This document shows positions 1 through 64,000 of a stretch of 64,000 nucleotides of DNA, piece after piece. This DNA comes from Parvibaculum sedimenti (GTDB lineage: Bacteria > Pseudomonadota > Alphaproteobacteria > Parvibaculales > Parvibaculaceae): assembly GCF_009184905.1 (NCBI RefSeq), contig NZ_WESC01000014.1:1-64000 (forward strand), written 5' to 3'. Position numbers and translations under genes: made by a program. The notes under the pieces were generated by a model, which worked only from the letters and a program-made list of their open reading frames with translations, did not search any database and was not told the origin of the DNA. The first letter of the stretch is position 1. Every line of letters starts with the position of its first letter.

Positions 1-193
1 AATCCTCCGCAAATCGGTCAGAGGATTGAATCACGCGCGCCCATGCGACAGCAATGGCGGAGTTTTTCAACGGTATCCGCCCGAAGCGGACACGGTTGCT
101 TGCGGCGCGGGCTTCCTTTTCCGCACGTTCGCGGCGTTTACGATCTTCCTTGGCGTCTTTTCGCGCCTTGGAGAACTGAATGATGTCGGCCAT
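1..193 (-). CDS. DUF4169 family protein, partial (runs off left edge)
   Basis: Reading leftward from an ATG at 193, the translation begins MADIIQFSKARKDAKEDRK and continues as a strongly basic, Ala/Glu/Arg-rich helix containing EKEARAASNRVRFGR. This matches the short DUF4169 proteins of alphaproteobacteria, which start with a similar 'DIINLRQARK' segment and carry an 'NRxxFGR' motif. The function of the family is unknown. After FGR the residues (IPLKNSAIAV...) diverge from the usual TKAEK continuation, so a frameshift or a lineage-specific tail is possible. The stop lies outside the window. In many relatives this gene sits near fumC and the ribbon-helix-helix gene, both of which lie a few kilobases to the right here. 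Confidence 0.55.
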   Translation of the reverse strand, partial: MADIIQFSKARKDAKEDRKRRERAEKEARAASNRVRFGRIPLKNSAIAVAWARVIQSSDRFAED

Positions 194-583
194 GCCCGAA
201 ACCTGCGGCGATTGTATTTTCGGCAATGTTAGCGCGGAAGATGCCCCACTATCGCCGAAAAAATAGTGGCGGCGAAGGGACCTGAGGCTCCTTGGGGCGT
301 CAATTGTGCAAGCTGGGCGGCCGCAGCCAATCGAACAGCTTTTGCATGATGTTGCGCATTTTCCAGCGGAGGGTCTTCAGGCGTCGGCGACGGCCGCAGT
401 CGATCGCGTCGATCCGCGATGTCAGGCAGTCCCGGCGGATCGGAGGTGGAAAGACGCCATATGTGATCAGGCCGAACCGCGCATAGCGGGCGAGGCACTG
501 GTCGATCGCGCGATATCCATGCGCATCTAAGAGGAATTCGAGGCCTGGGGCGTGAAGGTGCTGCAAAGGGTGCCTGGGCTGTC
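194..583. other. Low-information stretch with a possible glycosyltransferase remnant
   Basis: No intact gene with a start codon and ribosome-binding site is visible here. The only stretch that reads like protein is on the minus strand from about 579 to 300. It opens directly after a stop codon with no ATG and ends in a basic tail (RRRRLKTLRWKMRNIMQKL). Its pattern of a hydrophobic segment, PPP and an S-R-I segment resembles the C-terminal part of the GT25 protein encoded at 52611-53354, so it may be the tail of a decayed glycosyltransferase. The resemblance is judged by eye only. Confidence 0.25.
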
Positions 584-898
584 ATGCAGGATCAATATGG
601 TTTCCGCGCGAGTCTGGAGCCTCTGGGTTTCGACAGGACGGTTGAGCAGGACTATTCATCGAGGCTCCGCGGCCGCGACATGCCGCTGACGGCTTTGCTC
701 GGCCGCGAAACCAGAAGGCTCGCCCTCAAGGCCATCTCGTGGATGCCGGTGCGGCTGAAGGGCGGGAAAACGACCATGCGTGTCGGCTTCGATCAGGCGG
801 AATTGACCGCTTCGAAGGCCAATCCCATTGCGCAGGGTGTAGCCGAATGCCCCGCCGATGCGGACCGGGAAGCCCCTGTCCTGATGAACGAAGGTTAA
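584..898 (+). CDS. Hypothetical protein, 104 aa, unrecognised
   Basis: An open frame from an ATG at 584 to a stop at 896-898 uses codons typical of this genome (GC-rich third positions). Its antisense frames look like shadows. The product is basic in the middle (RRLALKAISW, RLKGGKTTMRVGF) and I recognise no family. The frame is open upstream to about position 483 without another convincing start, and there is no clear ribosome-binding site before 584. It could therefore be the 3' part of a broken gene. No neighbour suggests a role. Confidence 0.3.
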   Translation: MQDQYGFRASLEPLGFDRTVEQDYSSRLRGRDMPLTALLGRETRRLALKAISWMPVRLKGGKTTMRVGFDQAELTASKANPIAQGVAECPADADREAPVLMNEG

Positions 899-1094
899 CC
901 GCTTGAAGCTAAAGATATTTATGAAAGCGGCTGGTCTTCCGCCCGCCGACACCATATTTTGCCCGCAAATCGGCGGTAGCTTGCCGTTCGCCTTTTGCCT
1001 TGGGACGCTTCTTGCAGGCCTTGGCGATAGAGCCCCGGTCTGAGACGTCCGCCGCTCGCCGGTCCGATTATCCTTGCTGACTTCGGAGACAGTT

Positions 1095-4000
1095 TTGAAC
1101 TCGGTTCTGTCCTATATCGCAGGGCTCATCATTCTGCTGCTGCTCGCGGCGCTTGTGGGCCCGACCTTTGTCGACTGGAACCAGTTTCGCAATCAGATCG
1201 AAGCTCAGGGGACGAAGCTGACGGGGCGCGAGTTGAAGATCGGAGGCGATATTCGCTTCGTTGTGCTGCCCGCTCCGCATCTGACGCTCAATGATGTCTC
1301 GCTCTCCAACCTCGAAGGCGGCGCGAATCCCGATTTCCTTCGCTTCGGCCAGATCGATGCCGAGGTCGCGCTGGCGCCCCTGCTGAGCGGCGAAGTTACC
1401 GTCTCGAGCGTCACCGTGGCGCGGCCGCAGGTCCATCTCGAAATCATGCGCGACGGGCGCAGTAACTGGCGCGGCCTCGTCGCGGACTCGCTGCGCGAGG
1501 AGGGCCTTTTCGGTCTTGCCTCGATCAGCCTCGAAAAAGTGACTTTCGACGACGGCACTATCACCTTTTTCGATCATCGCAGCGAGCGGAGCTGGCGCGT
1601 CGATCATCTCAATGGCGCCGTGATGGCGACATCGCTGCTCGGGCCCATTCGCGCAAACCTCAAATTCACGGCGAATGAAATTCCGCTGGCGTTGCGGCTT
1701 GCCGTCGGCAATTTCGCCGGGCTCAAGGCGTTCCCGGTGACTGCGGAACTGCAGACGCTGGCGCAGCCGGCGAAGCTTCTCTTCTCCGGCGTATCGACCG
1801 GCTTCTCGAGTGGCGTGCGGCTCGATGGAACGGGCACTTTCGAATATGGCTCGACGAAAACCGAAGATGGGCAGAAGCCGAGAGCGCCGCTGCGCATTGA
1901 AGCAGGCGTCGTGATCAGCGAGGATCTGGCGACCTTCCGCAATCTCGCGGTCTCCATGGCTGGGACGACGCTGAAGGGCGAGGCGCGGGCGGAGTGGAAG
2001 AAGCGCCCCAATGTGAGTGTGTCGCTCGATGGCGAGGCGCTGACGCTCGACCCGCTGGCCGACCGGATCGGCGAATTCCTGAGCGGGTCGAAAGTGCCTT
2101 TCGGTTCGCTTGCGGCGCTGCCGTTGCCGCAAGGCTTCGACGCCAAAGCGAATGTGAAAGTGGGCGGGCTCCTCATCCATGACGTGCTTGTGCGCGACGC
2201 GAGTTTCGCAGTCTCGCTCGACGATGGCCGGCTGAGCGTCGATCGGGCGGCGGGCGATATCGGTGGCGGCACACAACTGGAACTTTCCGGCGCGCTGGCG
2301 CATGGCGACAAGGGCGGCCAGTTCGGTGGCAAGGTCAAGGCGACAAGCCGCAACATGGGCGCGCTTGCGAGCTGGCTTGAGAGCCTTGGCGCGGTTCCCG
2401 GACAGACGGCGGAGAGCAACGCGGAAAAACCTGTGCCGCCTGTGCTGGCAAAGGAGCCGGGCCGCGCCTTCTCCGTCGCGTCGAACATTCAGTTGACGGC
2501 GGACAGTCTCTCCTTCAATGGCCTTACAGCGGCCTATGCGTTGACGCCAGATGCGGCGGATATCAAGGGCGATGTCGCCTTTACGGAACGCGACGGGCGC
2601 GCGCTGCTGCGCGGCGCGCTGACTGCCAGGAGCTTCGACCTCGATCCGCTGATCGCGCTTTGGCCGGCAACCGCGCCAAAGCCGCTTACGCTGCTCGACG
2701 CGAATGATGTCGACATCGCGCTGAAGGCGGACAGGCTCACTGTCAATGACGAGGACGTGACCGGGCTCGACATGTCGGTGGCGATGAACAAGGGCGAACT
2801 CGATCTCAGGCATTTTTCCGCCGTCGATCTCGCGGGCGCGAAGCTGACGCTTGCTGGCGTCCTTTCCGGGCTGACGCGAGGTGACATCGGTGCGCTGCAG
2901 GGTACTCTCCATGGCGAACTCGCGGCGGAAAAGACGGACAGGCTTTTCGCGCTGACGGGCATCGATGCGCCCGGCGTCAAAGGTCCGTTGCAACTGACGC
3001 TCGACACCACCTCCGGTGAGGGCGAGGAAAAGCAGACGCGGCTCGATACGCTGATGCTCAAGGGAGCGGCAGGCGGAAGCCGCGTCGACGCAGTGCTGAA
3101 GCTTGCCCATGCGACGGATGGAAAGATCGGACATGTCGATCTGCTCGCCAATGCAGCGAACGCCGATGGACGCGTGCTGCTTTCGCAGATGGGATTCACG
3201 CCCGGCGACGGCATCTCCGGCGCGGGTACTATCTCGCTGCAAATGAGCGGCGCGGTGGGGAACCCCTTTGATACATCGCTGCGTGTCAATGTCGGGCAGG
3301 GCACTTTCAACGCGAAGGGCGAGCTGGCCGACCCATTCGGGAGCGCGGACTTTGCGGGCCATGTCGACATCTCTGCCTCGGAGATTGCGCCCGTTCTTGC
3401 TGCCATTGGTATGGGGCAGCGTATGGCCGACTTCACGGTGGCGCAGGCAGCGGGGCCGAGCTTCGTCTTTTCGAGCGATGTGAAGCGCGATGCCACCGGA
3501 CTTGCCTTGAGCAATCTGGAGGGTGTCGCCGGAAACCTGCATCTCTCCGGCGAGGCAAGCTGGTCGGCGCCGACAGACGCGGGCAAGAAGCCATCGCTCG
3601 CCGGCAAATTCGAGGCGAATGCGCTCGATCTTTCCTCTGTCTTCGCCACGACTGCCTCGGACCAGGGATCGCTATGGCCGACTGCGGCGCTCGACTGGTC
3701 CGTTCTCGGAACATTTGATGGCAATGTCGAGCTGAAAACCAAGGCGCTGAAACTCGGTGGATTGCGGCTTGACGATAGCGATATGCATCTGACGCTGGCC
3801 GATGGCGTTCTCTCGGCGACACCCTTCACGGCGAAATTCGCCGATGGCACAGCGACCGTTGGCGCGCGCATCAATAGCGGCAAGAATGGCGAAGCGGGCA
3901 TCGGTCTGAGTGTCGCGGTCGAGGGGGCGGACATCGCGCTGGTGGGGCCGGAAGTCTTCGGTACCTCCTTTGGCACTGGCCGCACGGACATCAATGCGGA

Positions 4001-4613
4001 ACTCAATGGCCAAGGCCGGAGCTGGCTTGCGCTCATCTCCTCGATCTCGGGCACGGGAACGCTGAAGACGCGCAATGCCGGCCTCGCGCCGCTCGACGTG
4101 CCGGCCTTTTCAGCAGGTCTCAAGACGCTGAAGTCGCTCGATCAGTTCACCGCGCTTGAAGGAGAGACGCTCGCCAAGGGGAATACGCCGGTGGCGGGGC
4201 TCGACGGCGATTTTGCCGTGAAGGATGGCATTGCACGATTGGATCGCGAGGCGCTGCAGCTGAAGGGCGGCAAGGGCAAGCTCACCGCCATGCTCGACCT
4301 CGGCAGACTCGCGGCGGATGCGGAGCTCACCGTGATGCCTGACGAGCCGCAAGGGGTGCCGGCCTTCTCCTCGGTGGTGGCCGGAAAACTCGGGGCGCTG
4401 GATCGGCGCAACGATACGATTGCGGTTCAGGGCTTCGTGGCGAAGCGCATCATCGCCGATACGGCAAGGGAGGCGGGTGTCGGCGCCATCCCTTCGGATT
4501 TGAAGAACCTGCTCGGCCTCAGCGACGACGAGTTGAAGGCGAAGGGACCAGCGGCGGGGGGCATTCCGCTGCCCGTGACGCGCCCGGCGCAGCCCGAGGC
4601 TTCGTTGCAGTAG
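1095..4613 (+). CDS. AsmA family protein
   Basis: A 1172-residue protein of the AsmA/DUF748-like group, which are inner-membrane-anchored proteins with a very long periplasmic beta-rich body, linked to outer-membrane biogenesis and bridge-like lipid transport. The N-terminus has a single hydrophobic segment (about residues 4-22) followed by the family hallmark FVDWNQFR and GRELKIGGDIRF. The rest is repetitive beta-strand sequence with recurring 'L.G.G...' and 'aDlAG' patterns, and there is an AsmA-like C-terminal block around residues 960-1100. I chose the TTG at 1095 because GGAGA lies 5-9 bases upstream; an in-frame TTG at 1074 has no such site. It converges with the ribbon-helix-helix gene on the other strand. 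The length is at the long end for AsmA proteins. Confidence 0.85.
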   Translation: MNSVLSYIAGLIILLLLAALVGPTFVDWNQFRNQIEAQGTKLTGRELKIGGDIRFVVLPAPHLTLNDVSLSNLEGGANPDFLRFGQIDAEVALAPLLSGEVTVSSVTVARPQVHLEIMRDGRSNWRGLVADSLREEGLFGLASISLEKVTFDDGTITFFDHRSERSWRVDHLNGAVMATSLLGPIRANLKFTANEIPLALRLAVGNFAGLKAFPVTAELQTLAQPAKLLFSGVSTGFSSGVRLDGTGTFEYGSTKTEDGQKPRAPLRIEAGVVISEDLATFRNLAVSMAGTTLKGEARAEWKKRPNVSVSLDGEALTLDPLADRIGEFLSGSKVPFGSLAALPLPQGFDAKANVKVGGLLIHDVLVRDASFAVSLDDGRLSVDRAAGDIGGGTQLELSGALAHGDKGGQFGGKVKATSRNMGALASWLESLGAVPGQTAESNAEKPVPPVLAKEPGRAFSVASNIQLTADSLSFNGLTAAYALTPDAADIKGDVAFTERDGRALLRGALTARSFDLDPLIALWPATAPKPLTLLDANDVDIALKADRLTVNDEDVTGLDMSVAMNKGELDLRHFSAVDLAGAKLTLAGVLSGLTRGDIGALQGTLHGELAAEKTDRLFALTGIDAPGVKGPLQLTLDTTSGEGEEKQTRLDTLMLKGAAGGSRVDAVLKLAHATDGKIGHVDLLANAANADGRVLLSQMGFTPGDGISGAGTISLQMSGAVGNPFDTSLRVNVGQGTFNAKGELADPFGSADFAGHVDISASEIAPVLAAIGMGQRMADFTVAQAAGPSFVFSSDVKRDATGLALSNLEGVAGNLHLSGEASWSAPTDAGKKPSLAGKFEANALDLSSVFATTASDQGSLWPTAALDWSVLGTFDGNVELKTKALKLGGLRLDDSDMHLTLADGVLSATPFTAKFADGTATVGARINSGKNGEAGIGLSVAVEGADIALVGPEVFGTSFGTGRTDINAELNGQGRSWLALISSISGTGTLKTRNAGLAPLDVPAFSAGLKTLKSLDQFTALEGETLAKGNTPVAGLDGDFAVKDGIARLDREALQLKGGKGKLTAMLDLGRLAADAELTVMPDEPQGVPAFSSVVAGKLGALDRRNDTIAVQGFVAKRIIADTAREAGVGAIPSDLKNLLGLSDDELKAKGPAAGGIPLPVTRPAQPEASLQ

Positions 4614-4630
4614 GGCCTGCGACCTTTGGT

Positions 4631-4861
4631 TCAGACCGCGCAACTTGCCTTGTTTTTGAAATGGGCGAGGACGTAGACGCGGACCGCTCCCGAGAGGTTG
4701 CCCTCGTTGTCGCGGCCCTCGTCGATGCGGCGAACGAGTTCATTCACCGATAGATCTTCGGAACAGGCGATTTCCTTGAGCGCTTCCCAGAACGGGCGCT
4801 CAAGGGAAATCGACGTGCGGTGACCCGCGATGCTGACGGAGCGTTTGATCTCTGCGGGCAT
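4631..4861 (-). CDS. Ribbon-helix-helix domain protein
   Basis: A 76-residue protein of the alphaproteobacterial RHH_4 type. The core reads RSVSIAGHRTSISLERPFW, then a helix with EALKEIA and an N-E-L-V-R-R-I-D segment, as in small ribbon-helix-helix DNA-binding or adaptor proteins that form dimers. Whether this one binds DNA is not shown. The start ATG at 4861 is preceded by GGAGACCCGC. It lies 16 bases downstream of the fumC stop on the same strand, so the two are probably co-transcribed. An association of fumC, a ribbon-helix-helix protein and DUF4169 is common in this group. Confidence 0.75.
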   Translation of the reverse strand: MPAEIKRSVSIAGHRTSISLERPFWEALKEIACSEDLSVNELVRRIDEGRDNEGNLSGAVRVYVLAHFKNKASCAV

Positions 4862-4877
4862 GCGGGTCTCCTGATTG

Positions 4878-6269
4878 TCACTCCGGCGAAATCATCTTCT
4901 CCGGACGGACCACGGCGTCGAACTCTTCATTCGTCACATAGCCACCGCCCACAGCTTCCTCGCGGAGCGTCGTGCCGTTCTTGTGCGCGGTCTTGGCGAT
5001 CTTTGCCGCGTTGTCGTAGCCGATCTTCGGCGCCAGCGCCGTGACCAGCATCAGCGAGCGTTCGAGAGCCGCCTTGATGTTGTCTGTGCGGGCTTCGATG
5101 CCGACGACGCAATTGTCGGTGAAGCTGACTGCGGCATCGGCCATCAGCCGGACCGACTGGAGGAAGTTATAAGCCATTACCGGGTTGTAGACGTTGAGTT
5201 CGAAGTGGCCCTGCGATCCCGCGAAGGTGAGCGCTGCATTGTTGCCGAAGATCTGCACGCAAACCTGCGTCATCGCCTCGCACTGGGTCGGGTTGACCTT
5301 GCCCGGCATGATCGACGAGCCGGGCTCGTTCTCCGGCAGCGACAGCTCGCCAAGGCCCGAACGCGGGCCGGAGCCGAGGAGGCGGATGTCGTTGGCGATC
5401 TTGAAGAGCGAGGCTGCGACGGTGTTGATTGCGCCATGGCTGAAGACCATCGCGTCATGGGCGGCGAGCGCTTCGAACTTGTTCGGCGCGGTGGTGAAGG
5501 CAAGTCCGGTGATCGCGGCGATGCGCTCGGCGACCTTTTCGGCAAAGCCGATCGGCGCGTTGAGGCCGGTGCCGACGGCGGTGCCACCCTGCGCGAGCTG
5601 CATCAGTGCGGGCAGCGTCTGTTCGATGCGGGCGATGCCGTTCGTGACCTGCTGCGTGTAGCCCGAGAATTCCTGACCGAGCGTCAGCGGCGTCGCGTCC
5701 TGCGTGTGGGTGCGGCCGATCTTGATGATGTCCTTCCACTCAAGCGATTTCGCGTTGAGCGCGTCGCGGAGCTTCTTCAGCGCGGGGAGCAGGCGGTGGA
5801 CGATTTCCTCGGCGCAGGCGACATGCATCGCGGTCGGGTAAGTGTCGTTCGACGACTGCGACATGTTGACGTGATCGTTCGGATGTACGGGCTTCTTCGA
5901 ACCCATCTCACCGCCGAGCATCTCAATGGCGCGGTTCGAGATGACTTCATTGGCGTTCATGTTCGACTGTGTGCCGGAGCCGGTCTGCCAGACGACGAGG
6001 GGAAAATGCTCGTCGAGCTTGCCGTCGATGACTTCCTGCGCGGCCTTGACGATGGCCTCGCCGATCTTCGGGTCGAGGCGGCCGAGGCCCATGTTGGTTT
6101 CGGCGGCGGCGCGCTTCACGATGCCGAGGGCGCGGACCACGGGGAGCGGCTGCTTCTCCCAGCCGATCTTGAAGTTGCCGAGCGAGCGCTGCGCCTGCGC
6201 GCCCCAATATTTGTCGGCCTGGACTTCGATCGGGCCGAATGTATCGGTTTCGGTGCGGGTCTTGCTCAT
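4878..6269 (-). CDS. fumC: Fumarate hydratase class II
   Basis: The 463-residue product is the oxygen-stable, iron-free fumarase of the TCA cycle (fumarate + water to L-malate), a cytosolic homotetramer. It carries the fumarase/aspartase signature [11 protein letters not shown], the substrate-binding segments [12 protein letters not shown] and [11 protein letters not shown], and the [16 protein letters not shown] segment. Full length matches the family (about 460). The start is the ATG at 6269 with AGGAG nine bases upstream; a longer in-frame start at 6314 lacks a ribosome-binding site. The downstream ribbon-helix-helix gene is on the same strand. Confidence 0.97.
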
Positions 6270-6361
6270 ATCGCGCGCTCCTGAAGGCTTTTTCGATGGG
6301 CGCTGATTTAGCACGCGGGGAGGCGTGGGGGAAGGTTGGGAGAGGGTTCCATACCTCAGCC

Positions 6362-6455
6362 GTCATGACCGACTTGACCAGGCCATCCATGTCTTACCGC
6401 CCCGATTCCCACGGAATGAAGGCATGGATGCCCCGCTTTATGCGGGGCATGACAG
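6362..6455. repeat. REP-like palindromic element, copy A
   Basis: This segment has two inverted-repeat arms: CGTCATGACCGACTTGACCAGGCCATCCATG and a second arm with GGCATGGATGCCCCGC-TTTATGCGGGGCATGACAG. The core ATGCCCCGC...GCGGGGCAT recurs in similar form at about 14.8, 20.9 and 22.0 kb. It lies between sspB and fumC, in an untranslated gap. Confidence 0.6.
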
Positions 6456-6481
6456 AAAAAGGGGGAGCGAAACCGGAAAAG

Positions 6482-6946
6482 CTACTTCTTCCGGAACGCG
6501 TCGAGGCTGACGACCGCGGCGTCGCTCGTGGGGAGGGTGGGGGTCTCTTCGGCCTTGGGGGCGGGCTTCAGCGCTTCGGCAGCTTCGGGCTTCTTCACTT
6601 CGAATTGGAGGCCGAACTGGACGCTCGGGTCGAAGAAGCCCTGAACGGCCGAATAGGGCACGACCAGGGTTTCGGGGATCTTGTTGAAGGTGAGATCGAC
6701 CGAGAAACCGTCCTCGCGCACATCAAGGTTCCAGAACTGATGCTGGAGCACGATGGTCATTTCCTCGGGATATTGCTTGCGCAGTTTTTCCGAAATGTTG
6801 ACGCCGGGCGCATCGGTGCGGAAGGAAATGTAGAGGTGATGCTCGCCGGGCAGCCCCTTTTTCAGCACGACGTCGAGCGCGCGCTTGATAACGCCGCGCA
6901 GCGCTTCCTGCGCCATGAGGTCGTAATGCATCAGGTCTTCGGCCAA
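6482..6946 (-). CDS. sspB: ClpXP adaptor protein SspB (alphaproteobacterial type)
   Basis: This 154-residue protein is the stringent-starvation protein B homologue that binds SsrA-tagged polypeptides and delivers them to ClpXP. The conserved core includes MHYDLMAQEALRGV near the N-terminus, the GLPGEHHLYISF strand, YPEEMTIVLQHQFWNL and FFDPSVQFGLQFE. A Pro/Ala/Glu-rich linker then leads to a short C-terminal tail (VVSLDAFRKK), probably the ClpX-tethering peptide. I chose the TTG at 6946 because GTGGAGAG lies eight bases upstream and the family begins at this point; a longer ATG frame to 6997 adds residues the family lacks. The gene sits directly downstream of the tmRNA locus that produces the tag it recognises. 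Confidence 0.9.
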   Translation of the reverse strand: MAEDLMHYDLMAQEALRGVIKRALDVVLKKGLPGEHHLYISFRTDAPGVNISEKLRKQYPEEMTIVLQHQFWNLDVREDGFSVDLTFNKIPETLVVPYSAVQGFFDPSVQFGLQFEVKKPEAAEALKPAPKAEETPTLPTSDAAVVSLDAFRKK

Positions 6947-7099
6947 GGGGAACTCTCCACTCACAAGCATGCGCGGCCTGTCTGCCGCTCTTGCCATGAT
7001 TCAATCAGCGTTTCGGGTCGAGGTCCAGATGGCAGGTCTCGACCGGCATATCGAAAAGTTCTGCAGAGATGAAGGAAGTGGGGGTTTCTGTTGCCAGGT

Positions 7100-7394
7100 A
7101 CCCCCGAACCCCGCCTTAACCGGCTAAAGTCAAGGACTTCAATCGAAGTGCTGGCACTGCATTACGCAGCGACGGCAACCTCAGCATAGTTGTCGTTGGC
7201 AACTATAAAACGGCCCGATGACGGCGGAACCATGCCGGGCAAAAGAACTACTTTTACACCCTCGTCGATCCTAGTTCGCCCCCAGGAATTCCCGCCACGA
7301 CGGGGAGATAATTGGTGGAGGCGCCGGGTACCGCCCCCGGGTCCGAATGGCTTATTATGTAGCCCGTTTATCGCCATAGTCGGTCGAAACCGAC
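7100..7394 (-). ncRNA. ssrA: Two-piece (circularly permuted) tmRNA, SsrA
   Basis: Read on the minus strand, an acceptor segment ends in CGCCTCC-ACCA at 7313. A spacer of about 29 bases follows, and then a coding segment starts with GGGGGCG at 7283. GGGGGCG and CGCCTCC form a complete 7-bp acceptor stem (one G-U pair), so the two halves of one tRNA-like domain are encoded in permuted order, as known for alphaproteobacterial tmRNA. The acceptor segment has a T-arm CCGGG-GGCGGTA-CCCGG with the atypical 7-base loop. The coding segment carries the tag frame. The acceptor stem, CCA and tag are exact; the outer ends near 7394 and 7100 are estimates. Confidence 0.88.
7162..7200 (-). other. tmRNA-encoded proteolysis tag reading frame
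   Basis: Starting at GCC (7200) the frame reads A-N-D-N-Y-A-E-V-A-V-A-A followed by TAA. It is the peptide added to stalled nascent chains by trans-translation. The AND...AVAA pattern matches alphaproteobacterial SsrA tags (Caulobacter: AANDNFAEEFAVAA). The AND-type N-terminal part is the region SspB reads and the terminal AA is what ClpX reads. It is not a free-standing gene; the longer frame to 7377 that contains it is a by-product. Confidence 0.9.
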
Positions 7395-7400
7395 AGGACT

Positions 7401-7429
7401 TATATAGGCGCTCCTCATCCGAAAATAAA
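7401..7429 (-). promoter_or_regulatory. Putative tmRNA promoter
   Basis: On the minus strand TATATA (7406-7401) lies 17 bases after TTTATT (7429-7424). This places a -10-like box a few bases upstream of the expected 5' end of the acceptor RNA. The -10 is good and the -35 is weak. Confidence 0.35.
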
Positions 7430-7647
7430 GGGCGCCCGGCCTATGCGCGGCTAGGGCGCTATCTTCGACTCGAAAGCCAGATTCGTGCAGAAAACATCCT
7501 GAAATCAGTGTGTTGCGCCGATTCGCGATGGAATCGGACGAGTTGAAAATGGACCGGTTGAAATAGTCTGTGGATAGAGCCCCGATAGCGATGCGCTCCG
7601 GCCGCGCGCGCTGTAGACTTGATCTGCGAATCCCCGGAGCGAAGCCG

Positions 7648-8442
7648 ATGAAGCAGTATCTCGACCTGATGCGCCATGTGCGCGACCACGGCGTCAAGAA
7701 GACCGACCGCACCGGCACGGGCACGCTCAGCATCTTCGGCTGGCAGTCGCGCTACAATCTCGCCGACGGTTTCCCGCTGGTCACGACCAAGAAGCTGCAT
7801 CTGAAGTCGATTATCCACGAGCTGCTCTGGTTCCTCGCGGGCGACACCAACATCGCCTATCTGAAGGCGAACGGCGTCGGCATCTGGGACGAATGGGCGG
7901 ATGAGAAGGGCGATCTTGGCCCGGTCTATGGCTATCAGTGGCGCTCCTGGCCCGCGCCGAATGGTGAAAAGATCGACCAGATTAAAAATCTCATCGAGCA
8001 GATCAAAAAGACGCCGGACTCGCGCCGCCTCATCGTTTCAGCCTGGAACGTCGCCGATGTCGATCACATGGCGCTGCCGCCCTGCCATTGCCTTTTCCAG
8101 TTCTATGTCGCGGACGGCAAGCTCTCCTGCCAGCTCTATCAGCGTTCTGCGGACATCTTCCTCGGTGTGCCCTTCAACATCGCCTCCTATGCGTTGCTCA
8201 CCATGATGGTGGCGCAGGTGACGGGGCTCGAGGCGGGCGAGTTCATCCACACATTCGGCGACGCGCATCTTTATTCGAACCATATCGAGCAGACGAACCT
8301 GCAACTCTCGCGTGAGCCGAAGCCGCTGCCGCGCATGTGGATCAATCCCGATGTGAAGTCGATCTTCGATTTCACCTATGATGATTTCAAGCTTGAAGGT
8401 TACGAAGCGCATCCGCATATCGCGGCGCCGGTCGCGGTTTGA
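7648..8442 (+). CDS. thyA: Thymidylate synthase
   Basis: The product is a 264-residue ThyA enzyme that converts dUMP to dTMP using 5,10-methylene-tetrahydrofolate, which it oxidises to dihydrofolate. The N-terminal [11 protein letters not shown], the arginine-containing DRTGTGT loop, the catalytic cysteine in [12 protein letters not shown] and the folate/dUMP-binding segment [21 protein letters not shown] are all present. The length is identical to the E. coli enzyme. Start ATG 7648 has GGAG upstream. It overlaps or abuts folA, which regenerates the tetrahydrofolate consumed here, so the pair is an operon. Confidence 0.97.
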
Positions 8443-8447
8443 GATTC

Positions 8448-8945
8448 ATGCATATTTGTCTCGTCGTCGCCATCGCGGAGAACGGCGTCATCGGCAGTGA
8501 GAATGCCATGCCGTGGCGGCTCGCGGGCGATATGGCCTTCTTTAAACGCACGACCATGGGCAAGCCGATTGTCATGGGCCGCAAGACTTACGAGTCATTT
8601 CCGAAGCGCCCGCTGCCGGGCAGACCCAATCTCGTCGTCACGCGCGATGCCGCATACGACGCGCCGGGCGCGGAAGTCTTCGGTTCTCTCGACGCAGCGA
8701 TTTCCCGCGGGGCGGAACTCGCGGGCGATGCGGGCGAGGTGATGATTGTCGGCGGCGCGGAGATTTATCGTCAGGCGCTGCCTCGGGCGACGCGCATCTA
8801 TCTCACTGAAGTTCATGCAAAGCCCGAAGGCGACGCGCATTTCGTCTTCGACCGCGCGGTCTGGCGCGAAATATCGCGAGAGCGCCACGCGGCGGGCGAG
8901 AAGGACAGTGCGGATTATTCTTTCGTAGTGCTGCAGCGGCCCTAG
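8448..8945 (+). CDS. folA: Dihydrofolate reductase
   Basis: The product is a 165-residue DHFR that reduces dihydrofolate to tetrahydrofolate with NADPH. It shows the N-terminal VVAIAENGVIG strand-loop, the MPWRL motif with substrate-binding tryptophan, GKPIVMGRKTYES for NADPH, GRPNLVVTRD and the GGAEIYRQALP segment. The ATG at 8448 is taken as the start; a TTG at 8439 overlapping the thyA stop is an alternative. It directly follows thyA. The segment at 8953-8975 can fold into a hairpin (ATGCGCAG/CTGCGCAT) but has no U-tract. Confidence 0.95.
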   Translation: MHICLVVAIAENGVIGSENAMPWRLAGDMAFFKRTTMGKPIVMGRKTYESFPKRPLPGRPNLVVTRDAAYDAPGAEVFGSLDAAISRGAELAGDAGEVMIVGGAEIYRQALPRATRIYLTEVHAKPEGDAHFVFDRAVWREISRERHAAGEKDSADYSFVVLQRP

Positions 8946-9044
8946 GGCCGTTATGCGCAGGCTTGATCTGCGCATCCGTATCTTGCGTACAGACGGCCAG
9001 GGGAATCCATCAGGGTCTTGATGCAGGAAGAAGGCGGGCGACGA

Positions 9045-9854
9045 ATGACCACATCCGAGATGAACCTTCCCGCAAGTCTCCATTATGTCAGCTTCCCTTC
9101 GCTGCATGACACGCCGCTGACGATTGCCGCGCGAATGCGCGTGCCTCAGCATGAGGGGAAGCTGCCCGCCGTCGTTCTGCTGCATGGCTCGGCGGGGCCC
9201 TCGGCGCGCGAAGGCGGATATGCGGATATGCTCAATATGGCGGGCTTCGCAACGCTGGAACCTGATCAGTGGGCCGCGCGCGGCATTGTTGGCGGCGCGG
9301 AGGGGCCACCCAAATCGGTCACCGAGACGCTGCCCGATCTCTACGGCGCGCGGGCCTTTCTCGCGAAGCATCCGAAGATCGATGCCGATCGCATCGGCGT
9401 TTCGGGCTTTTCCTTCGGCGGCGTCGCGGCCATGCTCGCGGCTTGCCATGCGCATAACGACAAATTCCTGCCCGGCGGCGCTTTCAGGGCGATCATGCCG
9501 ACTTATCCCTCCACATGGCTCTTCAATCGCGTGCCGGGTTTCGAATTCGGCGATCTCGTCGATGCGCCCGTGATGCTGGTGACGGGCGCGCTCGACCAAT
9601 ATGACAATGACGCGCAAGTTTCGGCGAAGCTCGTCGAGGGCTTGAGGCCGGCTGACCGCAAAAAAGTTTGTATTGAGGTGATGGCCGACGCGCATCACGG
9701 CTTCGATATGCCGGGCGTCGATGTCGAGGTGAGTGACCCTTTCGGCAATCAGGGCAAAGGCGGGCGCGTGATCATGCGGCACAATCCCGAAGCGACGGCC
9801 AAGTCGCATCTGCTCGCCGCCGCCTTCTTTTCATCGACCATGCGCCCGCGCTGA
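9045..9854 (+). CDS. Dienelactone hydrolase family protein
   Basis: This 269-residue alpha/beta-hydrolase has the nucleophile elbow GFSFGG, an acidic residue in GALDQYD and the catalytic histidine in ADAHHGFDMPG, the layout of the dienelactone hydrolase family. The nucleophile is serine rather than the cysteine of classical DLH, so the substrate is probably an ester or lactone other than dienelactone and cannot be named. HGSAGP forms the oxyanion region. ATG 9045 is preferred to ATG 9021 or TTG 9018 because the family fold begins shortly after it. It stands alone between folA and the formaldehyde cassette. Confidence 0.8.
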   Translation: MTTSEMNLPASLHYVSFPSLHDTPLTIAARMRVPQHEGKLPAVVLLHGSAGPSAREGGYADMLNMAGFATLEPDQWAARGIVGGAEGPPKSVTETLPDLYGARAFLAKHPKIDADRIGVSGFSFGGVAAMLAACHAHNDKFLPGGAFRAIMPTYPSTWLFNRVPGFEFGDLVDAPVMLVTGALDQYDNDAQVSAKLVEGLRPADRKKVCIEVMADAHHGFDMPGVDVEVSDPFGNQGKGGRVIMRHNPEATAKSHLLAAAFFSSTMRPR

Positions 9855-9932
9855 ACGCCAATCGAGGCTTGTCGTAGGGGCTTCCTGCGGCGACAATGCC
9901 GCCGCTATTCATTCAGCCTTTGGAGTAACGAC

Positions 9933-11042
<1,110 letters not shown>

Positions 11043-11047
11043 CGCCG

Positions 11048-11599
11048 ATGGGCACGCCGGAGATCAGTCTCGTCGTGCCGCATAGAGACCTCCTCGGGAG
11101 CTATGCGGCAGCGCTGCGGGCGGGCTGGTCTCCGAACACGTTTCGCGATGTGAGCGCCGACGAGCTTGAGGCGTTGGAGGCCGATCCGGATGAGTTCCTG
11201 CGCGATCTTCTGGGGCAGGAGGGCGCAGTCGAACTCGCCGATGGATCGACGGCGCCGCGCCTGCCGTTCAGGATTTTCTGGATCGACGACGGCGAGTTCT
11301 GCGGCGTCATCGGATTGCGCTTCCAACCGGGAACGGAAGAGTTGCCGGATTACGTGCCGGGCCATGTCGGCTACAGCATCGTGCCTTGGAAGCGACGGCG
11401 AGGTTATGCGACGCGGGCGCTGGCGCTCATCCTGCCGGTGGCGCGTTCTATGGGGCTCGCGCGTGTAAGCGTCACTTGCGACGCAGAGAATGAGGCATCT
11501 AGGAAAGTCATACTTTCCAATGGCGGCAAGCTTATCGGCATGACGCCGCGCGATCCGGAGACGGGCAGGCCAACGCTCAGTTACCGGATCGAGACCTGA
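11048..11599 (+). CDS. GNAT family N-acetyltransferase
   Basis: This 183-residue protein resembles RimJ/RimL-type GNAT enzymes that transfer an acetyl group from acetyl-CoA to an amine. The acetyl-CoA pyrophosphate-binding motif is in VPWKRRRGYAT, followed by a helix and VTCDAENEASRKVILSNGG, the typical end of the domain. The acceptor cannot be predicted. It starts five bases after the frmA stop and is followed by the S-formylglutathione hydrolase gene, so it is co-transcribed with formaldehyde detoxification genes, although no role there is established. Confidence 0.85.
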   Translation: MGTPEISLVVPHRDLLGSYAAALRAGWSPNTFRDVSADELEALEADPDEFLRDLLGQEGAVELADGSTAPRLPFRIFWIDDGEFCGVIGLRFQPGTEELPDYVPGHVGYSIVPWKRRRGYATRALALILPVARSMGLARVSVTCDAENEASRKVILSNGGKLIGMTPRDPETGRPTLSYRIET

Positions 11600-11633
11600 C
11601 GCGGACCCGCGTCACCAATTTGTTCGAGGTATC

Positions 11634-12479
11634 ATGTCCATCGAGTTCATCGAGTCCCATCGCTGCTTCTCCGGCGCACTTCACTTCTGCCGTCATCAAT
11701 CGGAGGCGACGGGAACGCCCATGCGTTTCTCGGCTTACGTGCCGGATGGCGAGGGACCTTTCCCGGTTGTGACTTTTCTTTCGGGTCTCACCTGCACGGA
11801 AGAAAACTTCACCGTGAAGGCGGGGGCCTACCGGAGAGCCTCGGCGCTCAATCTGGTGGTCATTGCGCCGGATACGAGCCCGCGCGGAGAAGGGGTCGCC
11901 AACGATCCGGCTTACGATCTGGGGCAGGGCGCGGGCTTTTACGTCGATGCGACCGAAGCCCCGTGGGCACCGCATTTCCGGATGGAGAGTTACATCGCGA
12001 AGGACTTGCAGCAGGTGGTCGCGGAGAACTTTCCCGTCGACATGAAGCGGCAGGGCATCACGGGCCATTCCATGGGCGGACATGGCGCGTTGACGCTGGC
12101 GCTGAAATATCCCGATCTCTTCCGATCCGTTTCCGCCTTCGCGCCCATCGTCTCGCCGACGCGGTGTCCCTGGGGGGAAAAGGCGTTCAATGCCTATCTA
12201 GGTGCGGACCGCGAAACATGGAAAGCGCATGACGCGACGCTGCTCATCGAGGCAGGCGCCGCGAAAGGGCATTACGAAACGATCCTCGTCGATCAGGGCG
12301 GGGCCGACAATTTTCTCGAAGCGCAATTGAAACCAGAGCTTCTGGAAGAGGCTTGCGCGAAGGTCGGCCAGAAGCTCGTGCTGCGGATGCATCCCGGCCA
12401 CGACCATTCTTATTATTTCATCCAGACCTTCATCGACGATCATCTCGCGTTTCACGCAGCAACGCTTCTCGCGGCATGA
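11634..12479 (+). CDS. fghA: S-formylglutathione hydrolase
   Basis: The 281-residue esterase D-type enzyme hydrolyses S-formylglutathione to formate and glutathione, the second step of the pathway begun by frmA. The serine elbow is GHSMGGHGAL, preceded by FLSGLTCTEENF (oxyanion region). DTSPRGEG and a C-terminal MHPGHDHSYYFI supplying the catalytic histidine complete the signature. Length agrees with the family (about 280). GAGGT precedes the start. Its stop overlaps the start of the amine oxidase by four bases (ATGA), so the two are translationally coupled. Confidence 0.95.
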   Translation: MSIEFIESHRCFSGALHFCRHQSEATGTPMRFSAYVPDGEGPFPVVTFLSGLTCTEENFTVKAGAYRRASALNLVVIAPDTSPRGEGVANDPAYDLGQGAGFYVDATEAPWAPHFRMESYIAKDLQQVVAENFPVDMKRQGITGHSMGGHGALTLALKYPDLFRSVSAFAPIVSPTRCPWGEKAFNAYLGADRETWKAHDATLLIEAGAAKGHYETILVDQGGADNFLEAQLKPELLEEACAKVGQKLVLRMHPGHDHSYYFIQTFIDDHLAFHAATLLAA

Positions 12480-13738
12480 GCGGGCAGGTCGACATTGCGA
12501 TCATCGGCGCGGGTGCGGCTGGCATTGCCGCCGCGCGTCGCGCGCAGGATTATGGGCTGTCCTTTGCGCTGCTTGAGGCGAGGGACCGCATCGGTGGCCG
12601 CTGCCACACCGACACGACTTCGCTTGGGCTTACATGGGATCGCGGTGCGCATTGGCTTCATTCGGCCGCTGTCAATCCGTTGACGCGCGCGGCCGATGCG
12701 CTGGGCCACCCTTATCTCAAGCACGAAAGCTTCATCGACCGCACCTTGCATCTCGGTTCGCATCTCGCGGCCGAGGCAGAGAAGGCGGATTACCAGCGCG
12801 CTATCGACGCCGCTTTCGACGCAGTCGATGCGCTGGGCGCGAAGGGCCTCGATGTGCCGGTCGCGCAGGCGCATGATCGCGGTTCGCGCTGGTATCGCCT
12901 CATCGAACATCTGCACGAAGCGATCAGCGCCTTTCCGCCCGAGCGAATTTCAGCGCTAGATCTCTATCGCTATTACGACAGCGGCGAGAACTGGCCGCTG
13001 ATCAGAGGCTATGGCGCATTGGTGGAGGCGCTGGGCGCGCATCTGCCCGTCTCTCTCGAAACGCCGGTGACGGCGGTGGATTGGTCAGGCCAGGGCGTCA
13101 TGCTCGAAACGCAGAAAGGAACGGTGAAGGCGAAGGCCGTCATCGTCACCGTTTCGACAAACGTGCTGACGCGCGGCCTCATTCGCTTCGCGCCCGTCTT
13201 GCCGCAAGGCTTGCAGGCCGCGCTTGAGGGCGTTCCGACGGGTGTGGCGAACAAGGTCGCGATCAAATTCTCGCGCGATGTCTTTGGTCTCCCCGATACG
13301 AGCTATGCCTCCTTCATGGATGAGCGCGACCTCAAGCGGCATGCGCTGAGTTTCCAGGTCAGGCCGTTTGGACAGGAGCTTGCCATTGCCTATCTCGGCG
13401 GGCGCTTTGCCGAAGAGATGGAGCGCGAAGGCGAGGCGGCGATGATCGACATGGCGAAGTCCGCGCTTGCCGACATGTTCGGCTCCTCGATCCTCGGTTC
13501 GGTCGAGAAGGCGGCCGCGACAGGCTGGGGCATGGATCCTTATGCGCTCGGCGCCTATTCCTCGGCGCTGCCGGCGTGCGCGGAGGATCGGCTGACGCTC
13601 GCGGAGCCCGTTGGCGATCGCATCTTCCTTGCTGGCGAAGCCGTTCATCCGAGCTGGTTCTCGACGGTGCAGGGCGCTTTTCTCTCGGGCCGCGATGCCA
13701 CGGAGAGGGCTTGCCTTGCCATCGGCCATCGTGCCTGA
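12476..13738 (+). CDS. FAD-dependent amine oxidase (NAD(P)/FAD-binding)
   Basis: A 420-residue flavin monoamine oxidase-type protein. It starts with the dinucleotide-binding motif VDIAIIGAGAAGIAAARRA, continues with LLEARDRIGGRCHTD (the GG doublet that follows the Rossmann fold in this family) and ends with the FAD-binding segment RIFLAGEAVHPSW...VQGAFLSGRDATERA. The substrate could be a polyamine or another amine; it is not determined. The ATG at 12476 overlaps the fghA stop. Such oxidases release aldehydes and hydrogen peroxide, which makes coupling to an aldehyde-detoxification operon plausible, but this is inference. Confidence 0.82.
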   Translation: MSGQVDIAIIGAGAAGIAAARRAQDYGLSFALLEARDRIGGRCHTDTTSLGLTWDRGAHWLHSAAVNPLTRAADALGHPYLKHESFIDRTLHLGSHLAAEAEKADYQRAIDAAFDAVDALGAKGLDVPVAQAHDRGSRWYRLIEHLHEAISAFPPERISALDLYRYYDSGENWPLIRGYGALVEALGAHLPVSLETPVTAVDWSGQGVMLETQKGTVKAKAVIVTVSTNVLTRGLIRFAPVLPQGLQAALEGVPTGVANKVAIKFSRDVFGLPDTSYASFMDERDLKRHALSFQVRPFGQELAIAYLGGRFAEEMEREGEAAMIDMAKSALADMFGSSILGSVEKAAATGWGMDPYALGAYSSALPACAEDRLTLAEPVGDRIFLAGEAVHPSWFSTVQGAFLSGRDATERACLAIGHRA

Positions 13739-13821
13739 CGAAAGCGCCCATTGCTCTTGCTGAAAGCCATTGCCAGAATGGCGGCATCGAAAAACACGAA
13801 AATGCAATCAGGGAGGATTTC

Positions 13822-14742
13822 ATGTCTCAGCCGAAACTCATCGCGAGCGGCCTGCAGTTTCCGGAAGGCCCCATCGCCATGCCGGATGGCAGCGTCATTC
13901 TCGTCGAGATCAAGCGCGGCACGCTGACCCGCGTTCACCCGGACGGGAAGGCCGAGGTCATCGCGACGACCGGCGGCGGCCCGAACGGCGCGGCCATCGG
14001 CCCGGACGGCGCCTGCTACATCTGCAACGACGGCGGCTTCGAGTGGCACGAGGTCGGCGGCCTCACCATTCCGGGCGACAAGCCTGCGAATTATTCGGGC
14101 GGCCGCATCGAGCGCGTCGACCTCAAAACCGGCAAGGTCGATGTGCTCTACACGCAGTGCAACGGCAATCCGCTGATCGGGCCGAACGACATTGTCTTCG
14201 ACAAGCATGGCGGCTTCTGGTTCACCGACCATGGCAAGGGCGATGGCCGTATCCAGTATCGCGGCGGTCTCTACTACGCGAAGATCGACGGCTCGCTCAT
14301 CAAGGAAGTGGCCTTCCCCATTCTTTCGGCGAATGGCGTCGGTCTCTCGCCGGATGAAAAGACGGTCTATGTCGCCGACACCTATTCGGCGCGTCTCTTC
14401 GCCTTCGACGTCGTGGCGCCCGGCGAAGTGGCGCCTGCAGCGGGCCCCGGCGGTCCCGGCCGTTATGTCGGCACGGCGCCCGGCCATTGCTTCTTCGACT
14501 CTCTCGCGGTCGATGCGGAAGGCAATATCTGCGTCGCGACGCTGCTTCATGGCGGCATCACGACCTTCTCGCCGGATGGTTCGAAGATCACGCATACGGC
14601 CTTCGACGACATCCTGCCGACCAATATCTGCTTCGGCGGCAAGGATCTGAAGACGGCCTTCATCACGCTTTCGGCGTCGGGACGGCTCGTGTCCGTCGAA
14701 TGGCCGACGGCCGGGCTGCCGCTCAACTTCCTGAACAAGTAA
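13822..14742 (+). CDS. SMP-30/gluconolactonase/LRE family protein
   Basis: A 306-residue six-bladed beta-propeller of the SMP-30/gluconolactonase family, metal-dependent lactonases or esterases. Features include GLQFPEGPI with the metal-binding Glu, NGAAIGPDGACYICNDGG, GPNDIVFDKHGGFWFTDHG (metal-ligand Asn and substrate loop) and SANGVGLSPDEKTVYVADT with the Asp of the active site. The ATG at 13822 has GGGAGG upstream. It follows the amine oxidase by 83 bases. It is probably cytosolic, since no signal peptide is visible. The substrate lactone is unknown. Confidence 0.85.
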   Translation: MSQPKLIASGLQFPEGPIAMPDGSVILVEIKRGTLTRVHPDGKAEVIATTGGGPNGAAIGPDGACYICNDGGFEWHEVGGLTIPGDKPANYSGGRIERVDLKTGKVDVLYTQCNGNPLIGPNDIVFDKHGGFWFTDHGKGDGRIQYRGGLYYAKIDGSLIKEVAFPILSANGVGLSPDEKTVYVADTYSARLFAFDVVAPGEVAPAAGPGGPGRYVGTAPGHCFFDSLAVDAEGNICVATLLHGGITTFSPDGSKITHTAFDDILPTNICFGGKDLKTAFITLSASGRLVSVEWPTAGLPLNFLNK

Positions 14743-14765
14743 GAGCGGTCTAGGTCCAATCTTTC

Positions 14766-14852
14766 ACGTCATGGCCCGCTTCATGCGGGCCATCCACGTC
14801 TTTACCTAATGAAAGGAAGTCGTGGATGCCCCGGACAAGCCGGGGCATGACG
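14766..14852. repeat. REP-like palindromic element, copy B
   Basis: Two opposed arms: CACGTCATGGCCCGC-TTCATGCGGGCCATCCACG, then CGTGGATGCCCCGG-ACAAGCCGGGGCATGACGG. The whole unit is roughly palindromic (CGTCATG...CCACG / CGTGG...CATGACG) and closely matches copies at 20880 and 21988. It lies between the convergent SMP-30 and mrp genes, where such hairpins may end transcription. Confidence 0.7.
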
Positions 14853-14864
14853 GATTGGAGTTGG

Positions 14865-16013
14865 TTATTCGACGCTGATCTTCGGCGCCTTGCGCGCGCT
14901 TGCGCCGAGCGCCTTGTCGATATGTTCGCCGACGCGCCGCGCGATCTCGATGAAGACTTTCGCCTCGTCGCTATCGGGCGCGGTGACAACGATGGGCGTT
15001 CCAGCGTCCGAGGTCTCGCGCACCGTCATGTGCAGCGGCACCTCGCCCAGGAAATCGCAGCCGAGCGTTTCGGCCATCTTCCGCGCGCCGCCCTGTCCGA
15101 AGATGTAGGATTTCTCGTTTGAGCCGGGACTAACGAAATAGGCCATGTTCTCGACGATGCCGAAGACTGGCACATGGGTCTTCTCGAACATGGCAAAGCC
15201 CTTGCGCGCGTCGATGAGCGCGATCTCCTGCGGCGTCGAGACGACGACCGCGCCCGTCAGCGGAACGCGCTGCGCCATGGTAAGCTGCGCGTCGCCGGTG
15301 CCAGGCGGCATGTCTACGATAAGCACGTCAAGCTCGCCCCATTCCGTTTCGCCGAGCATCTGCATCAGCGCCGACTGCACCATCGGCCCGCGCCAGATCG
15401 CCGCTGTGTCTTCCGGCACGAGATAGCCGATCGACATGGTCTTCAGGCCGTAACTGGTCTTGGGCTTCAGCTTCTTCGTTTCGGTCACTTCCGGCTTGCC
15501 GGTGAGGCCGAGCATGCGCGGGATCGAGGGGCCGTAGACGTCCGCGTCGAGAAGGCCGACGCGGCGACCGAGCTTCAAGAGGCCGAGCGCGAGATTGACC
15601 GCGACCGTCGACTTGCCGACGCCGCCCTTGCCGCTCGCGACAGCGACGATGGCCTTAATGCCCGGCACGTTGATCGGCCCGCCTTGAGGCGCGGCCCGCT
15701 GCGGCGCTTCATGCGAGTGGCCGGCATGCGAGTGGTCATGCGCGGGACGAGGCGCAGGCTGGTCGCGATGGGCGGTGAGCACGGCGGTGACGCTCAGGAT
15801 TCCGGGAAGTTTGCGCACCGCTTCCTCGCATTGCCGCCGCAGCGGTTCGGAGGCGGGGCCGCGCTCCGGCGCCACCTCGACGCTGAAGCCGACATGGCCT
15901 TCGCGGAGCACGAGGCCCTGAATGAGGCCGGCGGAGACGACATCTTTGCCGCTTGCAGGGTCGGTGACGGCGGAAAGCGCCTTGAGAATATCTTCTTTGG
16001 ATGCGCGGTTCAT
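14865..16013 (-). CDS. mrp: Mrp/NBP35-type Fe-S cluster carrier ATPase (ApbC)
   Basis: A 382-residue P-loop protein thought to bind and transfer Fe-S clusters. Residues 1-80 form a MIP18/DUF59-like domain (ILKALSAVTDPASGKDVVSAGLI). A His-rich linker (HDHSHAGHSHE) follows, then the ATPase domain with the deviant Walker A VASGKGGVGKST, LLDADVYGPS and VDMPPGTGDAQLT. I do not see the C-terminal CxxC found in some homologues. Start ATG 16013 has AAGG upstream; a longer frame from 16067 has no support. It is divergent from hflK with about 165 bases between. Confidence 0.93.
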   Translation of the reverse strand: MNRASKEDILKALSAVTDPASGKDVVSAGLIQGLVLREGHVGFSVEVAPERGPASEPLRRQCEEAVRKLPGILSVTAVLTAHRDQPAPRPAHDHSHAGHSHEAPQRAAPQGGPINVPGIKAIVAVASGKGGVGKSTVAVNLALGLLKLGRRVGLLDADVYGPSIPRMLGLTGKPEVTETKKLKPKTSYGLKTMSIGYLVPEDTAAIWRGPMVQSALMQMLGETEWGELDVLIVDMPPGTGDAQLTMAQRVPLTGAVVVSTPQEIALIDARKGFAMFEKTHVPVFGIVENMAYFVSPGSNEKSYIFGQGGARKMAETLGCDFLGEVPLHMTVRETSDAGTPIVVTAPDSDEAKVFIEIARRVGEHIDKALGASARKAPKISVE

Positions 16014-16178
16014 GCTCTTGCCTTGATGGGCCGGAATGCCCACATGCGAGTGTGCTTGGCGCGCCATCGGGCGCGGCGGGGCTCCGGGGCGCGCGTTGCG
16101 CCTTGGGGGTGAGTGTCATATAAACCCCGGTAAGAACAAAACCAACACCGGCGAATTTCCCCAAACAAAGGAAACTTG

Positions 16179-17321
16179 ATGCCCTGGAGCAATCAGAATG
16201 GCGGCGGAGGCTGGCAGGGCGGTGGTGGCGGCAATAGAGGACCATGGGGCCAGGGGCCCTCGGGCGGTGGAAACCGTCCGCCGGATATCGATGAGCTGAT
16301 CCGGCGCGGTCAGGACAAAATCCGCGAAATTCTTCCCGGCGGCACCGGCGGCTCGCGTGGCCCGGTCATTCTGTTGGGCCTGGCGGTGGTCGCCATCGTG
16401 ACCATGACGAGCTTTTTCCGCGTCGATACAGACCAGCAGGGCATCGTGCTGCGCTTCGGCAAGTTCGTGCGCACCGAACAGCCCGGCCTCCATATGAAGC
16501 TTCCCTATCCAATCGAAACGGTTGCGACGCCGACGGTGACGCGCGTCAACCGCACCGATATCGGCACACGCGAAGGCGGCGGGCCCTCGGCCGAGGAAGG
16601 GCTGATGCTGACCGGCGACGAGAACATCGTCGATATCAGCTTTTCCGTTTTCTGGCGCATCAAGGACGCACCGGATTTCCTCTTCAATGTCGAAGACCCG
16701 GAACGCGCCGTAAAGGCGATGGCCGAAAGCGCGATGCGCGAGGCGGTTGGCCAGTCGAACATTCAGGTTCTTCTGACGACGGGCCGCGCCGAGGTTCAGA
16801 CCCGGGTTCGCGATCTCATGCAGCAGGCGCTCGACACCTATGGCGCGGGCATCGTGGTGACGGAGGTGAAGCTTCAGAAGGTCGATCCGCCGTCTGCCGT
16901 CATCGACGCCTTCCGCGACGTGCAGGCCGCGCGCGCGGATCAGGAGCGTCTCCAGTATGAGGCGAACACTTACGCCAACACCGTTGTGCCCAAGGCACGC
17001 GGCAAGGCTTCGCAGATCCAGCAATCGGCGGAAGCCTATCGCGAACAGATTGTGGCGGAAGCGGAAGGCGAGGCGAAGCGCTTCCTCTCCATCTACAACG
17101 AATACAAGAATGCCAAGGACGTGACGCGCCGGCGTATTTATATCGAGACGATGGAGAGTGTGCTGGGCGGTGTGAACAAGGTGATCGTCGATCCGAACAA
17201 TAGCAACGGCGTGATGCCTTATCTGCCCCTGTCGGGTCTCAAGCCCCTTACCCCGGCGACGGGCGGCGCATCTTCCGATGCGGCCGCGCCTGCGGCTACG
17301 AGCTCGGAGGCGCACCAATGA
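16179..17321 (+). CDS. hflK: FtsH protease regulator HflK
   Basis: The 380-residue membrane protein is a stomatin/prohibitin-type partner of HflC; together they surround and modulate the membrane protease FtsH. A Gly/Asn-rich cytosolic N-terminus (NQNGGGGWQGGGGGN) precedes one transmembrane helix (about residues 60-82). The SPFH domain is RVDTDQQGIVLRFGKFV... and is followed by a helical coiled-coil part with EAEGEAKRF. AAAGGAAAC precedes the ATG at 16179. The stop overlaps the hflC start (ATGA), giving coupling and near 1:1 synthesis. Confidence 0.95.
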   Translation: MPWSNQNGGGGWQGGGGGNRGPWGQGPSGGGNRPPDIDELIRRGQDKIREILPGGTGGSRGPVILLGLAVVAIVTMTSFFRVDTDQQGIVLRFGKFVRTEQPGLHMKLPYPIETVATPTVTRVNRTDIGTREGGGPSAEEGLMLTGDENIVDISFSVFWRIKDAPDFLFNVEDPERAVKAMAESAMREAVGQSNIQVLLTTGRAEVQTRVRDLMQQALDTYGAGIVVTEVKLQKVDPPSAVIDAFRDVQAARADQERLQYEANTYANTVVPKARGKASQIQQSAEAYREQIVAEAEGEAKRFLSIYNEYKNAKDVTRRRIYIETMESVLGGVNKVIVDPNNSNGVMPYLPLSGLKPLTPATGGASSDAAAPAATSSEAHQ

Positions 17322-18202
17322 ACAGATCGGTTGGCATCGGCGTCATCGCCGCTCTCATCGTCGCCGCTCTGGCGGCCTATCTCTCGCTCTTCACGGTCAA
17401 TATGACCCAGCAGGCGATCGTGCTGCAGTTCGGCCGTCCGGTCGGGCAGGTGATCACGGAGCCCGGTCTTTATGTGAAGGTGCCGCTCATCCAGAACGTC
17501 GTCTATATCGACAAGCGGCTTCTGAACCTCGAGTCTCCGACGGAGGAAATCATCGCCTCCGATCAGAAGCGCCTCGTGGTCGACGCTTTCGCGCGTTACC
17601 GCATCGTCGATGCGCTGAAGTTCTATCAGGCCGTTCGCGATCCGCGCCTGACGGAGACGCGGCTGCAGCCGAGCTTCGGTTCGGCGTTGCGCAACACGCT
17701 GGGCGACAACAGCCTTGAAGCACTGGTGCGCGACAATCGCGCCGGGCTGATGCGGAAGATTCAGGAGAACTTCAACAAGACGGCGAGTGATCTCGGCATC
17801 GAGATCGTCGACGTGCGCATTCGCCGCGCGGACCTTCCCGAGGCGAACAGCCAGGCGATCTTCCGCCGCATGCAAACCGAACGCGAGCGCGAGGCGGCCG
17901 AAATTCGGGCGCAGGGCCAGGAACAGGCGCAGCGCATTCGCAGCAAGGCGGATCGCGACGTGACTGTATTGTTGGCCGATGCAGAGCGCGACGGACAGAT
18001 CGCTCGTGGCGAGGGCGATGCGACGCAGAACAAGATCTATGCCGAGGCCTTCGGTCAGGACCCTGAATTCTTCGCCTTCTATCGCTCGATGCAGGCCTAT
18101 AAGAAGGCCATCAAGAGCGACAACTCGACCATGGTCGTCGGGCCGGATTCGGAGTTCTTCCGTTATTTCGGCAATGAGGCCGGCACCGGCGCGAAGCGTT
18201 GA
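17318..18202 (+). CDS. hflC: FtsH protease regulator HflC
   Basis: A 294-residue type II membrane protein that forms the large periplasmic-facing HflKC cage around FtsH. One N-terminal transmembrane helix (about residues 5-25) leads into the SPFH domain (NMTQQAIVLQFGRPVGQVI), with the conserved ERxREAAEIRAQGQEQAQRI helical region and VLLADAERDGQIARGEGDA. The start overlaps the hflK stop. The next two genes, DUF2065 and a Do-type protease, are on the same strand, making a membrane-protein quality-control operon. Confidence 0.95.
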   Translation: MNRSVGIGVIAALIVAALAAYLSLFTVNMTQQAIVLQFGRPVGQVITEPGLYVKVPLIQNVVYIDKRLLNLESPTEEIIASDQKRLVVDAFARYRIVDALKFYQAVRDPRLTETRLQPSFGSALRNTLGDNSLEALVRDNRAGLMRKIQENFNKTASDLGIEIVDVRIRRADLPEANSQAIFRRMQTEREREAAEIRAQGQEQAQRIRSKADRDVTVLLADAERDGQIARGEGDATQNKIYAEAFGQDPEFFAFYRSMQAYKKAIKSDNSTMVVGPDSEFFRYFGNEAGTGAKR

Positions 18203-18227
18203 GGGGCCAGGTGCGGAGGTTATCGGC

Positions 18228-18413
18228 TTGATCGAGCTTCTCTCCGCGCTGGGCCTGATGCTGGCGATCGAGGGCGCGCTTTATGCGGCCTTTCCCGGCC
18301 CCATGCGCCGGGCGCTTGCCGCCATCGGCTCGCAGCCCGACACTGCGCTTCGAAGCACAGGGATGCTTGCACTCATCCTCGGGGTTGTGCTCGTCTGGCT
18401 GGTACGGGGATAG
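18228..18413 (+). CDS. DUF2065 small membrane protein
   Basis: A 61-residue protein with two transmembrane helices (LLSALGLMLAIEGALYAAF and GMLALILGVVLVWLVRG) joined by a short loop with PGPMRRALA, a pattern typical of DUF2065. The function of the family is unknown, but it commonly lies between hflC and a degP-type gene in alpha- and other proteobacteria, as here. I chose the TTG at 18228 because GGAGG stands nine bases upstream; the frame is open further upstream into hflC. Confidence 0.8.
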   Translation: MIELLSALGLMLAIEGALYAAFPGPMRRALAAIGSQPDTALRSTGMLALILGVVLVWLVRG

Positions 18414-18455
18414 CGGCGAGAGAGGCCGCCCGCGAGCTTGGAGGTACGACGTTCG

Positions 18456-19970
18456 ATGGGGCGAGTGAGCTTTGTGAGGGAGTGGAGGCCGCGAGCGGCT
18501 TTGGCCGCGCTTTTGGTTTCTGCCGGGCTTCTCGGTTTTGGCTTGCAGCCTGCCGAGGCGCGCATGGTTCCGCAAAGCCTTGCCGAGCTTTCCGCCAGGC
18601 TCTCGCCTGCGGTCGTCAATATCTCGACCACCCAGACCGTCACCGGCACGAAAGAGGACTCGGATGAGGGAGACCTCGACGAGCCGGGAAATCAGGGCGA
18701 TGAAAATAATGGCGGCGACGGGGACGGCGACTCCGCCAATCCCTTCGGCCAGCCGGTGCCGGAAGCGCCCGTACCCCCCGGCGTGCCGCAGAAGGTGCAG
18801 TCGCTGGGTTCCGGCTTTGTCGTAGACCCATCGGGGATCATTCTCACCAACAATCATGTGATCGAGGGCGCCGACAAGATCGACGTGACCTTCGCTGACG
18901 GCACGACGCTGCCCGCGAAGCTGAAGGGACGCGACGAGAAGACCGACATCGCCGTGCTGAAGGTCGAGTCGAAGACGCCGCTCGCCTATGTGAAGCTCGG
19001 CGACTCCGAGAAGCTTCGCGTTGGCGACTGGGTGATGGCGATCGGCAATCCCTTCGGCCTCGGCGGCACGGTGACGGCGGGCATCGTCTCTGCGCTTAAC
19101 CGCGACATCCATGCGGGCAATTACGACGACTTCATCCAGACTGACGCCGCGATCAATCGCGGCAATTCGGGCGGGCCGCTCTTCGCGCTCAATGGCGAGG
19201 TGATCGGCATGAACACGGCGATCATTTCGCCGTCCGGCGAATCCGTTGGCATCGGTTTCGCCACGCCGTCCAGCACCATCGCGCCCGTCCTCGCGCAGAT
19301 ACTCGAACATGGCGAGATGCGCCGCGGCTGGATTGGCGTTCGCATCCAGTCGGTGACATCGGATATCGCCGCGTCGCTCGGCCTTTCGCAGGCGCATGGC
19401 GCGTTGATCGCGGGCGTGACGCCGGGCGGCCCTGGCGAGAAGGCGGGGCTCGAAACGGGCGATCTCGTGACGGGTTTCGACGGTCATCCTGTGCGGGAAA
19501 TGCGCGATCTGCCGCGCATCGTCGCCGAAACGGAAATCGGCAAGGAAGCATCGATTGAAGTGCTGCGCGCCGGCAAGGTGAAGAACCTGACGGTGAAGGT
19601 CGGCCATCTGGCTGAAACAGACACGAAGGCCAAAACCAAGGAGAAGCCTGCGGCGAAGCCACCTGTGGCGAAAAAGACCAAGGTGCTCGGCCTCGATCTC
19701 GTCAGCGTTACGCCGGACATGCGCGAACATTTCAAGCTCGGCGCCGATGTCGAAGGCGTGCTGGTGCTCGAAGTCGATCCGGTGAGCGCAGCGGCGGACA
19801 AGGGCATCGAGCCCGGCGACGTCATCATCCGCGTTGGTCAGTCGAACGTGAAGACGCCCAAAGAGGTCGTCGCCGCAGTGGACGCGGAGAAGAAGGCAGG
19901 CCGGAGTTCGGTTCTGCTTCGGATGCTCAGCGGCAGCGCGCCGCGCTTTGTGGCGTTGCCGGTGAAGTAG
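18456..19970 (+). CDS. degP: Do/DegP-type periplasmic serine endoprotease
   Basis: A 504-residue HtrA-family protease and chaperone of the periplasm. A signal peptide spans about residues 1-36 (hydrophobic AALAALLVSAGLLGFG, cleavage near AEA). An acidic Gly-rich linker (DEGDLDEPGNQGDENNG) follows. The trypsin-like domain carries the catalytic His in NNHVIEGA, Asp in KTDIAVLKV and Ser in RGNSGGPLF. Two PDZ domains follow, separated by a Lys/Ala/Pro-rich linker (TDTKAKTKEKPAAKPPVAKK). GGAGG lies 11 bases before the ATG at 18456. It is last in the hfl operon. Confidence 0.92.
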   Translation: MGRVSFVREWRPRAALAALLVSAGLLGFGLQPAEARMVPQSLAELSARLSPAVVNISTTQTVTGTKEDSDEGDLDEPGNQGDENNGGDGDGDSANPFGQPVPEAPVPPGVPQKVQSLGSGFVVDPSGIILTNNHVIEGADKIDVTFADGTTLPAKLKGRDEKTDIAVLKVESKTPLAYVKLGDSEKLRVGDWVMAIGNPFGLGGTVTAGIVSALNRDIHAGNYDDFIQTDAAINRGNSGGPLFALNGEVIGMNTAIISPSGESVGIGFATPSSTIAPVLAQILEHGEMRRGWIGVRIQSVTSDIAASLGLSQAHGALIAGVTPGGPGEKAGLETGDLVTGFDGHPVREMRDLPRIVAETEIGKEASIEVLRAGKVKNLTVKVGHLAETDTKAKTKEKPAAKPPVAKKTKVLGLDLVSVTPDMREHFKLGADVEGVLVLEVDPVSAAADKGIEPGDVIIRVGQSNVKTPKEVVAAVDAEKKAGRSSVLLRMLSGSAPRFVALPVK

Positions 19971-19976
19971 CTCGGG

Positions 19977-20861
19977 TCAGCCCCTGATCTCTTCCCGGTG
20001 ATAACCCTGCAGATAGAGCAGAGCCGTCAGGTCGCCATGGTCGATGCGTGCATCGGCAGCCTCGGCGACGACGGGCTTCGCATGGAAGGCGACGCCCAGA
20101 CCCGCTTCCTCGATCATGCCGAGATCGTTGGCGCCGTCGCCGACAGCCATGGTCGCATGGGGCGTGAGCTTCAGTTCTTCGCGCAGGTTCACGAGCGACT
20201 CGATCTTCGCATAGCGGCCGAGGATCGGCTCGCCCACTTCGCCGGTGAGTTTGCCGTCGGCGAAGATCAGCGTGTTGGCGCGGTTGAGATTGAAGCCGAC
20301 GGCGGCGGCGACGCGCTCGGTGAAGAAAGTGAAGCCGCCCGAGACGAGGGCGCAGGTCGCGCCATTCGCACGCATCGTGCTTACAAGGGCGCGTCCACCG
20401 GGTGTCTCGACAATGCGCTCGGCATAGACTTTTTCGAGCGAGGCGAGGGGCAGGCCCTTCAACAGGCCGACGCGCTCTTTTAGCGCCGGTTCGAAGGCGA
20501 TCTCGCCGCGCATGGCGCGTTCCGTGATCGCGGAAATCCGGTCCTTGATGCCCAGTTCAGCGGCCAGCTCGTCGATGCACTCCTGCTGGATGATCGTCGA
20601 GTCCATGTCGGCGACGAGAAGGCCCTTCTTGCGGTTACCCGCGACCTGCACCGAAAGATCGATTTTCGTGTCCGAAAACCTGGCCCGGATCGTCGCCTCA
20701 ACGGATTTCCCGTCCTCGGCCTCGAAATGGAGGTCGCAGGCGGCACCCGGCGCAAGCCAGTCTGGCGCGGAGGGCGAGGGCAAAATGCTGCCGGCGGCGG
20801 CGACAAGTGTCTCGGTGAGTGCCGTGGCGCTGTTACCGATCAGGGTGAGGGTGTATTTCAT
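19977..20861 (-). CDS. serB: Phosphoserine phosphatase
   Basis: The 294-residue HAD-superfamily enzyme removes phosphate from O-phospho-L-serine in the last step of serine synthesis. Motif I is VADMDSTII with the nucleophile and acid/base aspartates. Motif II is in CALVSGGFTFF. A conserved lysine occurs near YAKIESLVNL, and motif III is MAVGDGANDLGMI. The N-terminal 80 residues are an ACT-like regulatory extension. It is convergent with degP (6-base gap) and divergent from miaA. Confidence 0.95.
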   Translation of the reverse strand: MKYTLTLIGNSATALTETLVAAAGSILPSPSAPDWLAPGAACDLHFEAEDGKSVEATIRARFSDTKIDLSVQVAGNRKKGLLVADMDSTIIQQECIDELAAELGIKDRISAITERAMRGEIAFEPALKERVGLLKGLPLASLEKVYAERIVETPGGRALVSTMRANGATCALVSGGFTFFTERVAAAVGFNLNRANTLIFADGKLTGEVGEPILGRYAKIESLVNLREELKLTPHATMAVGDGANDLGMIEEAGLGVAFHAKPVVAEAADARIDHGDLTALLYLQGYHREEIRG

Positions 20862-20879
20862 GCCGAAACGAGTCCAGAT

Positions 20880-20978
20880 ACGTCATGCCCCGCTTCAGGC
20901 GGGGCATCCACGTCTTCGCTGCGAAGAAGGATTATGCCGCGAAGGCGTGGATGGCCCGGACAAGCCGGGCCATGACGA
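20880..20978. repeat. REP-like palindromic element, copy C
   Basis: Two arms: CGTCATGCCCCGC-TTCAGGCGGGGCATCCACG and GCGTGGATGGCCCGG-ACAAGCCGGGCCATGACG, with a GAAG/AAGG spacer between. It fills the gap between the divergent serB and miaA starts, so promoters for both genes must lie in or beside it. Confidence 0.7.
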
Positions 20979-20992
20979 CAAAAAGGTGTGCG

Positions 20993-21943
20993 GTGGATAA
21001 GCCACTCGACGTCAAACAGGCGATCCTTATTGCAGGGCCGACCGCAAGCGGCAAGTCCGCGCTGGCGCTCGGTCTGGCCGAAAGGCTGGGCGGCGAGATC
21101 GTCAACGCGGACTCGATGCAGATCTACCGCGAATTGCGGGTGCTAACGGCCCGCCCCTCGGCCGCGGAAGAGGCTCGCGTCCCGCATCATCTTTATGGCG
21201 TGATTTCCGGGGCGGAGCTTTGCTCGGCCGGTCGCTGGTCCCGCATGGCGATCGAAGCCATTGCCGATATCGAGGCGCGGGGCCATGTCCCTATCGTTGT
21301 CGGCGGCACGGGGCTTTATTTCAAGGCGCTGATCGAGGGCTTTTCGCCCATTCCGGACGTGCCCGACGCGGTGCGCGAGGCGGCGCGTTCGGAGGTCGAG
21401 GCGGCGGGCGACGAGGCCCACGCCCTGCTCGCGGCGGTCGATCCGGCTCTCGCCGAGGTCATCCGCCCCTCCGACCGGCAGCGCATCGCCCGCGGCATCG
21501 AGGTCGCCCGGGCGACAGGGCGGCCCCTCAGCGCATGGCAGAAACAGCCGCGCGAGCCCTTGCTCGCAGGGAGTATCGCCAAAATCGTGCTGGCGCCGGA
21601 CCGCGCCTGGCTTCGCGCCCGCTGCGACGCCCGTTTCGAGACGATGGTGCAGGAGGGCGCCATCGAGGAAGCCCGCGCGCTTGCCGCAATGCACCTCGCC
21701 CCGGAACTTCCGGTGATGAAAGCCCTCGGCCTCAGGCCCCTCATCGACTATGTATCTGGAAAGATTGAGCTTTCAGAAGCCGTTACGCTTGGCCAGGCGG
21801 AGACGCGGGCCTATGCCAAACGGCAGGAGACCTGGTTCAAAACTCAGATGATTACGTGGCAGCGCTTTTCTGAGCAAGATTCGGAAAGGCTTTTGGCAAA
21901 AATCTTTTCATTTATTGATGGTTTGGGGTTGACCCGCCCCTGA
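20993..21943 (+). CDS. miaA: tRNA dimethylallyltransferase MiaA
   Basis: The 316-residue enzyme adds a dimethylallyl group to N6 of adenosine 37 of tRNAs that read codons beginning with U. It has the P-loop AGPTASGKSALALGLA, NADSMQIYRELRVLTARPS, HHLYGVI, VGGTGLYFKALIEG and PETRAYAKRQETWFKTQ-like C-terminal motifs (here AETRAYAKRQETWF). I chose GTG 20993 with AAAAGG six bases upstream; the in-frame ATG at 20972 lies inside the repeat element. Downstream sequence leads into repeat copy D and then ilvB. Confidence 0.95.
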   Translation: MDKPLDVKQAILIAGPTASGKSALALGLAERLGGEIVNADSMQIYRELRVLTARPSAAEEARVPHHLYGVISGAELCSAGRWSRMAIEAIADIEARGHVPIVVGGTGLYFKALIEGFSPIPDVPDAVREAARSEVEAAGDEAHALLAAVDPALAEVIRPSDRQRIARGIEVARATGRPLSAWQKQPREPLLAGSIAKIVLAPDRAWLRARCDARFETMVQEGAIEEARALAAMHLAPELPVMKALGLRPLIDYVSGKIELSEAVTLGQAETRAYAKRQETWFKTQMITWQRFSEQDSERLLAKIFSFIDGLGLTRP

Positions 21944-21987
21944 GGCGCAGCTAGGTTGCCCGCGATTTTGAGGCTCCCTCGCTCGCT

Positions 21988-22070
21988 ATGGCCCGGTCTG
22001 TCCGGGCCATCATGTTTTTGGAGGCGGCGAGAGGGACGTGGATGGCCCACATGAAGCGGGCCATGACGCA
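21988..22070. repeat. REP-like palindromic element, copy D
   Basis: Arms ATGGCCCGG-TCTGTCCGGGCCATCATG and ACGTGGATGGCCCACATGAAGCGGGCCATGACG enclose a GGAGGCGGCGAGAGGG spacer. It is the fourth clear copy of the element in this window and separates miaA from ilvB. Confidence 0.65.
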
Positions 22071-22090
22071 CAAACGGAAGGAAGCGACCC

Positions 22091-23848
22091 ATGGCTGCCC
22101 AGGAACTGACAGGCGCTGAAATTGTCATCAAGGCTCTGGTCGATCAGGGCGTGGACACCATTTTCGGCTATCCGGGCGGCGCGGTGCTTCCGATCTATGA
22201 CGCGCTGTTCCAGCAGAACAAGATCCGCCACATCCTCGTCCGCCACGAGCAGGGTGCCGTCCATGCGGCGGAAGGCTATGCGCGCTCGACGGGCAAGCCC
22301 GGCGTCGTCCTCGTGACCTCCGGTCCCGGCGCGACCAATGCCGTCACCGGCCTCACCGATGCGCTGATGGATTCGATCCCGCTCGTCTGCCTGACGGGGC
22401 AGGTCGCCACGCATCTGATCGGCAACGACGCCTTCCAGGAATGCGACACGGTCGGCATCACGCGCCCCTGCACGAAACACAACTGGCTCGTCAATTCGGC
22501 GAAAGAGCTGACGCGCGTCATGCACGAGGCTTTCTATGTCGCGACCAATGGCCGTCCGGGCCCGGTCGTCATCGACATCCCGAAGGACGTTCAGTTTCAG
22601 AAGGCCGAATATGTCGGCCCGCAGAATGTCGTCCACAAGACCTATCGTCCGAAGGTGAAGGGCGACATCGAGGCGATCAAGGCGGCGGTCGATCTGATCG
22701 CCACCGCGAAGAAGCCGATCTTCTACACGGGCGGCGGCATCATCAATTCGGGGCCTTTCGCCAGCCAGCTGCTGCGCGAATTCGTGCAGCTCACGGGCTT
22801 CCCGATCACCTCGACGTTGATGGGCCTCGGTGCTTATCCCGCCTCCGACAAGCAGTGGCTCGGCATGCTCGGCATGCATGGCACCTACGAAGCCAACAAT
22901 GCGATGCATGACTGCGACGTCATGATCAATATCGGCGCGCGCTTCGACGACCGTGTGACGGGCCGCATTGATGCCTTTGCGCCGAACTCGAAGAAGATAC
23001 ACATCGACATCGATGCGTCCTCGATCAACAAGATCATCCACGCCGATATCGGCATTGTCGGCGATGCGGGCCATGTCCTTGAGGACATGATCCGCATCTG
23101 GAAGTCGAAGGCCGTGAAGATCGACAAGTCCGCGCTTGCCGACTGGTGGAGGCAGATCGACCATTGGCGCGACCGTCGCTCGCTTGACTACAAGAAGTCG
23201 GACGAGATCATCAAACCGCAATATGCGATCGAGCGTCTCTACCAGCTGACCAAGGACCGCGAGACCTACATCACGACCGAAGTCGGCCAGCATCAGATGT
23301 GGGCGGCCCAGCACTATCACTTCGAGAAGCCGAACCGCTGGCTGACTTCCGGCGGCCTAGGCACGATGGGCTACGGCCTGCCGGCGGCTATCGGTGTGCA
23401 GATCGCGCATCCGGATGCACTCGTCATCGACATCGCGGGCGAAGCCTCGATCCAGATGTGCATTCAGGAAATCTCGACAGCCATGCAGTTCATGGCGCCG
23501 GTCAAGATCTTCATCCTGAACAACGAATATATGGGCATGGTGCGCCAGTGGCAGGAACTGCTGCATGGCGGCCGCTACTCGCACTCCTATTCGGAGTCGC
23601 TGCCCGACTTCGTGAAGCTCGCCGAAGCCTTCGGCGCGGTGGGCATCCGGGCGAAGACGCCCGGCGAACTCGACGACAAGATCAAGCAGATGATCGACAC
23701 CCCCGGACCGGTGGTTTTCGACTGCGTGGTCGACAAGTTCGAGAATTGCTACCCGATGATCCCCTCGGGTGCTGCCCATAATGAAATGATCCTGGGCGAC
23801 GACCCTGAAGCCGCCATGGTCACGGAAGAGGGCAAAATGCTCGTTTAA
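22091..23848 (+). CDS. ilvB: Acetolactate synthase, large (catalytic) subunit
   Basis: The 585-residue thiamine-diphosphate enzyme condenses two pyruvates, or pyruvate and 2-oxobutyrate, in the first common step of valine, leucine and isoleucine synthesis. It shows GYPGGAVLPIYDAL, the catalytic glutamate in LVRHEQGAVHAAEGYARSTG, GPGATNAVTGL and the FAD/quinone-region RFDDRVTGRIDAFAP. The ThDP-Mg binding motif is GEASIQMCIQEI...LNNEYMGMV. GGAAGGAAG precedes the start. ilvN and ilvC follow on the same strand. Confidence 0.97.
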   Translation: MAAQELTGAEIVIKALVDQGVDTIFGYPGGAVLPIYDALFQQNKIRHILVRHEQGAVHAAEGYARSTGKPGVVLVTSGPGATNAVTGLTDALMDSIPLVCLTGQVATHLIGNDAFQECDTVGITRPCTKHNWLVNSAKELTRVMHEAFYVATNGRPGPVVIDIPKDVQFQKAEYVGPQNVVHKTYRPKVKGDIEAIKAAVDLIATAKKPIFYTGGGIINSGPFASQLLREFVQLTGFPITSTLMGLGAYPASDKQWLGMLGMHGTYEANNAMHDCDVMINIGARFDDRVTGRIDAFAPNSKKIHIDIDASSINKIIHADIGIVGDAGHVLEDMIRIWKSKAVKIDKSALADWWRQIDHWRDRRSLDYKKSDEIIKPQYAIERLYQLTKDRETYITTEVGQHQMWAAQHYHFEKPNRWLTSGGLGTMGYGLPAAIGVQIAHPDALVIDIAGEASIQMCIQEISTAMQFMAPVKIFILNNEYMGMVRQWQELLHGGRYSHSYSESLPDFVKLAEAFGAVGIRAKTPGELDDKIKQMIDTPGPVVFDCVVDKFENCYPMIPSGAAHNEMILGDDPEAAMVTEEGKMLV

Positions 23849-23856
23849 CGGCTTTT

Positions 23857-23875
23857 CGGCCCCCAAAAGGGGCCG
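23857..23875 (+). terminator. Hairpin between ilvB and ilvN
   Basis: CGGCCCC (23857-23863) and GGGGCCG (23869-23875) form a 7-bp G+C-rich stem with a CAAAA loop just after the ilvB stop. No run of T follows, so it is more likely a transcript-stabilising or partial attenuating hairpin than a full terminator. Confidence 0.35.
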
Positions 23876-23971
23876 ATTGCCCTTTCGCGCCGGGCCTCCC
23901 CTGGGCTATAGAGCCGGGGCAAAGCGGGGCAGGCGCTCGCCTTTATGTGAAAAACCAAGCCCGCAGGGACG

Positions 23972-25541
<1,570 letters not shown>

Positions 25542-25574
25542 CGCGATCTCGCGAACAGCCCTAGTCGCTACAGG

Positions 25575-25612
25575 GGGCCCTCCGCGGAGATCGCGGAGGG
25601 CCCTTTCTCTTT
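25575..25612 (+). terminator. Rho-independent terminator of the ilv operon
   Basis: GGGCCCTCCGCG (25575-25586) pairs perfectly with CGCGGAGGGCCC (25592-25603), a 12-bp stem with loop GAGAT, followed by TTTCTCTTT. It lies 34 bases after the ilvC stop. Confidence 0.92.
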
Positions 25613-25636
25613 GGGGCGACGATGAATTGATGAATG

Positions 25637-25664
25637 TCATCCGGGTTTCATGCGGGGATGACAG
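25637..25664. repeat. Short REP-like fragment
   Basis: GTCATCCGGGTTTCATGCGGGGATGAC is a single-arm relative of the larger palindromic elements (CATG core, GTCAT/ATGAC ends). It lies in the leader of the racemase-family gene. Confidence 0.35.
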
Positions 25665-25699
25665 TTAGACTTGAACAGTCGAGGTTGAAGGAGAGCGAC

Positions 25700-26404
25700 A
25701 TGCCCCCATCGTCTCAGCGTCACGGCGCCGACATCGCCTTTCTGCATACGGCGGCGATCCATATCGACACTTTCGACGCGCTCGGAGCCGAGATCGCGCC
25801 GGAATTGAAGCTCACCCATGTGGTGCGCGAGGATCTGCTCGCCGCCGCCGAGAAGGCGGGGCATGCGACGCCGGGGCTCGTGCTCAAGACGCGCGAGGCG
25901 CTGCTGGCATTGGCCGATGGAGGCGCGAGTACGGTCGTCTGCACCTGCTCGACGCTGGGCGCGGTTGCCGAAGCGGCGAATGCAGAGGCCGCCGTGCCGA
26001 TCCTCCGGATCGACCGGCCGATGGCCGACCTCGCGGTTCTGCTAGGTCATCGCATCGGCATCGCCGCCTGTGTGCCCGCGACCGTGCCGAATACCGAGGC
26101 GTTGATCGCCGAATCGGCCCGGGCCGTCGCACGGGATTTCGAGCTCGAAACCTTCCTTTTCGACGACATCTGGACCGCGTTCCGGGAGGGGCGGCTCGAC
26201 GACTATTACCAGGGGATCGCGGCACGGATCGCCGATATAGCCCGTCGCGTCGACGTGCTGGTCCTCGCCCAGGCCTCGATGGCCCCTGCGGCGGCGCTTT
26301 GTCACAATCTTCCGATTCCGGTCCTTTCCAGTCCCCGGATCGGCTTCGAGGCGGCGGCGCGGCTCGCCAACCAGGTCAAGACGATGCGGCGAAATGCGCG
26401 TTGA
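25700..26404 (+). CDS. Asp/Glu/hydantoin racemase-family protein
   Basis: A 234-residue protein related to aspartate/glutamate and arylmalonate racemases. The two active-site cysteines expected for the family are plausibly in VVCTCSTLGAVAEAA and in a later position; the second half carries ASMAPAAALCHNLPIPVLSSPRIGFEAA. GIAACVPATVPNTEALI matches the inter-domain segment. The real substrate is not predictable. Start ATG 25700 has AAGGAGAGCGAC upstream. Downstream, overlapping its stop, lies a promoter-like TTGACA for the iron-uptake pair. Confidence 0.72.
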   Translation: MPPSSQRHGADIAFLHTAAIHIDTFDALGAEIAPELKLTHVVREDLLAAAEKAGHATPGLVLKTREALLALADGGASTVVCTCSTLGAVAEAANAEAAVPILRIDRPMADLAVLLGHRIGIAACVPATVPNTEALIAESARAVARDFELETFLFDDIWTAFREGRLDDYYQGIAARIADIARRVDVLVLAQASMAPAAALCHNLPIPVLSSPRIGFEAAARLANQVKTMRRNAR

Positions 26405-26436
26405 CATAAGTTGCGAATGATTATCAGATGCCGCAA
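26401..26436 (+). promoter_or_regulatory. Putative Fur-type iron box over a promoter
   Basis: TGATTATCA (26418-26426) is a perfect 9-base palindrome matching the core of Fur-type boxes (GATAATGATTATCATTATC). It is flanked by TTGCG (26411-26415) and its inverse CGCAA (26432-26436). A -35-like TTGACA stands at 26401-26406. It lies 34 bases before an iron-uptake gene pair, which fits iron-dependent repression. Confidence 0.5.
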
Positions 26437-26469
26437 GTTCAATCTGCCTAACCTGCGGGCCCGAAAAAC

Positions 26470-26808
26470 ATGATGCGTCATTTCCTGTCTGCTGCGGCTG
26501 TGATCCTCGTCATGGGAGCCGCGGCGCCTGCGTTTGCCGAGGAGCCGGCGACTTTCGAAATCACGATCAAGGATCACAAGTTCGACCCGGCCGTCCTCGA
26601 AGTGCCGGCGAACAAGGAGATCAAGCTCGTCGTCAAGAATCTCGACGAGACGCCGGAGGAATTCGAATCCACCGAACTCAACCGCGAGAAGATCATCGGC
26701 GGCGGCAGGCAGGGCGTCTTCTATCTCGATCCGCTGAAGGCGGGGACCTACCCCTTCTTCGGCGAGTTCAATCAGGCGACGGCGCAAGGCAAGCTGATCG
26801 CCAAATAA
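26470..26808 (+). CDS. Periplasmic cupredoxin-domain protein (EfeO-like)
   Basis: A 112-residue exported protein. A signal peptide spans about residues 1-24 (hydrophobic core FLSAAAVILVMGAAAPAFA). The mature part is a single cupredoxin-like domain, FEITIKDHKFDPAVLEVPANKEIKLVVKN...EEFES, ending AGTYPFFGEF. It resembles the N-terminal cupredoxin domain of EfeO but has no M75 peptidase domain. It lies 18 bases upstream of an FTR1 permease, so it probably captures or oxidises ferrous iron for that transporter. Confidence 0.82.
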   Translation: MMRHFLSAAAVILVMGAAAPAFAEEPATFEITIKDHKFDPAVLEVPANKEIKLVVKNLDETPEEFESTELNREKIIGGGRQGVFYLDPLKAGTYPFFGEFNQATAQGKLIAK

Positions 26809-26826
26809 TTTGTAAGGTAGCTCGCC

Positions 26827-27690
26827 ATGCTCGCGACCCTGATCATCGTCTTTCGTGAAGTCATCGAGGCGGCGCTTGTCCTCAGCATCGTCGCGGCTGC
26901 GACGAGGGGTGTGGCGGGCCGTCACAAGTGGCTCGTGCTCGGCGTCCTGGGCGGTCTTGCGGGCGCGGCCCTCGTCGCGATCTTCGCGGGCGCGATTTCA
27001 GACTCGCTGGAAGGGGCGGGGCAGGAAGTCTTCAACGCCAGCGTGCTCTTCGTCGCCGTCATCATGCTTGCCTGGCACAATGTCTGGATGAGCAGCCATG
27101 GCCGCGAGCTTGCCGCGGAGATGAAGGCTGTGGGGCACGACGTGTCGGTGGGCGCGCGCCCGCTTTATGCGGTTGCCATCGTTGTCGGCATGGCCATCCT
27201 GCGCGAGGGCTCGGAAGTCGTGCTTTTCCTTTACGGCATTGCGAGCGGCGGTGTCGGAGCCTCGGGCCTTCTGTTCGGCGGCGTGATCGGCGTTGCGGCA
27301 GGTGCGGCGCTGGGCTTCGCGCTTTATTTCGGTCTGCTCAATCTCTCGACGCGCCACCTGTTCTCGGTGACGAGCTGGCTGATCCTGCTGCTCGCGGCGG
27401 GCATGGCCGCGCAGGGCGCGAATTTCCTCACACAGGCCGATATTCTTCCTTCGCTCGGCCGCGCGATCTGGGACACGTCGTGGCTGCTGACGGAAAGCAG
27501 TCTCGTCGGTCAGCTTCTCCACACGCTGATCGGCTATACGGCGCGGCCCTCGGGTATCCAGATTGTCTTCTATGTGGGAACGCTCATCCTCATCGGCGGC
27601 GCGATGAAGCTCTACGGCGACACGCGCACCCAGGCGAAGTCCGGCGGTCAGCCGAAATCCGGCAACGCTGCGCCGCGTCCCATCGCCTGA
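26827..27690 (+). CDS. FTR1-family iron permease (EfeU-like)
   Basis: The 287-residue polytopic inner-membrane protein has about seven hydrophobic helices. It carries two E-containing motifs typical of FTR1/EfeU: REVIEAALVLS near residue 10 (variant of REGLEA) and REGSEVVLFLYGI near residue 130. These are the iron-coordinating RExxE motifs. A short polar C-terminal tail ends the protein. With the cupredoxin gene it forms a two-gene uptake unit; an EfeB peroxidase is not present in the neighbourhood. Upstream it is likely controlled by the Fur-like box. Confidence 0.88.
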   Translation: MLATLIIVFREVIEAALVLSIVAAATRGVAGRHKWLVLGVLGGLAGAALVAIFAGAISDSLEGAGQEVFNASVLFVAVIMLAWHNVWMSSHGRELAAEMKAVGHDVSVGARPLYAVAIVVGMAILREGSEVVLFLYGIASGGVGASGLLFGGVIGVAAGAALGFALYFGLLNLSTRHLFSVTSWLILLLAAGMAAQGANFLTQADILPSLGRAIWDTSWLLTESSLVGQLLHTLIGYTARPSGIQIVFYVGTLILIGGAMKLYGDTRTQAKSGGQPKSGNAAPRPIA

Positions 27691-27692
27691 CT

Positions 27693-28400
27693 TCAGTAAA
27701 ACCAGGAATTGACGCCCGAGCGGTCGAAGGGCTGCCAGGCTCCTTCCGGCAGCGCCAGCCGGTCGGCAATCGCCCAGAGCACGAGCGGATTGACGCTCAT
27801 GCCCATGTGGCTGGCCTGAACCTCTATATTGTCCGTTTGCGGACTTTCCGCTTCGCGGCATGCTTCCCATGGCACGACGCCATCGCTCTTCGAATAGATA
27901 GCGGTGCAGGGCACGGGCGGCGCAACGCGCAGGCGTTTGGCGAGTTCGGGGTCGTAGCTTCCGTCCATTCTGTAGCCGGCGGCAAAGGGGCTTCCCAGCG
28001 TGATGACCTGACGCACCAGCGAGGGCAGATCGCGGGCAAGCTCGCGCGCATAGATGCCGCCAAGCGACCAGCCGATGATGCTGACGCGGCGCTGATAGCG
28101 GTCGGACAATTCCTTGAAGCGGTCGCGTACGCCCTGCCGGATCTTCTCGCTCGGGCCCCAGTTCATGCCGAGCTTCCAGGGATGGACCTGATAGCCAAGC
28201 ATCTGGAGATAGCGGCGCAGCACCACCGTCGAGCCATCGGAAGTCAGCATGCCGGGCAGAACGAGAACCGGGTGGCCATCGCCGCGCGGCGCATGCATCA
28301 GCGCGGGCAAAGCGGGCGCCATGGAACCCAGTTCGAGAAAGGCGCGGAGTTCTCCGAGCCGGGAAAAGAGGCTCGGCTCTTCAGGCACGGAATAGGACAT
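27693..28400 (-). CDS. Alpha/beta-hydrolase, lipase-like
   Basis: A 235-residue protein with the nucleophile elbow IGWSLGGIYARELA. LVLPGMLTSDGS forms the oxyanion-hole region, and an Asp (SKSDGVVPW) and a His (QASHMGMSVNP) are in the right order for a catalytic triad. It is closest to triacylglycerol-lipase-type or PGAP1-like hydrolases. No signal peptide is evident. ATG 28400 has GGAG upstream; a longer frame from 28427 lacks one. It converges with the iron permease gene (2-base gap). Confidence 0.75.
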   Translation of the reverse strand: MSYSVPEEPSLFSRLGELRAFLELGSMAPALPALMHAPRGDGHPVLVLPGMLTSDGSTVVLRRYLQMLGYQVHPWKLGMNWGPSEKIRQGVRDRFKELSDRYQRRVSIIGWSLGGIYARELARDLPSLVRQVITLGSPFAAGYRMDGSYDPELAKRLRVAPPVPCTAIYSKSDGVVPWEACREAESPQTDNIEVQASHMGMSVNPLVLWAIADRLALPEGAWQPFDRSGVNSWFY

Positions 28401-28478
28401 GGGAACTCCGGGGTGACGCAGCGGCACGCGCCATGTTAGCGCGTCCGGCGCTTCCGGTCACTCGATGATGACGGGCGC

Positions 28479-29420
28479 CTAATGAAGCCTGTCATGCCCG
28501 CTATCGGTGCATTCGCCGCGCTCGAGTTGCACGGTCGCATGGCCGATACCGAATTCTGAACCAAGCCGCGCCTTGATGTCGGAAAGCGCCGTATTGCCAT
28601 CCACGCCATCCGCGAGGTGCGCATGGAGGGTGACGAGCGATTGGCCTTGCGTCAGCGACCAGGCATGGACGTGGTGGACATTGTCGACGCCCTCGACATT
28701 TTTTACGAGGTCGGCCGCGATTTCGTCGGGATCGAGTCCAGGTGGCGTCCCCTCCATGAGGATATGCGCCGAATCCCGCGTGATCTTCCATGCGCTGCGA
28801 AGAATGAGGAGCGCGACGAGGACGGAGAGCATGGGGTCTACCGGCATGAAGCCGGTGAGCAGAATGACAATGGCGGCAATGATCGCCGCGACAGAGCCGA
28901 GCAGGTCGCCCAGCACATGCAGTGCGGCGCCTTTGAGATTGAGGCTGTCGCCCGCGCCGTGAAGCATCAGGAAGGAGAGGATATTGACGCCAAGTCCGCC
29001 GATGGCGACGACGAGCATGGGGCCGCCCAGAACTTCGATCGGACGCATGAGGCGCAGGCCCGCTTCGACGATGATCCACGCCGAAAGCGCCAGCATGACG
29101 AAGCCATTGAGAAAGGCTGCGAGGATTTCGGCGCGATGCCAGCCATAGCTGCGTGCCTCATCCGCCGGACGTCGGGCGAGACGCACAGCAATCCAGGCGA
29201 GTGCCAGCGCGCCCGTATCGGTCAGCATGTGCCCTGCATCGGCGATAAGGGCAAGTGAGCCGGAGATGAAACCGCCCGCCGCCTCGACAAGCATGAAGCC
29301 GCCGGTGATCCACAGTGCGACGAGTACACGGCGCTCATTGCCCGCACCATGCTCGTGCGAATGACCATGACCGTGGTCATGCTCGCGATGATCCTGCCCG
29401 TGATGGTGCTCGGCAGACAT
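28479..29420 (-). CDS. Cation diffusion facilitator (Zn/Co efflux)
   Basis: A 313-residue CDF transporter that exports divalent metal in exchange for protons. A His-rich cytosolic N-terminus (EHHHGQDHREHDHGHGHSHEHG) precedes six transmembrane helices. The metal-binding HxxxD motifs appear as DAGHMLTDTG in TM2 and HVLGDLLGS in TM5. A C-terminal cytosolic domain follows (HVHAWSLTQG). Its start overlaps the arsR stop by one base (TAATG), so it is expressed with that regulator. Zinc or cobalt is the most likely substrate; the sequence does not choose. Confidence 0.9.
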   Translation of the reverse strand: MSAEHHHGQDHREHDHGHGHSHEHGAGNERRVLVALWITGGFMLVEAAGGFISGSLALIADAGHMLTDTGALALAWIAVRLARRPADEARSYGWHRAEILAAFLNGFVMLALSAWIIVEAGLRLMRPIEVLGGPMLVVAIGGLGVNILSFLMLHGAGDSLNLKGAALHVLGDLLGSVAAIIAAIVILLTGFMPVDPMLSVLVALLILRSAWKITRDSAHILMEGTPPGLDPDEIAADLVKNVEGVDNVHHVHAWSLTQGQSLVTLHAHLADGVDGNTALSDIKARLGSEFGIGHATVQLERGECTDSGHDRLH

Positions 29421-29746
29421 TATTCAGGTTCCTCGTTCACATGGGCGACCATGTCGGCGATGACGTGGCGCACATGGGCATCGTGAATGCGATAGAAAAT
29501 CTGCTTTCCGCGCCGTTCGGCAGTGACGAGGCGCGCAGCGCGCAGCAGCCGCAGGTGATGACTGACAAGGGAAGAGGAGAGGCCGAGCTTGTCGGCCATG
29601 TGACCGACTGATTGCGGCCCCTCCAGCGTCTCCACGACGATGCGGAGCCGGCTCGGATCGCCGAGCAGGCGGAACATTTCGGCGAGTTCCACCGCCTTGT
29701 CGTCGGAAAGCGAGGGCTCGGTTGTCGTCAGGGTGTGTTGGGGCAT
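29420..29746 (-). CDS. ArsR/SmtB-family metal-sensing repressor
   Basis: A 108-residue winged-helix repressor. The DNA-recognition helix is [18 protein letters not shown] with a KQIFYRI wing, and [13 protein letters not shown] forms the start of the core. It ends with an alpha-5 segment rich in His and acids ([21 protein letters not shown]), the place of the zinc site in SmtB/CzrA proteins. I take ATG 29746 as the start; ATG 29773 would place the operator inside the gene. It is co-transcribed with the CDF efflux gene it presumably represses. Confidence 0.88.
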
Positions 29747-29754
29747 CTCAACCA

Positions 29755-29776
29755 CATATGAACAGATGTTCATATG
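29755..29776. promoter_or_regulatory. Palindromic ArsR/SmtB-type operator
   Basis: CATATGAACA-GA-TGTTCATATG is a 22-base inverted repeat, perfect in both 10-base arms. It matches the ATATGAACA...TGTTCATAT pattern of Zn-sensing SmtB/CzrA-type operators. It lies nine bases upstream of the arsR ATG and between arsR and purT, so it likely controls arsR-CDF and might affect purT. Confidence 0.85.
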
Positions 29777-29874
29777 TATCGGAGTGGCGAGGGGGAATCA
29801 AGTCGAGTCGTATGGCTGCCCGCCTTGTGCTACATCGCGGCCATTCATATTCAAGCCTCACCGGGGAACCATCC

Positions 29875-31071
29875 ATGCGTATCGGCACACCGCTCACAAA
29901 AGGCGCGACGCGGGTCATGCTTCTGGGCTCCGGCGAACTCGGCAAGGAGGTAGCGATCGAGCTTCAGCGCTATGGCGCGGAGGTGATCGCCGTCGATCGT
30001 TACGAGAATGCCCCCGCCCAGCAGGTGGCGCACCGCTCATACGTCATCCAGATGACCGACGCGGCGGCATTGCGCGCGCTGGTCGAAAAGGAGCGCCCGC
30101 ATCTCATCGTTCCCGAGATCGAGGCCATCGCCACCGACGAGTTGGCGAAGATCGAGGCTGAAGGTCTTGCCGAGGTGATCCCGACGGCGCGCGCCGCGCA
30201 GCTCACCATGAACCGCGAAGGCATTCGCCGCCTCGCTGCCGAAGAGCTGGGCCTGCCGACTTCGCCCTATGCCTTTGCGGCCAGCGCCGAGGACCTGCGG
30301 GCAGGTGCGGCCAAAGTCGGCTTTCCCTGCTTCGTGAAGCCGGTCATGTCGTCGTCGGGCAAAGGGCAGAGTTATGTCGAGAATGCCGAGGGCGTTCAGG
30401 CGGCATGGGATTATGCGATGGCGGCGGGGCGCGTCGAGCGCCAGCTCGTCATTGTCGAGGGCCGCATCGATTTTGATTACGAGATCACGCAGCTTACCGT
30501 CCGCGCACGCGGCGCCTCGGGCGAGATCGAAACGCATTTCTGCGATCCGGTCGGCCATGTGCAGGTGAAGGGCGACTATGTCGAAAGCTGGCAACCCCAG
30601 AAGATGACCGCGAAGGCGCTGGCTAGTGCCCGCGATATCGCCAAGAAGGTAACGGATGCGCTGGGCGGGCGCGGCATTTTCGGCGTCGAGCTTTTCGTGA
30701 AGGGCGACGATGTCTGGTTCTCGGAAGTGAGTCCGCGCCCGCATGATACGGGCCTCGTCACGCTGGTCAGCCAGTATCAGAGCGAATTCGCGCTCCATGC
30801 CCGCGCGATCCTCGGCCTGCCGGTTTCGACAGAGCTTCTCGCGCCGGGGGCTTCCGCCGTCATTTATGGCGGCATGGACGAGCAGGGCATCGCCTTCGAG
30901 GGGCTCGACCAGGCGCTGGCCGTGCCGGGCACCGAGGTTCGGCTCTTTGGCAAGCCTGAATCCTTCCAGCGCCGCCGCATGGGCGTGGCGCTTGCCCGGG
31001 GGGCGGATATGGCCGAGGCACGTGCGCGTGCGAAGGAGGCGGCTTCGCGAGTGAAGCCCGTTAAGGGGTAA
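29875..31071 (+). CDS. purT: Formate-dependent phosphoribosylglycinamide formyltransferase
   Basis: The 398-residue ATP-grasp enzyme makes formyl-GAR from GAR, formate and ATP in purine synthesis. [18 protein letters not shown] opens the N-terminal domain. The ATP-grasp core includes [19 protein letters not shown] and [17 protein letters not shown], then [31 protein letters not shown] and the C-terminal PSAVIYGG-like fold ([12 protein letters not shown]). GGGGAA lies before the ATG at 29875. Formate from the formaldehyde cassette is a potential substrate, but this is only inference. Confidence 0.96.
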
Positions 31072-31096
31072 AAGCCCGTCCACCTATTGCAAATTC

Positions 31097-31120
31097 GCAG
31101 CATATTTTTTGTCATGCTGC
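31097..31120 (+). terminator. Hairpin after purT
   Basis: GCAGCAT (31097-31103) and ATGCTGC (31114-31120) form a 7-bp stem with a 10-base T-rich loop, followed by the A+T-rich ATTTATTC. It is 25 bases after the purT stop. A weak intrinsic terminator is plausible. Confidence 0.4.
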
Positions 31121-31187
31121 ATTTATTCTATGTTCAAAGCCCGGTACGCTCATCCAGGCAAGGGCGTTTTGCGCCAAAGCAGGTAGG

Positions 31188-32153
31188 ATGAGCATGGATT
31201 GGGACGATCTCCGCTACTTCCTGGCGGTCGCGGGCGCGGGCAGCCTCTCCGGCGCTGCGCAGCAGCTTGGCGTCAACACAACCACCGTTCTGCGCCGCGT
31301 CGCCTCGCTGGAGGACGATCTCGGCGCTCGCCTTTTCGAGCGCGAGCGCACGGGCTACCGGCTGACGGCGGCGGGCGAGAAGCTTGTGGAGGCGCTGGAG
31401 CCTGTGGACAGGCGGCTTTCGGCTCTCCCCAGGGATTTTGCCGTCTCCGGCTCGGGCAGCGAGGGCACGGTGCGCCTCGCGGCCAGCGAGATGCTGGCGG
31501 CCACCCTCATTGCGCCGGAACTGCCATCTTTCCGGGCCGCTCATCCGGGTCTTGAACTTGAGCTGGTGGATGACCCAAGGGGCGCAAGTCTCGGCGCCGC
31601 CCCACGTATCGGTAATCCGCTGCGGGATGTGGATGTCGCGCTCCGCGCCGCCCGGCCGACCCAGGGCGACATGCTTATGCGAAAAGTCGGCGACATGGCC
31701 TATGGGCTCTATGCCTCGTCGGCCTATCTCGCCGAAAAGGGCCGGCCGGAGCAGATGTCGGACCTCGCCGGGCATGACATCATCGGCTTTCCTCGCGGCG
31801 AAACGCCATTGGGTCCGGTTTGGTGGATGTCGCGCGCCGAGAAATCTTCCAGTGTTACAGTCCGCTCGTGGAGCGCCGCCGCGCGCGCGGAAGCGGCGCG
31901 GCGAAACCTCGGCCTCACGGCCTTGCCATGCCTCATCGCCGACCGTGACCCGACCCTCGAACGGGTATTCGGGCCGGATCTGCTGGGTGCTCTCGAATTG
32001 TGGCTCATGGCGCGTAATGACCTCGCCCAGCTCGCGCATGTCAGGGCGGTTATGGAGTTCATTGTCGAGGCGGTGAAGCGCCATCGCGCGGCGCTCGAAG
32101 GGCGTTCGCACGAGATCACCGAGCTTGCCCTCAAACCCTTGAAAAGCCCCTAA
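31188..32153 (+). CDS. LysR-family transcriptional regulator
   Basis: A 321-residue regulator. The N-terminal winged helix-turn-helix is MDWDDLRYFLAVAGAGSLSGAA-QQLGVNTTTVLRRVASLEDDLG-ARLFERER. The remainder is an effector-binding domain with two Rossmann-like lobes. An arginine-to-threonine-rich recognition segment (TTTVLRRV) differs slightly from the classic SQPALS pattern and resembles regulators of the VtlR/LsrB-like group. Ligand and target are unknown. It lies between purT and the mre operon and shares no operon with either. Confidence 0.9.
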   Translation: MSMDWDDLRYFLAVAGAGSLSGAAQQLGVNTTTVLRRVASLEDDLGARLFERERTGYRLTAAGEKLVEALEPVDRRLSALPRDFAVSGSGSEGTVRLAASEMLAATLIAPELPSFRAAHPGLELELVDDPRGASLGAAPRIGNPLRDVDVALRAARPTQGDMLMRKVGDMAYGLYASSAYLAEKGRPEQMSDLAGHDIIGFPRGETPLGPVWWMSRAEKSSSVTVRSWSAAARAEAARRNLGLTALPCLIADRDPTLERVFGPDLLGALELWLMARNDLAQLAHVRAVMEFIVEAVKRHRAALEGRSHEITELALKPLKSP

Positions 32154-33678
<1,525 letters not shown>

Positions 33679-33731
33679 GTTCAGACGTCAGTTCCGCATG
33701 GGCGGGCTGAAGGGGCAGCGGAAGCACTAAC

Positions 33732-34901
33732 TTGGCGATAGATCCAAACCGGTCAGCAGTCCCGATCCGCGAAATCTCCAACAGGATTTCGCTCGTCTTC
33801 ATGCTGACGCTGGCGGCCGCCTTGCTGCTTCTCGGACGGGCGGAGACCTATGTCTTCGATGAGGCGCGGCAGGTCGTTACCGATATGACGGCGCCGCTGC
33901 TCGAAATTGCCTCGCGGCCCGTTTCCGCCGCGCGCCGCGTTGTCGAACGCACCGACGAATATGCCTATGTCTTCGACGAGAACGAGCGGCTTCGCGCTGA
34001 AAATGCCCGTCTCCTCGCCTGGAAGGACGCGGCGCTCAGGCTTGAGTCGAAGCTCGCGCGGTATGAGGCGCTGCTCAACGTCCAGATTGATCCGGCGATC
34101 AAATATGTCAGCGGCCGCGTCGTCAGCGACAATGGCGGGCCCTTCGTCGATACCGTCATCGTCAATGTTGGCCGTGAGGCCGGCGCGAAGAGCGGCGACG
34201 GCGTCGTCGATACGGATGGTCTCGTGGGGCGCATCGTCGCGACCGGCAAGAAGGCGAGCCGCATCCTGCTGCTTACCGATTTGAACAGCCGCATTCCCGT
34301 CGTCATCGAGCCCGCGCATTACAAGGCGGTGCTCGCGGGCGACAATACGGACTGGCCGAAGCTCGAATATCTGGCCTCCACGAGCAGCGTGTCGCCTGGC
34401 GACCGTGTCGTGACCTCCGGCGATGGCGGACTTATTCCGCCCGGCATACCCGTGGGCGTGGTCATCCAGACCAGCGACGGCTTCCTTCGCGTACAGACCT
34501 TTTCGGACCGCGACCGGCTCGATTTCGTGCGCATCCTCAAGTATGAATTTCCGAGCCAGATCGACCGGCAGGATCCTCCTGCGGTGCTGCTCGGACCGCC
34601 GGTTGAATCCAAGCCCGTGGAGCGCGTGAAGCCCGCCGCGACCATTCCGGGCGCCCCCAAACCCGCGACGCCACCTCTCACCGAGGGGGCGTCCGCGCCG
34701 GCAAAGCCCGCCAAACCTGCGCCGGTCGCCAAGAAGCCGGAGAAGAAGCCTGCACCGCCGCCGCAAGTCCTGCCGCCTGAAGCAACGCCAGCCGCGCCTT
34801 CTGCATCGACGATGCAGCCTGTGCCTGACGCGGAAGAGGATGTGCCACCGCCCGAGGAAGACGTCGTGCCGGGCAGCCAAGACACGCCGGGGACCGAGTG
34901 A
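33732..34901 (+). CDS. mreC: Rod shape-determining protein MreC
   Basis: A 389-residue bitopic protein linking MreB to the periplasmic elongasome. One transmembrane helix (about residues 15-35) is followed by a coiled coil (VVERTDEYAYVFDENERLRAENARLLAWKDAALRLE) and then beta-rich domains (AGAKSGDGVVDTDGLVGRI, GDRVVTSGDGGLIPPGIPVG). The tail beyond residue 290 is unusually long, Pro/Ala-rich and acidic at the end; such tails occur in alphaproteobacterial MreC. The start is TTG 33732. The stop overlaps mreD. Confidence 0.95.
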   Translation: MAIDPNRSAVPIREISNRISLVFMLTLAAALLLLGRAETYVFDEARQVVTDMTAPLLEIASRPVSAARRVVERTDEYAYVFDENERLRAENARLLAWKDAALRLESKLARYEALLNVQIDPAIKYVSGRVVSDNGGPFVDTVIVNVGREAGAKSGDGVVDTDGLVGRIVATGKKASRILLLTDLNSRIPVVIEPAHYKAVLAGDNTDWPKLEYLASTSSVSPGDRVVTSGDGGLIPPGIPVGVVIQTSDGFLRVQTFSDRDRLDFVRILKYEFPSQIDRQDPPAVLLGPPVESKPVERVKPAATIPGAPKPATPPLTEGASAPAKPAKPAPVAKKPEKKPAPPPQVLPPEATPAAPSASTMQPVPDAEEDVPPPEEDVVPGSQDTPGTE

Positions 34902-35434
34902 TGGCCAGGCTCGAATCCTATACGCCGACGCCGGGAGCCCGCGCGGGCCGCATCGTCCTGACGGTGTTGCCCTTTGTCATGGGTCTCGTCTGCGTATTGC
35001 TGTCCTTCGTGCCCATCGGCCGCATCTTCGGCACCTCGGTCATGCCGGCCTTCGGGCTGATGGCGATCTATTACTGGGCAATCGTGCGGCCTGAAATGTT
35101 CCCGGTCTATGCGGTGTTTCTTGTCGGCCTTCTGTCCGATCTCCTGTCAGGCGGGCCCATCGGGCTTTGGGCCTTCGTCTATGTGCTGACCTACATCGTC
35201 GTTCTGACGCAGCGCTTTCTCGCCATGAACGCGCCGTTCTCCGTCTTCTGGCTTGGCTTTCTGTTGGCGGCGATTTTCGCAGGGCTGGTCGGCTGGGTGG
35301 CGGCGTCGCTCTTTTATGGCGCGTTTCTTCCAATAAGGCCGATCGTCTGGCATCTCTTGGCGACGGTCGCGCTGTTTCCGCTTTTCGCTTTGATCTTCGG
35401 GCGCATCGAGCGCCGCATCCTTCCGTCAGGCTAG
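34901..35434 (+). CDS. mreD: Rod shape-determining protein MreD
   Basis: A 177-residue polytopic inner-membrane protein with about five to six transmembrane helices. The motif PVYAVFLVGLLSDLLSGGPIGLWAFVYVLTY, with Asp and Gly in a membrane segment, is characteristic of MreD. The ATG at 34901 overlaps the mreC stop (TGATG); a GTG at 34898 is an alternative. It acts with MreC and the PBP2-RodA pair. Confidence 0.92.
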   Translation: MARLESYTPTPGARAGRIVLTVLPFVMGLVCVLLSFVPIGRIFGTSVMPAFGLMAIYYWAIVRPEMFPVYAVFLVGLLSDLLSGGPIGLWAFVYVLTYIVVLTQRFLAMNAPFSVFWLGFLLAAIFAGLVGWVAASLFYGAFLPIRPIVWHLLATVALFPLFALIFGRIERRILPSG

Positions 35435-35454
35435 GGAAGGATCGGGGACGACAC

Positions 35455-37332
35455 ATGCAGATCGACGGAAGAGACAGTTCCCGCTACCAGACCTTCACCC
35501 GGCGTATGCTGGTGCTTGGCGGTGCGCAGGCGGCTGCCTTCGTCGTTCTGGCCGGGCGGATGTACTATCTGCAGGTTCTCAAGTCCGACGAATACCGGAT
35601 GCTGGCGGAAGAAAACCGCATCAACGTCCGTCTGCTCGCGCCGCTCCGTGGTCGCATCGTCGATCGCTATGGCAGCGTGCTGGCTTCCAACCGGCAGAAC
35701 TACCGCGCTGTGCTGGTCGCCGAGCAGACGCCGAATGTCGCCGAGACGCTGGACAGGCTTTCGCGCATCGTTGCGATCACGCCCTTCGACCGCAAGAAGA
35801 TCATGCGCGATATCGCGCGTTCGCCGCGCTTTATGCCGGTGACGGTCGCCGAAGACCTGAGCTGGGAGCAATTCGCGCAGGTGAACATCAACGAGCCGGA
35901 TCTTGCGGGCGTTCAGCCCGATGTCGGCGAGACGCGCCAATATCCCTACGCGATGGAACTCGCCCATGTTGTCGGCTATGTGGGGCCCGTTTCCGACAAG
36001 GAGATGGAAGCCGCAGACGACGAACAGCCGCTGTTGAAGCTGCCTGGCTTCCGCATCGGCAAGAGCGGCATCGAAAAGACCTATGACCAGGAGCTGCGCG
36101 GGATCGCGGGTGCAAGCCACGTCGAGGTCAATGCCTATGGCCGCGTCATCCGCGAACTCTCGAAGGATCAGGGCAAGCCCGGCGCGGAAATCGTGCTGAC
36201 GCTGGACATGGAGATCCAGAAATTCGCCTGCGAGCGGCTCAAGGAAGAATCCGCCAGCGCCGTGGTCATGGATATCCACAGTGGCGATATTCTTTCCTTC
36301 GTCTCGACGCCGGCCTTCGATCCGAATGAATTCAACATGGGGTTGAGCCAGGACCAGTGGAAACTGCTGGTCGGAAATCCCTACAAGCCGCTGACCAACA
36401 AGGCGATTGCGGGCCTTTATCCGCCGGGCTCGACCTTCAAGACGATGACGGCGATTGCCGCGCTCGAGGCGGGCATCGACCCGAACCACACGGTCGGCTG
36501 TAACGGCAAATACGCACTGGGCAACCACGTCTTCCATTGCTGGAAGAAGGAGGGGCACGGTGCGATGAACATGCATGACGGGATCAAGCACTCCTGCGAC
36601 GTCTATTTCTACGACGTCGCCAAGCGTGTCGGCATCGACGCCATCGCGAAGGTCGCAAGGCGCTTCGGGCTCGGCGAGACCTACGATCTCGAAATTCCCG
36701 GCGAGAAGAAGGGCATCGTTCCGAGCCGCGAATGGAAGCGCGCGACGACGGGCGTGAGCTGGCAGCAGGGCGAAACGCTCATCACCGGCATCGGACAGGG
36801 CTTCCTGCTGACGACGCCGTTGCAACTCGCGGTCATGGCCTCGCGGCTCGCCAATGGCGGCTTCGCGGTGAAGCCGCGCCTGACGCGCGCCGTGGGCGGG
36901 CAATTGCTGCCTGTGCCTGAAGCGCCGAAGATGGATGTCGACCCCGAACACCTGAAGATCGTGCAGGGCGGCATGAATGGCGTGTCGAACGAACAGGGTG
37001 GCACGGCCTATCGCGCGCGCATTGCCGAAGTCGGCATGGAACTCGCGGGCAAGACGGGTTCGGCGCAGGTACGCCGGATCAGCATGGCCGAGCGTGACTC
37101 AGGTGTGCGCAAGAACGATACGCTGGAATGGCGCCTGCGCGACCACGCGCTTTTCATCTGCTTTGCGCCCGTCGCTGACCCCAAATATGCTATGGCGCTT
37201 GTGATCGAGCATGGCGGCTCGGGTTCCGGCGCCGCCGCGCCTGCGGCGCGCGACATCATGCTCGAAGTGCAGAAGCGCAATCTGGCCCGGCCGCAAGCCT
37301 ATGTGCCGCGCCCCGACGTGGAGGAGGCGTGA
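35455..37332 (+). CDS. mrdA: Penicillin-binding protein 2 (transpeptidase)
   Basis: The 625-residue class B PBP cross-links peptidoglycan during elongation together with RodA. One N-terminal transmembrane helix (MLVLGGAQAAAFVVLAGRMY) is followed by the pedestal domain (RLLAPLRGRIVDRYGSVLASN). The transpeptidase domain carries S326-T-F-K329 (active-site serine), a later SCD (in place of SxN) in HSCDVYFYDVA, and K533-T-G in GKTGSAQV. Start ATG 35455 has GGGAAGGATC upstream. It overlaps the rodA start. Confidence 0.96.
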   Translation: MQIDGRDSSRYQTFTRRMLVLGGAQAAAFVVLAGRMYYLQVLKSDEYRMLAEENRINVRLLAPLRGRIVDRYGSVLASNRQNYRAVLVAEQTPNVAETLDRLSRIVAITPFDRKKIMRDIARSPRFMPVTVAEDLSWEQFAQVNINEPDLAGVQPDVGETRQYPYAMELAHVVGYVGPVSDKEMEAADDEQPLLKLPGFRIGKSGIEKTYDQELRGIAGASHVEVNAYGRVIRELSKDQGKPGAEIVLTLDMEIQKFACERLKEESASAVVMDIHSGDILSFVSTPAFDPNEFNMGLSQDQWKLLVGNPYKPLTNKAIAGLYPPGSTFKTMTAIAALEAGIDPNHTVGCNGKYALGNHVFHCWKKEGHGAMNMHDGIKHSCDVYFYDVAKRVGIDAIAKVARRFGLGETYDLEIPGEKKGIVPSREWKRATTGVSWQQGETLITGIGQGFLLTTPLQLAVMASRLANGGFAVKPRLTRAVGGQLLPVPEAPKMDVDPEHLKIVQGGMNGVSNEQGGTAYRARIAEVGMELAGKTGSAQVRRISMAERDSGVRKNDTLEWRLRDHALFICFAPVADPKYAMALVIEHGGSGSGAAAPAARDIMLEVQKRNLARPQAYVPRPDVEEA

Positions 37333-38480
37333 TGTTGGACCTGCGCCGCTTCACTGGCCGCGACATGCGCATCAGCGACAAGCTGATGGAATTCAACTGG
37401 GGCTTCCTGCTTTTGCTCGCCGTTATCTCGTCGATGGGCTTCGCCATGCTCTATTCCGTGGCGGATGGGAGCTTTTCGCCCTGGGCCTTGAAGCAGATGG
37501 TTCGCTTCGTCGTGGGGGCCGGCATCATGATCGTCGTGGCGCTCGTCGACCTTCGGCTCTGGATGCGCATCGCCTATCCGCTCTATGCGATTGCGCTGGT
37601 GCTCGTCACTGCTGTCGACATTGTCGGCTTCAAGGGAATGGGTGCGCAGCGCTGGCTCAATCTCGGCATCATTCAGCTGCAGCCATCGGAGATCATGAAG
37701 GTCGCCATTCTTCTGGCGCTCGCCCGCTATTTCCACGGGTTGACGCTCGATGAAGTATCGCGCCTCAAGAACCTCATCATTCCGTTGCTCATCATCGTCG
37801 TGCCGGTGGGGCTGGTGGTGAAGCAGCCGGACCTCGGCACCGCGATTCTGCTCACCGTGTCGGGCGGCGTACTTTTCTTCGCGGCGGGCCTTGCCTGGCG
37901 ATATTTCATTCTGGGCGGCGTCGCCGTTCTCGCGGCCATTCCGGTCGTCTGGGACCGATTACACGACTATCAGCGCAATCGCGTCTTTACCTTCCTGGAT
38001 CCGGAGCGCGACCCGCTGGGCGCGGGCTATCACATTCTGCAATCGAAGATCGCGCTGGGTTCCGGCGGCGTTTTCGGCAAGGGGTTCATGGCGGGCACAC
38101 AGGCGCATCTGAACTTTCTGCCGGAAAAGCAGACCGACTTCATTTTCACCATGCTCTGCGAGGAGCTGGGATTTGTGGGCGGGCTGACGCTGCTCGCCCT
38201 CTATGCGCTGGTGCTGATCTATTCCTTCAGCGTCGCCATGCAGTGCCGCAACCAGTTCGGCAGGCTGCTGGCGCTGGGAATATCGGTCAGTTTCTTTTTC
38301 TACGTTTTCATCAACTCGGCGATGGTCATGGGCCTCCTGCCCGTGGTCGGCGTGCCGCTGCCGCTTGTTTCATATGGCGGCACGGCCATGCTTTCGCTGA
38401 TGTTCGCCTTCGGCCTGTTGATGAGCGTCTATATCCACCGCAACCTCGAAATTGCCCGCGGCAACAACGCTTTCTGGTGA
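37332..38480 (+). CDS. rodA: Peptidoglycan polymerase RodA (SEDS family)
   Basis: A 382-residue protein with about ten transmembrane helices that polymerises lipid II into glycan strands and partners PBP2. The SEDS signature segments are seen: KGMGAQRWLNLGIIQLQPSEIMKVA, QPDLGTAILL, RVFTFLDPERDPLGAGYHILQS and the periplasmic-loop E/D region FLPEKQTDFIFTMLCEELGF. The C-terminus has PVVGVPLPLVSYGGT. It is last in the mre operon. The ATG at 37332 overlaps the mrdA stop; a GTG at 37329 is an alternative. Confidence 0.96.
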   Translation: MLDLRRFTGRDMRISDKLMEFNWGFLLLLAVISSMGFAMLYSVADGSFSPWALKQMVRFVVGAGIMIVVALVDLRLWMRIAYPLYAIALVLVTAVDIVGFKGMGAQRWLNLGIIQLQPSEIMKVAILLALARYFHGLTLDEVSRLKNLIIPLLIIVVPVGLVVKQPDLGTAILLTVSGGVLFFAAGLAWRYFILGGVAVLAAIPVVWDRLHDYQRNRVFTFLDPERDPLGAGYHILQSKIALGSGGVFGKGFMAGTQAHLNFLPEKQTDFIFTMLCEELGFVGGLTLLALYALVLIYSFSVAMQCRNQFGRLLALGISVSFFFYVFINSAMVMGLLPVVGVPLPLVSYGGTAMLSLMFAFGLLMSVYIHRNLEIARGNNAFW

Positions 38481-38649
38481 TCTGACCTGTCTTTTCGGCT
38501 TGGCGGGGATATACCGGGTCGTCGCCAAAAATAGTTCACGAAGGTTGCTGGACAGACCCTCTGAGCTTTGCTATTAGCAGCCACCTCAGACGGATTTGGT
38601 GGTCCCTGAGACCCGCGGCCGAAACTGCAACGCAGATCAGGCCCTCGGC

Positions 38650-38725
<76 letters not shown>

Positions 38726-38757
38726 AAAAATCCAGCAATTTAAGTGATTTAGAGTTG

Positions 38758-38791
38758 GCGGGAAGTCCATCTGGACGTCTTCCCCGCTTTT
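38758..38791 (+). terminator. Hairpin downstream of tRNA-Lys
   Basis: GCGGGAA(38758-38764) and TTCCCCGC (38780-38787), with inner GTCC/GGAC, form an imperfect stem-loop followed by TTTTGC. It is 32 bases beyond the tRNA CCA and is a candidate terminator. Confidence 0.4.
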
Positions 38792-39103
38792 GCGTCTGTA
38801 CGCTGCATCTCACCTGACCAACACGCCCCCCAGGTCGTCGCACATTTTCCGCCCGTCGCCGGGGTTGCCATCTGGTTGGGGGCCCCTGATCCAGATCGGT
38901 ACGCTGCCGGGGCAGGGGGTATTTTGCGTTGTCGCAATGAATAAACAGGTGTGGAATTCCTGAGCAAAGCTGATGATGTTGTTGCAGCATCGGTCAGGGG
39001 CGAGCACACAAGCCGACGGCGCGTGCAATGCGGTACGCAATAGAGTCACGAACTTCGACTAAGCAGGTTGGCGTGCAGTAGCGCATATGGACAGGCGGGA
39101 GCG
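38792..39103. other. Intergenic region between tRNA-Lys and the hydrogenase operon
   Basis: About 310 bases with no convincing gene. Small minus-strand frames run through it but none has a ribosome-binding site or recognisable content. The hydrogenase promoter should lie here. I saw no good sigma-54 (TGGCAC-N5-TTGC) or FNR box. The operon start has CAGGCGGGAGCG before its ATG. A repeat of the tRNA 3' end, which would mark an integrated island, was not found in the right flank. Confidence 0.4.
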
Positions 39104-40246
39104 ATGAGCACAGACCTTGCGCTCCAGATCGGCGAGCATGCGCTTCTGGCGCGCGCCGAGTTTGGCAAGCTTATCGATGCCCTGCGCGGTCAGGGCTATG
39201 CCGTCATTGGACCGACCTTGCAGGGCGGCGCGATCGTATATTCGGAAATCAGTGGCGAGAGCGAGCTTCCCGTTGGATGGACCGATGAGCAGGAGGCGGG
39301 AACTTATCGCCTCAAGCGGCGCGAGGATGAGGCCCTGTTCGGCTATGTCGCGGGCGCCCAGTCGTGGAGGCCGTTTCTCTTCCAGCCGCGCCGGACGCTC
39401 TGGCGAGCAAAGGGAAGTGCTGCCGACTTCGCGATAGATCCCGACGTGAGAGAAACGCCGCGCTTCGCTTTTCTCGGCATGCGGGCCTGCGAACTCAAGG
39501 CCGTTTCCATTCAGGATCGCGTCTTCATGGATGGAATTCATCCCGATGCGGACTATAGCGCGCGGCGGGACGCGGCTTTCTTCATCGCCGTCAATTGTGC
39601 CAGGGCGGGCGCGACCTGCTTCTGCGTTTCAATGGATGCAGGTCCGCGCGCTGAAGCCGGCTACGATCTCGCGCTGACGGAGATAATAGGTGAGGGTCGG
39701 CATGATTTTCTGCTCGAGGTCGGTAGCCCGCGCGGCGCGGTCATTGCGTCCCTGCTTTCGTTGCGAGCGGCAGGCGACGGCGATGCTGCGGAGGCAGAGG
39801 CCATTGTTGAGCGGACGGCGCAAAGCATGGGCCGGGTGCTTCAAACCGAGGGGTTGAAGTCGCTGCTGCAGGAAAATCTCGAACATCCGCAATGGGACGA
39901 CGTGGCCGAGCGCTGCCTTTCCTGCGGCAATTGCACGTTCGCCTGTCCGACCTGCTTCTGCCACACGGATGAAGATGTGACCGATCTCGACGGTCAGGCC
40001 GCAGAGCGCCATCAGCGCTGGGATTCCTGCTTCAGTCTCGATTTCTCCTATATCCGCGGCGGCTCGGTCAGGCCCGGCATCGCCTCGCGTTACCGGCAAT
40101 GGATGACGCACAAGCTCGCGAACTGGATCGACCAGTTTGGAGAATCCGGATGTGTCGGCTGCGGACGCTGCATCACCTGGTGTCCTGCCGGAATCGACAT
40201 TACAGCCGAGGCGGCCGCGATCCGCGCGAGCATCGAGAAGGATTGA
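39104..40246 (+). CDS. [NiFe]-hydrogenase beta subunit, iron-sulfur (HydB-like)
   Basis: A 380-residue subunit similar to the beta subunit of soluble group 3b hydrogenases (sulfhydrogenase HydB/ShyB), which passes electrons between the hydrogenase dimer and the flavin subunit. The C-terminal third has two ferredoxin-type 4Fe-4S motifs: [16 protein letters not shown] (about residues 271-286) and [14 protein letters not shown] (about 350-363). The N-terminal 250 residues contain the family's [15 protein letters not shown] and [17 protein letters not shown] segments. ATG 39104 has GGGAG upstream. First gene of the operon; a longer frame from 39068 is unlikely. Confidence 0.9.
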
Positions 40247-40250
40247 GCTC

Positions 40251-40721
40251 ATGGAAACGCACAAGCTCGAGGACGTCATTGCCGCAGCCCCTTTCTTTCG
40301 CGGGCTCGACCCTGCCTTCTGCGCGACCATCGCCGGATGCGGAAAGCATGTGCGGTTCGAGAAGGGGCAGACTGTCTACCGACAGGGCGATCCGGCCGAC
40401 ACCTTTTACGTCGTTCAGCATGGACATGTGGCGCTGGAGCTTCCCGGCGCGGGCCGGCCGCTCGTCCATCAGACGCTTCACGACAACGACATCCTGAATG
40501 CCGCCTGGGTGGTTCCGCCTTACCGCTGCCATTCGAATGCGCGCGCGGTCGACACCACGGTCGCCATCGCCTTCGACGCCGCCTGCCTGCGCGGCAAATG
40601 CGATGCCGACCACGATCTTGGTTATGAGCTGATGAAGCGTTTCGTGCCCATCGTCGTCGAGCGGCTCAATCGCGCCCGGTTGCAGGCGCTGGATGTCTAC
40701 GGGCCGGGGAGCGCCGGCTGA
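40251..40721 (+). CDS. Cyclic nucleotide-binding domain protein in hydrogenase operon
   Basis: A 156-residue protein consisting of a single cNMP-binding-type beta barrel (FEKGQTVYRQGDPADTFYVVQHGHVALEL) and a helical C-terminal segment (DHDLGYELMKRFVPIVVERLNRARLQALDVYG). There is no helix-turn-helix, so it is not a complete Crp/Fnr regulator. The conserved nucleotide-binding Glu and Arg (FGE...R-A) are replaced by LNAAWVVPPYRCHSNARA. It sits four bases after the beta gene and overlaps the gamma gene by one base, so it is part of the hydrogenase operon. A regulatory or docking role is inferred; it may bind a different ligand or none. Confidence 0.75.
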   Translation: METHKLEDVIAAAPFFRGLDPAFCATIAGCGKHVRFEKGQTVYRQGDPADTFYVVQHGHVALELPGAGRPLVHQTLHDNDILNAAWVVPPYRCHSNARAVDTTVAIAFDAACLRGKCDADHDLGYELMKRFVPIVVERLNRARLQALDVYGPGSAG

Positions 40722-41566
40722 TGTCCATCGCCCCGTCGCGTTCCGATCCGATGGTGCCGCGGCGCTTCCGCATCGTCGAGAAGATCCACGAAACCGCCGA
40801 CACCTATACGTTTACGCTGGTGCCCGTTGACGGCGAAACCGCCTGTCGCTTCGCGCCCGGCCAGTTCAACATGCTTTATCTCTTCGGCTATGGCGAAGTG
40901 CCGATCAGCATCAGCGGCGACCCGGCGGCGCCGGAACGCCTCGTTCACACGGTCCGCGCGATGGGTAGCGTCACCCATGCCTTCGCGACGCTCGAGGCCG
41001 GAGACATGGTCGGCGTACGAGGCCCTTTCGGAAGCGCTTGGCCGCTTGCGGCCGCAGAGGGTGGGGACGTTCTCATCGTTGCGGGCGGGCTCGGCCTCGC
41101 ACCGCTGCGCTCCGCGATCTACCGGCTGCTCGCCGAACGCGACCGTTATCGTCGGATTGCGATCCTGCATGGCGCGCGAAGCCCGGAGACGATCCTCTTT
41201 GCCGAGGAACTGCGGCAATGGCGGCGCAACCTCGACATTGCCTGCGAGGTGACAGTCGATTATGCGGGCACCGATTGGCATGGGCGCGTCGGTGTCATTA
41301 CGCAACTTGTGGCCTTGGCGGGCTTTGACCCGCAGCGTGTCACGACCTTTGTTTGCGGCCCGGAAATCATGATGCGTTTCAGCGTCGAGGCACTGAAGAA
41401 GCAGGGTGTTGCCGATGAGCGTATCCATGTTTCAATGGAGCGCAGCATGAAATGCGCGCTGGGGCATTGTGGGCACTGCCAGTTCGGACCGGCTTTTCTC
41501 TGCAAGGATGGGCCTGTGCTCAGCTATGATCGCATCCGCAACCTCGTCGGCATCGCGGAGCTTTGA
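40721..41566 (+). CDS. [NiFe]-hydrogenase gamma subunit, FAD/NAD(P)-binding
   Basis: A 281-residue diaphorase-like subunit of the ferredoxin-NADP reductase superfamily that exchanges electrons with NAD(P). An FAD-binding domain contains [20 protein letters not shown]. An NAD(P)-binding domain has [17 protein letters not shown] and FVCGPEIMM. The C-terminal [21 protein letters not shown] binds a [2Fe-2S] cluster. This matches the gamma subunit HydG/ShyC of group 3b enzymes and dihydroorotate dehydrogenase electron-transfer subunits. It overlaps the cNMP-type gene (TGATG) and precedes the delta gene. Confidence 0.92.
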
Positions 41567-41571
41567 AGTCC

Positions 41572-42363
41572 ATGGCAAAGTCCAAACCCAAGCTCGCCGT
41601 TTGGAAATTCGCCTCTTGCGACGGATGCCAGCTTTCCATACTCGACCTCGAGGACGAGCTGCTCGCGCTGACGGGCGAGGTCGAGATCGCGCAATTCCTC
41701 GAAGCGACGCGCGCGGTCTCCGAAGGGCCATACGATCTCTCGCTGGTCGAGGGATCGATCACGACGGCGCATGACGCCGAGCGCATCAAGATGGTGCGGC
41801 AGCAGTCGAAAATGCTGGTCACCATCGGCGCTTGCGCCACTTCAGGCGGCATTCAGGCGCTGCGCAATTTTCGCGACATCAACGACTTCGTCGCGGCGGT
41901 CTATGCGCGACCCGATTATATCGACACGCTTGCGACCTCGACGCCGATTGCCGAGCATGTTGCCGTCGATTTCGAGCTCCGCGGTTGTCCCGTCAACAAG
42001 CATCAGCTTCTCGAAGTCGTCACCGCCTTTCTCTTCGGCCGCAAACCGATGGTGGCGGGCCACAGCGTCTGCATGGAGTGCAAGATGCGCGGCAATGTCT
42101 GCGTTACGGTCGCGCATGGCACGCCCTGTCTCGGGCCGGTAACGCAGGCCGGTTGCGGCGCGATCTGCCCGGCCTATGATCGTGGCTGCTACGGCTGTTA
42201 CGGTCCGCAGGACACACCTGCCATGCCGGCAATGTCGAAGGTGCTCGAGGCGCACGAGATGAAGGGCCGCGACATTCAGCGTATTCTCAGGACCTTCAAC
42301 GCGCACGCCGCACCCTTCCGTGAGGAGAGCCAACGTCATGACGCGGCGGACGATCAAGGTTGA
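41572..42363 (+). CDS. [NiFe]-hydrogenase delta (small) subunit
   Basis: The 263-residue small subunit carries the iron-sulfur chain to the active site. The proximal cluster ligands are in [11 protein letters not shown] (Cys16, Cys19) and [10 protein letters not shown]; further cysteines [17 protein letters not shown] and [19 protein letters not shown] supply the remaining clusters. The length (about 260) fits group 3b, which has a shorter small subunit than membrane hydrogenases. No Tat signal peptide is present, so the enzyme is cytosolic. Start ATG 41572 has GGAG upstream. Its last 26 bases overlap the large-subunit gene. Confidence 0.94.
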
Positions 42364-43654
42364 CCAGCTCGCCCGGGTCGAGGGCGAGGGCGCGCTGCAC
42401 GCGCAGGTGATCGACGGCAAGGTCGAGCATGTCGAGCTCAATATTTTCGAGCCGCCGCGCTTTTTCGAAGCCTTCCTTCAGGGACGGGATTTCAGGGAAG
42501 CGCCCGACATCACGGCGCGGATTTGCGGAATATGTCCGGTCGCCTATCAGATGAGTTCGGTCCATGCGATGGAGGCCGCCTGCGGCGTTACTGTCGGCGG
42601 CGCGCTTCGTGATCTCAGGCGGCTTCTCTATTGTGGAGAATGGATCGAGAGCCATGTGCTCCACATCTACATGCTGCATGCGCCCGATTTCCTTGGCTAT
42701 GAAGGCGCGGTCGACATGGCCCGCGATCACGCGGCCCTGCTGCAGCGCGGGCTCAGGATGAAAAAGGCCGGCAATGCGATTATCACGGTGATCGGCGGCC
42801 GCGAGGTTCACCCGGTCAATGTTCGCGTGGGCGGCTTCTATCGTCTGCCCGAGCGGCGAGAGCTGACGGCGCTGCACGATGAGTTGAACTGGGGCCGCGA
42901 TGCCGCACTCGAAACGGTGCAGTGGGCGGCCGGGCTCCCATTCCCGGACTTCGAGCGCGACTATGAGCTCGTCGCCTTGCGCCCTGCGGATGAATATCCG
43001 CTGAACGAGGGGCGCATCGTCTCGAACAAGGGGATCGATACTGATGCCGCCGGTTTCGAAGACATCTTCGAGGAAATCCATGTTGCGCATTCGACGGCGC
43101 TTCACGGAAACACCAAGGCGCGCGGTGCCTATCTCGTCGGCCCGCTGGCGCGCTACAGTCTCAATTTCGACCGCCTGCCGGAAAGCGTGCAGGCGGCGGC
43201 GATGGAGGCAGGGCTCGGCCGCGAATGCCGGAACCCCTTCAAGAGCATTGTCGTGCGCGCCGTGGAGGTACTCTTTGCATTCGACGAGGCATTGCGGATT
43301 ATCGACCGCTACGAAAGGCCGGCTGAGCCCTCGGTGCCGGTCGAGCCGCGTGCCGCTTCCGGGCAATGGGCGACGGAGGCGCCGCGCGGGCTTCTCTATC
43401 ATCGTTACGACATTGCCGCGGATGGAAGCATCCGCGTGGCGAAGATCGTGCCGCCGACTTCACAGAACCAGCCAAGCGTCGAGGAAGACCTGCGCGATGT
43501 GATCGCCGCCAATCTCGCGCTTGATGACGATGCCTTGCGTGGACGCTGCGAGCAGACGATCCGCAATTACGATCCCTGTATTTCCTGCGCGACGCATTTC
43601 CTGAAGCTCAATGTCAGGCGCGAAGGAGGTGGGGAAACATGCGACGCCTCGTGA
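42338..43654 (+). CDS. [NiFe]-hydrogenase alpha (large) subunit
   Basis: The 438-residue large subunit holds the Ni-Fe(CN)2CO centre. L1 is RICGICP (residues 61-67, cysteines 63 and 66) and L2 is DPCISCATH (residues 412-420, cysteines 414 and 417). The 18 residues beyond His420 (ending GGGETCDAS) are the extension removed by the maturation protease after nickel insertion. [13 protein letters not shown]-like sequence ([13 protein letters not shown]) fits group 3b. ATG 42338 overlaps the small-subunit gene. Substrate chemistry is NADP(H)-linked H2 oxidation/production or polysulfide reduction by analogy; not proven. Confidence 0.95.
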
Positions 43655-44097
43655 TTGGCATCGGCAATTCGGACAGGGGCGATGACGGTGCAGGCCTGGC
43701 CGCCGCGCGCGAGCTTGCGAGAAACATTCCGCAGGTCGTCACTGTCGTGGAGTCGCGCGGCGAGCCTGCGGGCCTCATCGATCAGTGGCAGAAGGCGGAT
43801 GTCGTCTTTCTCGTCGATGCCTGCGCAAGCGGTGTGGCACCGGGAACGATCCATCGTTTCGATGCGCGTCTGGCGCCGCTGCCGGAGCATTTCGGCGCGG
43901 TCTCGACACATGGCTTCGGCATAGGCGCGGCGGTTGAACTTGCACGCGCCATCGGATCGTTGCCGGCGTCGCTCATCGTCTATGGGATAGAGGCGGGTTC
44001 CTTCGAGCCGGGCGCGTGGTTGTCGCCGCCGGTCGCGAAAGCTGCACTCGATGTCGCTGCGCGCATTGCCGATGAACTTGCTTGCCTTTCAACCTGA
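43639..44097 (+). CDS. Hydrogenase maturation endopeptidase
   Basis: A 152-residue HycI/HyaD-family protease that clips the large-subunit C-terminal extension after nickel insertion. The Gly-rich N-terminal strand [19 protein letters not shown] matches the GxGNxxxxDDGxG signature, and the metal ligands (Asp16-region Asp and His91-region His) are represented by DDGAG and STHGFGIG. It starts 16 bases before the end of the large-subunit gene. The next gene is hypA. Confidence 0.9.
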
Positions 44098-44107
44098 AGA
44101 GGACCAG

Positions 44108-44371
44108 ATGCACGAAGCCTCGATCATGAATGACCTGATGGCGAAGATTAAGGACATTGCCAAAAAGGAGGGCGTCACCCGCGTCACCGGCATCGAGGTA
44201 TGGCTCGGCGCGCTCTCTCACATGTCGGCGGAGCACTTCCGTGAGCATTTCGAGGAATCCTCGAAGGGGTCGCTCGCGGAAGGCGCGCGTCTCGACGTTG
44301 AATGTTCGGACGATATCCGTCACCCCGACGCGCAGACCATCATGCTTAGGAGCATCGAAGCGGAGGATTGA
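44108..44371 (+). CDS. hypA: HypA-like nickel metallochaperone lacking the zinc-finger domain
   Basis: An 87-residue protein that begins MHEASIMNDLMAKI, the HypA N-terminus with the Ni-binding His2, and continues IAKKEGVTRVTGIEVWLGALSHMSAEHFREHFEE, the HypA core. Complete HypA has about 113 residues with two CxxC pairs that bind zinc; this protein has just one cysteine (VECSDD) and none of the CxxC motifs, jumping directly to RHPDAQTIMLRSIEAED, which resembles the usual C-terminal strand. The segment appears deleted in frame rather than broken. ATG 44108 has AGAGGACC upstream. The gene abuts hypF. Confidence 0.85.
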   Translation: MHEASIMNDLMAKIKDIAKKEGVTRVTGIEVWLGALSHMSAEHFREHFEESSKGSLAEGARLDVECSDDIRHPDAQTIMLRSIEAED

Positions 44372-46705
44372 ATGGCGGAGCGGGCGCGAGAGTTTTCTGC
44401 CGGGCGCGCGCGCCTGCGCTTCATGATCCGTGGCGCCGTGCAGGGCGTCGGCTTCCGACCGTTCATCTATCGCACGGCAACGCGTCTCGGCGTTACGGGC
44501 CATGTCGAGAACACCGGCGAGGGCGTCGTCGTCGAGGCCGAAGGTGCGCCATCACTTCTCGAAGCTTTTGCGCAGGCGCTTGCAAATGATGCGCCCGTTC
44601 AGGCACATGTCCGGTCTGTTGTGCGTGAAGTTCTGCAGCCGTTGGGGAGCCGGAACTTCGTCATTCGCGACAGTGTCGCGGGGCGCGCGCGGAGCGCGGT
44701 GGTTCTGCCGGACATCGCGGCCTGCGACGCCTGTCTTGCCGAGATTTTCGACCCGGCGAACCGGCGTCACCTCTATCCCTTCACAAATTGCACGGATTGC
44801 GGCCCGCGCTATTCGATCCTGCGAGATCTGCCTTATGACCGTGCCCGAACCACAATGGCGGCGTTCCCGATGTGCGCGGACTGCGCACGGGAATATGCCG
44901 ATCCGGGCGACCGCCGCTTTCACGCGGAGCCGACCGCCTGTCCGGTCTGTGGACCGCAGATGGCGCTATGGGATCGTGATGGCAGGGTGATCGCGGCGGA
45001 TGGCGACGCAATTGAAGAAGCGGCGGGACTTCTTCGCGGCGGCGGCATCGTCGCCATAAAGGGGATCGGCGGATTTCATCTCTTTGTCGATGCGCGGAAC
45101 GGCGAGGCGGTCAAAGTGTTGCGAGCGCGCAAGAGGCGGCCCGCCAAGCCGTTCGCCCTGATGGTGCCTTCGCTCGATGACGCGCGGCAGCTTTGCGATG
45201 TCAGCGTGGATGAGGAGGCGCTGCTCGCATCCAGTGCGGCTCCCATCGTTCTGACGCGCAGGCTTTCGGGCGCAGAGGTGGCGGAGGAGGTCGCGCCAGA
45301 TCAACGCGTACTCGGGCTCATGCTGCCCTATGCGCCGCTTCACCACATGCTGATGCGGTCACTCGGCTTTCCTGTCGTCGCGACGAGCGGGAATGTGAGC
45401 GACGAGCCTATTGTCACTGATGAGCATGACGCGCTTCAGCGCCTTCACGCCATTGCGGATGCATTTCTGGTTCATGACCGCGCCATCGCGCGGCCCGCCG
45501 AGGATTCGGTGATGCGCGTGATCCTCGGCGCGTCGCAGGCGATCCGCCGGGGGCGGGGACTGGCACCCCTGTCGTTGACGCTCGATCCGGGTGTCGTCGG
45601 AGAATGCCCCTCGGTTCTGGCGCTTGGCGGCCATCTCAAGGCGGCGGCAACCTTGCTGCGCGGCACCGAAGCCATTGTTGGCGCCCATGCCGGCGATCTC
45701 GGCACGCTCGATGCGGAACGGAGATTCGCGGCGACACTCGAAGATCTCGAAACGCTGCACGGGATGCGCGCGGATATCGTCGCCTGCGATCTTCATCCGG
45801 ACTATGCGACGACGCGGATCGCGGAGAGTCTGAGGCGGCCGATCATCCGTGTGCAGCATCATCTGGCGCATGTTGCCTCCGCCATGGCGGAGCACGCGCT
45901 CGGAGGCCCGCTTCTTGGCGTCGGCTGGGACGGGACCGGGTATGGCGCCGACGGTGCGATATGGGGCGGCGAATTTCTGAGAGTGGAAAGAGGCGAGTGG
46001 TCGCGGGTCGCGCATCTGCGGCCATTTCGACTGCCAGGCTCGGAGGTGGCGGCCCGCGAGCCGCGGCGGGCGGCGCTTGGCATGCTTCACGAAGCTCTGG
46101 GCGCACACGCCGTCGAGCGCAGCGATCTGACGCCTGTATCGGCTTTCAGCGCGGCCGAGCGCGTCGTCCTTGGCCGGATGCTCGAGCGTGGCGTCCAGTC
46201 TCCCTGGACGACGAGCGCCGGACGGCTCTTCGATGCCTTTGCCGCGCTGCTCGGGCTCGTGCTCGTTGCGAGCCATGAAGGTGAGGCGGCCATGCGTCTC
46301 GAGGCGTTGGCGGCAGAGAGCGAGGTTGAAGGCGCGGCGACGATGTCTTATCCCTTCGACATCGTGGCGCCGAGAGAAGGGCCGCTCGTCATCGATTGGG
46401 TGCCTATGCTCCGGGCGGTGCTGCGGGATCGGGCGGCGGGCGTTGCACGGGCCGAAATCGCCATGCGCATTCACGTGAGTTTTGCAGCTATGATCGCGGC
46501 GGTAGCGGCAAGGCTCGGCCTCGGCATGGCGGTGCTCAGTGGCGGCTGCTTTCAGAGCCGGCTGCTGACGGAGCTTGCTGCCGCGCGGATCGAGGCGGAG
46601 GGATTGACGGTCTTTCTTGCGCGCGCTGTGCCACCGAATGACGGCGGATTGTCGCTCGGTCAGGCGCTATGGGCGCGCTGGACAGCGTCGAAGGAGAAAA
46701 GCTGA
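44372..46705 (+). CDS. hypF: Carbamoyltransferase HypF
   Basis: A 777-residue maturation factor that makes the cyanide ligands of the NiFe centre by carbamoylating HypE. Domains in order: acylphosphatase (about 15-95, RGAVQGVGFRPFIYR), two zinc fingers (CDACLAEI...CTDCGPRYSI and CADCAREY...CPVCGPQM), a YrdC-like domain (AIKGIGGFHLFVDA and RARKRRPAKPFALMV) and a Kae1-like carbamoyltransferase domain (HHLAHVASAMAEH and GVGWDGTGYGADGAIWGGE). It starts immediately after the hypA stop (TGAATG) and overlaps hypC. Confidence 0.95.
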   Translation: MAERAREFSAGRARLRFMIRGAVQGVGFRPFIYRTATRLGVTGHVENTGEGVVVEAEGAPSLLEAFAQALANDAPVQAHVRSVVREVLQPLGSRNFVIRDSVAGRARSAVVLPDIAACDACLAEIFDPANRRHLYPFTNCTDCGPRYSILRDLPYDRARTTMAAFPMCADCAREYADPGDRRFHAEPTACPVCGPQMALWDRDGRVIAADGDAIEEAAGLLRGGGIVAIKGIGGFHLFVDARNGEAVKVLRARKRRPAKPFALMVPSLDDARQLCDVSVDEEALLASSAAPIVLTRRLSGAEVAEEVAPDQRVLGLMLPYAPLHHMLMRSLGFPVVATSGNVSDEPIVTDEHDALQRLHAIADAFLVHDRAIARPAEDSVMRVILGASQAIRRGRGLAPLSLTLDPGVVGECPSVLALGGHLKAAATLLRGTEAIVGAHAGDLGTLDAERRFAATLEDLETLHGMRADIVACDLHPDYATTRIAESLRRPIIRVQHHLAHVASAMAEHALGGPLLGVGWDGTGYGADGAIWGGEFLRVERGEWSRVAHLRPFRLPGSEVAAREPRRAALGMLHEALGAHAVERSDLTPVSAFSAAERVVLGRMLERGVQSPWTTSAGRLFDAFAALLGLVLVASHEGEAAMRLEALAAESEVEGAATMSYPFDIVAPREGPLVIDWVPMLRAVLRDRAAGVARAEIAMRIHVSFAAMIAAVAARLGLGMAVLSGGCFQSRLLTELAAARIEAEGLTVFLARAVPPNDGGLSLGQALWARWTASKEKS

Positions 46706-46944
46706 TGTGTCTCGCGGTGCCCGGCTGCATTCTTTCGACATCGGGCGAGGATTTTTCCCGGATGGGACGGGTCGATTTCGGCGGCATCGTCCGGCAGATC
46801 AATCTTGCCTTCACGCCGGAGGCGCGCGTCGGCGATTATGTGCTGGTGCATGTCGGCGTTGCCATCGCGACGATCGACGAGGCTGAAGCCGAGCGTGTCT
46901 TCGCCGCGCTCGAAAGTCTCGGCGAGGCCGGAGGCGCGGCATGA
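46705..46944 (+). CDS. hypC: Hydrogenase assembly chaperone HypC
   Basis: The 79-residue HypC/HybG chaperone begins MCLAVPGCI with the essential Cys2 that binds the iron centre and the large-subunit precursor. The short beta-barrel that follows contains [31 protein letters not shown]. The length matches HypC. The ATG overlaps the hypF stop (TGATG), and its end overlaps the hypD start. Confidence 0.95.
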
Positions 46945-48044
46945 AGCATGTCGACGAATACAGGGACGCTGAAGCTGTCGCGCGGCTTGCAGGTGCCATT
47001 GCCGCAGCGACAACGCGGCCCTGGACGATCATGGAAATATGCGGCGGGCAGACGCATGCAATCATGCGCTTCGGGCTCGATCAGCTTCTGCCGCGCGAGA
47101 TCACGCTTGTGCATGGGCCGGGCTGTCCCGTTTGCGTGACGCCGGAAGCCTATATCGACAAGGCGCTCGAAATCGCCGCGATGCCAAGCGTCATCTTCTG
47201 CTCATTTGGCGACATGCTGCGCGTGCCGGGTGCGAGGGGTGATCTTCTTGGCGTCAAGGCGCGGGGCGGCGATATCCGCATCGTCTATTCGCCGCTCGAC
47301 GCGGTGGAGATCGCCCGGGCCAATCCCGGACGGGAAGTCGTCTTCTTCGCCGTTGGCTTCGAGACGACGGCACCCGCCAATGCGATGGCTGCGCATAAGG
47401 CGCGGAGCGAGGGCGTGAAAAACTTCTCGCTTCTCGTGTCGCAGGTGCTGGTGCCGCCCGCCATGGAGGCACTTCTGTCGGCGCCCGATACGCGCGTGCA
47501 GGGGTTCCTCGCGGCAGGGCATGTCTGCACCATCATGGGCACCGAAGCCTATGGGCCCATTGCCGCCCGCTATCGTGTACCCGTCGTTATTACCGGCTTC
47601 GAGCCGGTGGATATTCTCGCCGGCATACTCGCTTGCGTTCAGGCGCTGGAGGAGGACCGGCACGAGGCAATCAATATGTATGCGCGCATGGTGAGGCCGG
47701 AGGGCAATCTTCCCGCCCGTACGCTCATTGATGAGGTTTTCGAGATTGCCGACCGCGAGTGGCGCGGCCTTGGCGTGTTGCCGTCAAGCGGGCTCGCATT
47801 GCGGCCTGCCTATTCGGCGCTCGATGCCGAGCGCCGCTTCGGTGCGGCAGAAAACGCTGCCACGGCGCCATCCATCTGCATCAGCGGCGACATTCTGCGC
47901 GGTGTCTGCTCACCGCTTCAGTGTCCTGCCTTTGGCGGCGCCTGCACACCGGAGCATCCGCTCGGCGTCACAATGGTGTCGTCCGAAGGCGCCTGCGCCG
48001 CCTATTATCGCTATCGCGGTGCGACCCGCCTGGCGGGAGATTGA
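46941..48044 (+). CDS. hypD: Hydrogenase formation protein HypD
   Basis: The 367-residue 4Fe-4S protein works with HypC to build the Fe(CN)2CO group. It has [26 protein letters not shown] with the CxxC pair that binds the iron, [11 protein letters not shown], and near the C-terminus [27 protein letters not shown] for the cluster. It overlaps hypC by four bases and hypE follows after 4 bases. Confidence 0.95.
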
Positions 48045-48048
48045 GCCC

Positions 48049-49098
48049 ATGAGCGAATCCCGGAATGTCATCTGCCCCACGCCCGCGAGTGAGACGGAAG
48101 TCGTTCAAATGGCGCATGGCGGCGGCGGGCGGCTGATGAACGCGCTCATCGAGACAGTAATCCGTCCCGCCTTCGCCAATCCGCTGCTCGATCAGCGTCA
48201 TGACGGCGCGGTCTTCGAGGCGGGCGGCGCACGGTTGGCCTTCACCACGGACTCATATGTCGTGAAGCCGCTCTTCTTTCCAGGGGGAGACATTGGCAGT
48301 CTCGCTGTCAACGGAACCGTGAACGATCTCGCCATGTGCGGCGCCGAGCCGCTTTATCTCAGCGCGGCCTTCATCATCGAGGAGGGGTTTCCGATTGTTG
48401 ATCTGCGCCGCGTCGTTGCGTCGATGGAGGATGCGGCGAGACGCGCGAGCGTGAGCTTCGTCACGGGCGACACCAAGGTTGTCGATCGTGGCAAGGGCGA
48501 CGCGCTTTTCATCAACACCGCCGGCGTCGGCACCGTCCGCGCGAAATCTCTGGTCGGTCCCGCAGCGGTTAAACCCGGCGATGTCCTCATCCTCAGCGGC
48601 GATCTCGGCCGTCATGGCATAGCCATCATGGCGGCGCGCGAAGGCCTCGCCTTCGAGACCGCAATTGCGAGCGACTGCGCGCCGCTATGGTCGCCGGTGC
48701 GTCGTCTGATCGAGGCCGGCATCGAGGTCCATTGCCTGCGTGACCTGACGCGCGGGGGCCTTGCGTCTGCTCTGATCGAGATCGCGGAAGCGGCGGCTTG
48801 CGCGATCAAACTCGACGAGACCACCATTCCCGTGCAGCCTGAGGTGCGCGCTGCCTGCGAACTTCTGGGGCTCGATCCGCTTTATGTCGCAAATGAGGGG
48901 CGCTTTGTTGCCTTCGTTGCTGAAGCCGACGTGGTGCGGGCGCTCGATCTGCTTGCCGGCGATGACGTGTCAGCTGGTGCCGCCGTGATCGGCCGCGTTA
49001 CCGCGGAGGAGCGCGGCGCCGTCGCTATCCGGGGCGCATATGGTGCCATACGTAGGCTGACCATGTTGAGCGGGGAGCAGCTGCCCCGAATTTGTTGA
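48049..49098 (+). CDS. hypE: Hydrogenase maturation protein HypE
   Basis: A 349-residue PurM-like ATPase that converts the HypF-supplied carbamoyl group to a thiocyanate on its C-terminal cysteine. [18 protein letters not shown] binds ATP, followed by [32 protein letters not shown]. The protein ends PRIC, the conserved tail whose final Cys carries the cyanide. It is the last hyp gene; its stop overlaps the TTG of a small frame (next entry). Confidence 0.95.
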
Positions 49099-49268
49099 TT
49101 TTCACACGGCTCCTCATATGCGTCACCTTCATCGCCATCATTTTTCTGCTGCCGGCTTCGACGGCCATCCGCGACGCCGGACCGGCTTTGTGTGAGTGCC
49201 GGCCGGGCTGCGGCATTTCGACCAGAGACCCTGGAGCCGCGCTGGATTTTGCGCGGTTTGGCGTATGA
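49095..49268 (+). CDS. Small membrane/exported Cys-containing ORF (57 aa), candidate
   Basis: A TTG at 49095 overlaps the hypE stop (TTGA) and the frame runs 57 codons to TGA at 49266. The N-terminus is a hydrophobic helix ([20 protein letters not shown]) that could be a signal or membrane anchor, followed by [10 protein letters not shown]. Codons suit this genome. There is no Shine-Dalgarno site, so translation would rely on coupling to hypE. I know no family for it. It could equally be untranslated spacer. Confidence 0.35.
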
Positions 49269-49339
49269 ATATTCGCCAAAGGCAATCGGCATGACGCGTG
49301 GAGGCGCTTTCCGCCCACGCGAATGGAGTGTAGCAAGAC

Positions 49340-49876
49340 ATGAGTAACGCCACGACGAATCGCGATCGCATTTTCGGTATTGTGCCCCGCAACCTTGCGA
49401 CGCCGGTCACGGCCTCCGTCTTCGTCGTCATAGGCGTCTCCGGTCTCATGCTCTTTTTCGGCCTCTTCGAGGATTCCGTTAAGGAGATGCACGAATGGAT
49501 CGGGCTCGCTTTTGTCGCGGCCGTGATCCTTCATCTGGCGCGGAACTGGATTCCCCTTCAGGTCATGATGCGGCAGAAGGCCACCAAGGCGTCGGCACTC
49601 GCCGTGGCGCTTGTCGCCGCAGTTTTCATCGGCGGCGCGATGATGGGCGGCGAAGAGGAAAATCCGCTTCGCGTCATGGCGCGCGCGGTCGAAACGGCGC
49701 CCCTCGAAGCGTCCGCAGCGGTGCTCGGCATTTCTCAGGACGAAATCTTCGCGCGCCTGCGCAAGGCCGGCATCGAGCCCGCGGCAGATGCGCGCTCGCT
49801 CGCCGACATCATCGAGAAGAGTGGCGCCGATCCGCGCCGCGTCATGGGCGCCGTGGTCGCCTCCACGCAGGACTAG
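49340..49876 (+). CDS. DUF4405-domain membrane protein
   Basis: A 178-residue protein with two to three transmembrane helices. Residues 18-70 (LATPVTASVFVVIGVSGLMLFF, then KEMHEWIGLAFVAAVILHLARNW) contain two histidines spaced as in di-helical b-heme anchors, the profile of DUF4405. The C-terminal half (RVMARAVETAPLEASAAVLGISQDEIFARLRKAGI) is a small soluble helical domain. It lies downstream of the hyp genes but is separated by about 240 bases. Function is unknown; a link to hydrogenase is positional only. Confidence 0.75.
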   Translation: MSNATTNRDRIFGIVPRNLATPVTASVFVVIGVSGLMLFFGLFEDSVKEMHEWIGLAFVAAVILHLARNWIPLQVMMRQKATKASALAVALVAAVFIGGAMMGGEEENPLRVMARAVETAPLEASAAVLGISQDEIFARLRKAGIEPAADARSLADIIEKSGADPRRVMGAVVASTQD

Positions 49877-50210
49877 CTGCTTCGAGACGGGCGTCTGTAC
49901 GGGCGAACAATATCCGGTTGAGTTCGCCCGGCACATACCTCAAGGCTTTGATGGGCTGATGCTGGGTGTCGGGTCGGGTCGCCTCGTGGAAGGAGGCCTT
50001 TCCGAATTGGAAGGGACGGTGCGGCGATCTTCGTCTCCCGGCTTTGACTTTACTGATCTCCTGCTTTCAAGATGATCCTTGTTTCAGGGTACTGATTTTA
50101 GCCAAGGCTTTCGCAGGCTGCGCGTTGTTGGTGTGCATTGAGCGTGTGATGTCCGCCAGCCGCGGACAGGCATCAGACTGACCTTGTCCTCTCACGCGAG
50201 ATTCTCGCTC
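49877..50210. other. Intergenic region with two hairpins
   Basis: No gene is recognised here. CGGGCGAAC (49900-49908) pairs with GTTCGCCCG (49922-49930), a 9-bp stem with 13-base loop just after the DUF4405 stop, with no T-run. TGTCCGC-CAGCC-GCGGACA (50151-50169), extendable with TGATG/CATCA, forms a second hairpin 41 bases before the next ATG and could be an operator or leader structure. Confidence 0.4.
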
Positions 50211-51749
50211 ATGCCTGAAGCCGGAAACCAGTCGGGGGCAGCAAGGCCAGATATCAGAACATTCGGCGTATCCTGGCCGTTGCTGATCGCGTTGGGGACG
50301 CTCTTTGGCGCGCTCGGTAGCTCGCGGTTCAATGCGGTTCTGGCAGACCCCGATACCTATTGGCATCTCGCCACAGGCCGCTGGATTATCGAACATAAAG
50401 CGCTTCCGCTGAGCGATCCGTTCTCGCATTCGATGCCGGGTGCGTCGTGGATGACGCATGAATGGCTGTCGGAGCTTGCGCTGACAGGTGTGTACCAGGC
50501 TGCTGGCTGGACCGGGCTGGTGGTTCTCGTCGTATTGTTGTTTGCAGGCACGTTGGCCTATCTGATGCGCTTCCTTCTTGCGCGCATGGAGCCGGCAGAC
50601 GCGCTGCTCTTTACCGGGTTTGCCGGCTCCATGCTGATGAGCCATCTCCTGGTCCGTCCGCATGTTCTCGTATGGCCGTTGCTCGCCATGTGGGTGGGGG
50701 CGCTGGTGAACGCGGTCGAGGAGCGGCGTTACCCGCCCTGGTGGCTGGTGCCGTTGATGGCGCTCTGGGCCAATATGCATGGGAGCTTCACCCTCGGCCT
50801 CGCGCTTGGTGCGGCGCTGGCTCTCGATGCCGTTCTGGCCAGTTCCCGGGAGCAGCGACGCGCTGCGGCAATGCGCTGGGGGAGCTTCGTCGGATTATCG
50901 GTTGTGGCGTCGATGGTCACCCCCCTGGGGTGGCACGGCCTTTGGTTCTCGGTCGAATTCATGCGGATGCCGGTGCTGCTCGATTCCATTATCGAGTGGC
51001 GTTCGCCCGATTTCCACAAGCCGCAGATATTTGAGCTTTGGCTGTTGCTGATATTGGTCCTGGGATGCACGGGCCGCCTGCGCTTGCCCTGGCTGCGCCT
51101 GCTTATGCTACTGGCCTTGGTGCATCTCGCGCTCAAGCATCAGCGTCATGTCGAAATTCTCGGGTTGGTATCGCCTTTTCTCATCGCCTCGTCGATTGCA
51201 TCACGCAAGCCGGTGGAGGAGGGTGCGAGGCAGAATGCTGCAACGCTCGACCGGCTATTCCACGCGCTCGCCGCGCCGGCGCGGCCGGGCGCACTCGCTG
51301 TCGCCATATTGTCAGGTGCGTTGTGGATTGGTGCAGTGCTGAAAGCGGGTGGATATGCTCCGGCGGCGGAGATTACTCCTGAGGCAGCTATGCGCGCCGC
51401 CGCGCAGGCAGGGGCGGCTGGTCCTGTTTTCAACTCATTCGAGTTTGGCGGTTATCTGATTTTCCGCGGCGTACCGGTGTTCATCGACGGTCGCGCGGAT
51501 ATGTATGGCGACGCATTTCTCAAGCGCTATCTGGATGCCCTGAATCTCACGGATCCGGAGAATCTCCCGAAAATACTGGCGGACTACCATGTCGGATGGA
51601 CGCTGCTACATAAGGGAACGCCAGCGGTGGCGGTGCTGGACCGGATGCCCGGGTGGCGGCGTGTCTACTCCGACGAACTGGCGGTCGTGCATGTTCGCGA
51701 AGACGGCGGCGTAACGCGCGCGGGAGCTGCCAGTGGGGCCTCGAATTAG
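50211..51749 (+). CDS. Polytopic membrane protein of unknown function
   Basis: A 512-residue protein with about ten transmembrane helices and a C-terminal soluble part. The N-terminal loop DPDTYWHLATGRWIIEHKALPLSDPFSHSMPGASWMTHEWLSE is a conserved signature of an uncharacterised family seen in several phyla, with charged residues that suggest a lipid-linked sugar or GT-C-type enzyme. The C-terminus contains FNSFEFGGYLIFRGVPVFIDGRADMYG. No gene symbol applies. ATG 50211 is used; a TTG at 50184 is possible. A terminator-like hairpin follows. Neighbouring genes are glycosyltransferases. Confidence 0.7.
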   Translation: MPEAGNQSGAARPDIRTFGVSWPLLIALGTLFGALGSSRFNAVLADPDTYWHLATGRWIIEHKALPLSDPFSHSMPGASWMTHEWLSELALTGVYQAAGWTGLVVLVVLLFAGTLAYLMRFLLARMEPADALLFTGFAGSMLMSHLLVRPHVLVWPLLAMWVGALVNAVEERRYPPWWLVPLMALWANMHGSFTLGLALGAALALDAVLASSREQRRAAAMRWGSFVGLSVVASMVTPLGWHGLWFSVEFMRMPVLLDSIIEWRSPDFHKPQIFELWLLLILVLGCTGRLRLPWLRLLMLLALVHLALKHQRHVEILGLVSPFLIASSIASRKPVEEGARQNAATLDRLFHALAAPARPGALAVAILSGALWIGAVLKAGGYAPAAEITPEAAMRAAAQAGAAGPVFNSFEFGGYLIFRGVPVFIDGRADMYGDAFLKRYLDALNLTDPENLPKILADYHVGWTLLHKGTPAVAVLDRMPGWRRVYSDELAVVHVREDGGVTRAGAASGASN

Positions 51750-51759
51750 CGGGGCGAAT

Positions 51760-51793
51760 GCCGGGCCTGCCTTCGGCGCCCGGCTTTGACTTT
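51760..51793 (+). terminator. Terminator after the membrane protein gene
   Basis: GCCGGGC (51760-51766) pairs with GCCCGGC (51778-51784), with an 11-base loop, followed by TTTGACTTT. It is 11 bases beyond the stop at 51749. Confidence 0.7.
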
Positions 51794-51861
51794 CCGTTTA
51801 TTCCCGACTTCAAATAGAACCATGTTACTGGGCTTTGGATTCCTGTTGGGGGAGCCGCAAA

Positions 51862-52590
51862 TTGGAACAGGCTTCTGAAAGGCCGGATATAATATTCGTC
51901 AGCTTCGACGAGCCGAATGCCGATGCACATTTCGAGCGGCTTAAAAGCTTCGAGCCGTCAGCAAAGCGCGTACATGGGGTACGCGGAATTTACGCCGCCT
52001 ATCAGGCCGTCGCGGAGACGGCCACCACGTCTCATTTCTATATGGTCGATGCCGATAGCTGGGTTCTCGACGATTTTTCCTTTGCGATTCCGGATGAGGC
52101 CTCGCTGGCTGACATCAAAATGTGGAGTGCGCGAAACGCCGTAAACGGATTGCGATGGTTCAACGGTGGGTTGAAGCTCCTGAGCAGGCGCGCCGTCCTG
52201 TCGATGAATCCCGGCTCCATCGACTTCTTTTCATCGATGGCGGGTGAGCGTGTGCTGTCGGGGGAGATCGCTACGGAGACGCGGTTCAATGCGACCCCCT
52301 TCCTTGCCTGGCGGGCGGGCTTTCGCGAATGTGCCAAGTTGACGGGAAAAGTGGTCCGGTTTCGTGATGCCGGGGAGCATCTGAATATCTGGCAGACGCA
52401 AGGCGCGGACAAGCTCAACGGTGCCTGGTGTATGCTGGGCGCACGCATGGGGGCGAATTACGGTTTGAAGAATCCGGCCGGCCACTCGCTCCTCAAGATC
52501 AACGACATGCGGTGGCTGTATGACGTGTTCGAAGACGCGCGGAAATCGAACGCCATAGCGACGATATTGGCAGAGATTGCGGGCGGCTGA
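51862..52590 (+). CDS. Glycosyltransferase-like protein (possible GT-A fold)
   Basis: A 242-residue protein. DIIFVSFDEPNADAHFERLK and HFYMVDADSWVLDDFSF show the strand-turn-DAD layout of a GT-A nucleotide-sugar transferase, where DAD would bind metal. It resembles uncharacterised proteins encoded by T4-like phages and by surface-polysaccharide clusters (my impression from the pattern, not a search). TTG 51862 has GGGGGAG upstream; a longer TTG at 51835 has none. A GT25 gene lies on the opposite strand just downstream. Base composition dips here, suggesting an acquired patch. Confidence 0.55.
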   Translation: MEQASERPDIIFVSFDEPNADAHFERLKSFEPSAKRVHGVRGIYAAYQAVAETATTSHFYMVDADSWVLDDFSFAIPDEASLADIKMWSARNAVNGLRWFNGGLKLLSRRAVLSMNPGSIDFFSSMAGERVLSGEIATETRFNATPFLAWRAGFRECAKLTGKVVRFRDAGEHLNIWQTQGADKLNGAWCMLGARMGANYGLKNPAGHSLLKINDMRWLYDVFEDARKSNAIATILAEIAGG

Positions 52591-52610
52591 GCCCGCCTGT
52601 GCCGCCAGTC

Positions 52611-53354
52611 TTAGTCGAAGGGGACGCACAGCGAGAAATGGAGCGGCCGCTTTGCCAGCGACCTCAAGTCGTGAAGCCTTCGCCCCATGCTGTAGCGCAA
52701 TGTCCGCTTCGGCTTTCGCGCGCGATGTGCCTCGATGCTGCTGTCGGTCTGGTTCTGGCCGAGATAAGGTGGCTGAATGCACAGTGCAGGCGTCATCTGA
52801 TAGATGCGGAGTTGCGCGAATTCGGGGACGCGGTGGTCGAACATCAGAACGTCCACCGGATAGAGATAGGTTTCCGAAAGTTCGAGCAGCTTTTCCGCCC
52901 CGCGGTGGCTGACGATATACCCGCCGGCACCCAGATGGCGAGAGCGCAGCCGGTAGAGATTTCGATCTTCGATCTGGCTATCGGATTGTTTGTCGAGCAG
53001 GATGTCTTGCTGCGTCGTCTCGATCTTGATGAGATCGTAGCAGGCTGGCAACCAGTGATGCTGAGCGATGATGCGGTTGAAATCTGCACTGAGCAGCGCG
53101 TCGTCTTCGAGCACGCAAGCGCAGGGTTCTCCGCTAGCCAGCAATTCCGTCCATGCGGCGCGGTGGCTCTTGGTGCATCCGATCTCTGGAGGCGAGAGGT
53201 CGTAGCCGTCCGGGAAATGAAGGCCGCGGGCGAGTTCCTGCGGAGGCAGTTTCCAGCCGTCAATGGCCGCAATACGACGAAGGCCGGGTACCTGTGCTTG
53301 CATTGCCGCCAGGCGTCCGGTTTGGTTATCGAGATTGATGACGTAAACGTCCAA
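52611..53354 (-). CDS. Glycosyltransferase family 25 protein (LPS/capsule)
   Basis: A 247-residue GT25 enzyme, the family that adds galactose or related sugars to LPS or other glycans. MDVYVINLDNQTGRLAAM is the GT25 start (VInLdrs-like). EIGCTKSHRAAWTELL and CVLEDDALLS, with the acidic metal-binding triad, and YIVSHRGAEKLLEL follow. Its C-terminal part ends with a basic tail. I chose the TTG at 53354 (GGAG eight bases upstream); a GTG at 53438 would add 28 residues of no family content. It converges with the preceding glycosyltransferase gene. Confidence 0.82.
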   Translation of the reverse strand: MDVYVINLDNQTGRLAAMQAQVPGLRRIAAIDGWKLPPQELARGLHFPDGYDLSPPEIGCTKSHRAAWTELLASGEPCACVLEDDALLSADFNRIIAQHHWLPACYDLIKIETTQQDILLDKQSDSQIEDRNLYRLRSRHLGAGGYIVSHRGAEKLLELSETYLYPVDVLMFDHRVPEFAQLRIYQMTPALCIQPPYLGQNQTDSSIEAHRARKPKRTLRYSMGRRLHDLRSLAKRPLHFSLCVPFD

Positions 53355-53488
53355 GCAAACGGCTCCGGCAAAAATTTGTTTGAGAATATCTTTATGAGAT
53401 TCGTATTTAGTATAATCACTTGGCGCATGGGTTTCCACTTTGGGAACAAATCGTTGAAAATATCCGGAAAATTTTTACGTGATTGAGC

Positions 53489-54043
53489 ATGAGTAAAGCC
53501 TTCACAAAAGAAAATGAAGCGGAAGCCGACGACGATCTCGACGCTGCCGATGCTTTGCCTCCGGGCACGAAGAATTACATTACACGCCAGGGTTTCGAGC
53601 GGTTGCAGGCTGAACTGCGCCAGCTCAAGCGCGTTGAGCGACCGAAGGTTGTCGAGACTGTGGCGTGGGCCGCCGGGAATGGCGATCGCTCGGAGAATGG
53701 CGATTACATTTATGGAAAGAAGCGGTTGCGCGAAATTGATCGCCGCATGCGTTTTTTGGGCAAGCGGCTCGAAATCGCCGAGGTCGTCGATCCGGCCCGT
53801 CAGAAGAAGCGCGATCAGGTCTTCTTTGGCGCGATCGTTACTTATGAGAATGAAGCGGGCGAGGAGCGGACCGTGCGCATCGTCGGCGTGGATGAGGCGC
53901 GCAGCGAACTTGGTGAAATAAGCTGGGTGTCGCCCGTCGCGCGGGCCTTGTTGAAGGCGGAAGTGGGTGATCAGGTGGAAGCGCGCACGCCGACCGGTCC
54001 CGAAACGCTTGAGATCGTCGATATTCGATACGAAGAAAAATGA
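53489..54043 (+). CDS. greB: Transcript cleavage factor GreB
   Basis: A 184-residue factor that rescues backtracked RNA polymerase. An N-terminal acidic extension precedes the Gre coiled-coil (YITRQGFERLQAELRQLKRVERPKVVETVAWAAGNGDRSENGDYIYGKKRLREIDRRMRFLGKRL); the tip residues Asp and Glu (GDRSENGDY) are present. The C-terminal FKBP-like domain has FFGAIVTYENEAGEERTVRIVG. The basic ring (KKRLREIDRR) favours GreB over GreA. It shares a bidirectional terminator with the DEAD-box gene. Confidence 0.93.
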   Translation: MSKAFTKENEAEADDDLDAADALPPGTKNYITRQGFERLQAELRQLKRVERPKVVETVAWAAGNGDRSENGDYIYGKKRLREIDRRMRFLGKRLEIAEVVDPARQKKRDQVFFGAIVTYENEAGEERTVRIVGVDEARSELGEISWVSPVARALLKAEVGDQVEARTPTGPETLEIVDIRYEEK

Positions 54044-54046
54044 AAA

Positions 54047-54081
54047 AGGCCGGGAAAGTTGAAGTTCCCGGCCTCTCGTTT
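54047..54081. terminator. Bidirectional terminator between greB and the helicase gene
   Basis: AGGCCGGGAA (54047-54056) pairs perfectly with TTCCCGGCCT (54065-54074), a 10-bp stem with loop AGTTGAAG. T-rich bases follow (TCTCGTTTCG), and AAAAA precedes it on the other side, which reads as a T-run on the minus strand, so it can end transcription from both convergent genes. Confidence 0.85.
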
Positions 54082-54102
54082 CGTTGAAGTCAGTTGCTGT
54101 AA

Positions 54103-55488
54103 TCAGCCGCCATTGGCGGAACGCTTGCGGGCGCGGCTGCCGGGGCGGTTGCGGCTCTGGTTGCGGCCGCCATCATTCTTGCGCTGTTCGCCCTGTGCTG
54201 TGGCCGCATGCCCCGATGCGCCGGGGCGCTTGCCATGCGCCTGCGACTTGCCTTGCGGCTTGCCGCCGCGCGGCTGGCCCTGTTTCGGACGCTGCTGCTG
54301 GCGGCGTTCGCCCTGAGGCTCTGCCGCGAAGGCGGCCGAAGGCGTGTCGCCGATCAGCGGGCGCGTATCGACGACCTGAAGCGTGCGACGCGTCAGACGT
54401 TCGATCTGCTTCAGATAAGAGCGTTCCGAAGCGTCGCAGAAGGAGAGGGCGATGCCGCTCGTTCCCGCGCGGGCCGTGCGGCCGATGCGGTGGACATAGC
54501 TTTCCGGCTCGTTCGGCAATTCGAAATTGATGACATGCGTGATGCCATCGACGTCAATGCCGCGCGCGGCGATATCGGTCGCCACGAGGACGCGGGCCTG
54601 TCCGCTGCGGAACTGCTCCAACGCGCGCTGACGGGCGCCTTGCGACTTGTTGCCGTGGATCGCTTCCGACGGCACACCGCCCTTTTCGAGCTGCTCGCTG
54701 ACGCGGTTGGCGCAGTGCTTGGTGCGCGTGAAGATGATGACGCGGGAGAGGTCGGGGTTTTCGAGAAGCTTGGCGAGAAGCTCGCGCTTGCGCTTCTGAT
54801 CAACGAAAAGCACATGCTGTTCGATGCGATCCACCGTCACGACTTCCGGCGTGACTTCAACGCGAACCGGCGAGCGCAGAATTTCTGCCGCCAGCGACTC
54901 GATTGACTTCGGCATGGTCGCGGAGAAGAGCAGCGAATTGCGCTCGCGCGGCATGGTGGCGATGATCTTCTTCACGTCGTTGACGAAGCCCATGTCGAGC
55001 ATGCGGTCGGCTTCGTCGAGCACGAGAATCTTCGTGTCGGCAAGCTTCACATGGCGCTGGTTCATCAGGTCGAGCAGTCGGCCGGGCGTGGCGACGAGAA
55101 TGTCGACGCCGTTCGCCATCGCCTTCACCTGACGCAGCTGGCTCACGCCGCCGAAGATGACCGTGTGGCTGAGGTGAAGGTGGCGTCCATAGACCGCAAG
55201 GCTCTCGTCGATCTGGATGGCGAGTTCGCGCGTCGGCGCGAGGATCAGCGCGCGCGCGCCGCGGGGCGTGCGCTTCGTCTGGTCATGGGCAAGTTTTTGA
55301 AGGATCGGCAGTGCGAAGGCCGCAGTCTTGCCGGTGCCCGTCTGGGCGAGGCCGAGCAGGTCGCGGCCCTGAAGCAGCGAGGGAATCGCCTGCATCTGAA
55401 TGGGGGTGGGGGTCTCATAGCCCTCGGCGGCAAGCGCACGGCAAATGGGCTCGACAATGCCGAGATCGGCAAAAGTTTGGGTCGTCAT
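54103..55488 (-). CDS. DEAD-box ATP-dependent RNA helicase (RhlE-like)
   Basis: A 461-residue RNA helicase. Conserved motifs: Q motif (PTPIQMQAIP), I (AQTGTGKTA), Ia (PTRELA), II (DEAD), III (SATMP), IV (VIIFTRTKHCANRVSEQL), V (VATDIAARGIDVDGITHVINFELP) and VI (HRIGRTARAG). The C-terminal tail is Arg/Lys/Gln/Gly-rich (QRPKQGQPRGGKPQGKSQAHG), typical for RhlE proteins that bind RNA and act in ribosome assembly or the degradosome. A long upstream spacer of 390 bases may form a regulated leader. Confidence 0.94.
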   Translation of the reverse strand: MTTQTFADLGIVEPICRALAAEGYETPTPIQMQAIPSLLQGRDLLGLAQTGTGKTAAFALPILQKLAHDQTKRTPRGARALILAPTRELAIQIDESLAVYGRHLHLSHTVIFGGVSQLRQVKAMANGVDILVATPGRLLDLMNQRHVKLADTKILVLDEADRMLDMGFVNDVKKIIATMPRERNSLLFSATMPKSIESLAAEILRSPVRVEVTPEVVTVDRIEQHVLFVDQKRKRELLAKLLENPDLSRVIIFTRTKHCANRVSEQLEKGGVPSEAIHGNKSQGARQRALEQFRSGQARVLVATDIAARGIDVDGITHVINFELPNEPESYVHRIGRTARAGTSGIALSFCDASERSYLKQIERLTRRTLQVVDTRPLIGDTPSAAFAAEPQGERRQQQRPKQGQPRGGKPQGKSQAHGKRPGASGHAATAQGEQRKNDGGRNQSRNRPGSRARKRSANGG

Positions 55489-55880
55489 GCTGTCACTAAT
55501 CTTTCAGACAAGCGGATCGGCACCGACCGGTATGGTCGGACCTCTGGCGCGGGTTACCGCGTCCAACGCGCTTGGATCGGGGGGATCTGACTGTGCCGAG
55601 ATTAGGCGCGTCCGGGGCGCAAGGCCCGCTGAAATGGACGGCGCAAAGCGCGCTCGCGAGAACAGTCAGGAGGGTAGATGCGCTCTCCGTCGCCATAAGT
55701 CAAGGTGCCGCGACGGCGGTGGTTCTCGTGACGCTCCGAATTCAGAACATTTCTGTCATATTTCGAGAGGACCGGGCGTTCCCGCGAAGAGATGCGACAC
55801 GCGCCTTTCCCCATTGAGGCGGCGGCTCATTCTGGGCATGATCGCGCCATTCGCGAGGCTAAGGGCGTAAAGGGGAAGCG
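55489..55880. other. Intergenic region between the helicase gene and corA
   Basis: 390 bases with no gene visible on either strand. It must contain the divergent promoters of the helicase (minus) and corA (plus). AAAGGGGAAGCG precedes the corA ATG. No riboswitch-like pattern was recognised. Confidence 0.5.
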
Positions 55881-56849
55881 ATGATAACTGCCTATGTGAG
55901 ATCGAACGGCACGCTTAGCCCTTTGCCTGTCGAACCACATGGGCAGATCCCCGAGGCTGTGGTGTGGCTCGATCTGTTGGAGCCGACGCCTGAGGAGGAG
56001 CACTTCGTTGACGAGGTGCTCGGCCTCGACGTTCCCTCCGAAGAAGAAATGCAGGAGATCGAGGTATCGAGCCGACTCTATCAGGAGCGTGGCGCGCTCT
56101 ACATGACGGCAACCGTCATGGTTGGCGCCGACACGGCCAAGCCCGGCCGCTCGCCTGTTACCTTCGTTCTCGTCGGTCACCGCCTTCTCACGCTGCGCTA
56201 TGCGGAGCCGCTGCCTTTTCGTGTTTTCGCTGCAAAGGCGCGGCGCCACACCGTCCCCTCGAGCACGGGCGAGGAGGTATTGGCCGGACTTCTGGATGCC
56301 ATCGTCGATCGCGTCGCTGATATCCTTGAGCGCGTTCAGGGCGAGATCGACACGCTGTCGAGCGACATCTTCGTGCGCGATGAAAATGCCCCCAAGCTCG
56401 ATTTCGACGAGGTGCTGCGGCGCGTCGGTCAGGTGCAGGCGTTGACGACTCAGGCGCGCGAAAGCCTCGTCAGCATTGCGCGGCTTTTGAGCTTCATTGG
56501 CAGGCCCGGCGAAACGAAGCTGCCCAAGGCCTTCGAAAGGGGGTTCAAGACCATTGCCCGAGACGTCATGGCCTTGAGCGACCATGCGAGCTTTCTGACC
56601 AGCAACATCAACTTCATGCTCGATGCCACGCTCGGCATGATCAATAACGAGCAGAACGGGATCATCAAGATATTCTCGGTGGCCGCCGTGGTCTTCCTGC
56701 CGCCGACGCTCGTTGCCAGCATTTACGGCATGAATTTCGACATTATTCCCGAACTGAAATGGCAATTCGGCTATCTCTGGGCCATCGGATTGATGGTCGC
56801 TTCCGCCATTGTGCCCTACTGGTATTTCAAGCGGCGCGGATGGCTCTAG
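55881..56849 (+). CDS. corA: CorA-family magnesium/divalent cation transporter
   Basis: A 322-residue channel-like Mg2+ transporter. A long acidic cytosolic N-terminal domain with a helical stalk precedes two C-terminal transmembrane helices. The selectivity motif YGMNFD (Gly-Met-Asn) joins the helices (VFLPPTLVASIYGMNFDIIPE), as in all CorA proteins, and the protein ends with the basic tail YFKRRGWL. The start is preceded by AAGGGGAAGCG. Confidence 0.94.
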   Translation: MITAYVRSNGTLSPLPVEPHGQIPEAVVWLDLLEPTPEEEHFVDEVLGLDVPSEEEMQEIEVSSRLYQERGALYMTATVMVGADTAKPGRSPVTFVLVGHRLLTLRYAEPLPFRVFAAKARRHTVPSSTGEEVLAGLLDAIVDRVADILERVQGEIDTLSSDIFVRDENAPKLDFDEVLRRVGQVQALTTQARESLVSIARLLSFIGRPGETKLPKAFERGFKTIARDVMALSDHASFLTSNINFMLDATLGMINNEQNGIIKIFSVAAVVFLPPTLVASIYGMNFDIIPELKWQFGYLWAIGLMVASAIVPYWYFKRRGWL

Positions 56850-57057
56850 ACGATTGAACCTGTGAATATGAAAGCTGAGTAATAGGGGGCACTTATGTGC
56901 CAAATTCCCTTGCGGTAGTATGTGATAAAATGTTCACTACGCGCCGAACGGGGCGGCAGGTTCCGCCCGAAAAACCGGAGAAATCTGCGCTTTTTGGGGC
57001 GGTCCTGAACTGGTCCCGGAGACTGCAAACGGCGCGTCTGGCGCCTGAGAGGGACGA
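56850..57057. promoter_or_regulatory. Leader of the arn operon with hairpins
   Basis: GGCAC-TTAT-GTGCC (from about 56885) and GGGCGG-CAGGTT-CCGCCC (56951-56968) are small inverted repeats in the 208-base gap before the arn operon. Its promoter, and possibly a PhoP/PmrA-like control site, should lie here; I could not identify one with confidence. Confidence 0.4.
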
Positions 57058-58122
57058 ATGGGCCTCAAGGTTCTAATTCTGGGTGTAAACGGCTTCATCG
57101 GCAGCCATCTCAGCGAAGCGATATTGAGAACGAAGAGCGACTGGGAGGTCTATGGAATGGATCTCCAGCAGGACAAGCTGGAAGGCTGCATGGGCCACCC
57201 GCGCTTCCACTTCGTCGAAGGCGACATCACGATCAACAAGGAGTGGATCGAGTATCACGTCCGCAAATGCGATGTGGTGCTGCCGCTGGTCGCCATCGCG
57301 ACGCCTGCCATCTATGTCTCCGACCCGCTGCGCGTCTTCGAACTCGACTTCGAGGCCAATCTCGCCATCGTGCGCTATTGCGTGCGCTACAAGAAGCGCG
57401 TCGTCTTCCCCTCGACCTCGGAAGTCTACGGCATGTCGCCGGACCAGGAGTTCGACGAGGAGACCAGCAATCTGGTGCTCGGCCCCATCGGCAAGCAGCG
57501 CTGGATCTATTCCTGCTCGAAGCAGCTTCTCGACCGCGTGATCCACGCCTATGGCCTGAAGGACCAGCTGCGCTATACGCTGTTCCGTCCCTTCAACTTT
57601 ATCGGTCCGCGCCTCGACAACATCATGGCCGCCAATGAGGGCTCGTCGCGTGTGCTGACGCAGTTCCTCGGCAATATCCTGCGTGGCAAGGACATCCAGC
57701 TCGTCGATGGCGGCGCGCAGAAGCGCTGCTTCATCTATATCGACGACGCGATCGAGGCCCTGATGCGCATTCTCGAAAACGAGAACGGTATCGCCGATCA
57801 GCGCATTTTCAACATCGGCAATCCGACGGCCGAACTGTCGATCGCTGAGCTCGCCGAGATGATGCTTTCCGTTGTTGCCGAGTTCCCCGGCTATGAGAAC
57901 GTGGCGGACCGCGTGAAGCTCGTGAACACGAGCTCGGGCGAATATTACGGCAAGGGCTATCAGGACATGCTGGTGCGCGTGCCTTCCATCAAGGCGATCC
58001 AGTCGCTCGGCTGGAATCCCTCGACCGATGTTCGCTCCGCCATTCGCAAGACGGTCGAATATTATATCGACCAGTTCGGTCCCGCCGCCGACCAGAATGC
58101 TGTCGAAACAGAGTTGCTGTGA
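57058..58122 (+). CDS. UDP-glucuronic acid decarboxylase-type dehydrogenase (ArnA C-terminal half homologue)
   Basis: A 354-residue short-chain dehydrogenase-type protein matching the C-terminal domain of ArnA, which oxidises and decarboxylates UDP-glucuronic acid to UDP-4-keto-arabinose. The NAD motif is VLILGVNGFIGSHL, followed by VFPSTSEVYGMSPD (catalytic Ser/Tyr region), YSCSKQLLDRVIHAYG (Tyr-x-x-x-Lys) and FNFIGPRLDNIMAANEGSSRVLTQF. In Escherichia coli this activity is fused to the formyltransferase; here the formyltransferase is a separate gene at 60445. First gene of the arn-type operon. Confidence 0.88.
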   Translation: MGLKVLILGVNGFIGSHLSEAILRTKSDWEVYGMDLQQDKLEGCMGHPRFHFVEGDITINKEWIEYHVRKCDVVLPLVAIATPAIYVSDPLRVFELDFEANLAIVRYCVRYKKRVVFPSTSEVYGMSPDQEFDEETSNLVLGPIGKQRWIYSCSKQLLDRVIHAYGLKDQLRYTLFRPFNFIGPRLDNIMAANEGSSRVLTQFLGNILRGKDIQLVDGGAQKRCFIYIDDAIEALMRILENENGIADQRIFNIGNPTAELSIAELAEMMLSVVAEFPGYENVADRVKLVNTSSGEYYGKGYQDMLVRVPSIKAIQSLGWNPSTDVRSAIRKTVEYYIDQFGPAADQNAVETELL

Positions 58123-58159
58123 CAGACGGCAAATTGCCGTCTGCCTTTAGTGGAATGAC

Positions 58160-59083
58160 ATGAGCGCATCGAGGCTCGCCATCAAGATCGACGTCGACAC
58201 CGACCGCGGTACGCGGGAGGGCGTGCCGGCCTTGAGGGACCTTCTCGCGCGAAAGGGCATTCCCGCGACCTTTCTCTTCTCGCTTGGGCCGGACAATACG
58301 GGGCGCGCCATTCGCCGTATCTTCCGGCCGGGCTTCTTCAGCAAGGTGAGCCGCACCAGCGTCGTCTCGACCTATGGGTTGCGGACGCTGATGAACGGCG
58401 TCGTCCTGCCGGGGCCGATGATCGCGAAGAAAAATGCTGCCATCCTGCGTTCGGTCGTCGATGCCGGGTTCGAGACGGGCATTCACTGCTGGGACCATGT
58501 GTTCTGGCAGGATAAGCTTTTCTCGCTGAGCGAGACGAGGGTGGCCGAAGAGTTCGGCAAGGCGGGCCGAGCCTATGAAGAGGTTTTCGGACAGGCCGCA
58601 AAAACGGCGGGCTCTGCGGGCTGGCAGGCCAATGCGGCGAGCCTCGCCGCCTATGATGCCGCCAATCTCGACTATGCGACCGATGTGCGCGGCGGCGCGC
58701 CCTTCATTCCGGTGGCGGATGGGCGCCGGTTCCGGACGTTGCAAATCCCGACGACCTTGCCGACGCTCGACGAGTTGATGGGCCGTCCGGAATATCCGGC
58801 GGAGCGCCTTGCCGACGCGTTGCTCGATCACCTCGCGGGTGGGCTCGATGTCTTCACCATTCACGCCGAAATCGAAGGAATGAGCATGGCCCAATGGTTC
58901 TCGGCGTTTCTCGACCGGGCGAGGGATCGCGGCGTCTCCTTCGTGTCGCTTGCCGACGAGGCGGCGAAGCTCAACACGGATCGCGCCTCCATTCCGGTCG
59001 CAACGCTTGAACAGGGCGAGATCGACGGGCGCTCAGGCACGCTTGCCGTGCAGGGCGCGCGCATTGAAGGGCTGGCCGCATGA
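58160..59083 (+). CDS. arnD: 4-deoxy-4-formamido-L-arabinose-phosphoundecaprenol deformylase (ArnD-like)
   Basis: A 307-residue NodB-type polysaccharide deacetylase homologue that removes the formyl group from the undecaprenyl-phosphate-linked sugar. Metal ligands: DVDTDRG at the N-terminus (Asp) and GIHCWDHVFWQ (His, His), with AGSAGWQANAASLAAYDA later. It overlaps the EmrE-like gene by four bases. Gene order ArnA-DH, ArnD, ArnE/F-like, ArnC, ArnA-FT, ArnT agrees with an aminoarabinose pathway. Confidence 0.86.
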   Translation: MSASRLAIKIDVDTDRGTREGVPALRDLLARKGIPATFLFSLGPDNTGRAIRRIFRPGFFSKVSRTSVVSTYGLRTLMNGVVLPGPMIAKKNAAILRSVVDAGFETGIHCWDHVFWQDKLFSLSETRVAEEFGKAGRAYEEVFGQAAKTAGSAGWQANAASLAAYDAANLDYATDVRGGAPFIPVADGRRFRTLQIPTTLPTLDELMGRPEYPAERLADALLDHLAGGLDVFTIHAEIEGMSMAQWFSAFLDRARDRGVSFVSLADEAAKLNTDRASIPVATLEQGEIDGRSGTLAVQGARIEGLAA

Positions 59084-59448
59084 CGCGCTATCTTCCGCTG
59101 ATTTTCACCGGCGTTCTTCTCAACGCCGCCGCGCAGCTGGCGTTGAAGCAGGGCATGCGCCAGATCGGCCATTTCGATTTCAGCCCCGCGACGCTTTTCG
59201 CCATGAGCTGGCGCATCGGCACCAACGGCTATGTCGTTTTCGGGCTCGCTTGCTATGTCGTCAGTGTCGCTGTCTGGCTGCTAGCCCTGTCGCGTGTCGA
59301 AGTGAGTTTCGCCTATCCCTTGCTCTCGGTTGGCTACATCGTGACCGCCGTTGCCGCCTGGTATTTCTTCGGCGAGGCGGTGACGCCGGTCCGCATTGCC
59401 GGGATCGCCGTCATCATTGTCGGCGTCATCATGATCTCACGCAGTTGA
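59080..59448 (+). CDS. Small multidrug-resistance-type membrane protein (ArnE/ArnF-like)
   Basis: A 122-residue EmrE-fold protein with four transmembrane helices. LNAAAQLALKQGMRQI, FGLACYVVSVAVWLLALSRVEVSFAYPLLSVGYIVTAVAAWYFFGE and IVGVIMISRS match ArnE/ArnF flippase subunits. In other bacteria two proteins form the flippase; only one gene is present here, so a homodimer or a partner elsewhere is implied. Confidence 0.83.
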   Translation: MTRYLPLIFTGVLLNAAAQLALKQGMRQIGHFDFSPATLFAMSWRIGTNGYVVFGLACYVVSVAVWLLALSRVEVSFAYPLLSVGYIVTAVAAWYFFGEAVTPVRIAGIAVIIVGVIMISRS

Positions 59449-59464
59449 TCGAGAGCGTAAAACC

Positions 59465-60442
59465 ATGAGCGAAGACATGACCACCGAGACGCATGCACAA
59501 ACGCTGACCAAGACGCCCGATATCAGCATCGTCATTCCCGTTTACAACGAGGAAAAGAACCTGCCGCTGTTGTTCGAGCGACTGACGGCTGTAGTCGACA
59601 AGCTCGACCGCCCGGCAGAGATTGTCCTCACCGATGACGGCAGCAAGGACAATTCGCTCGCACTGATGAAGAGCTATGTCGAAAAGCGCCCCGACATCAT
59701 GCGCGTCGTCGAGTTCGACCGGAATTACGGCCAGCACATGGCGGTCATGGCGGGCTTCGAGACCGCGCGGGGCGACATCATCGTGACCCTCGACGCCGAC
59801 CTCCAGAACCCGCCCGAGGAAATCCCCAAGCTGATCGCCGAGATGGATGCGGGGCACGATGTCGTCGGCTCCTATCGCCGCAACCGGCAGGACAGCGTTT
59901 TCCGCACGCTGCCGTCGCGTATCATCAATCTTATCCGTGAGCGCATCACCGGCATCAAGATGCGCGATCAGGGCTGCATGCTGCGGGCCTATCGTCGAAA
60001 CATCGTGCGCATGATCGTCGAAAGTGGAGAGACGTCGACCTTCATTCCCGCGCTCGCCCAGTTCTATGCCGAGCGGCCGAGCGAGGTGGAGGTGGAACAT
60101 GCCGCGCGCCACGCCGGCACGTCGAACTACAATCTCTACAAGCTCATCCGTCTGAACTTCGACCTGATGACGGGCTTCAGCCTCGTGCCGCTGCAGGTCT
60201 TCACCATGGTCGGCATGGCGGTTTCGGCAGCGAGCCTGCTTCTCGTCGTCTACATGTTCCTGCGCCGCATTTTCCTCGGGCCGGAAGTCGAGGGCATCTT
60301 CACGCTCTTCGCCATCCTCTTCTTCCTGCTCGGCGTGGTCATCACGGGTCTCGGCATCGTCGGTGAATATGTCGGGCGTATCTATCAGCAGATCCGGCAG
60401 CGCGCGCGTTTCCGCATTCGCGCCATCCACGAGAAAAATTGA
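59465..60442 (+). CDS. arnC: Undecaprenyl-phosphate 4-amino-4-deoxy-L-arabinose transferase (ArnC-like)
   Basis: A 325-residue family 2 glycosyltransferase with two C-terminal transmembrane helices. ISIVIPVYNEEKNLPLLFERL opens the GT-A domain, TLDADLQNPPEEIPKLI carries the DxD metal motif, and GCMLRAYRRNIVRMI follows. Membrane helices are MVGMAVSAASLLLVVYMF and LFAILFFLLGVVITGLGIV. It attaches the modified arabinose to undecaprenyl phosphate on the cytosolic side. The stop overlaps the next start. Confidence 0.92.
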   Translation: MSEDMTTETHAQTLTKTPDISIVIPVYNEEKNLPLLFERLTAVVDKLDRPAEIVLTDDGSKDNSLALMKSYVEKRPDIMRVVEFDRNYGQHMAVMAGFETARGDIIVTLDADLQNPPEEIPKLIAEMDAGHDVVGSYRRNRQDSVFRTLPSRIINLIRERITGIKMRDQGCMLRAYRRNIVRMIVESGETSTFIPALAQFYAERPSEVEVEHAARHAGTSNYNLYKLIRLNFDLMTGFSLVPLQVFTMVGMAVSAASLLLVVYMFLRRIFLGPEVEGIFTLFAILFFLLGVVITGLGIVGEYVGRIYQQIRQRARFRIRAIHEKN

Positions 60443-60444
60443 GG

Positions 60445-61386
60445 ATGGCCGAACACAAGCCCGCCAAGCAGGGGATCGTCGTCTTCGCTTATAGCGAGGT
60501 GGGCCATGCCTGCCTCAAGGCGCTGATCGATCGCGGCGAAAACATACTCGCGCTTTTCACGCATGAGGATTCGCCGGACGAGCGGCAATGGTTCCGCTCC
60601 TGCGCGGCGCTGGCAAAGGCGCATGGCATTCCCGTCTATACGGTGGAGCCGAGAGAGGGCGACACGGTCGAGCGCATCGTCAGCGATCTCGCGCCGGATC
60701 TGATCTTCTCCTTCTACTATCGCAAGATGATCCCGGAGCGCATTCTCCGCCATGCGCGGCTCGGCGCCTACAATATGCATGGCTCGCTCTTGCCGCGCTA
60801 TCGTGGGCGCGCGCCGCTCAATTGGGCGATCATTCACGGCGAGTCCGAAACGGGCGTGACTCTGCATGTCATGGTGAAGGAAGCCGATGCGGGCGACGTC
60901 ATCGACATGGAAGCGGTTTCGATCGGCCCCGAGGAAACGGCGGGCCAGGTCGCGGAGCGCATTCCTGCCGCCGCCGTGCGCCTCGTCCTGCGCCAGATCG
61001 ACGGGCTCAAGGCGGGCACTGCGCCGCGCCATGTGCAGGATGTCAGGAAGGCAACCTATTTCGGCATTCGTAAACCGGAAGATGGCCGTATCGATTGGCG
61101 CCAGACGGCGCGGCAGGTCTTCAATCTTGTCCGCGCCGTGGCGCCGCCCTTTCCGGGCGCCTTCACCGATGCGGCGGGCCGCCGCGTCATGATCTGGCGC
61201 GCGCGTGTGAGCGAAGGAAGCGGTAAGCCCGGGGAGGTGCTTTCGCTGCGCCCGCTCGTCGTCGCGGCGGGCGAGGGGGCGGTCGAGGTCGTGCATTTCG
61301 GCTTCGAAGGAGAAGATGAAGCGGGCGCCAGCGAGGCAATGCTGGCGACGCTCAAGGTTGGCGACAGACTGGGAGAAAGTGCGTGA
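60445..61386 (+). CDS. UDP-4-amino-4-deoxy-L-arabinose formyltransferase (ArnA N-terminal half homologue)
   Basis: A 313-residue formyltransferase that uses 10-formyl-tetrahydrofolate to formylate the amino-sugar nucleotide. IVVFAYSEVGHACLKALIDRG, the catalytic NMHGSLLPRYRGRAPLNWAI segment (HxSLLPxYRG with Asn and His) and GVTLHVMVKEADAGDVID match the family. It is separate from the dehydrogenase domain, unlike the fused enterobacterial ArnA. It overlaps or abuts ArnC and ArnT. ATG 60445 is chosen; a TTG at 60439 is possible. Confidence 0.88.
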   Translation: MAEHKPAKQGIVVFAYSEVGHACLKALIDRGENILALFTHEDSPDERQWFRSCAALAKAHGIPVYTVEPREGDTVERIVSDLAPDLIFSFYYRKMIPERILRHARLGAYNMHGSLLPRYRGRAPLNWAIIHGESETGVTLHVMVKEADAGDVIDMEAVSIGPEETAGQVAERIPAAAVRLVLRQIDGLKAGTAPRHVQDVRKATYFGIRKPEDGRIDWRQTARQVFNLVRAVAPPFPGAFTDAAGRRVMIWRARVSEGSGKPGEVLSLRPLVVAAGEGAVEVVHFGFEGEDEAGASEAMLATLKVGDRLGESA

Positions 61387-63179
61387 AGCTCGACGAGATT
61401 CTGAAAGGGCACCGCGCCGTCCCGCTGCTCTTCGCGGCGCTGCTCGCGCTCTTCTTCCTGTTCGACATTGGCGGACGCAGCGTCTCATCGCCGGACGAGG
61501 GGCGTTATATCGAAATCCCCCGCGAGATGGTGGAAACCGGCGACTACGTGTTGCCGCGCCTCGACGGCGTTCTCTATTTCGAAAAGCCGCCACTTTTCTA
61601 CTGGCTCGAAGCATCGGCTGTGAAGGTTCTGGGCATTACGGAAGGCACGATGCGCCTCTGGCCTGCGATCCTCGCCTTCATCGGTTGCCTGATGACCTAT
61701 GGCATCGGCCGCCGCTTCTATGGCCGAACCGCGGGCCTCGTCTCGGCGGCAATCCTTGCGACGACGCTTCTTTATTACGCGCTGGCGCGGTTCATCATCC
61801 TCGACATGCTCGAAAGCGTGACGATGGCGGCATCGCTTTTCGCTTTCCTGCTCTCCGCGGAAGAGAAGGACGACAAGCGCGCGATCTGGTGGGCGCGGGC
61901 AGGGCATGTCGCTGCGGCGCTCGCGGTGCTCTCAAAAGGCCTTATCGGCTTCGTGCTGCCGGGCGCGGTCGGCCTGGTCTGGATTGCGCTGTCCGGCCGC
62001 TGGTCCTTCGTTCGGCGCGCGCTTTGTCCGTCCGGCATTCTTCTCTTCCTCCTCATTGCGACGCCGTGGCATGTGCTGGCCGCGATGCGGAACCACGACT
62101 TCCTCTGGTTCTACTTCGTCCATGAACATCTGATGCGCTTCACGACCGATGTGCATCGGCGTGACGGACCGATCTACTATTTCGTCGCCATCCTCGCCGT
62201 CGGTTTCCTGCCCTGGACGGGCTATCTCTGGCATGCGGTGAAGGACGCGCTGCCCTCCGGCTGGAAGACGCGCGGCGAAAAGCCGGTCGAGCTTTTCTTC
62301 CTTGTCTGGGCGGCGGTCATCTTCGTCTTCTTCTCCGTGTCGAGTTCGAAGCTGCCGCCTTACATCCTTCCGATCTTTCCGCCGCTCGCGCTGCTCGTCG
62401 GCAGGGTTGTTGCGCCGCGCATTGAGGCGGGACTGCCGGATGCGTTGCCGGTGGGTCGATATTTCTTCGCCGCAGTCTTCGGGCTTCTCGGACTTGCCGT
62501 GCCGGTTGCCTACGCCGTCCCCGCCTTGCGGGCGAATGGCGACGTCGGCCCCTATCTCGATGTCGTGAAGCCGCTCGTCTTCACGATGTCGGCGCTTTTC
62601 ATCGGCGCGTCGCTCGCCGCGCTCTTCCTGTCGCGGCGTTTCGGCATGCGCGCGACTTTCGTGAGCGTCATCGTCGCGGGCGCGCTCGGCTGGATCGGCG
62701 TCAGTCTCGTCGCCTCGAAGGCCGATCCAAATTCGATCAAGCCGGTGGCGGAAGTCATCAACAAATATCGCCAGCATGGCGAGCGCGTCGCGAGCGTCGG
62801 AACCCTGTTCTATGACCTGCCCGTCTATATCAAGGACAAGGTCATCGTCGTGAACAACAGGGCCGAGTTCGACTTTGGCATGACGCAGGAAGATGTCAGC
62901 CAGTATGTGATGCAGATGGACGACTTCTCGAAGCTCTGGAATGGCCACGACCTCATGTTCATGGTGGTGCGGACCAATCTCTTCGAGACATGGAAGGCGC
63001 AGGGCATGCCGCTCCATATGTGCGTCATCAAGCGCACGGAACGCGCCATCGGCCTTTCGAATTATCCGATCTTCGACGGCAAGGGGCAGATGATCTGCGA
63101 CCCCTGGTACGATCTTGAGGACAAGCCCGATTTTCACCCGAAGGATGGCGATCAGCAGACGCGCCACACGCCGGAATGA
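61383..63179 (+). CDS. arnT: Lipid A aminoarabinose transferase ArnT (GT-C family)
   Basis: A 598-residue polytopic membrane enzyme (about 11-12 helices) that moves 4-amino-4-deoxy-arabinose from undecaprenyl phosphate onto lipid A phosphates, decreasing negative charge and polymyxin binding. The periplasmic loop SSPDEGRYIEIPREMVETGDYVLPRLDGVLYFEKPPLFYWLEA has the GT-C catalytic acidic pair. A soluble C-terminal domain extends from about residue 440. Start is GTG 61383, overlapping the stop of the formyltransferase gene (GTGA). Confidence 0.9.
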   Translation: MKLDEILKGHRAVPLLFAALLALFFLFDIGGRSVSSPDEGRYIEIPREMVETGDYVLPRLDGVLYFEKPPLFYWLEASAVKVLGITEGTMRLWPAILAFIGCLMTYGIGRRFYGRTAGLVSAAILATTLLYYALARFIILDMLESVTMAASLFAFLLSAEEKDDKRAIWWARAGHVAAALAVLSKGLIGFVLPGAVGLVWIALSGRWSFVRRALCPSGILLFLLIATPWHVLAAMRNHDFLWFYFVHEHLMRFTTDVHRRDGPIYYFVAILAVGFLPWTGYLWHAVKDALPSGWKTRGEKPVELFFLVWAAVIFVFFSVSSSKLPPYILPIFPPLALLVGRVVAPRIEAGLPDALPVGRYFFAAVFGLLGLAVPVAYAVPALRANGDVGPYLDVVKPLVFTMSALFIGASLAALFLSRRFGMRATFVSVIVAGALGWIGVSLVASKADPNSIKPVAEVINKYRQHGERVASVGTLFYDLPVYIKDKVIVVNNRAEFDFGMTQEDVSQYVMQMDDFSKLWNGHDLMFMVVRTNLFETWKAQGMPLHMCVIKRTERAIGLSNYPIFDGKGQMICDPWYDLEDKPDFHPKDGDQQTRHTPE

Positions 63180-63192
63180 CGAGTCGCGCATC

Positions 63193-63804
63193 ATGAGCTT
63201 GCCGAGCCGCACGGACTGGATCTGGATCAGGCATGCGCCCGTGCAGGGGCAGGAGTCGCGCTATTACGGCCAGCTCGATGTCGCCTGCGAGCCGGTGAAT
63301 CCGGTCGTGGCCTCGGTGCTTGCCCGCCAGCTTCCGCCGGTCGCCGTCTGGATGGCGACGCCGATGAGCCGCACCAGGGCGACGGCGCTGGCATTGAAGC
63401 CCGGCGTTGATCCCATCGAGATACCGGACCTGAACGAGCAGCATTATGGCCTCTGGCAGGGCCGCAGCCACAATGATGTCTATGCGGCGAGCCGTGGTCT
63501 CGAATGGACGAACCCGGCCCATATCCGCCCGCCCGAAGGCGAGAGTTTCGCCGACCTCGCGATCCGCGTGGCTGGTGCTGTGGATCGCCTGACAGAGCAT
63601 TACGCGGGTCATTCCATCATCGCCGTCGCTCACGCCACGACGATCCGTGCCGCCATCGGCCATGCGCTCGGCCTCGATCCCGCGACGTCTCTCCGTATCG
63701 AGATCGCACCCCTGTCGCTGACGCGCCTCAACTGCCGCATCGTGAATGGCGATGCCCTATGGGGCGTCGGCTGCATCAATTTCGAAGTGCCGGCGGTGCG
63801 TTAA
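63193..63804 (+). CDS. Histidine phosphatase family protein (CobC-like)
   Basis: A 203-residue phosphoglycerate-mutase-superfamily protein. The nucleophile histidine is in WIRHAPVQGQE (RHG variant RHA), followed by ATPMSRTRATAL and NEQHYGLWQGR, and the second His in AVAHATTIRAAI. The function could be alpha-ribazole phosphatase-like or a general phosphatase. ATG 63193 is the best start. It follows arnT at 13 bases and its stop overlaps the convergent gene by four bases. Confidence 0.85.
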   Translation: MSLPSRTDWIWIRHAPVQGQESRYYGQLDVACEPVNPVVASVLARQLPPVAVWMATPMSRTRATALALKPGVDPIEIPDLNEQHYGLWQGRSHNDVYAASRGLEWTNPAHIRPPEGESFADLAIRVAGAVDRLTEHYAGHSIIAVAHATTIRAAIGHALGLDPATSLRIEIAPLSLTRLNCRIVNGDALWGVGCINFEVPAVR

Positions 63805-64000
63805 TCCGCGGCGTGGGCCGCCTTGCCGCGCTTGTGCGTCAGTATGGCGTTGAGCCTCTGTTCCAGATAGCGCAGTGCCGCCACCAGCTTCGACGTGCGC
63901 TGGCCTGTGATGTCCTGAAAGGACGCGGCCATGAAGATGCCCCGCGCATGGGTTTCGATCTCGTCGCAGAGATCGCCATTGGCGCCCTGACGGCGCAATT
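63801..64000 (-). CDS. CheZ-like protein phosphatase, C-terminal end (partial)
   Basis: The last 66 residues of a gene entering from the right edge. The segment IFMAASFQDITGQRTSKLVAALRYLEQRL closely resembles the CheZ C-terminal helix, which contains the conserved FQDLTGQ motif with the catalytic glutamine that dephosphorylates CheY-P. The acidic start and basic tail (THKRGKAAHAAD) fit a CheZ or CheZ-like protein. It is not known whether the full gene is CheZ proper. Confidence 0.55.
   Translation of the reverse strand, partial: LRRQGANGDLCDEIETHARGIFMAASFQDITGQRTSKLVAALRYLEQRLNAILTHKRGKAAHAAD

Follow-up and report, generated by a model that had tools for sequence, protein, structure and literature searches.

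The window, the whole 64,000-nucleotide stretch of Parvibaculum sedimenti DNA analysed here, carries on its forward strand an 11-gene hydrogenase operon that encodes, in order, an Fe-S subunit, a cyclic-nucleotide-binding-domain protein, an FAD/NAD(P)-binding subunit, the small and large subunits, a protease, a short HypA, HypF, HypC, HypD and HypE. The hyhB-like Fe-S gene (39104-40246) has an uncertain start, TTG 39068 being possible, and is followed by the cyclic-nucleotide-binding-domain gene (40251-40721), which we recognized from its conservation in these operons and the annotation of relatives. Profile matches assign the hyhG-like FAD/NAD(P)-binding subunit (40721-41566), hyhS (41572-42363; TTG 41563 is a possible start) and the NiFe large subunit gene hyhL (42338-43654; possible GTG start at 42320), whose product bears RICGIC and DPCISCATH motifs. 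Further profile matches place a maturation protease of the HycI/HyaD family (43639-44097), hypF (44372-46705), hypC (46705-46944), hypD (46941-48044) and hypE (48049-49098), with the short hypA (44108-44371), assigned by translation of its open reading frame (ORF), Pfam, a fold model and a tree, between the protease gene and hypF. The initial annotation had stated that hypB is missing from an otherwise complete A, F, C, D, E set, and profile searches of the window genes bore this out, with no hypB detected in the operon.

The operon shows the four-subunit order B-G-S-L plus protease, and its large subunit has RxCGxC and DPCxxCxxH motifs and a cleavable tail, as in group 3b NAD(P)-linked NiFe hydrogenases; the enzyme scores below the HydA/ShyA equivalog cut-offs, its nearest families being sulfhydrogenases. 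When short-form operons were compared with canonical ones, no difference in the HyhL tails was seen. The cyclic-nucleotide-binding-domain gene is kept between the Fe-S and FAD subunits in nearly all such operons, and a similar gene follows hoxH and its protease in a Cupriavidus hox operon (L079). Downstream of hypE, a DUF4405 membrane protein gene (49340-49876) encodes a product that weakly resembles a hydrogenase cytochrome b; it was found in none of 60 related loci.

The hydrogenase segment (39068-49876) lies directly downstream of a forward-strand tRNA-Lys(CTT) gene (38650-38725), which marks its left edge as judged by the end of sister-species synteny. Sequence upstream is syntenic in 25 of 27 same-genus genomes (P. 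sedimenti itself counted), and where the same-genus match runs on it stops at about the tRNA-Lys 3' end, 38725. Because synteny ends at this point, the operon looks horizontally acquired at the tRNA-Lys gene. A search for a repeat of the tRNA end as the right edge of the segment found no second copy, and no match to the short HypA was present among the other 39 family members searched.

Translation of the ORF at 44108-44371 (+) yields a protein of 87 amino acids, MHEASIMNDLMAKIKDIAKKEGVTRVTGIEVWLGALSHMSAEHFREHFEESSKGSLAEGARLDVECSDDIRHPDAQTIMLRSIEAED, with an N-terminal Met-His-Glu, one cysteine and no CxxC, in agreement with the earlier description of a HypA that kept its nickel motif and lost both CxxC pairs. 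Pfam HypA (PF01155) matches the product with an E-value of 9e-13 over profile positions 1-66 of 112 only; the protein passes the PF01155 gathering cut-off (48.6 bits vs 28.9) and misses the TIGR00100 equivalog cut-off (47.7 bits vs 88.1). Its ATG follows a good, AGAGGA-type ribosome site, and the hypF ATG (44372) comes immediately after its stop (44371), which leaves no space for a hidden zinc domain.

An AlphaFold2 model of the short HypA, built with 53 sequences, reached a pLDDT of 90.7 and is predicted to fold as helix-strand-helix-strand-strand, with the C-terminal strand at residues 78-86. We aligned the model with VIA-align to crystal structures of HypA, HypAB and HyhL-HypA complexes among them. 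All 87 of its 87 residues superposed onto HypA 1-135 (5aup and 3a43; Z 13.4, rmsd 1.7-1.8 A), as did 86 residues onto HypA bound to HyhL (5yxy and 5yy0; Z 13.3), all four alignments skipping the zinc domain, and the next-best fold, RidA-like, scored a Z of about 8. In the model the zinc domain is thus cleanly excised with the last strand retained, and residues 78-86 overlie the final strand of experimentally determined HypA structures, as the initial annotation had proposed.

Closer inspection of the retained domain revealed residues that set the short forms apart. Position 40 is Glu or Asp in 85% of the full-length HypA proteins in our sample, whereas 98% of short forms have Ser or Thr there; in Helicobacter pylori HypA, Asp40 has been proposed to bind nickel (PMC7055735). 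Short forms carry His43 in 98% and His47 in 100% of members, both on helix 2, where full-length HypA has A/L or C/A/S instead, and Met1-His2-Glu3 is kept in 97-98% of short-form members. These frequencies are somewhat inflated, because members were recruited by an HFREHF-type pattern as well as an N-terminal pattern; among the 13 sequences recruited by the N-terminal pattern alone, all 13 keep both His43 and His47.

We identified 60 short relatives of 82-104 amino acids, none of which contains a CxxC, and among the 59 distinct sequences (that of the window included) 44 lack cysteine altogether and none has a CxxC. The short form spans at least eight phyla, and a profile search of genome contigs returned 56 loci, from Pseudomonadota, Myxococcota, Planctomycetota, Gemmatimonadota, Chloroflexota, Cyanobacteriota, Verrucomicrobiota, Omnitrophota and Zixiibacteriota. 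The gene lies almost always between the protease gene and hypF of a group-3b-type operon, and nearly all loci keep the gene order; some Thioalkalivibrio loci have the structural genes several kb upstream, and Mastigocoleus has a different order. The closest relative found was that of Luminiphilus (72% HypA identity). When plasmids were searched with the protein, four matches of nearly full length were returned, all short HypAs adjoining a protease on Burkholderiaceae plasmids; in three cases hypF and other hyp genes come next. Viral contigs held no relative of the short HypA; a single full-length HypA in the phage collection sits in a bacterial scaffold and is irrelevant here.

Within a large bacterial clade of group 3b, the short HypA is the norm and not a peculiarity of a single genome. 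A sequencing error or frameshift at this locus is ruled out by the lack of room before hypF and by the 60 relatives, which occur in the same operon context. That the gene is a decaying remnant or an artefact is, more generally, a reading to which we give almost no credence. It draws on one plasmid copy from Paraburkholderia phytofirmans (L018, 9001-9315) that reads MRE for MHE, so that His2 is gone, has Asn43, and has lost the adjacent hypFCDE; this copy is possibly decaying, so some copies need not be active. The 60 independent relatives, the strong purifying selection described below and the preserved operon order all speak against it for the family.

In a tree built on the shared first 66 residues, the short forms make up a single clade of one origin (support 100/99), which answers whether the zinc-domain deletion is common to a clade, and a short-form hidden Markov model (HMM) gave its own members 120-147 bits, full-length HypA reaching no more than 52. 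Median dN/dS was 0.13 for Thioalkalivibrio, 0.11 for Novosphingobium and 0.22 for another group of proteobacteria, so the short HypA is clearly under purifying selection; these values of roughly 0.1-0.2, together with the single clade, uphold the earlier proposal that the in-frame deletion is functional and not decayed. In the HyhL tree the enzymes of short-form operons grouped together in 51 rows (90/98). Nested among them are two exceptions, G268 and G097 (L191 and L192), which, in a natural replacement, have canonical full-length HypA and HypB in place of the short form. The G268 operon stops after the protease gene, its hypA-hypB being located elsewhere, and in G097 a full-length hypA-hypB pair sits inside the operon. 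Because both of these enzymes are nested in the short-HypA clade and use HypA and HypB, the group-3b enzyme type seems able to work with either maturation set.

We then considered the nickel-maturation genes of the whole P. sedimenti genome (G000; 3.70 Mb in 41 contigs, rated 100% complete). Neither a second HypA above cut-off nor a HypB was found in it; the best HypB (TIGR00073) match, FtsY, reached 23.5 bits vs a cut-off of 121.2, and UreG (TIGR00101) gave no match at an E-value of 1e-3. The HyhL of this operon is the sole NiFe large subunit that the genome encodes, so its single NiFe hydrogenase has the short HypA and no other HypA to serve it. Of the two findings named beforehand as refuting the earlier reading, a full-length hypA-hypB pair elsewhere in the genome and a sequencing error, neither turned up.

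This association extends across genomes. Among 42 genomes carrying the short form, it is the sole HypA in 37, none of which has a HypB above cut-off, and HypB occurs in exactly the remaining five (G042, G049, G063, G069 and G080), which hold a full-length HypA near HypB besides the short form. A separate draw, of 398 genomes belonging to the phylum, contained 27 further genomes that encode a HyhL-like protein; 24 of these had a HypA, full-length in each case, and all 24 had HypB. Pooling the sets and adding P. sedimenti, HypB is present in 0/38 short-only genomes vs 29/29 genomes with full-length HypA (Fisher p ~1e-19, a test that ignores kinship and includes some draft assemblies). Zinc domain and HypB are thus absent together.

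One explanation for this pattern is that another nucleotide-dependent metallochaperone, such as UreG, a COG0523/CobW-type GTPase or an Mrp/MinD-type ATPase as in Thermococcus, or else SlyD, replaces HypB. UreG has been proposed as the HypB substitute for Nitrosococcus oceani (PMC7285500), HypB matches below the cut-off and of a strength like that of UreG occur in about 11 of the 37 short-only genomes, and P. sedimenti has one COG0523-type GTPase, unlinked and on another contig, which we count against a HypB-independent reading. However, about 26 of the 37 lack any HypB/UreG-like match at 1e-6 (with at most one weak exception), ten isolates among them being Luminiphilus, Thioalkalivibrio halophilus, Nitrosomonas mobilis, Parerythrobacter and six Novosphingobium. 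The queries run linked no NTPase to short-hypA operons, and the other identified G3E-like matches in P. sedimenti are Era, MeaB, FtsY and Der. UreG as substitute fails for P. sedimenti, which has none, and for most other genomes examined, and, from these searches for HypB-, UreG- and G3E-like proteins, we regard replacement by another such factor as unlikely.

Since the zinc-less HypA goes with complete HypB loss in many unrelated bacteria, cells with the short form probably insert nickel by a simpler, HypB-free route, an interpretation we infer from gene content. We consider it likely that the short HypA is a conserved zinc-free, HypB-independent nickel chaperone that acts directly on the large subunit. 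Under this model, Ni(II) would be loaded at the N-terminal Met-His-Glu and passed straight to the iron-loaded, unprocessed HyhL encoded beside it, with neither a zinc domain nor the HypB GTPase taking part in the transfer. E. coli HypA can bind its large subunit even without HypB, which we count in favor of this model, and Thermococcus HyhL contacts HypA at the MHE/His98 nickel site (PMC7055735). H. pylori HypA zinc-site mutants lose hydrogenase activity (PMC7055735) and breaking the HypA-HypB contact in E. coli abolishes maturation and activity (PMC3287977).

In Thermococcus, HypB binding swings HypA His98 towards the MHE and creates a nanomolar nickel site (reviewed in PMC7055735). In the short form, judging from their conservation, His43 and His47 may supply a permanent extra nickel ligand and hence a preformed site, in which case a nucleotide-driven rearrangement would no longer be needed. 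That the protein is a nucleotide-free nickel insertase, with the His43/His47 ligand standing in for the HypB-driven movement of the zinc domain in a widespread clade that has no HypB-type NTPase, is a tentative proposal that we hold at rather less than even confidence. The strongly conserved HFREHF patch would also suit a protein that carries no nickel and only docks on, or holds, the immature large subunit, with nickel drawn from the cell pool as in nickel-fed hypB mutants; hypA and hypB defects are indeed partly rescued by added nickel (PMC3287977). Retention of Met1-His2-Glu3, the nickel site itself, at the frequency given above argues against so passive a role, which we judge improbable, and we retain the direct nickel chaperone as the preferred reading.

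The usual account of NiFe hydrogenase maturation includes HypB with its GTP hydrolysis and the zinc domain of HypA as standard components. A clade that has lost both parts together across many phyla constitutes a natural experiment on the purpose of HypB and the zinc domain, and the joint loss suggests that the two function as a single unit and that the nickel domain can be enough by itself. A self-contained 11-gene cassette that lacks HypB could also simplify hydrogenase expression in other hosts.

The absence of hypB from such clusters had already been noted in 2020, when the N. oceani genome paper described hypAFCDE clusters of this type as often lacking hypB; the sections of it that we consulted neither mention a shortened HypA nor test the HypB linkage across genomes (PMC7285500). 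A cyanobacterial survey likewise records the group 3b enzyme of Mastigocoleus testarum, with no remark on the HypA form in the part consulted (PMC5186783). We found no description of a zinc-less HypA or of its link to HypB loss in the open-licence literature.

Collectively, the initial observation holds, comparative genomics supports well its interpretation as a zinc-free, probably HypB-independent nickel insertion step, and the feature is best described as a widespread variant of a known system. It resembles HypA/HybF (PF01155, TIGR00100; 3a43, 5aun/5aup, 5yxy/5yy0, 6g81) in its MHE motif, its alpha-beta-alpha-beta-beta fold with a C-terminal strand and its position among hyp genes, but differs in lacking the CxxC-Xn-CxxC zinc domain, in falling below the TIGR00100 equivalog cut-off, in its non-acidic residue 40 and new His43/His47, and in having no HypB partner in the genome. 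With the hypB-less hypAFCDE group 3b clusters (N. oceani AFC132, Nitrospina, Marinobacter and Luminiphilus; PMC7285500) it shares the kind of operon and the missing gene. The HypA-HypB(ATPase)-HyhL system of Thermococcus kodakarensis offers a further parallel, as its HyhL-type large subunit is matured by direct HypA contact; there, however, the zinc domain, His98 and an ATPase-type HypB make the high-affinity nickel site, whereas the system described here has neither the zinc domain nor a linked HypB.
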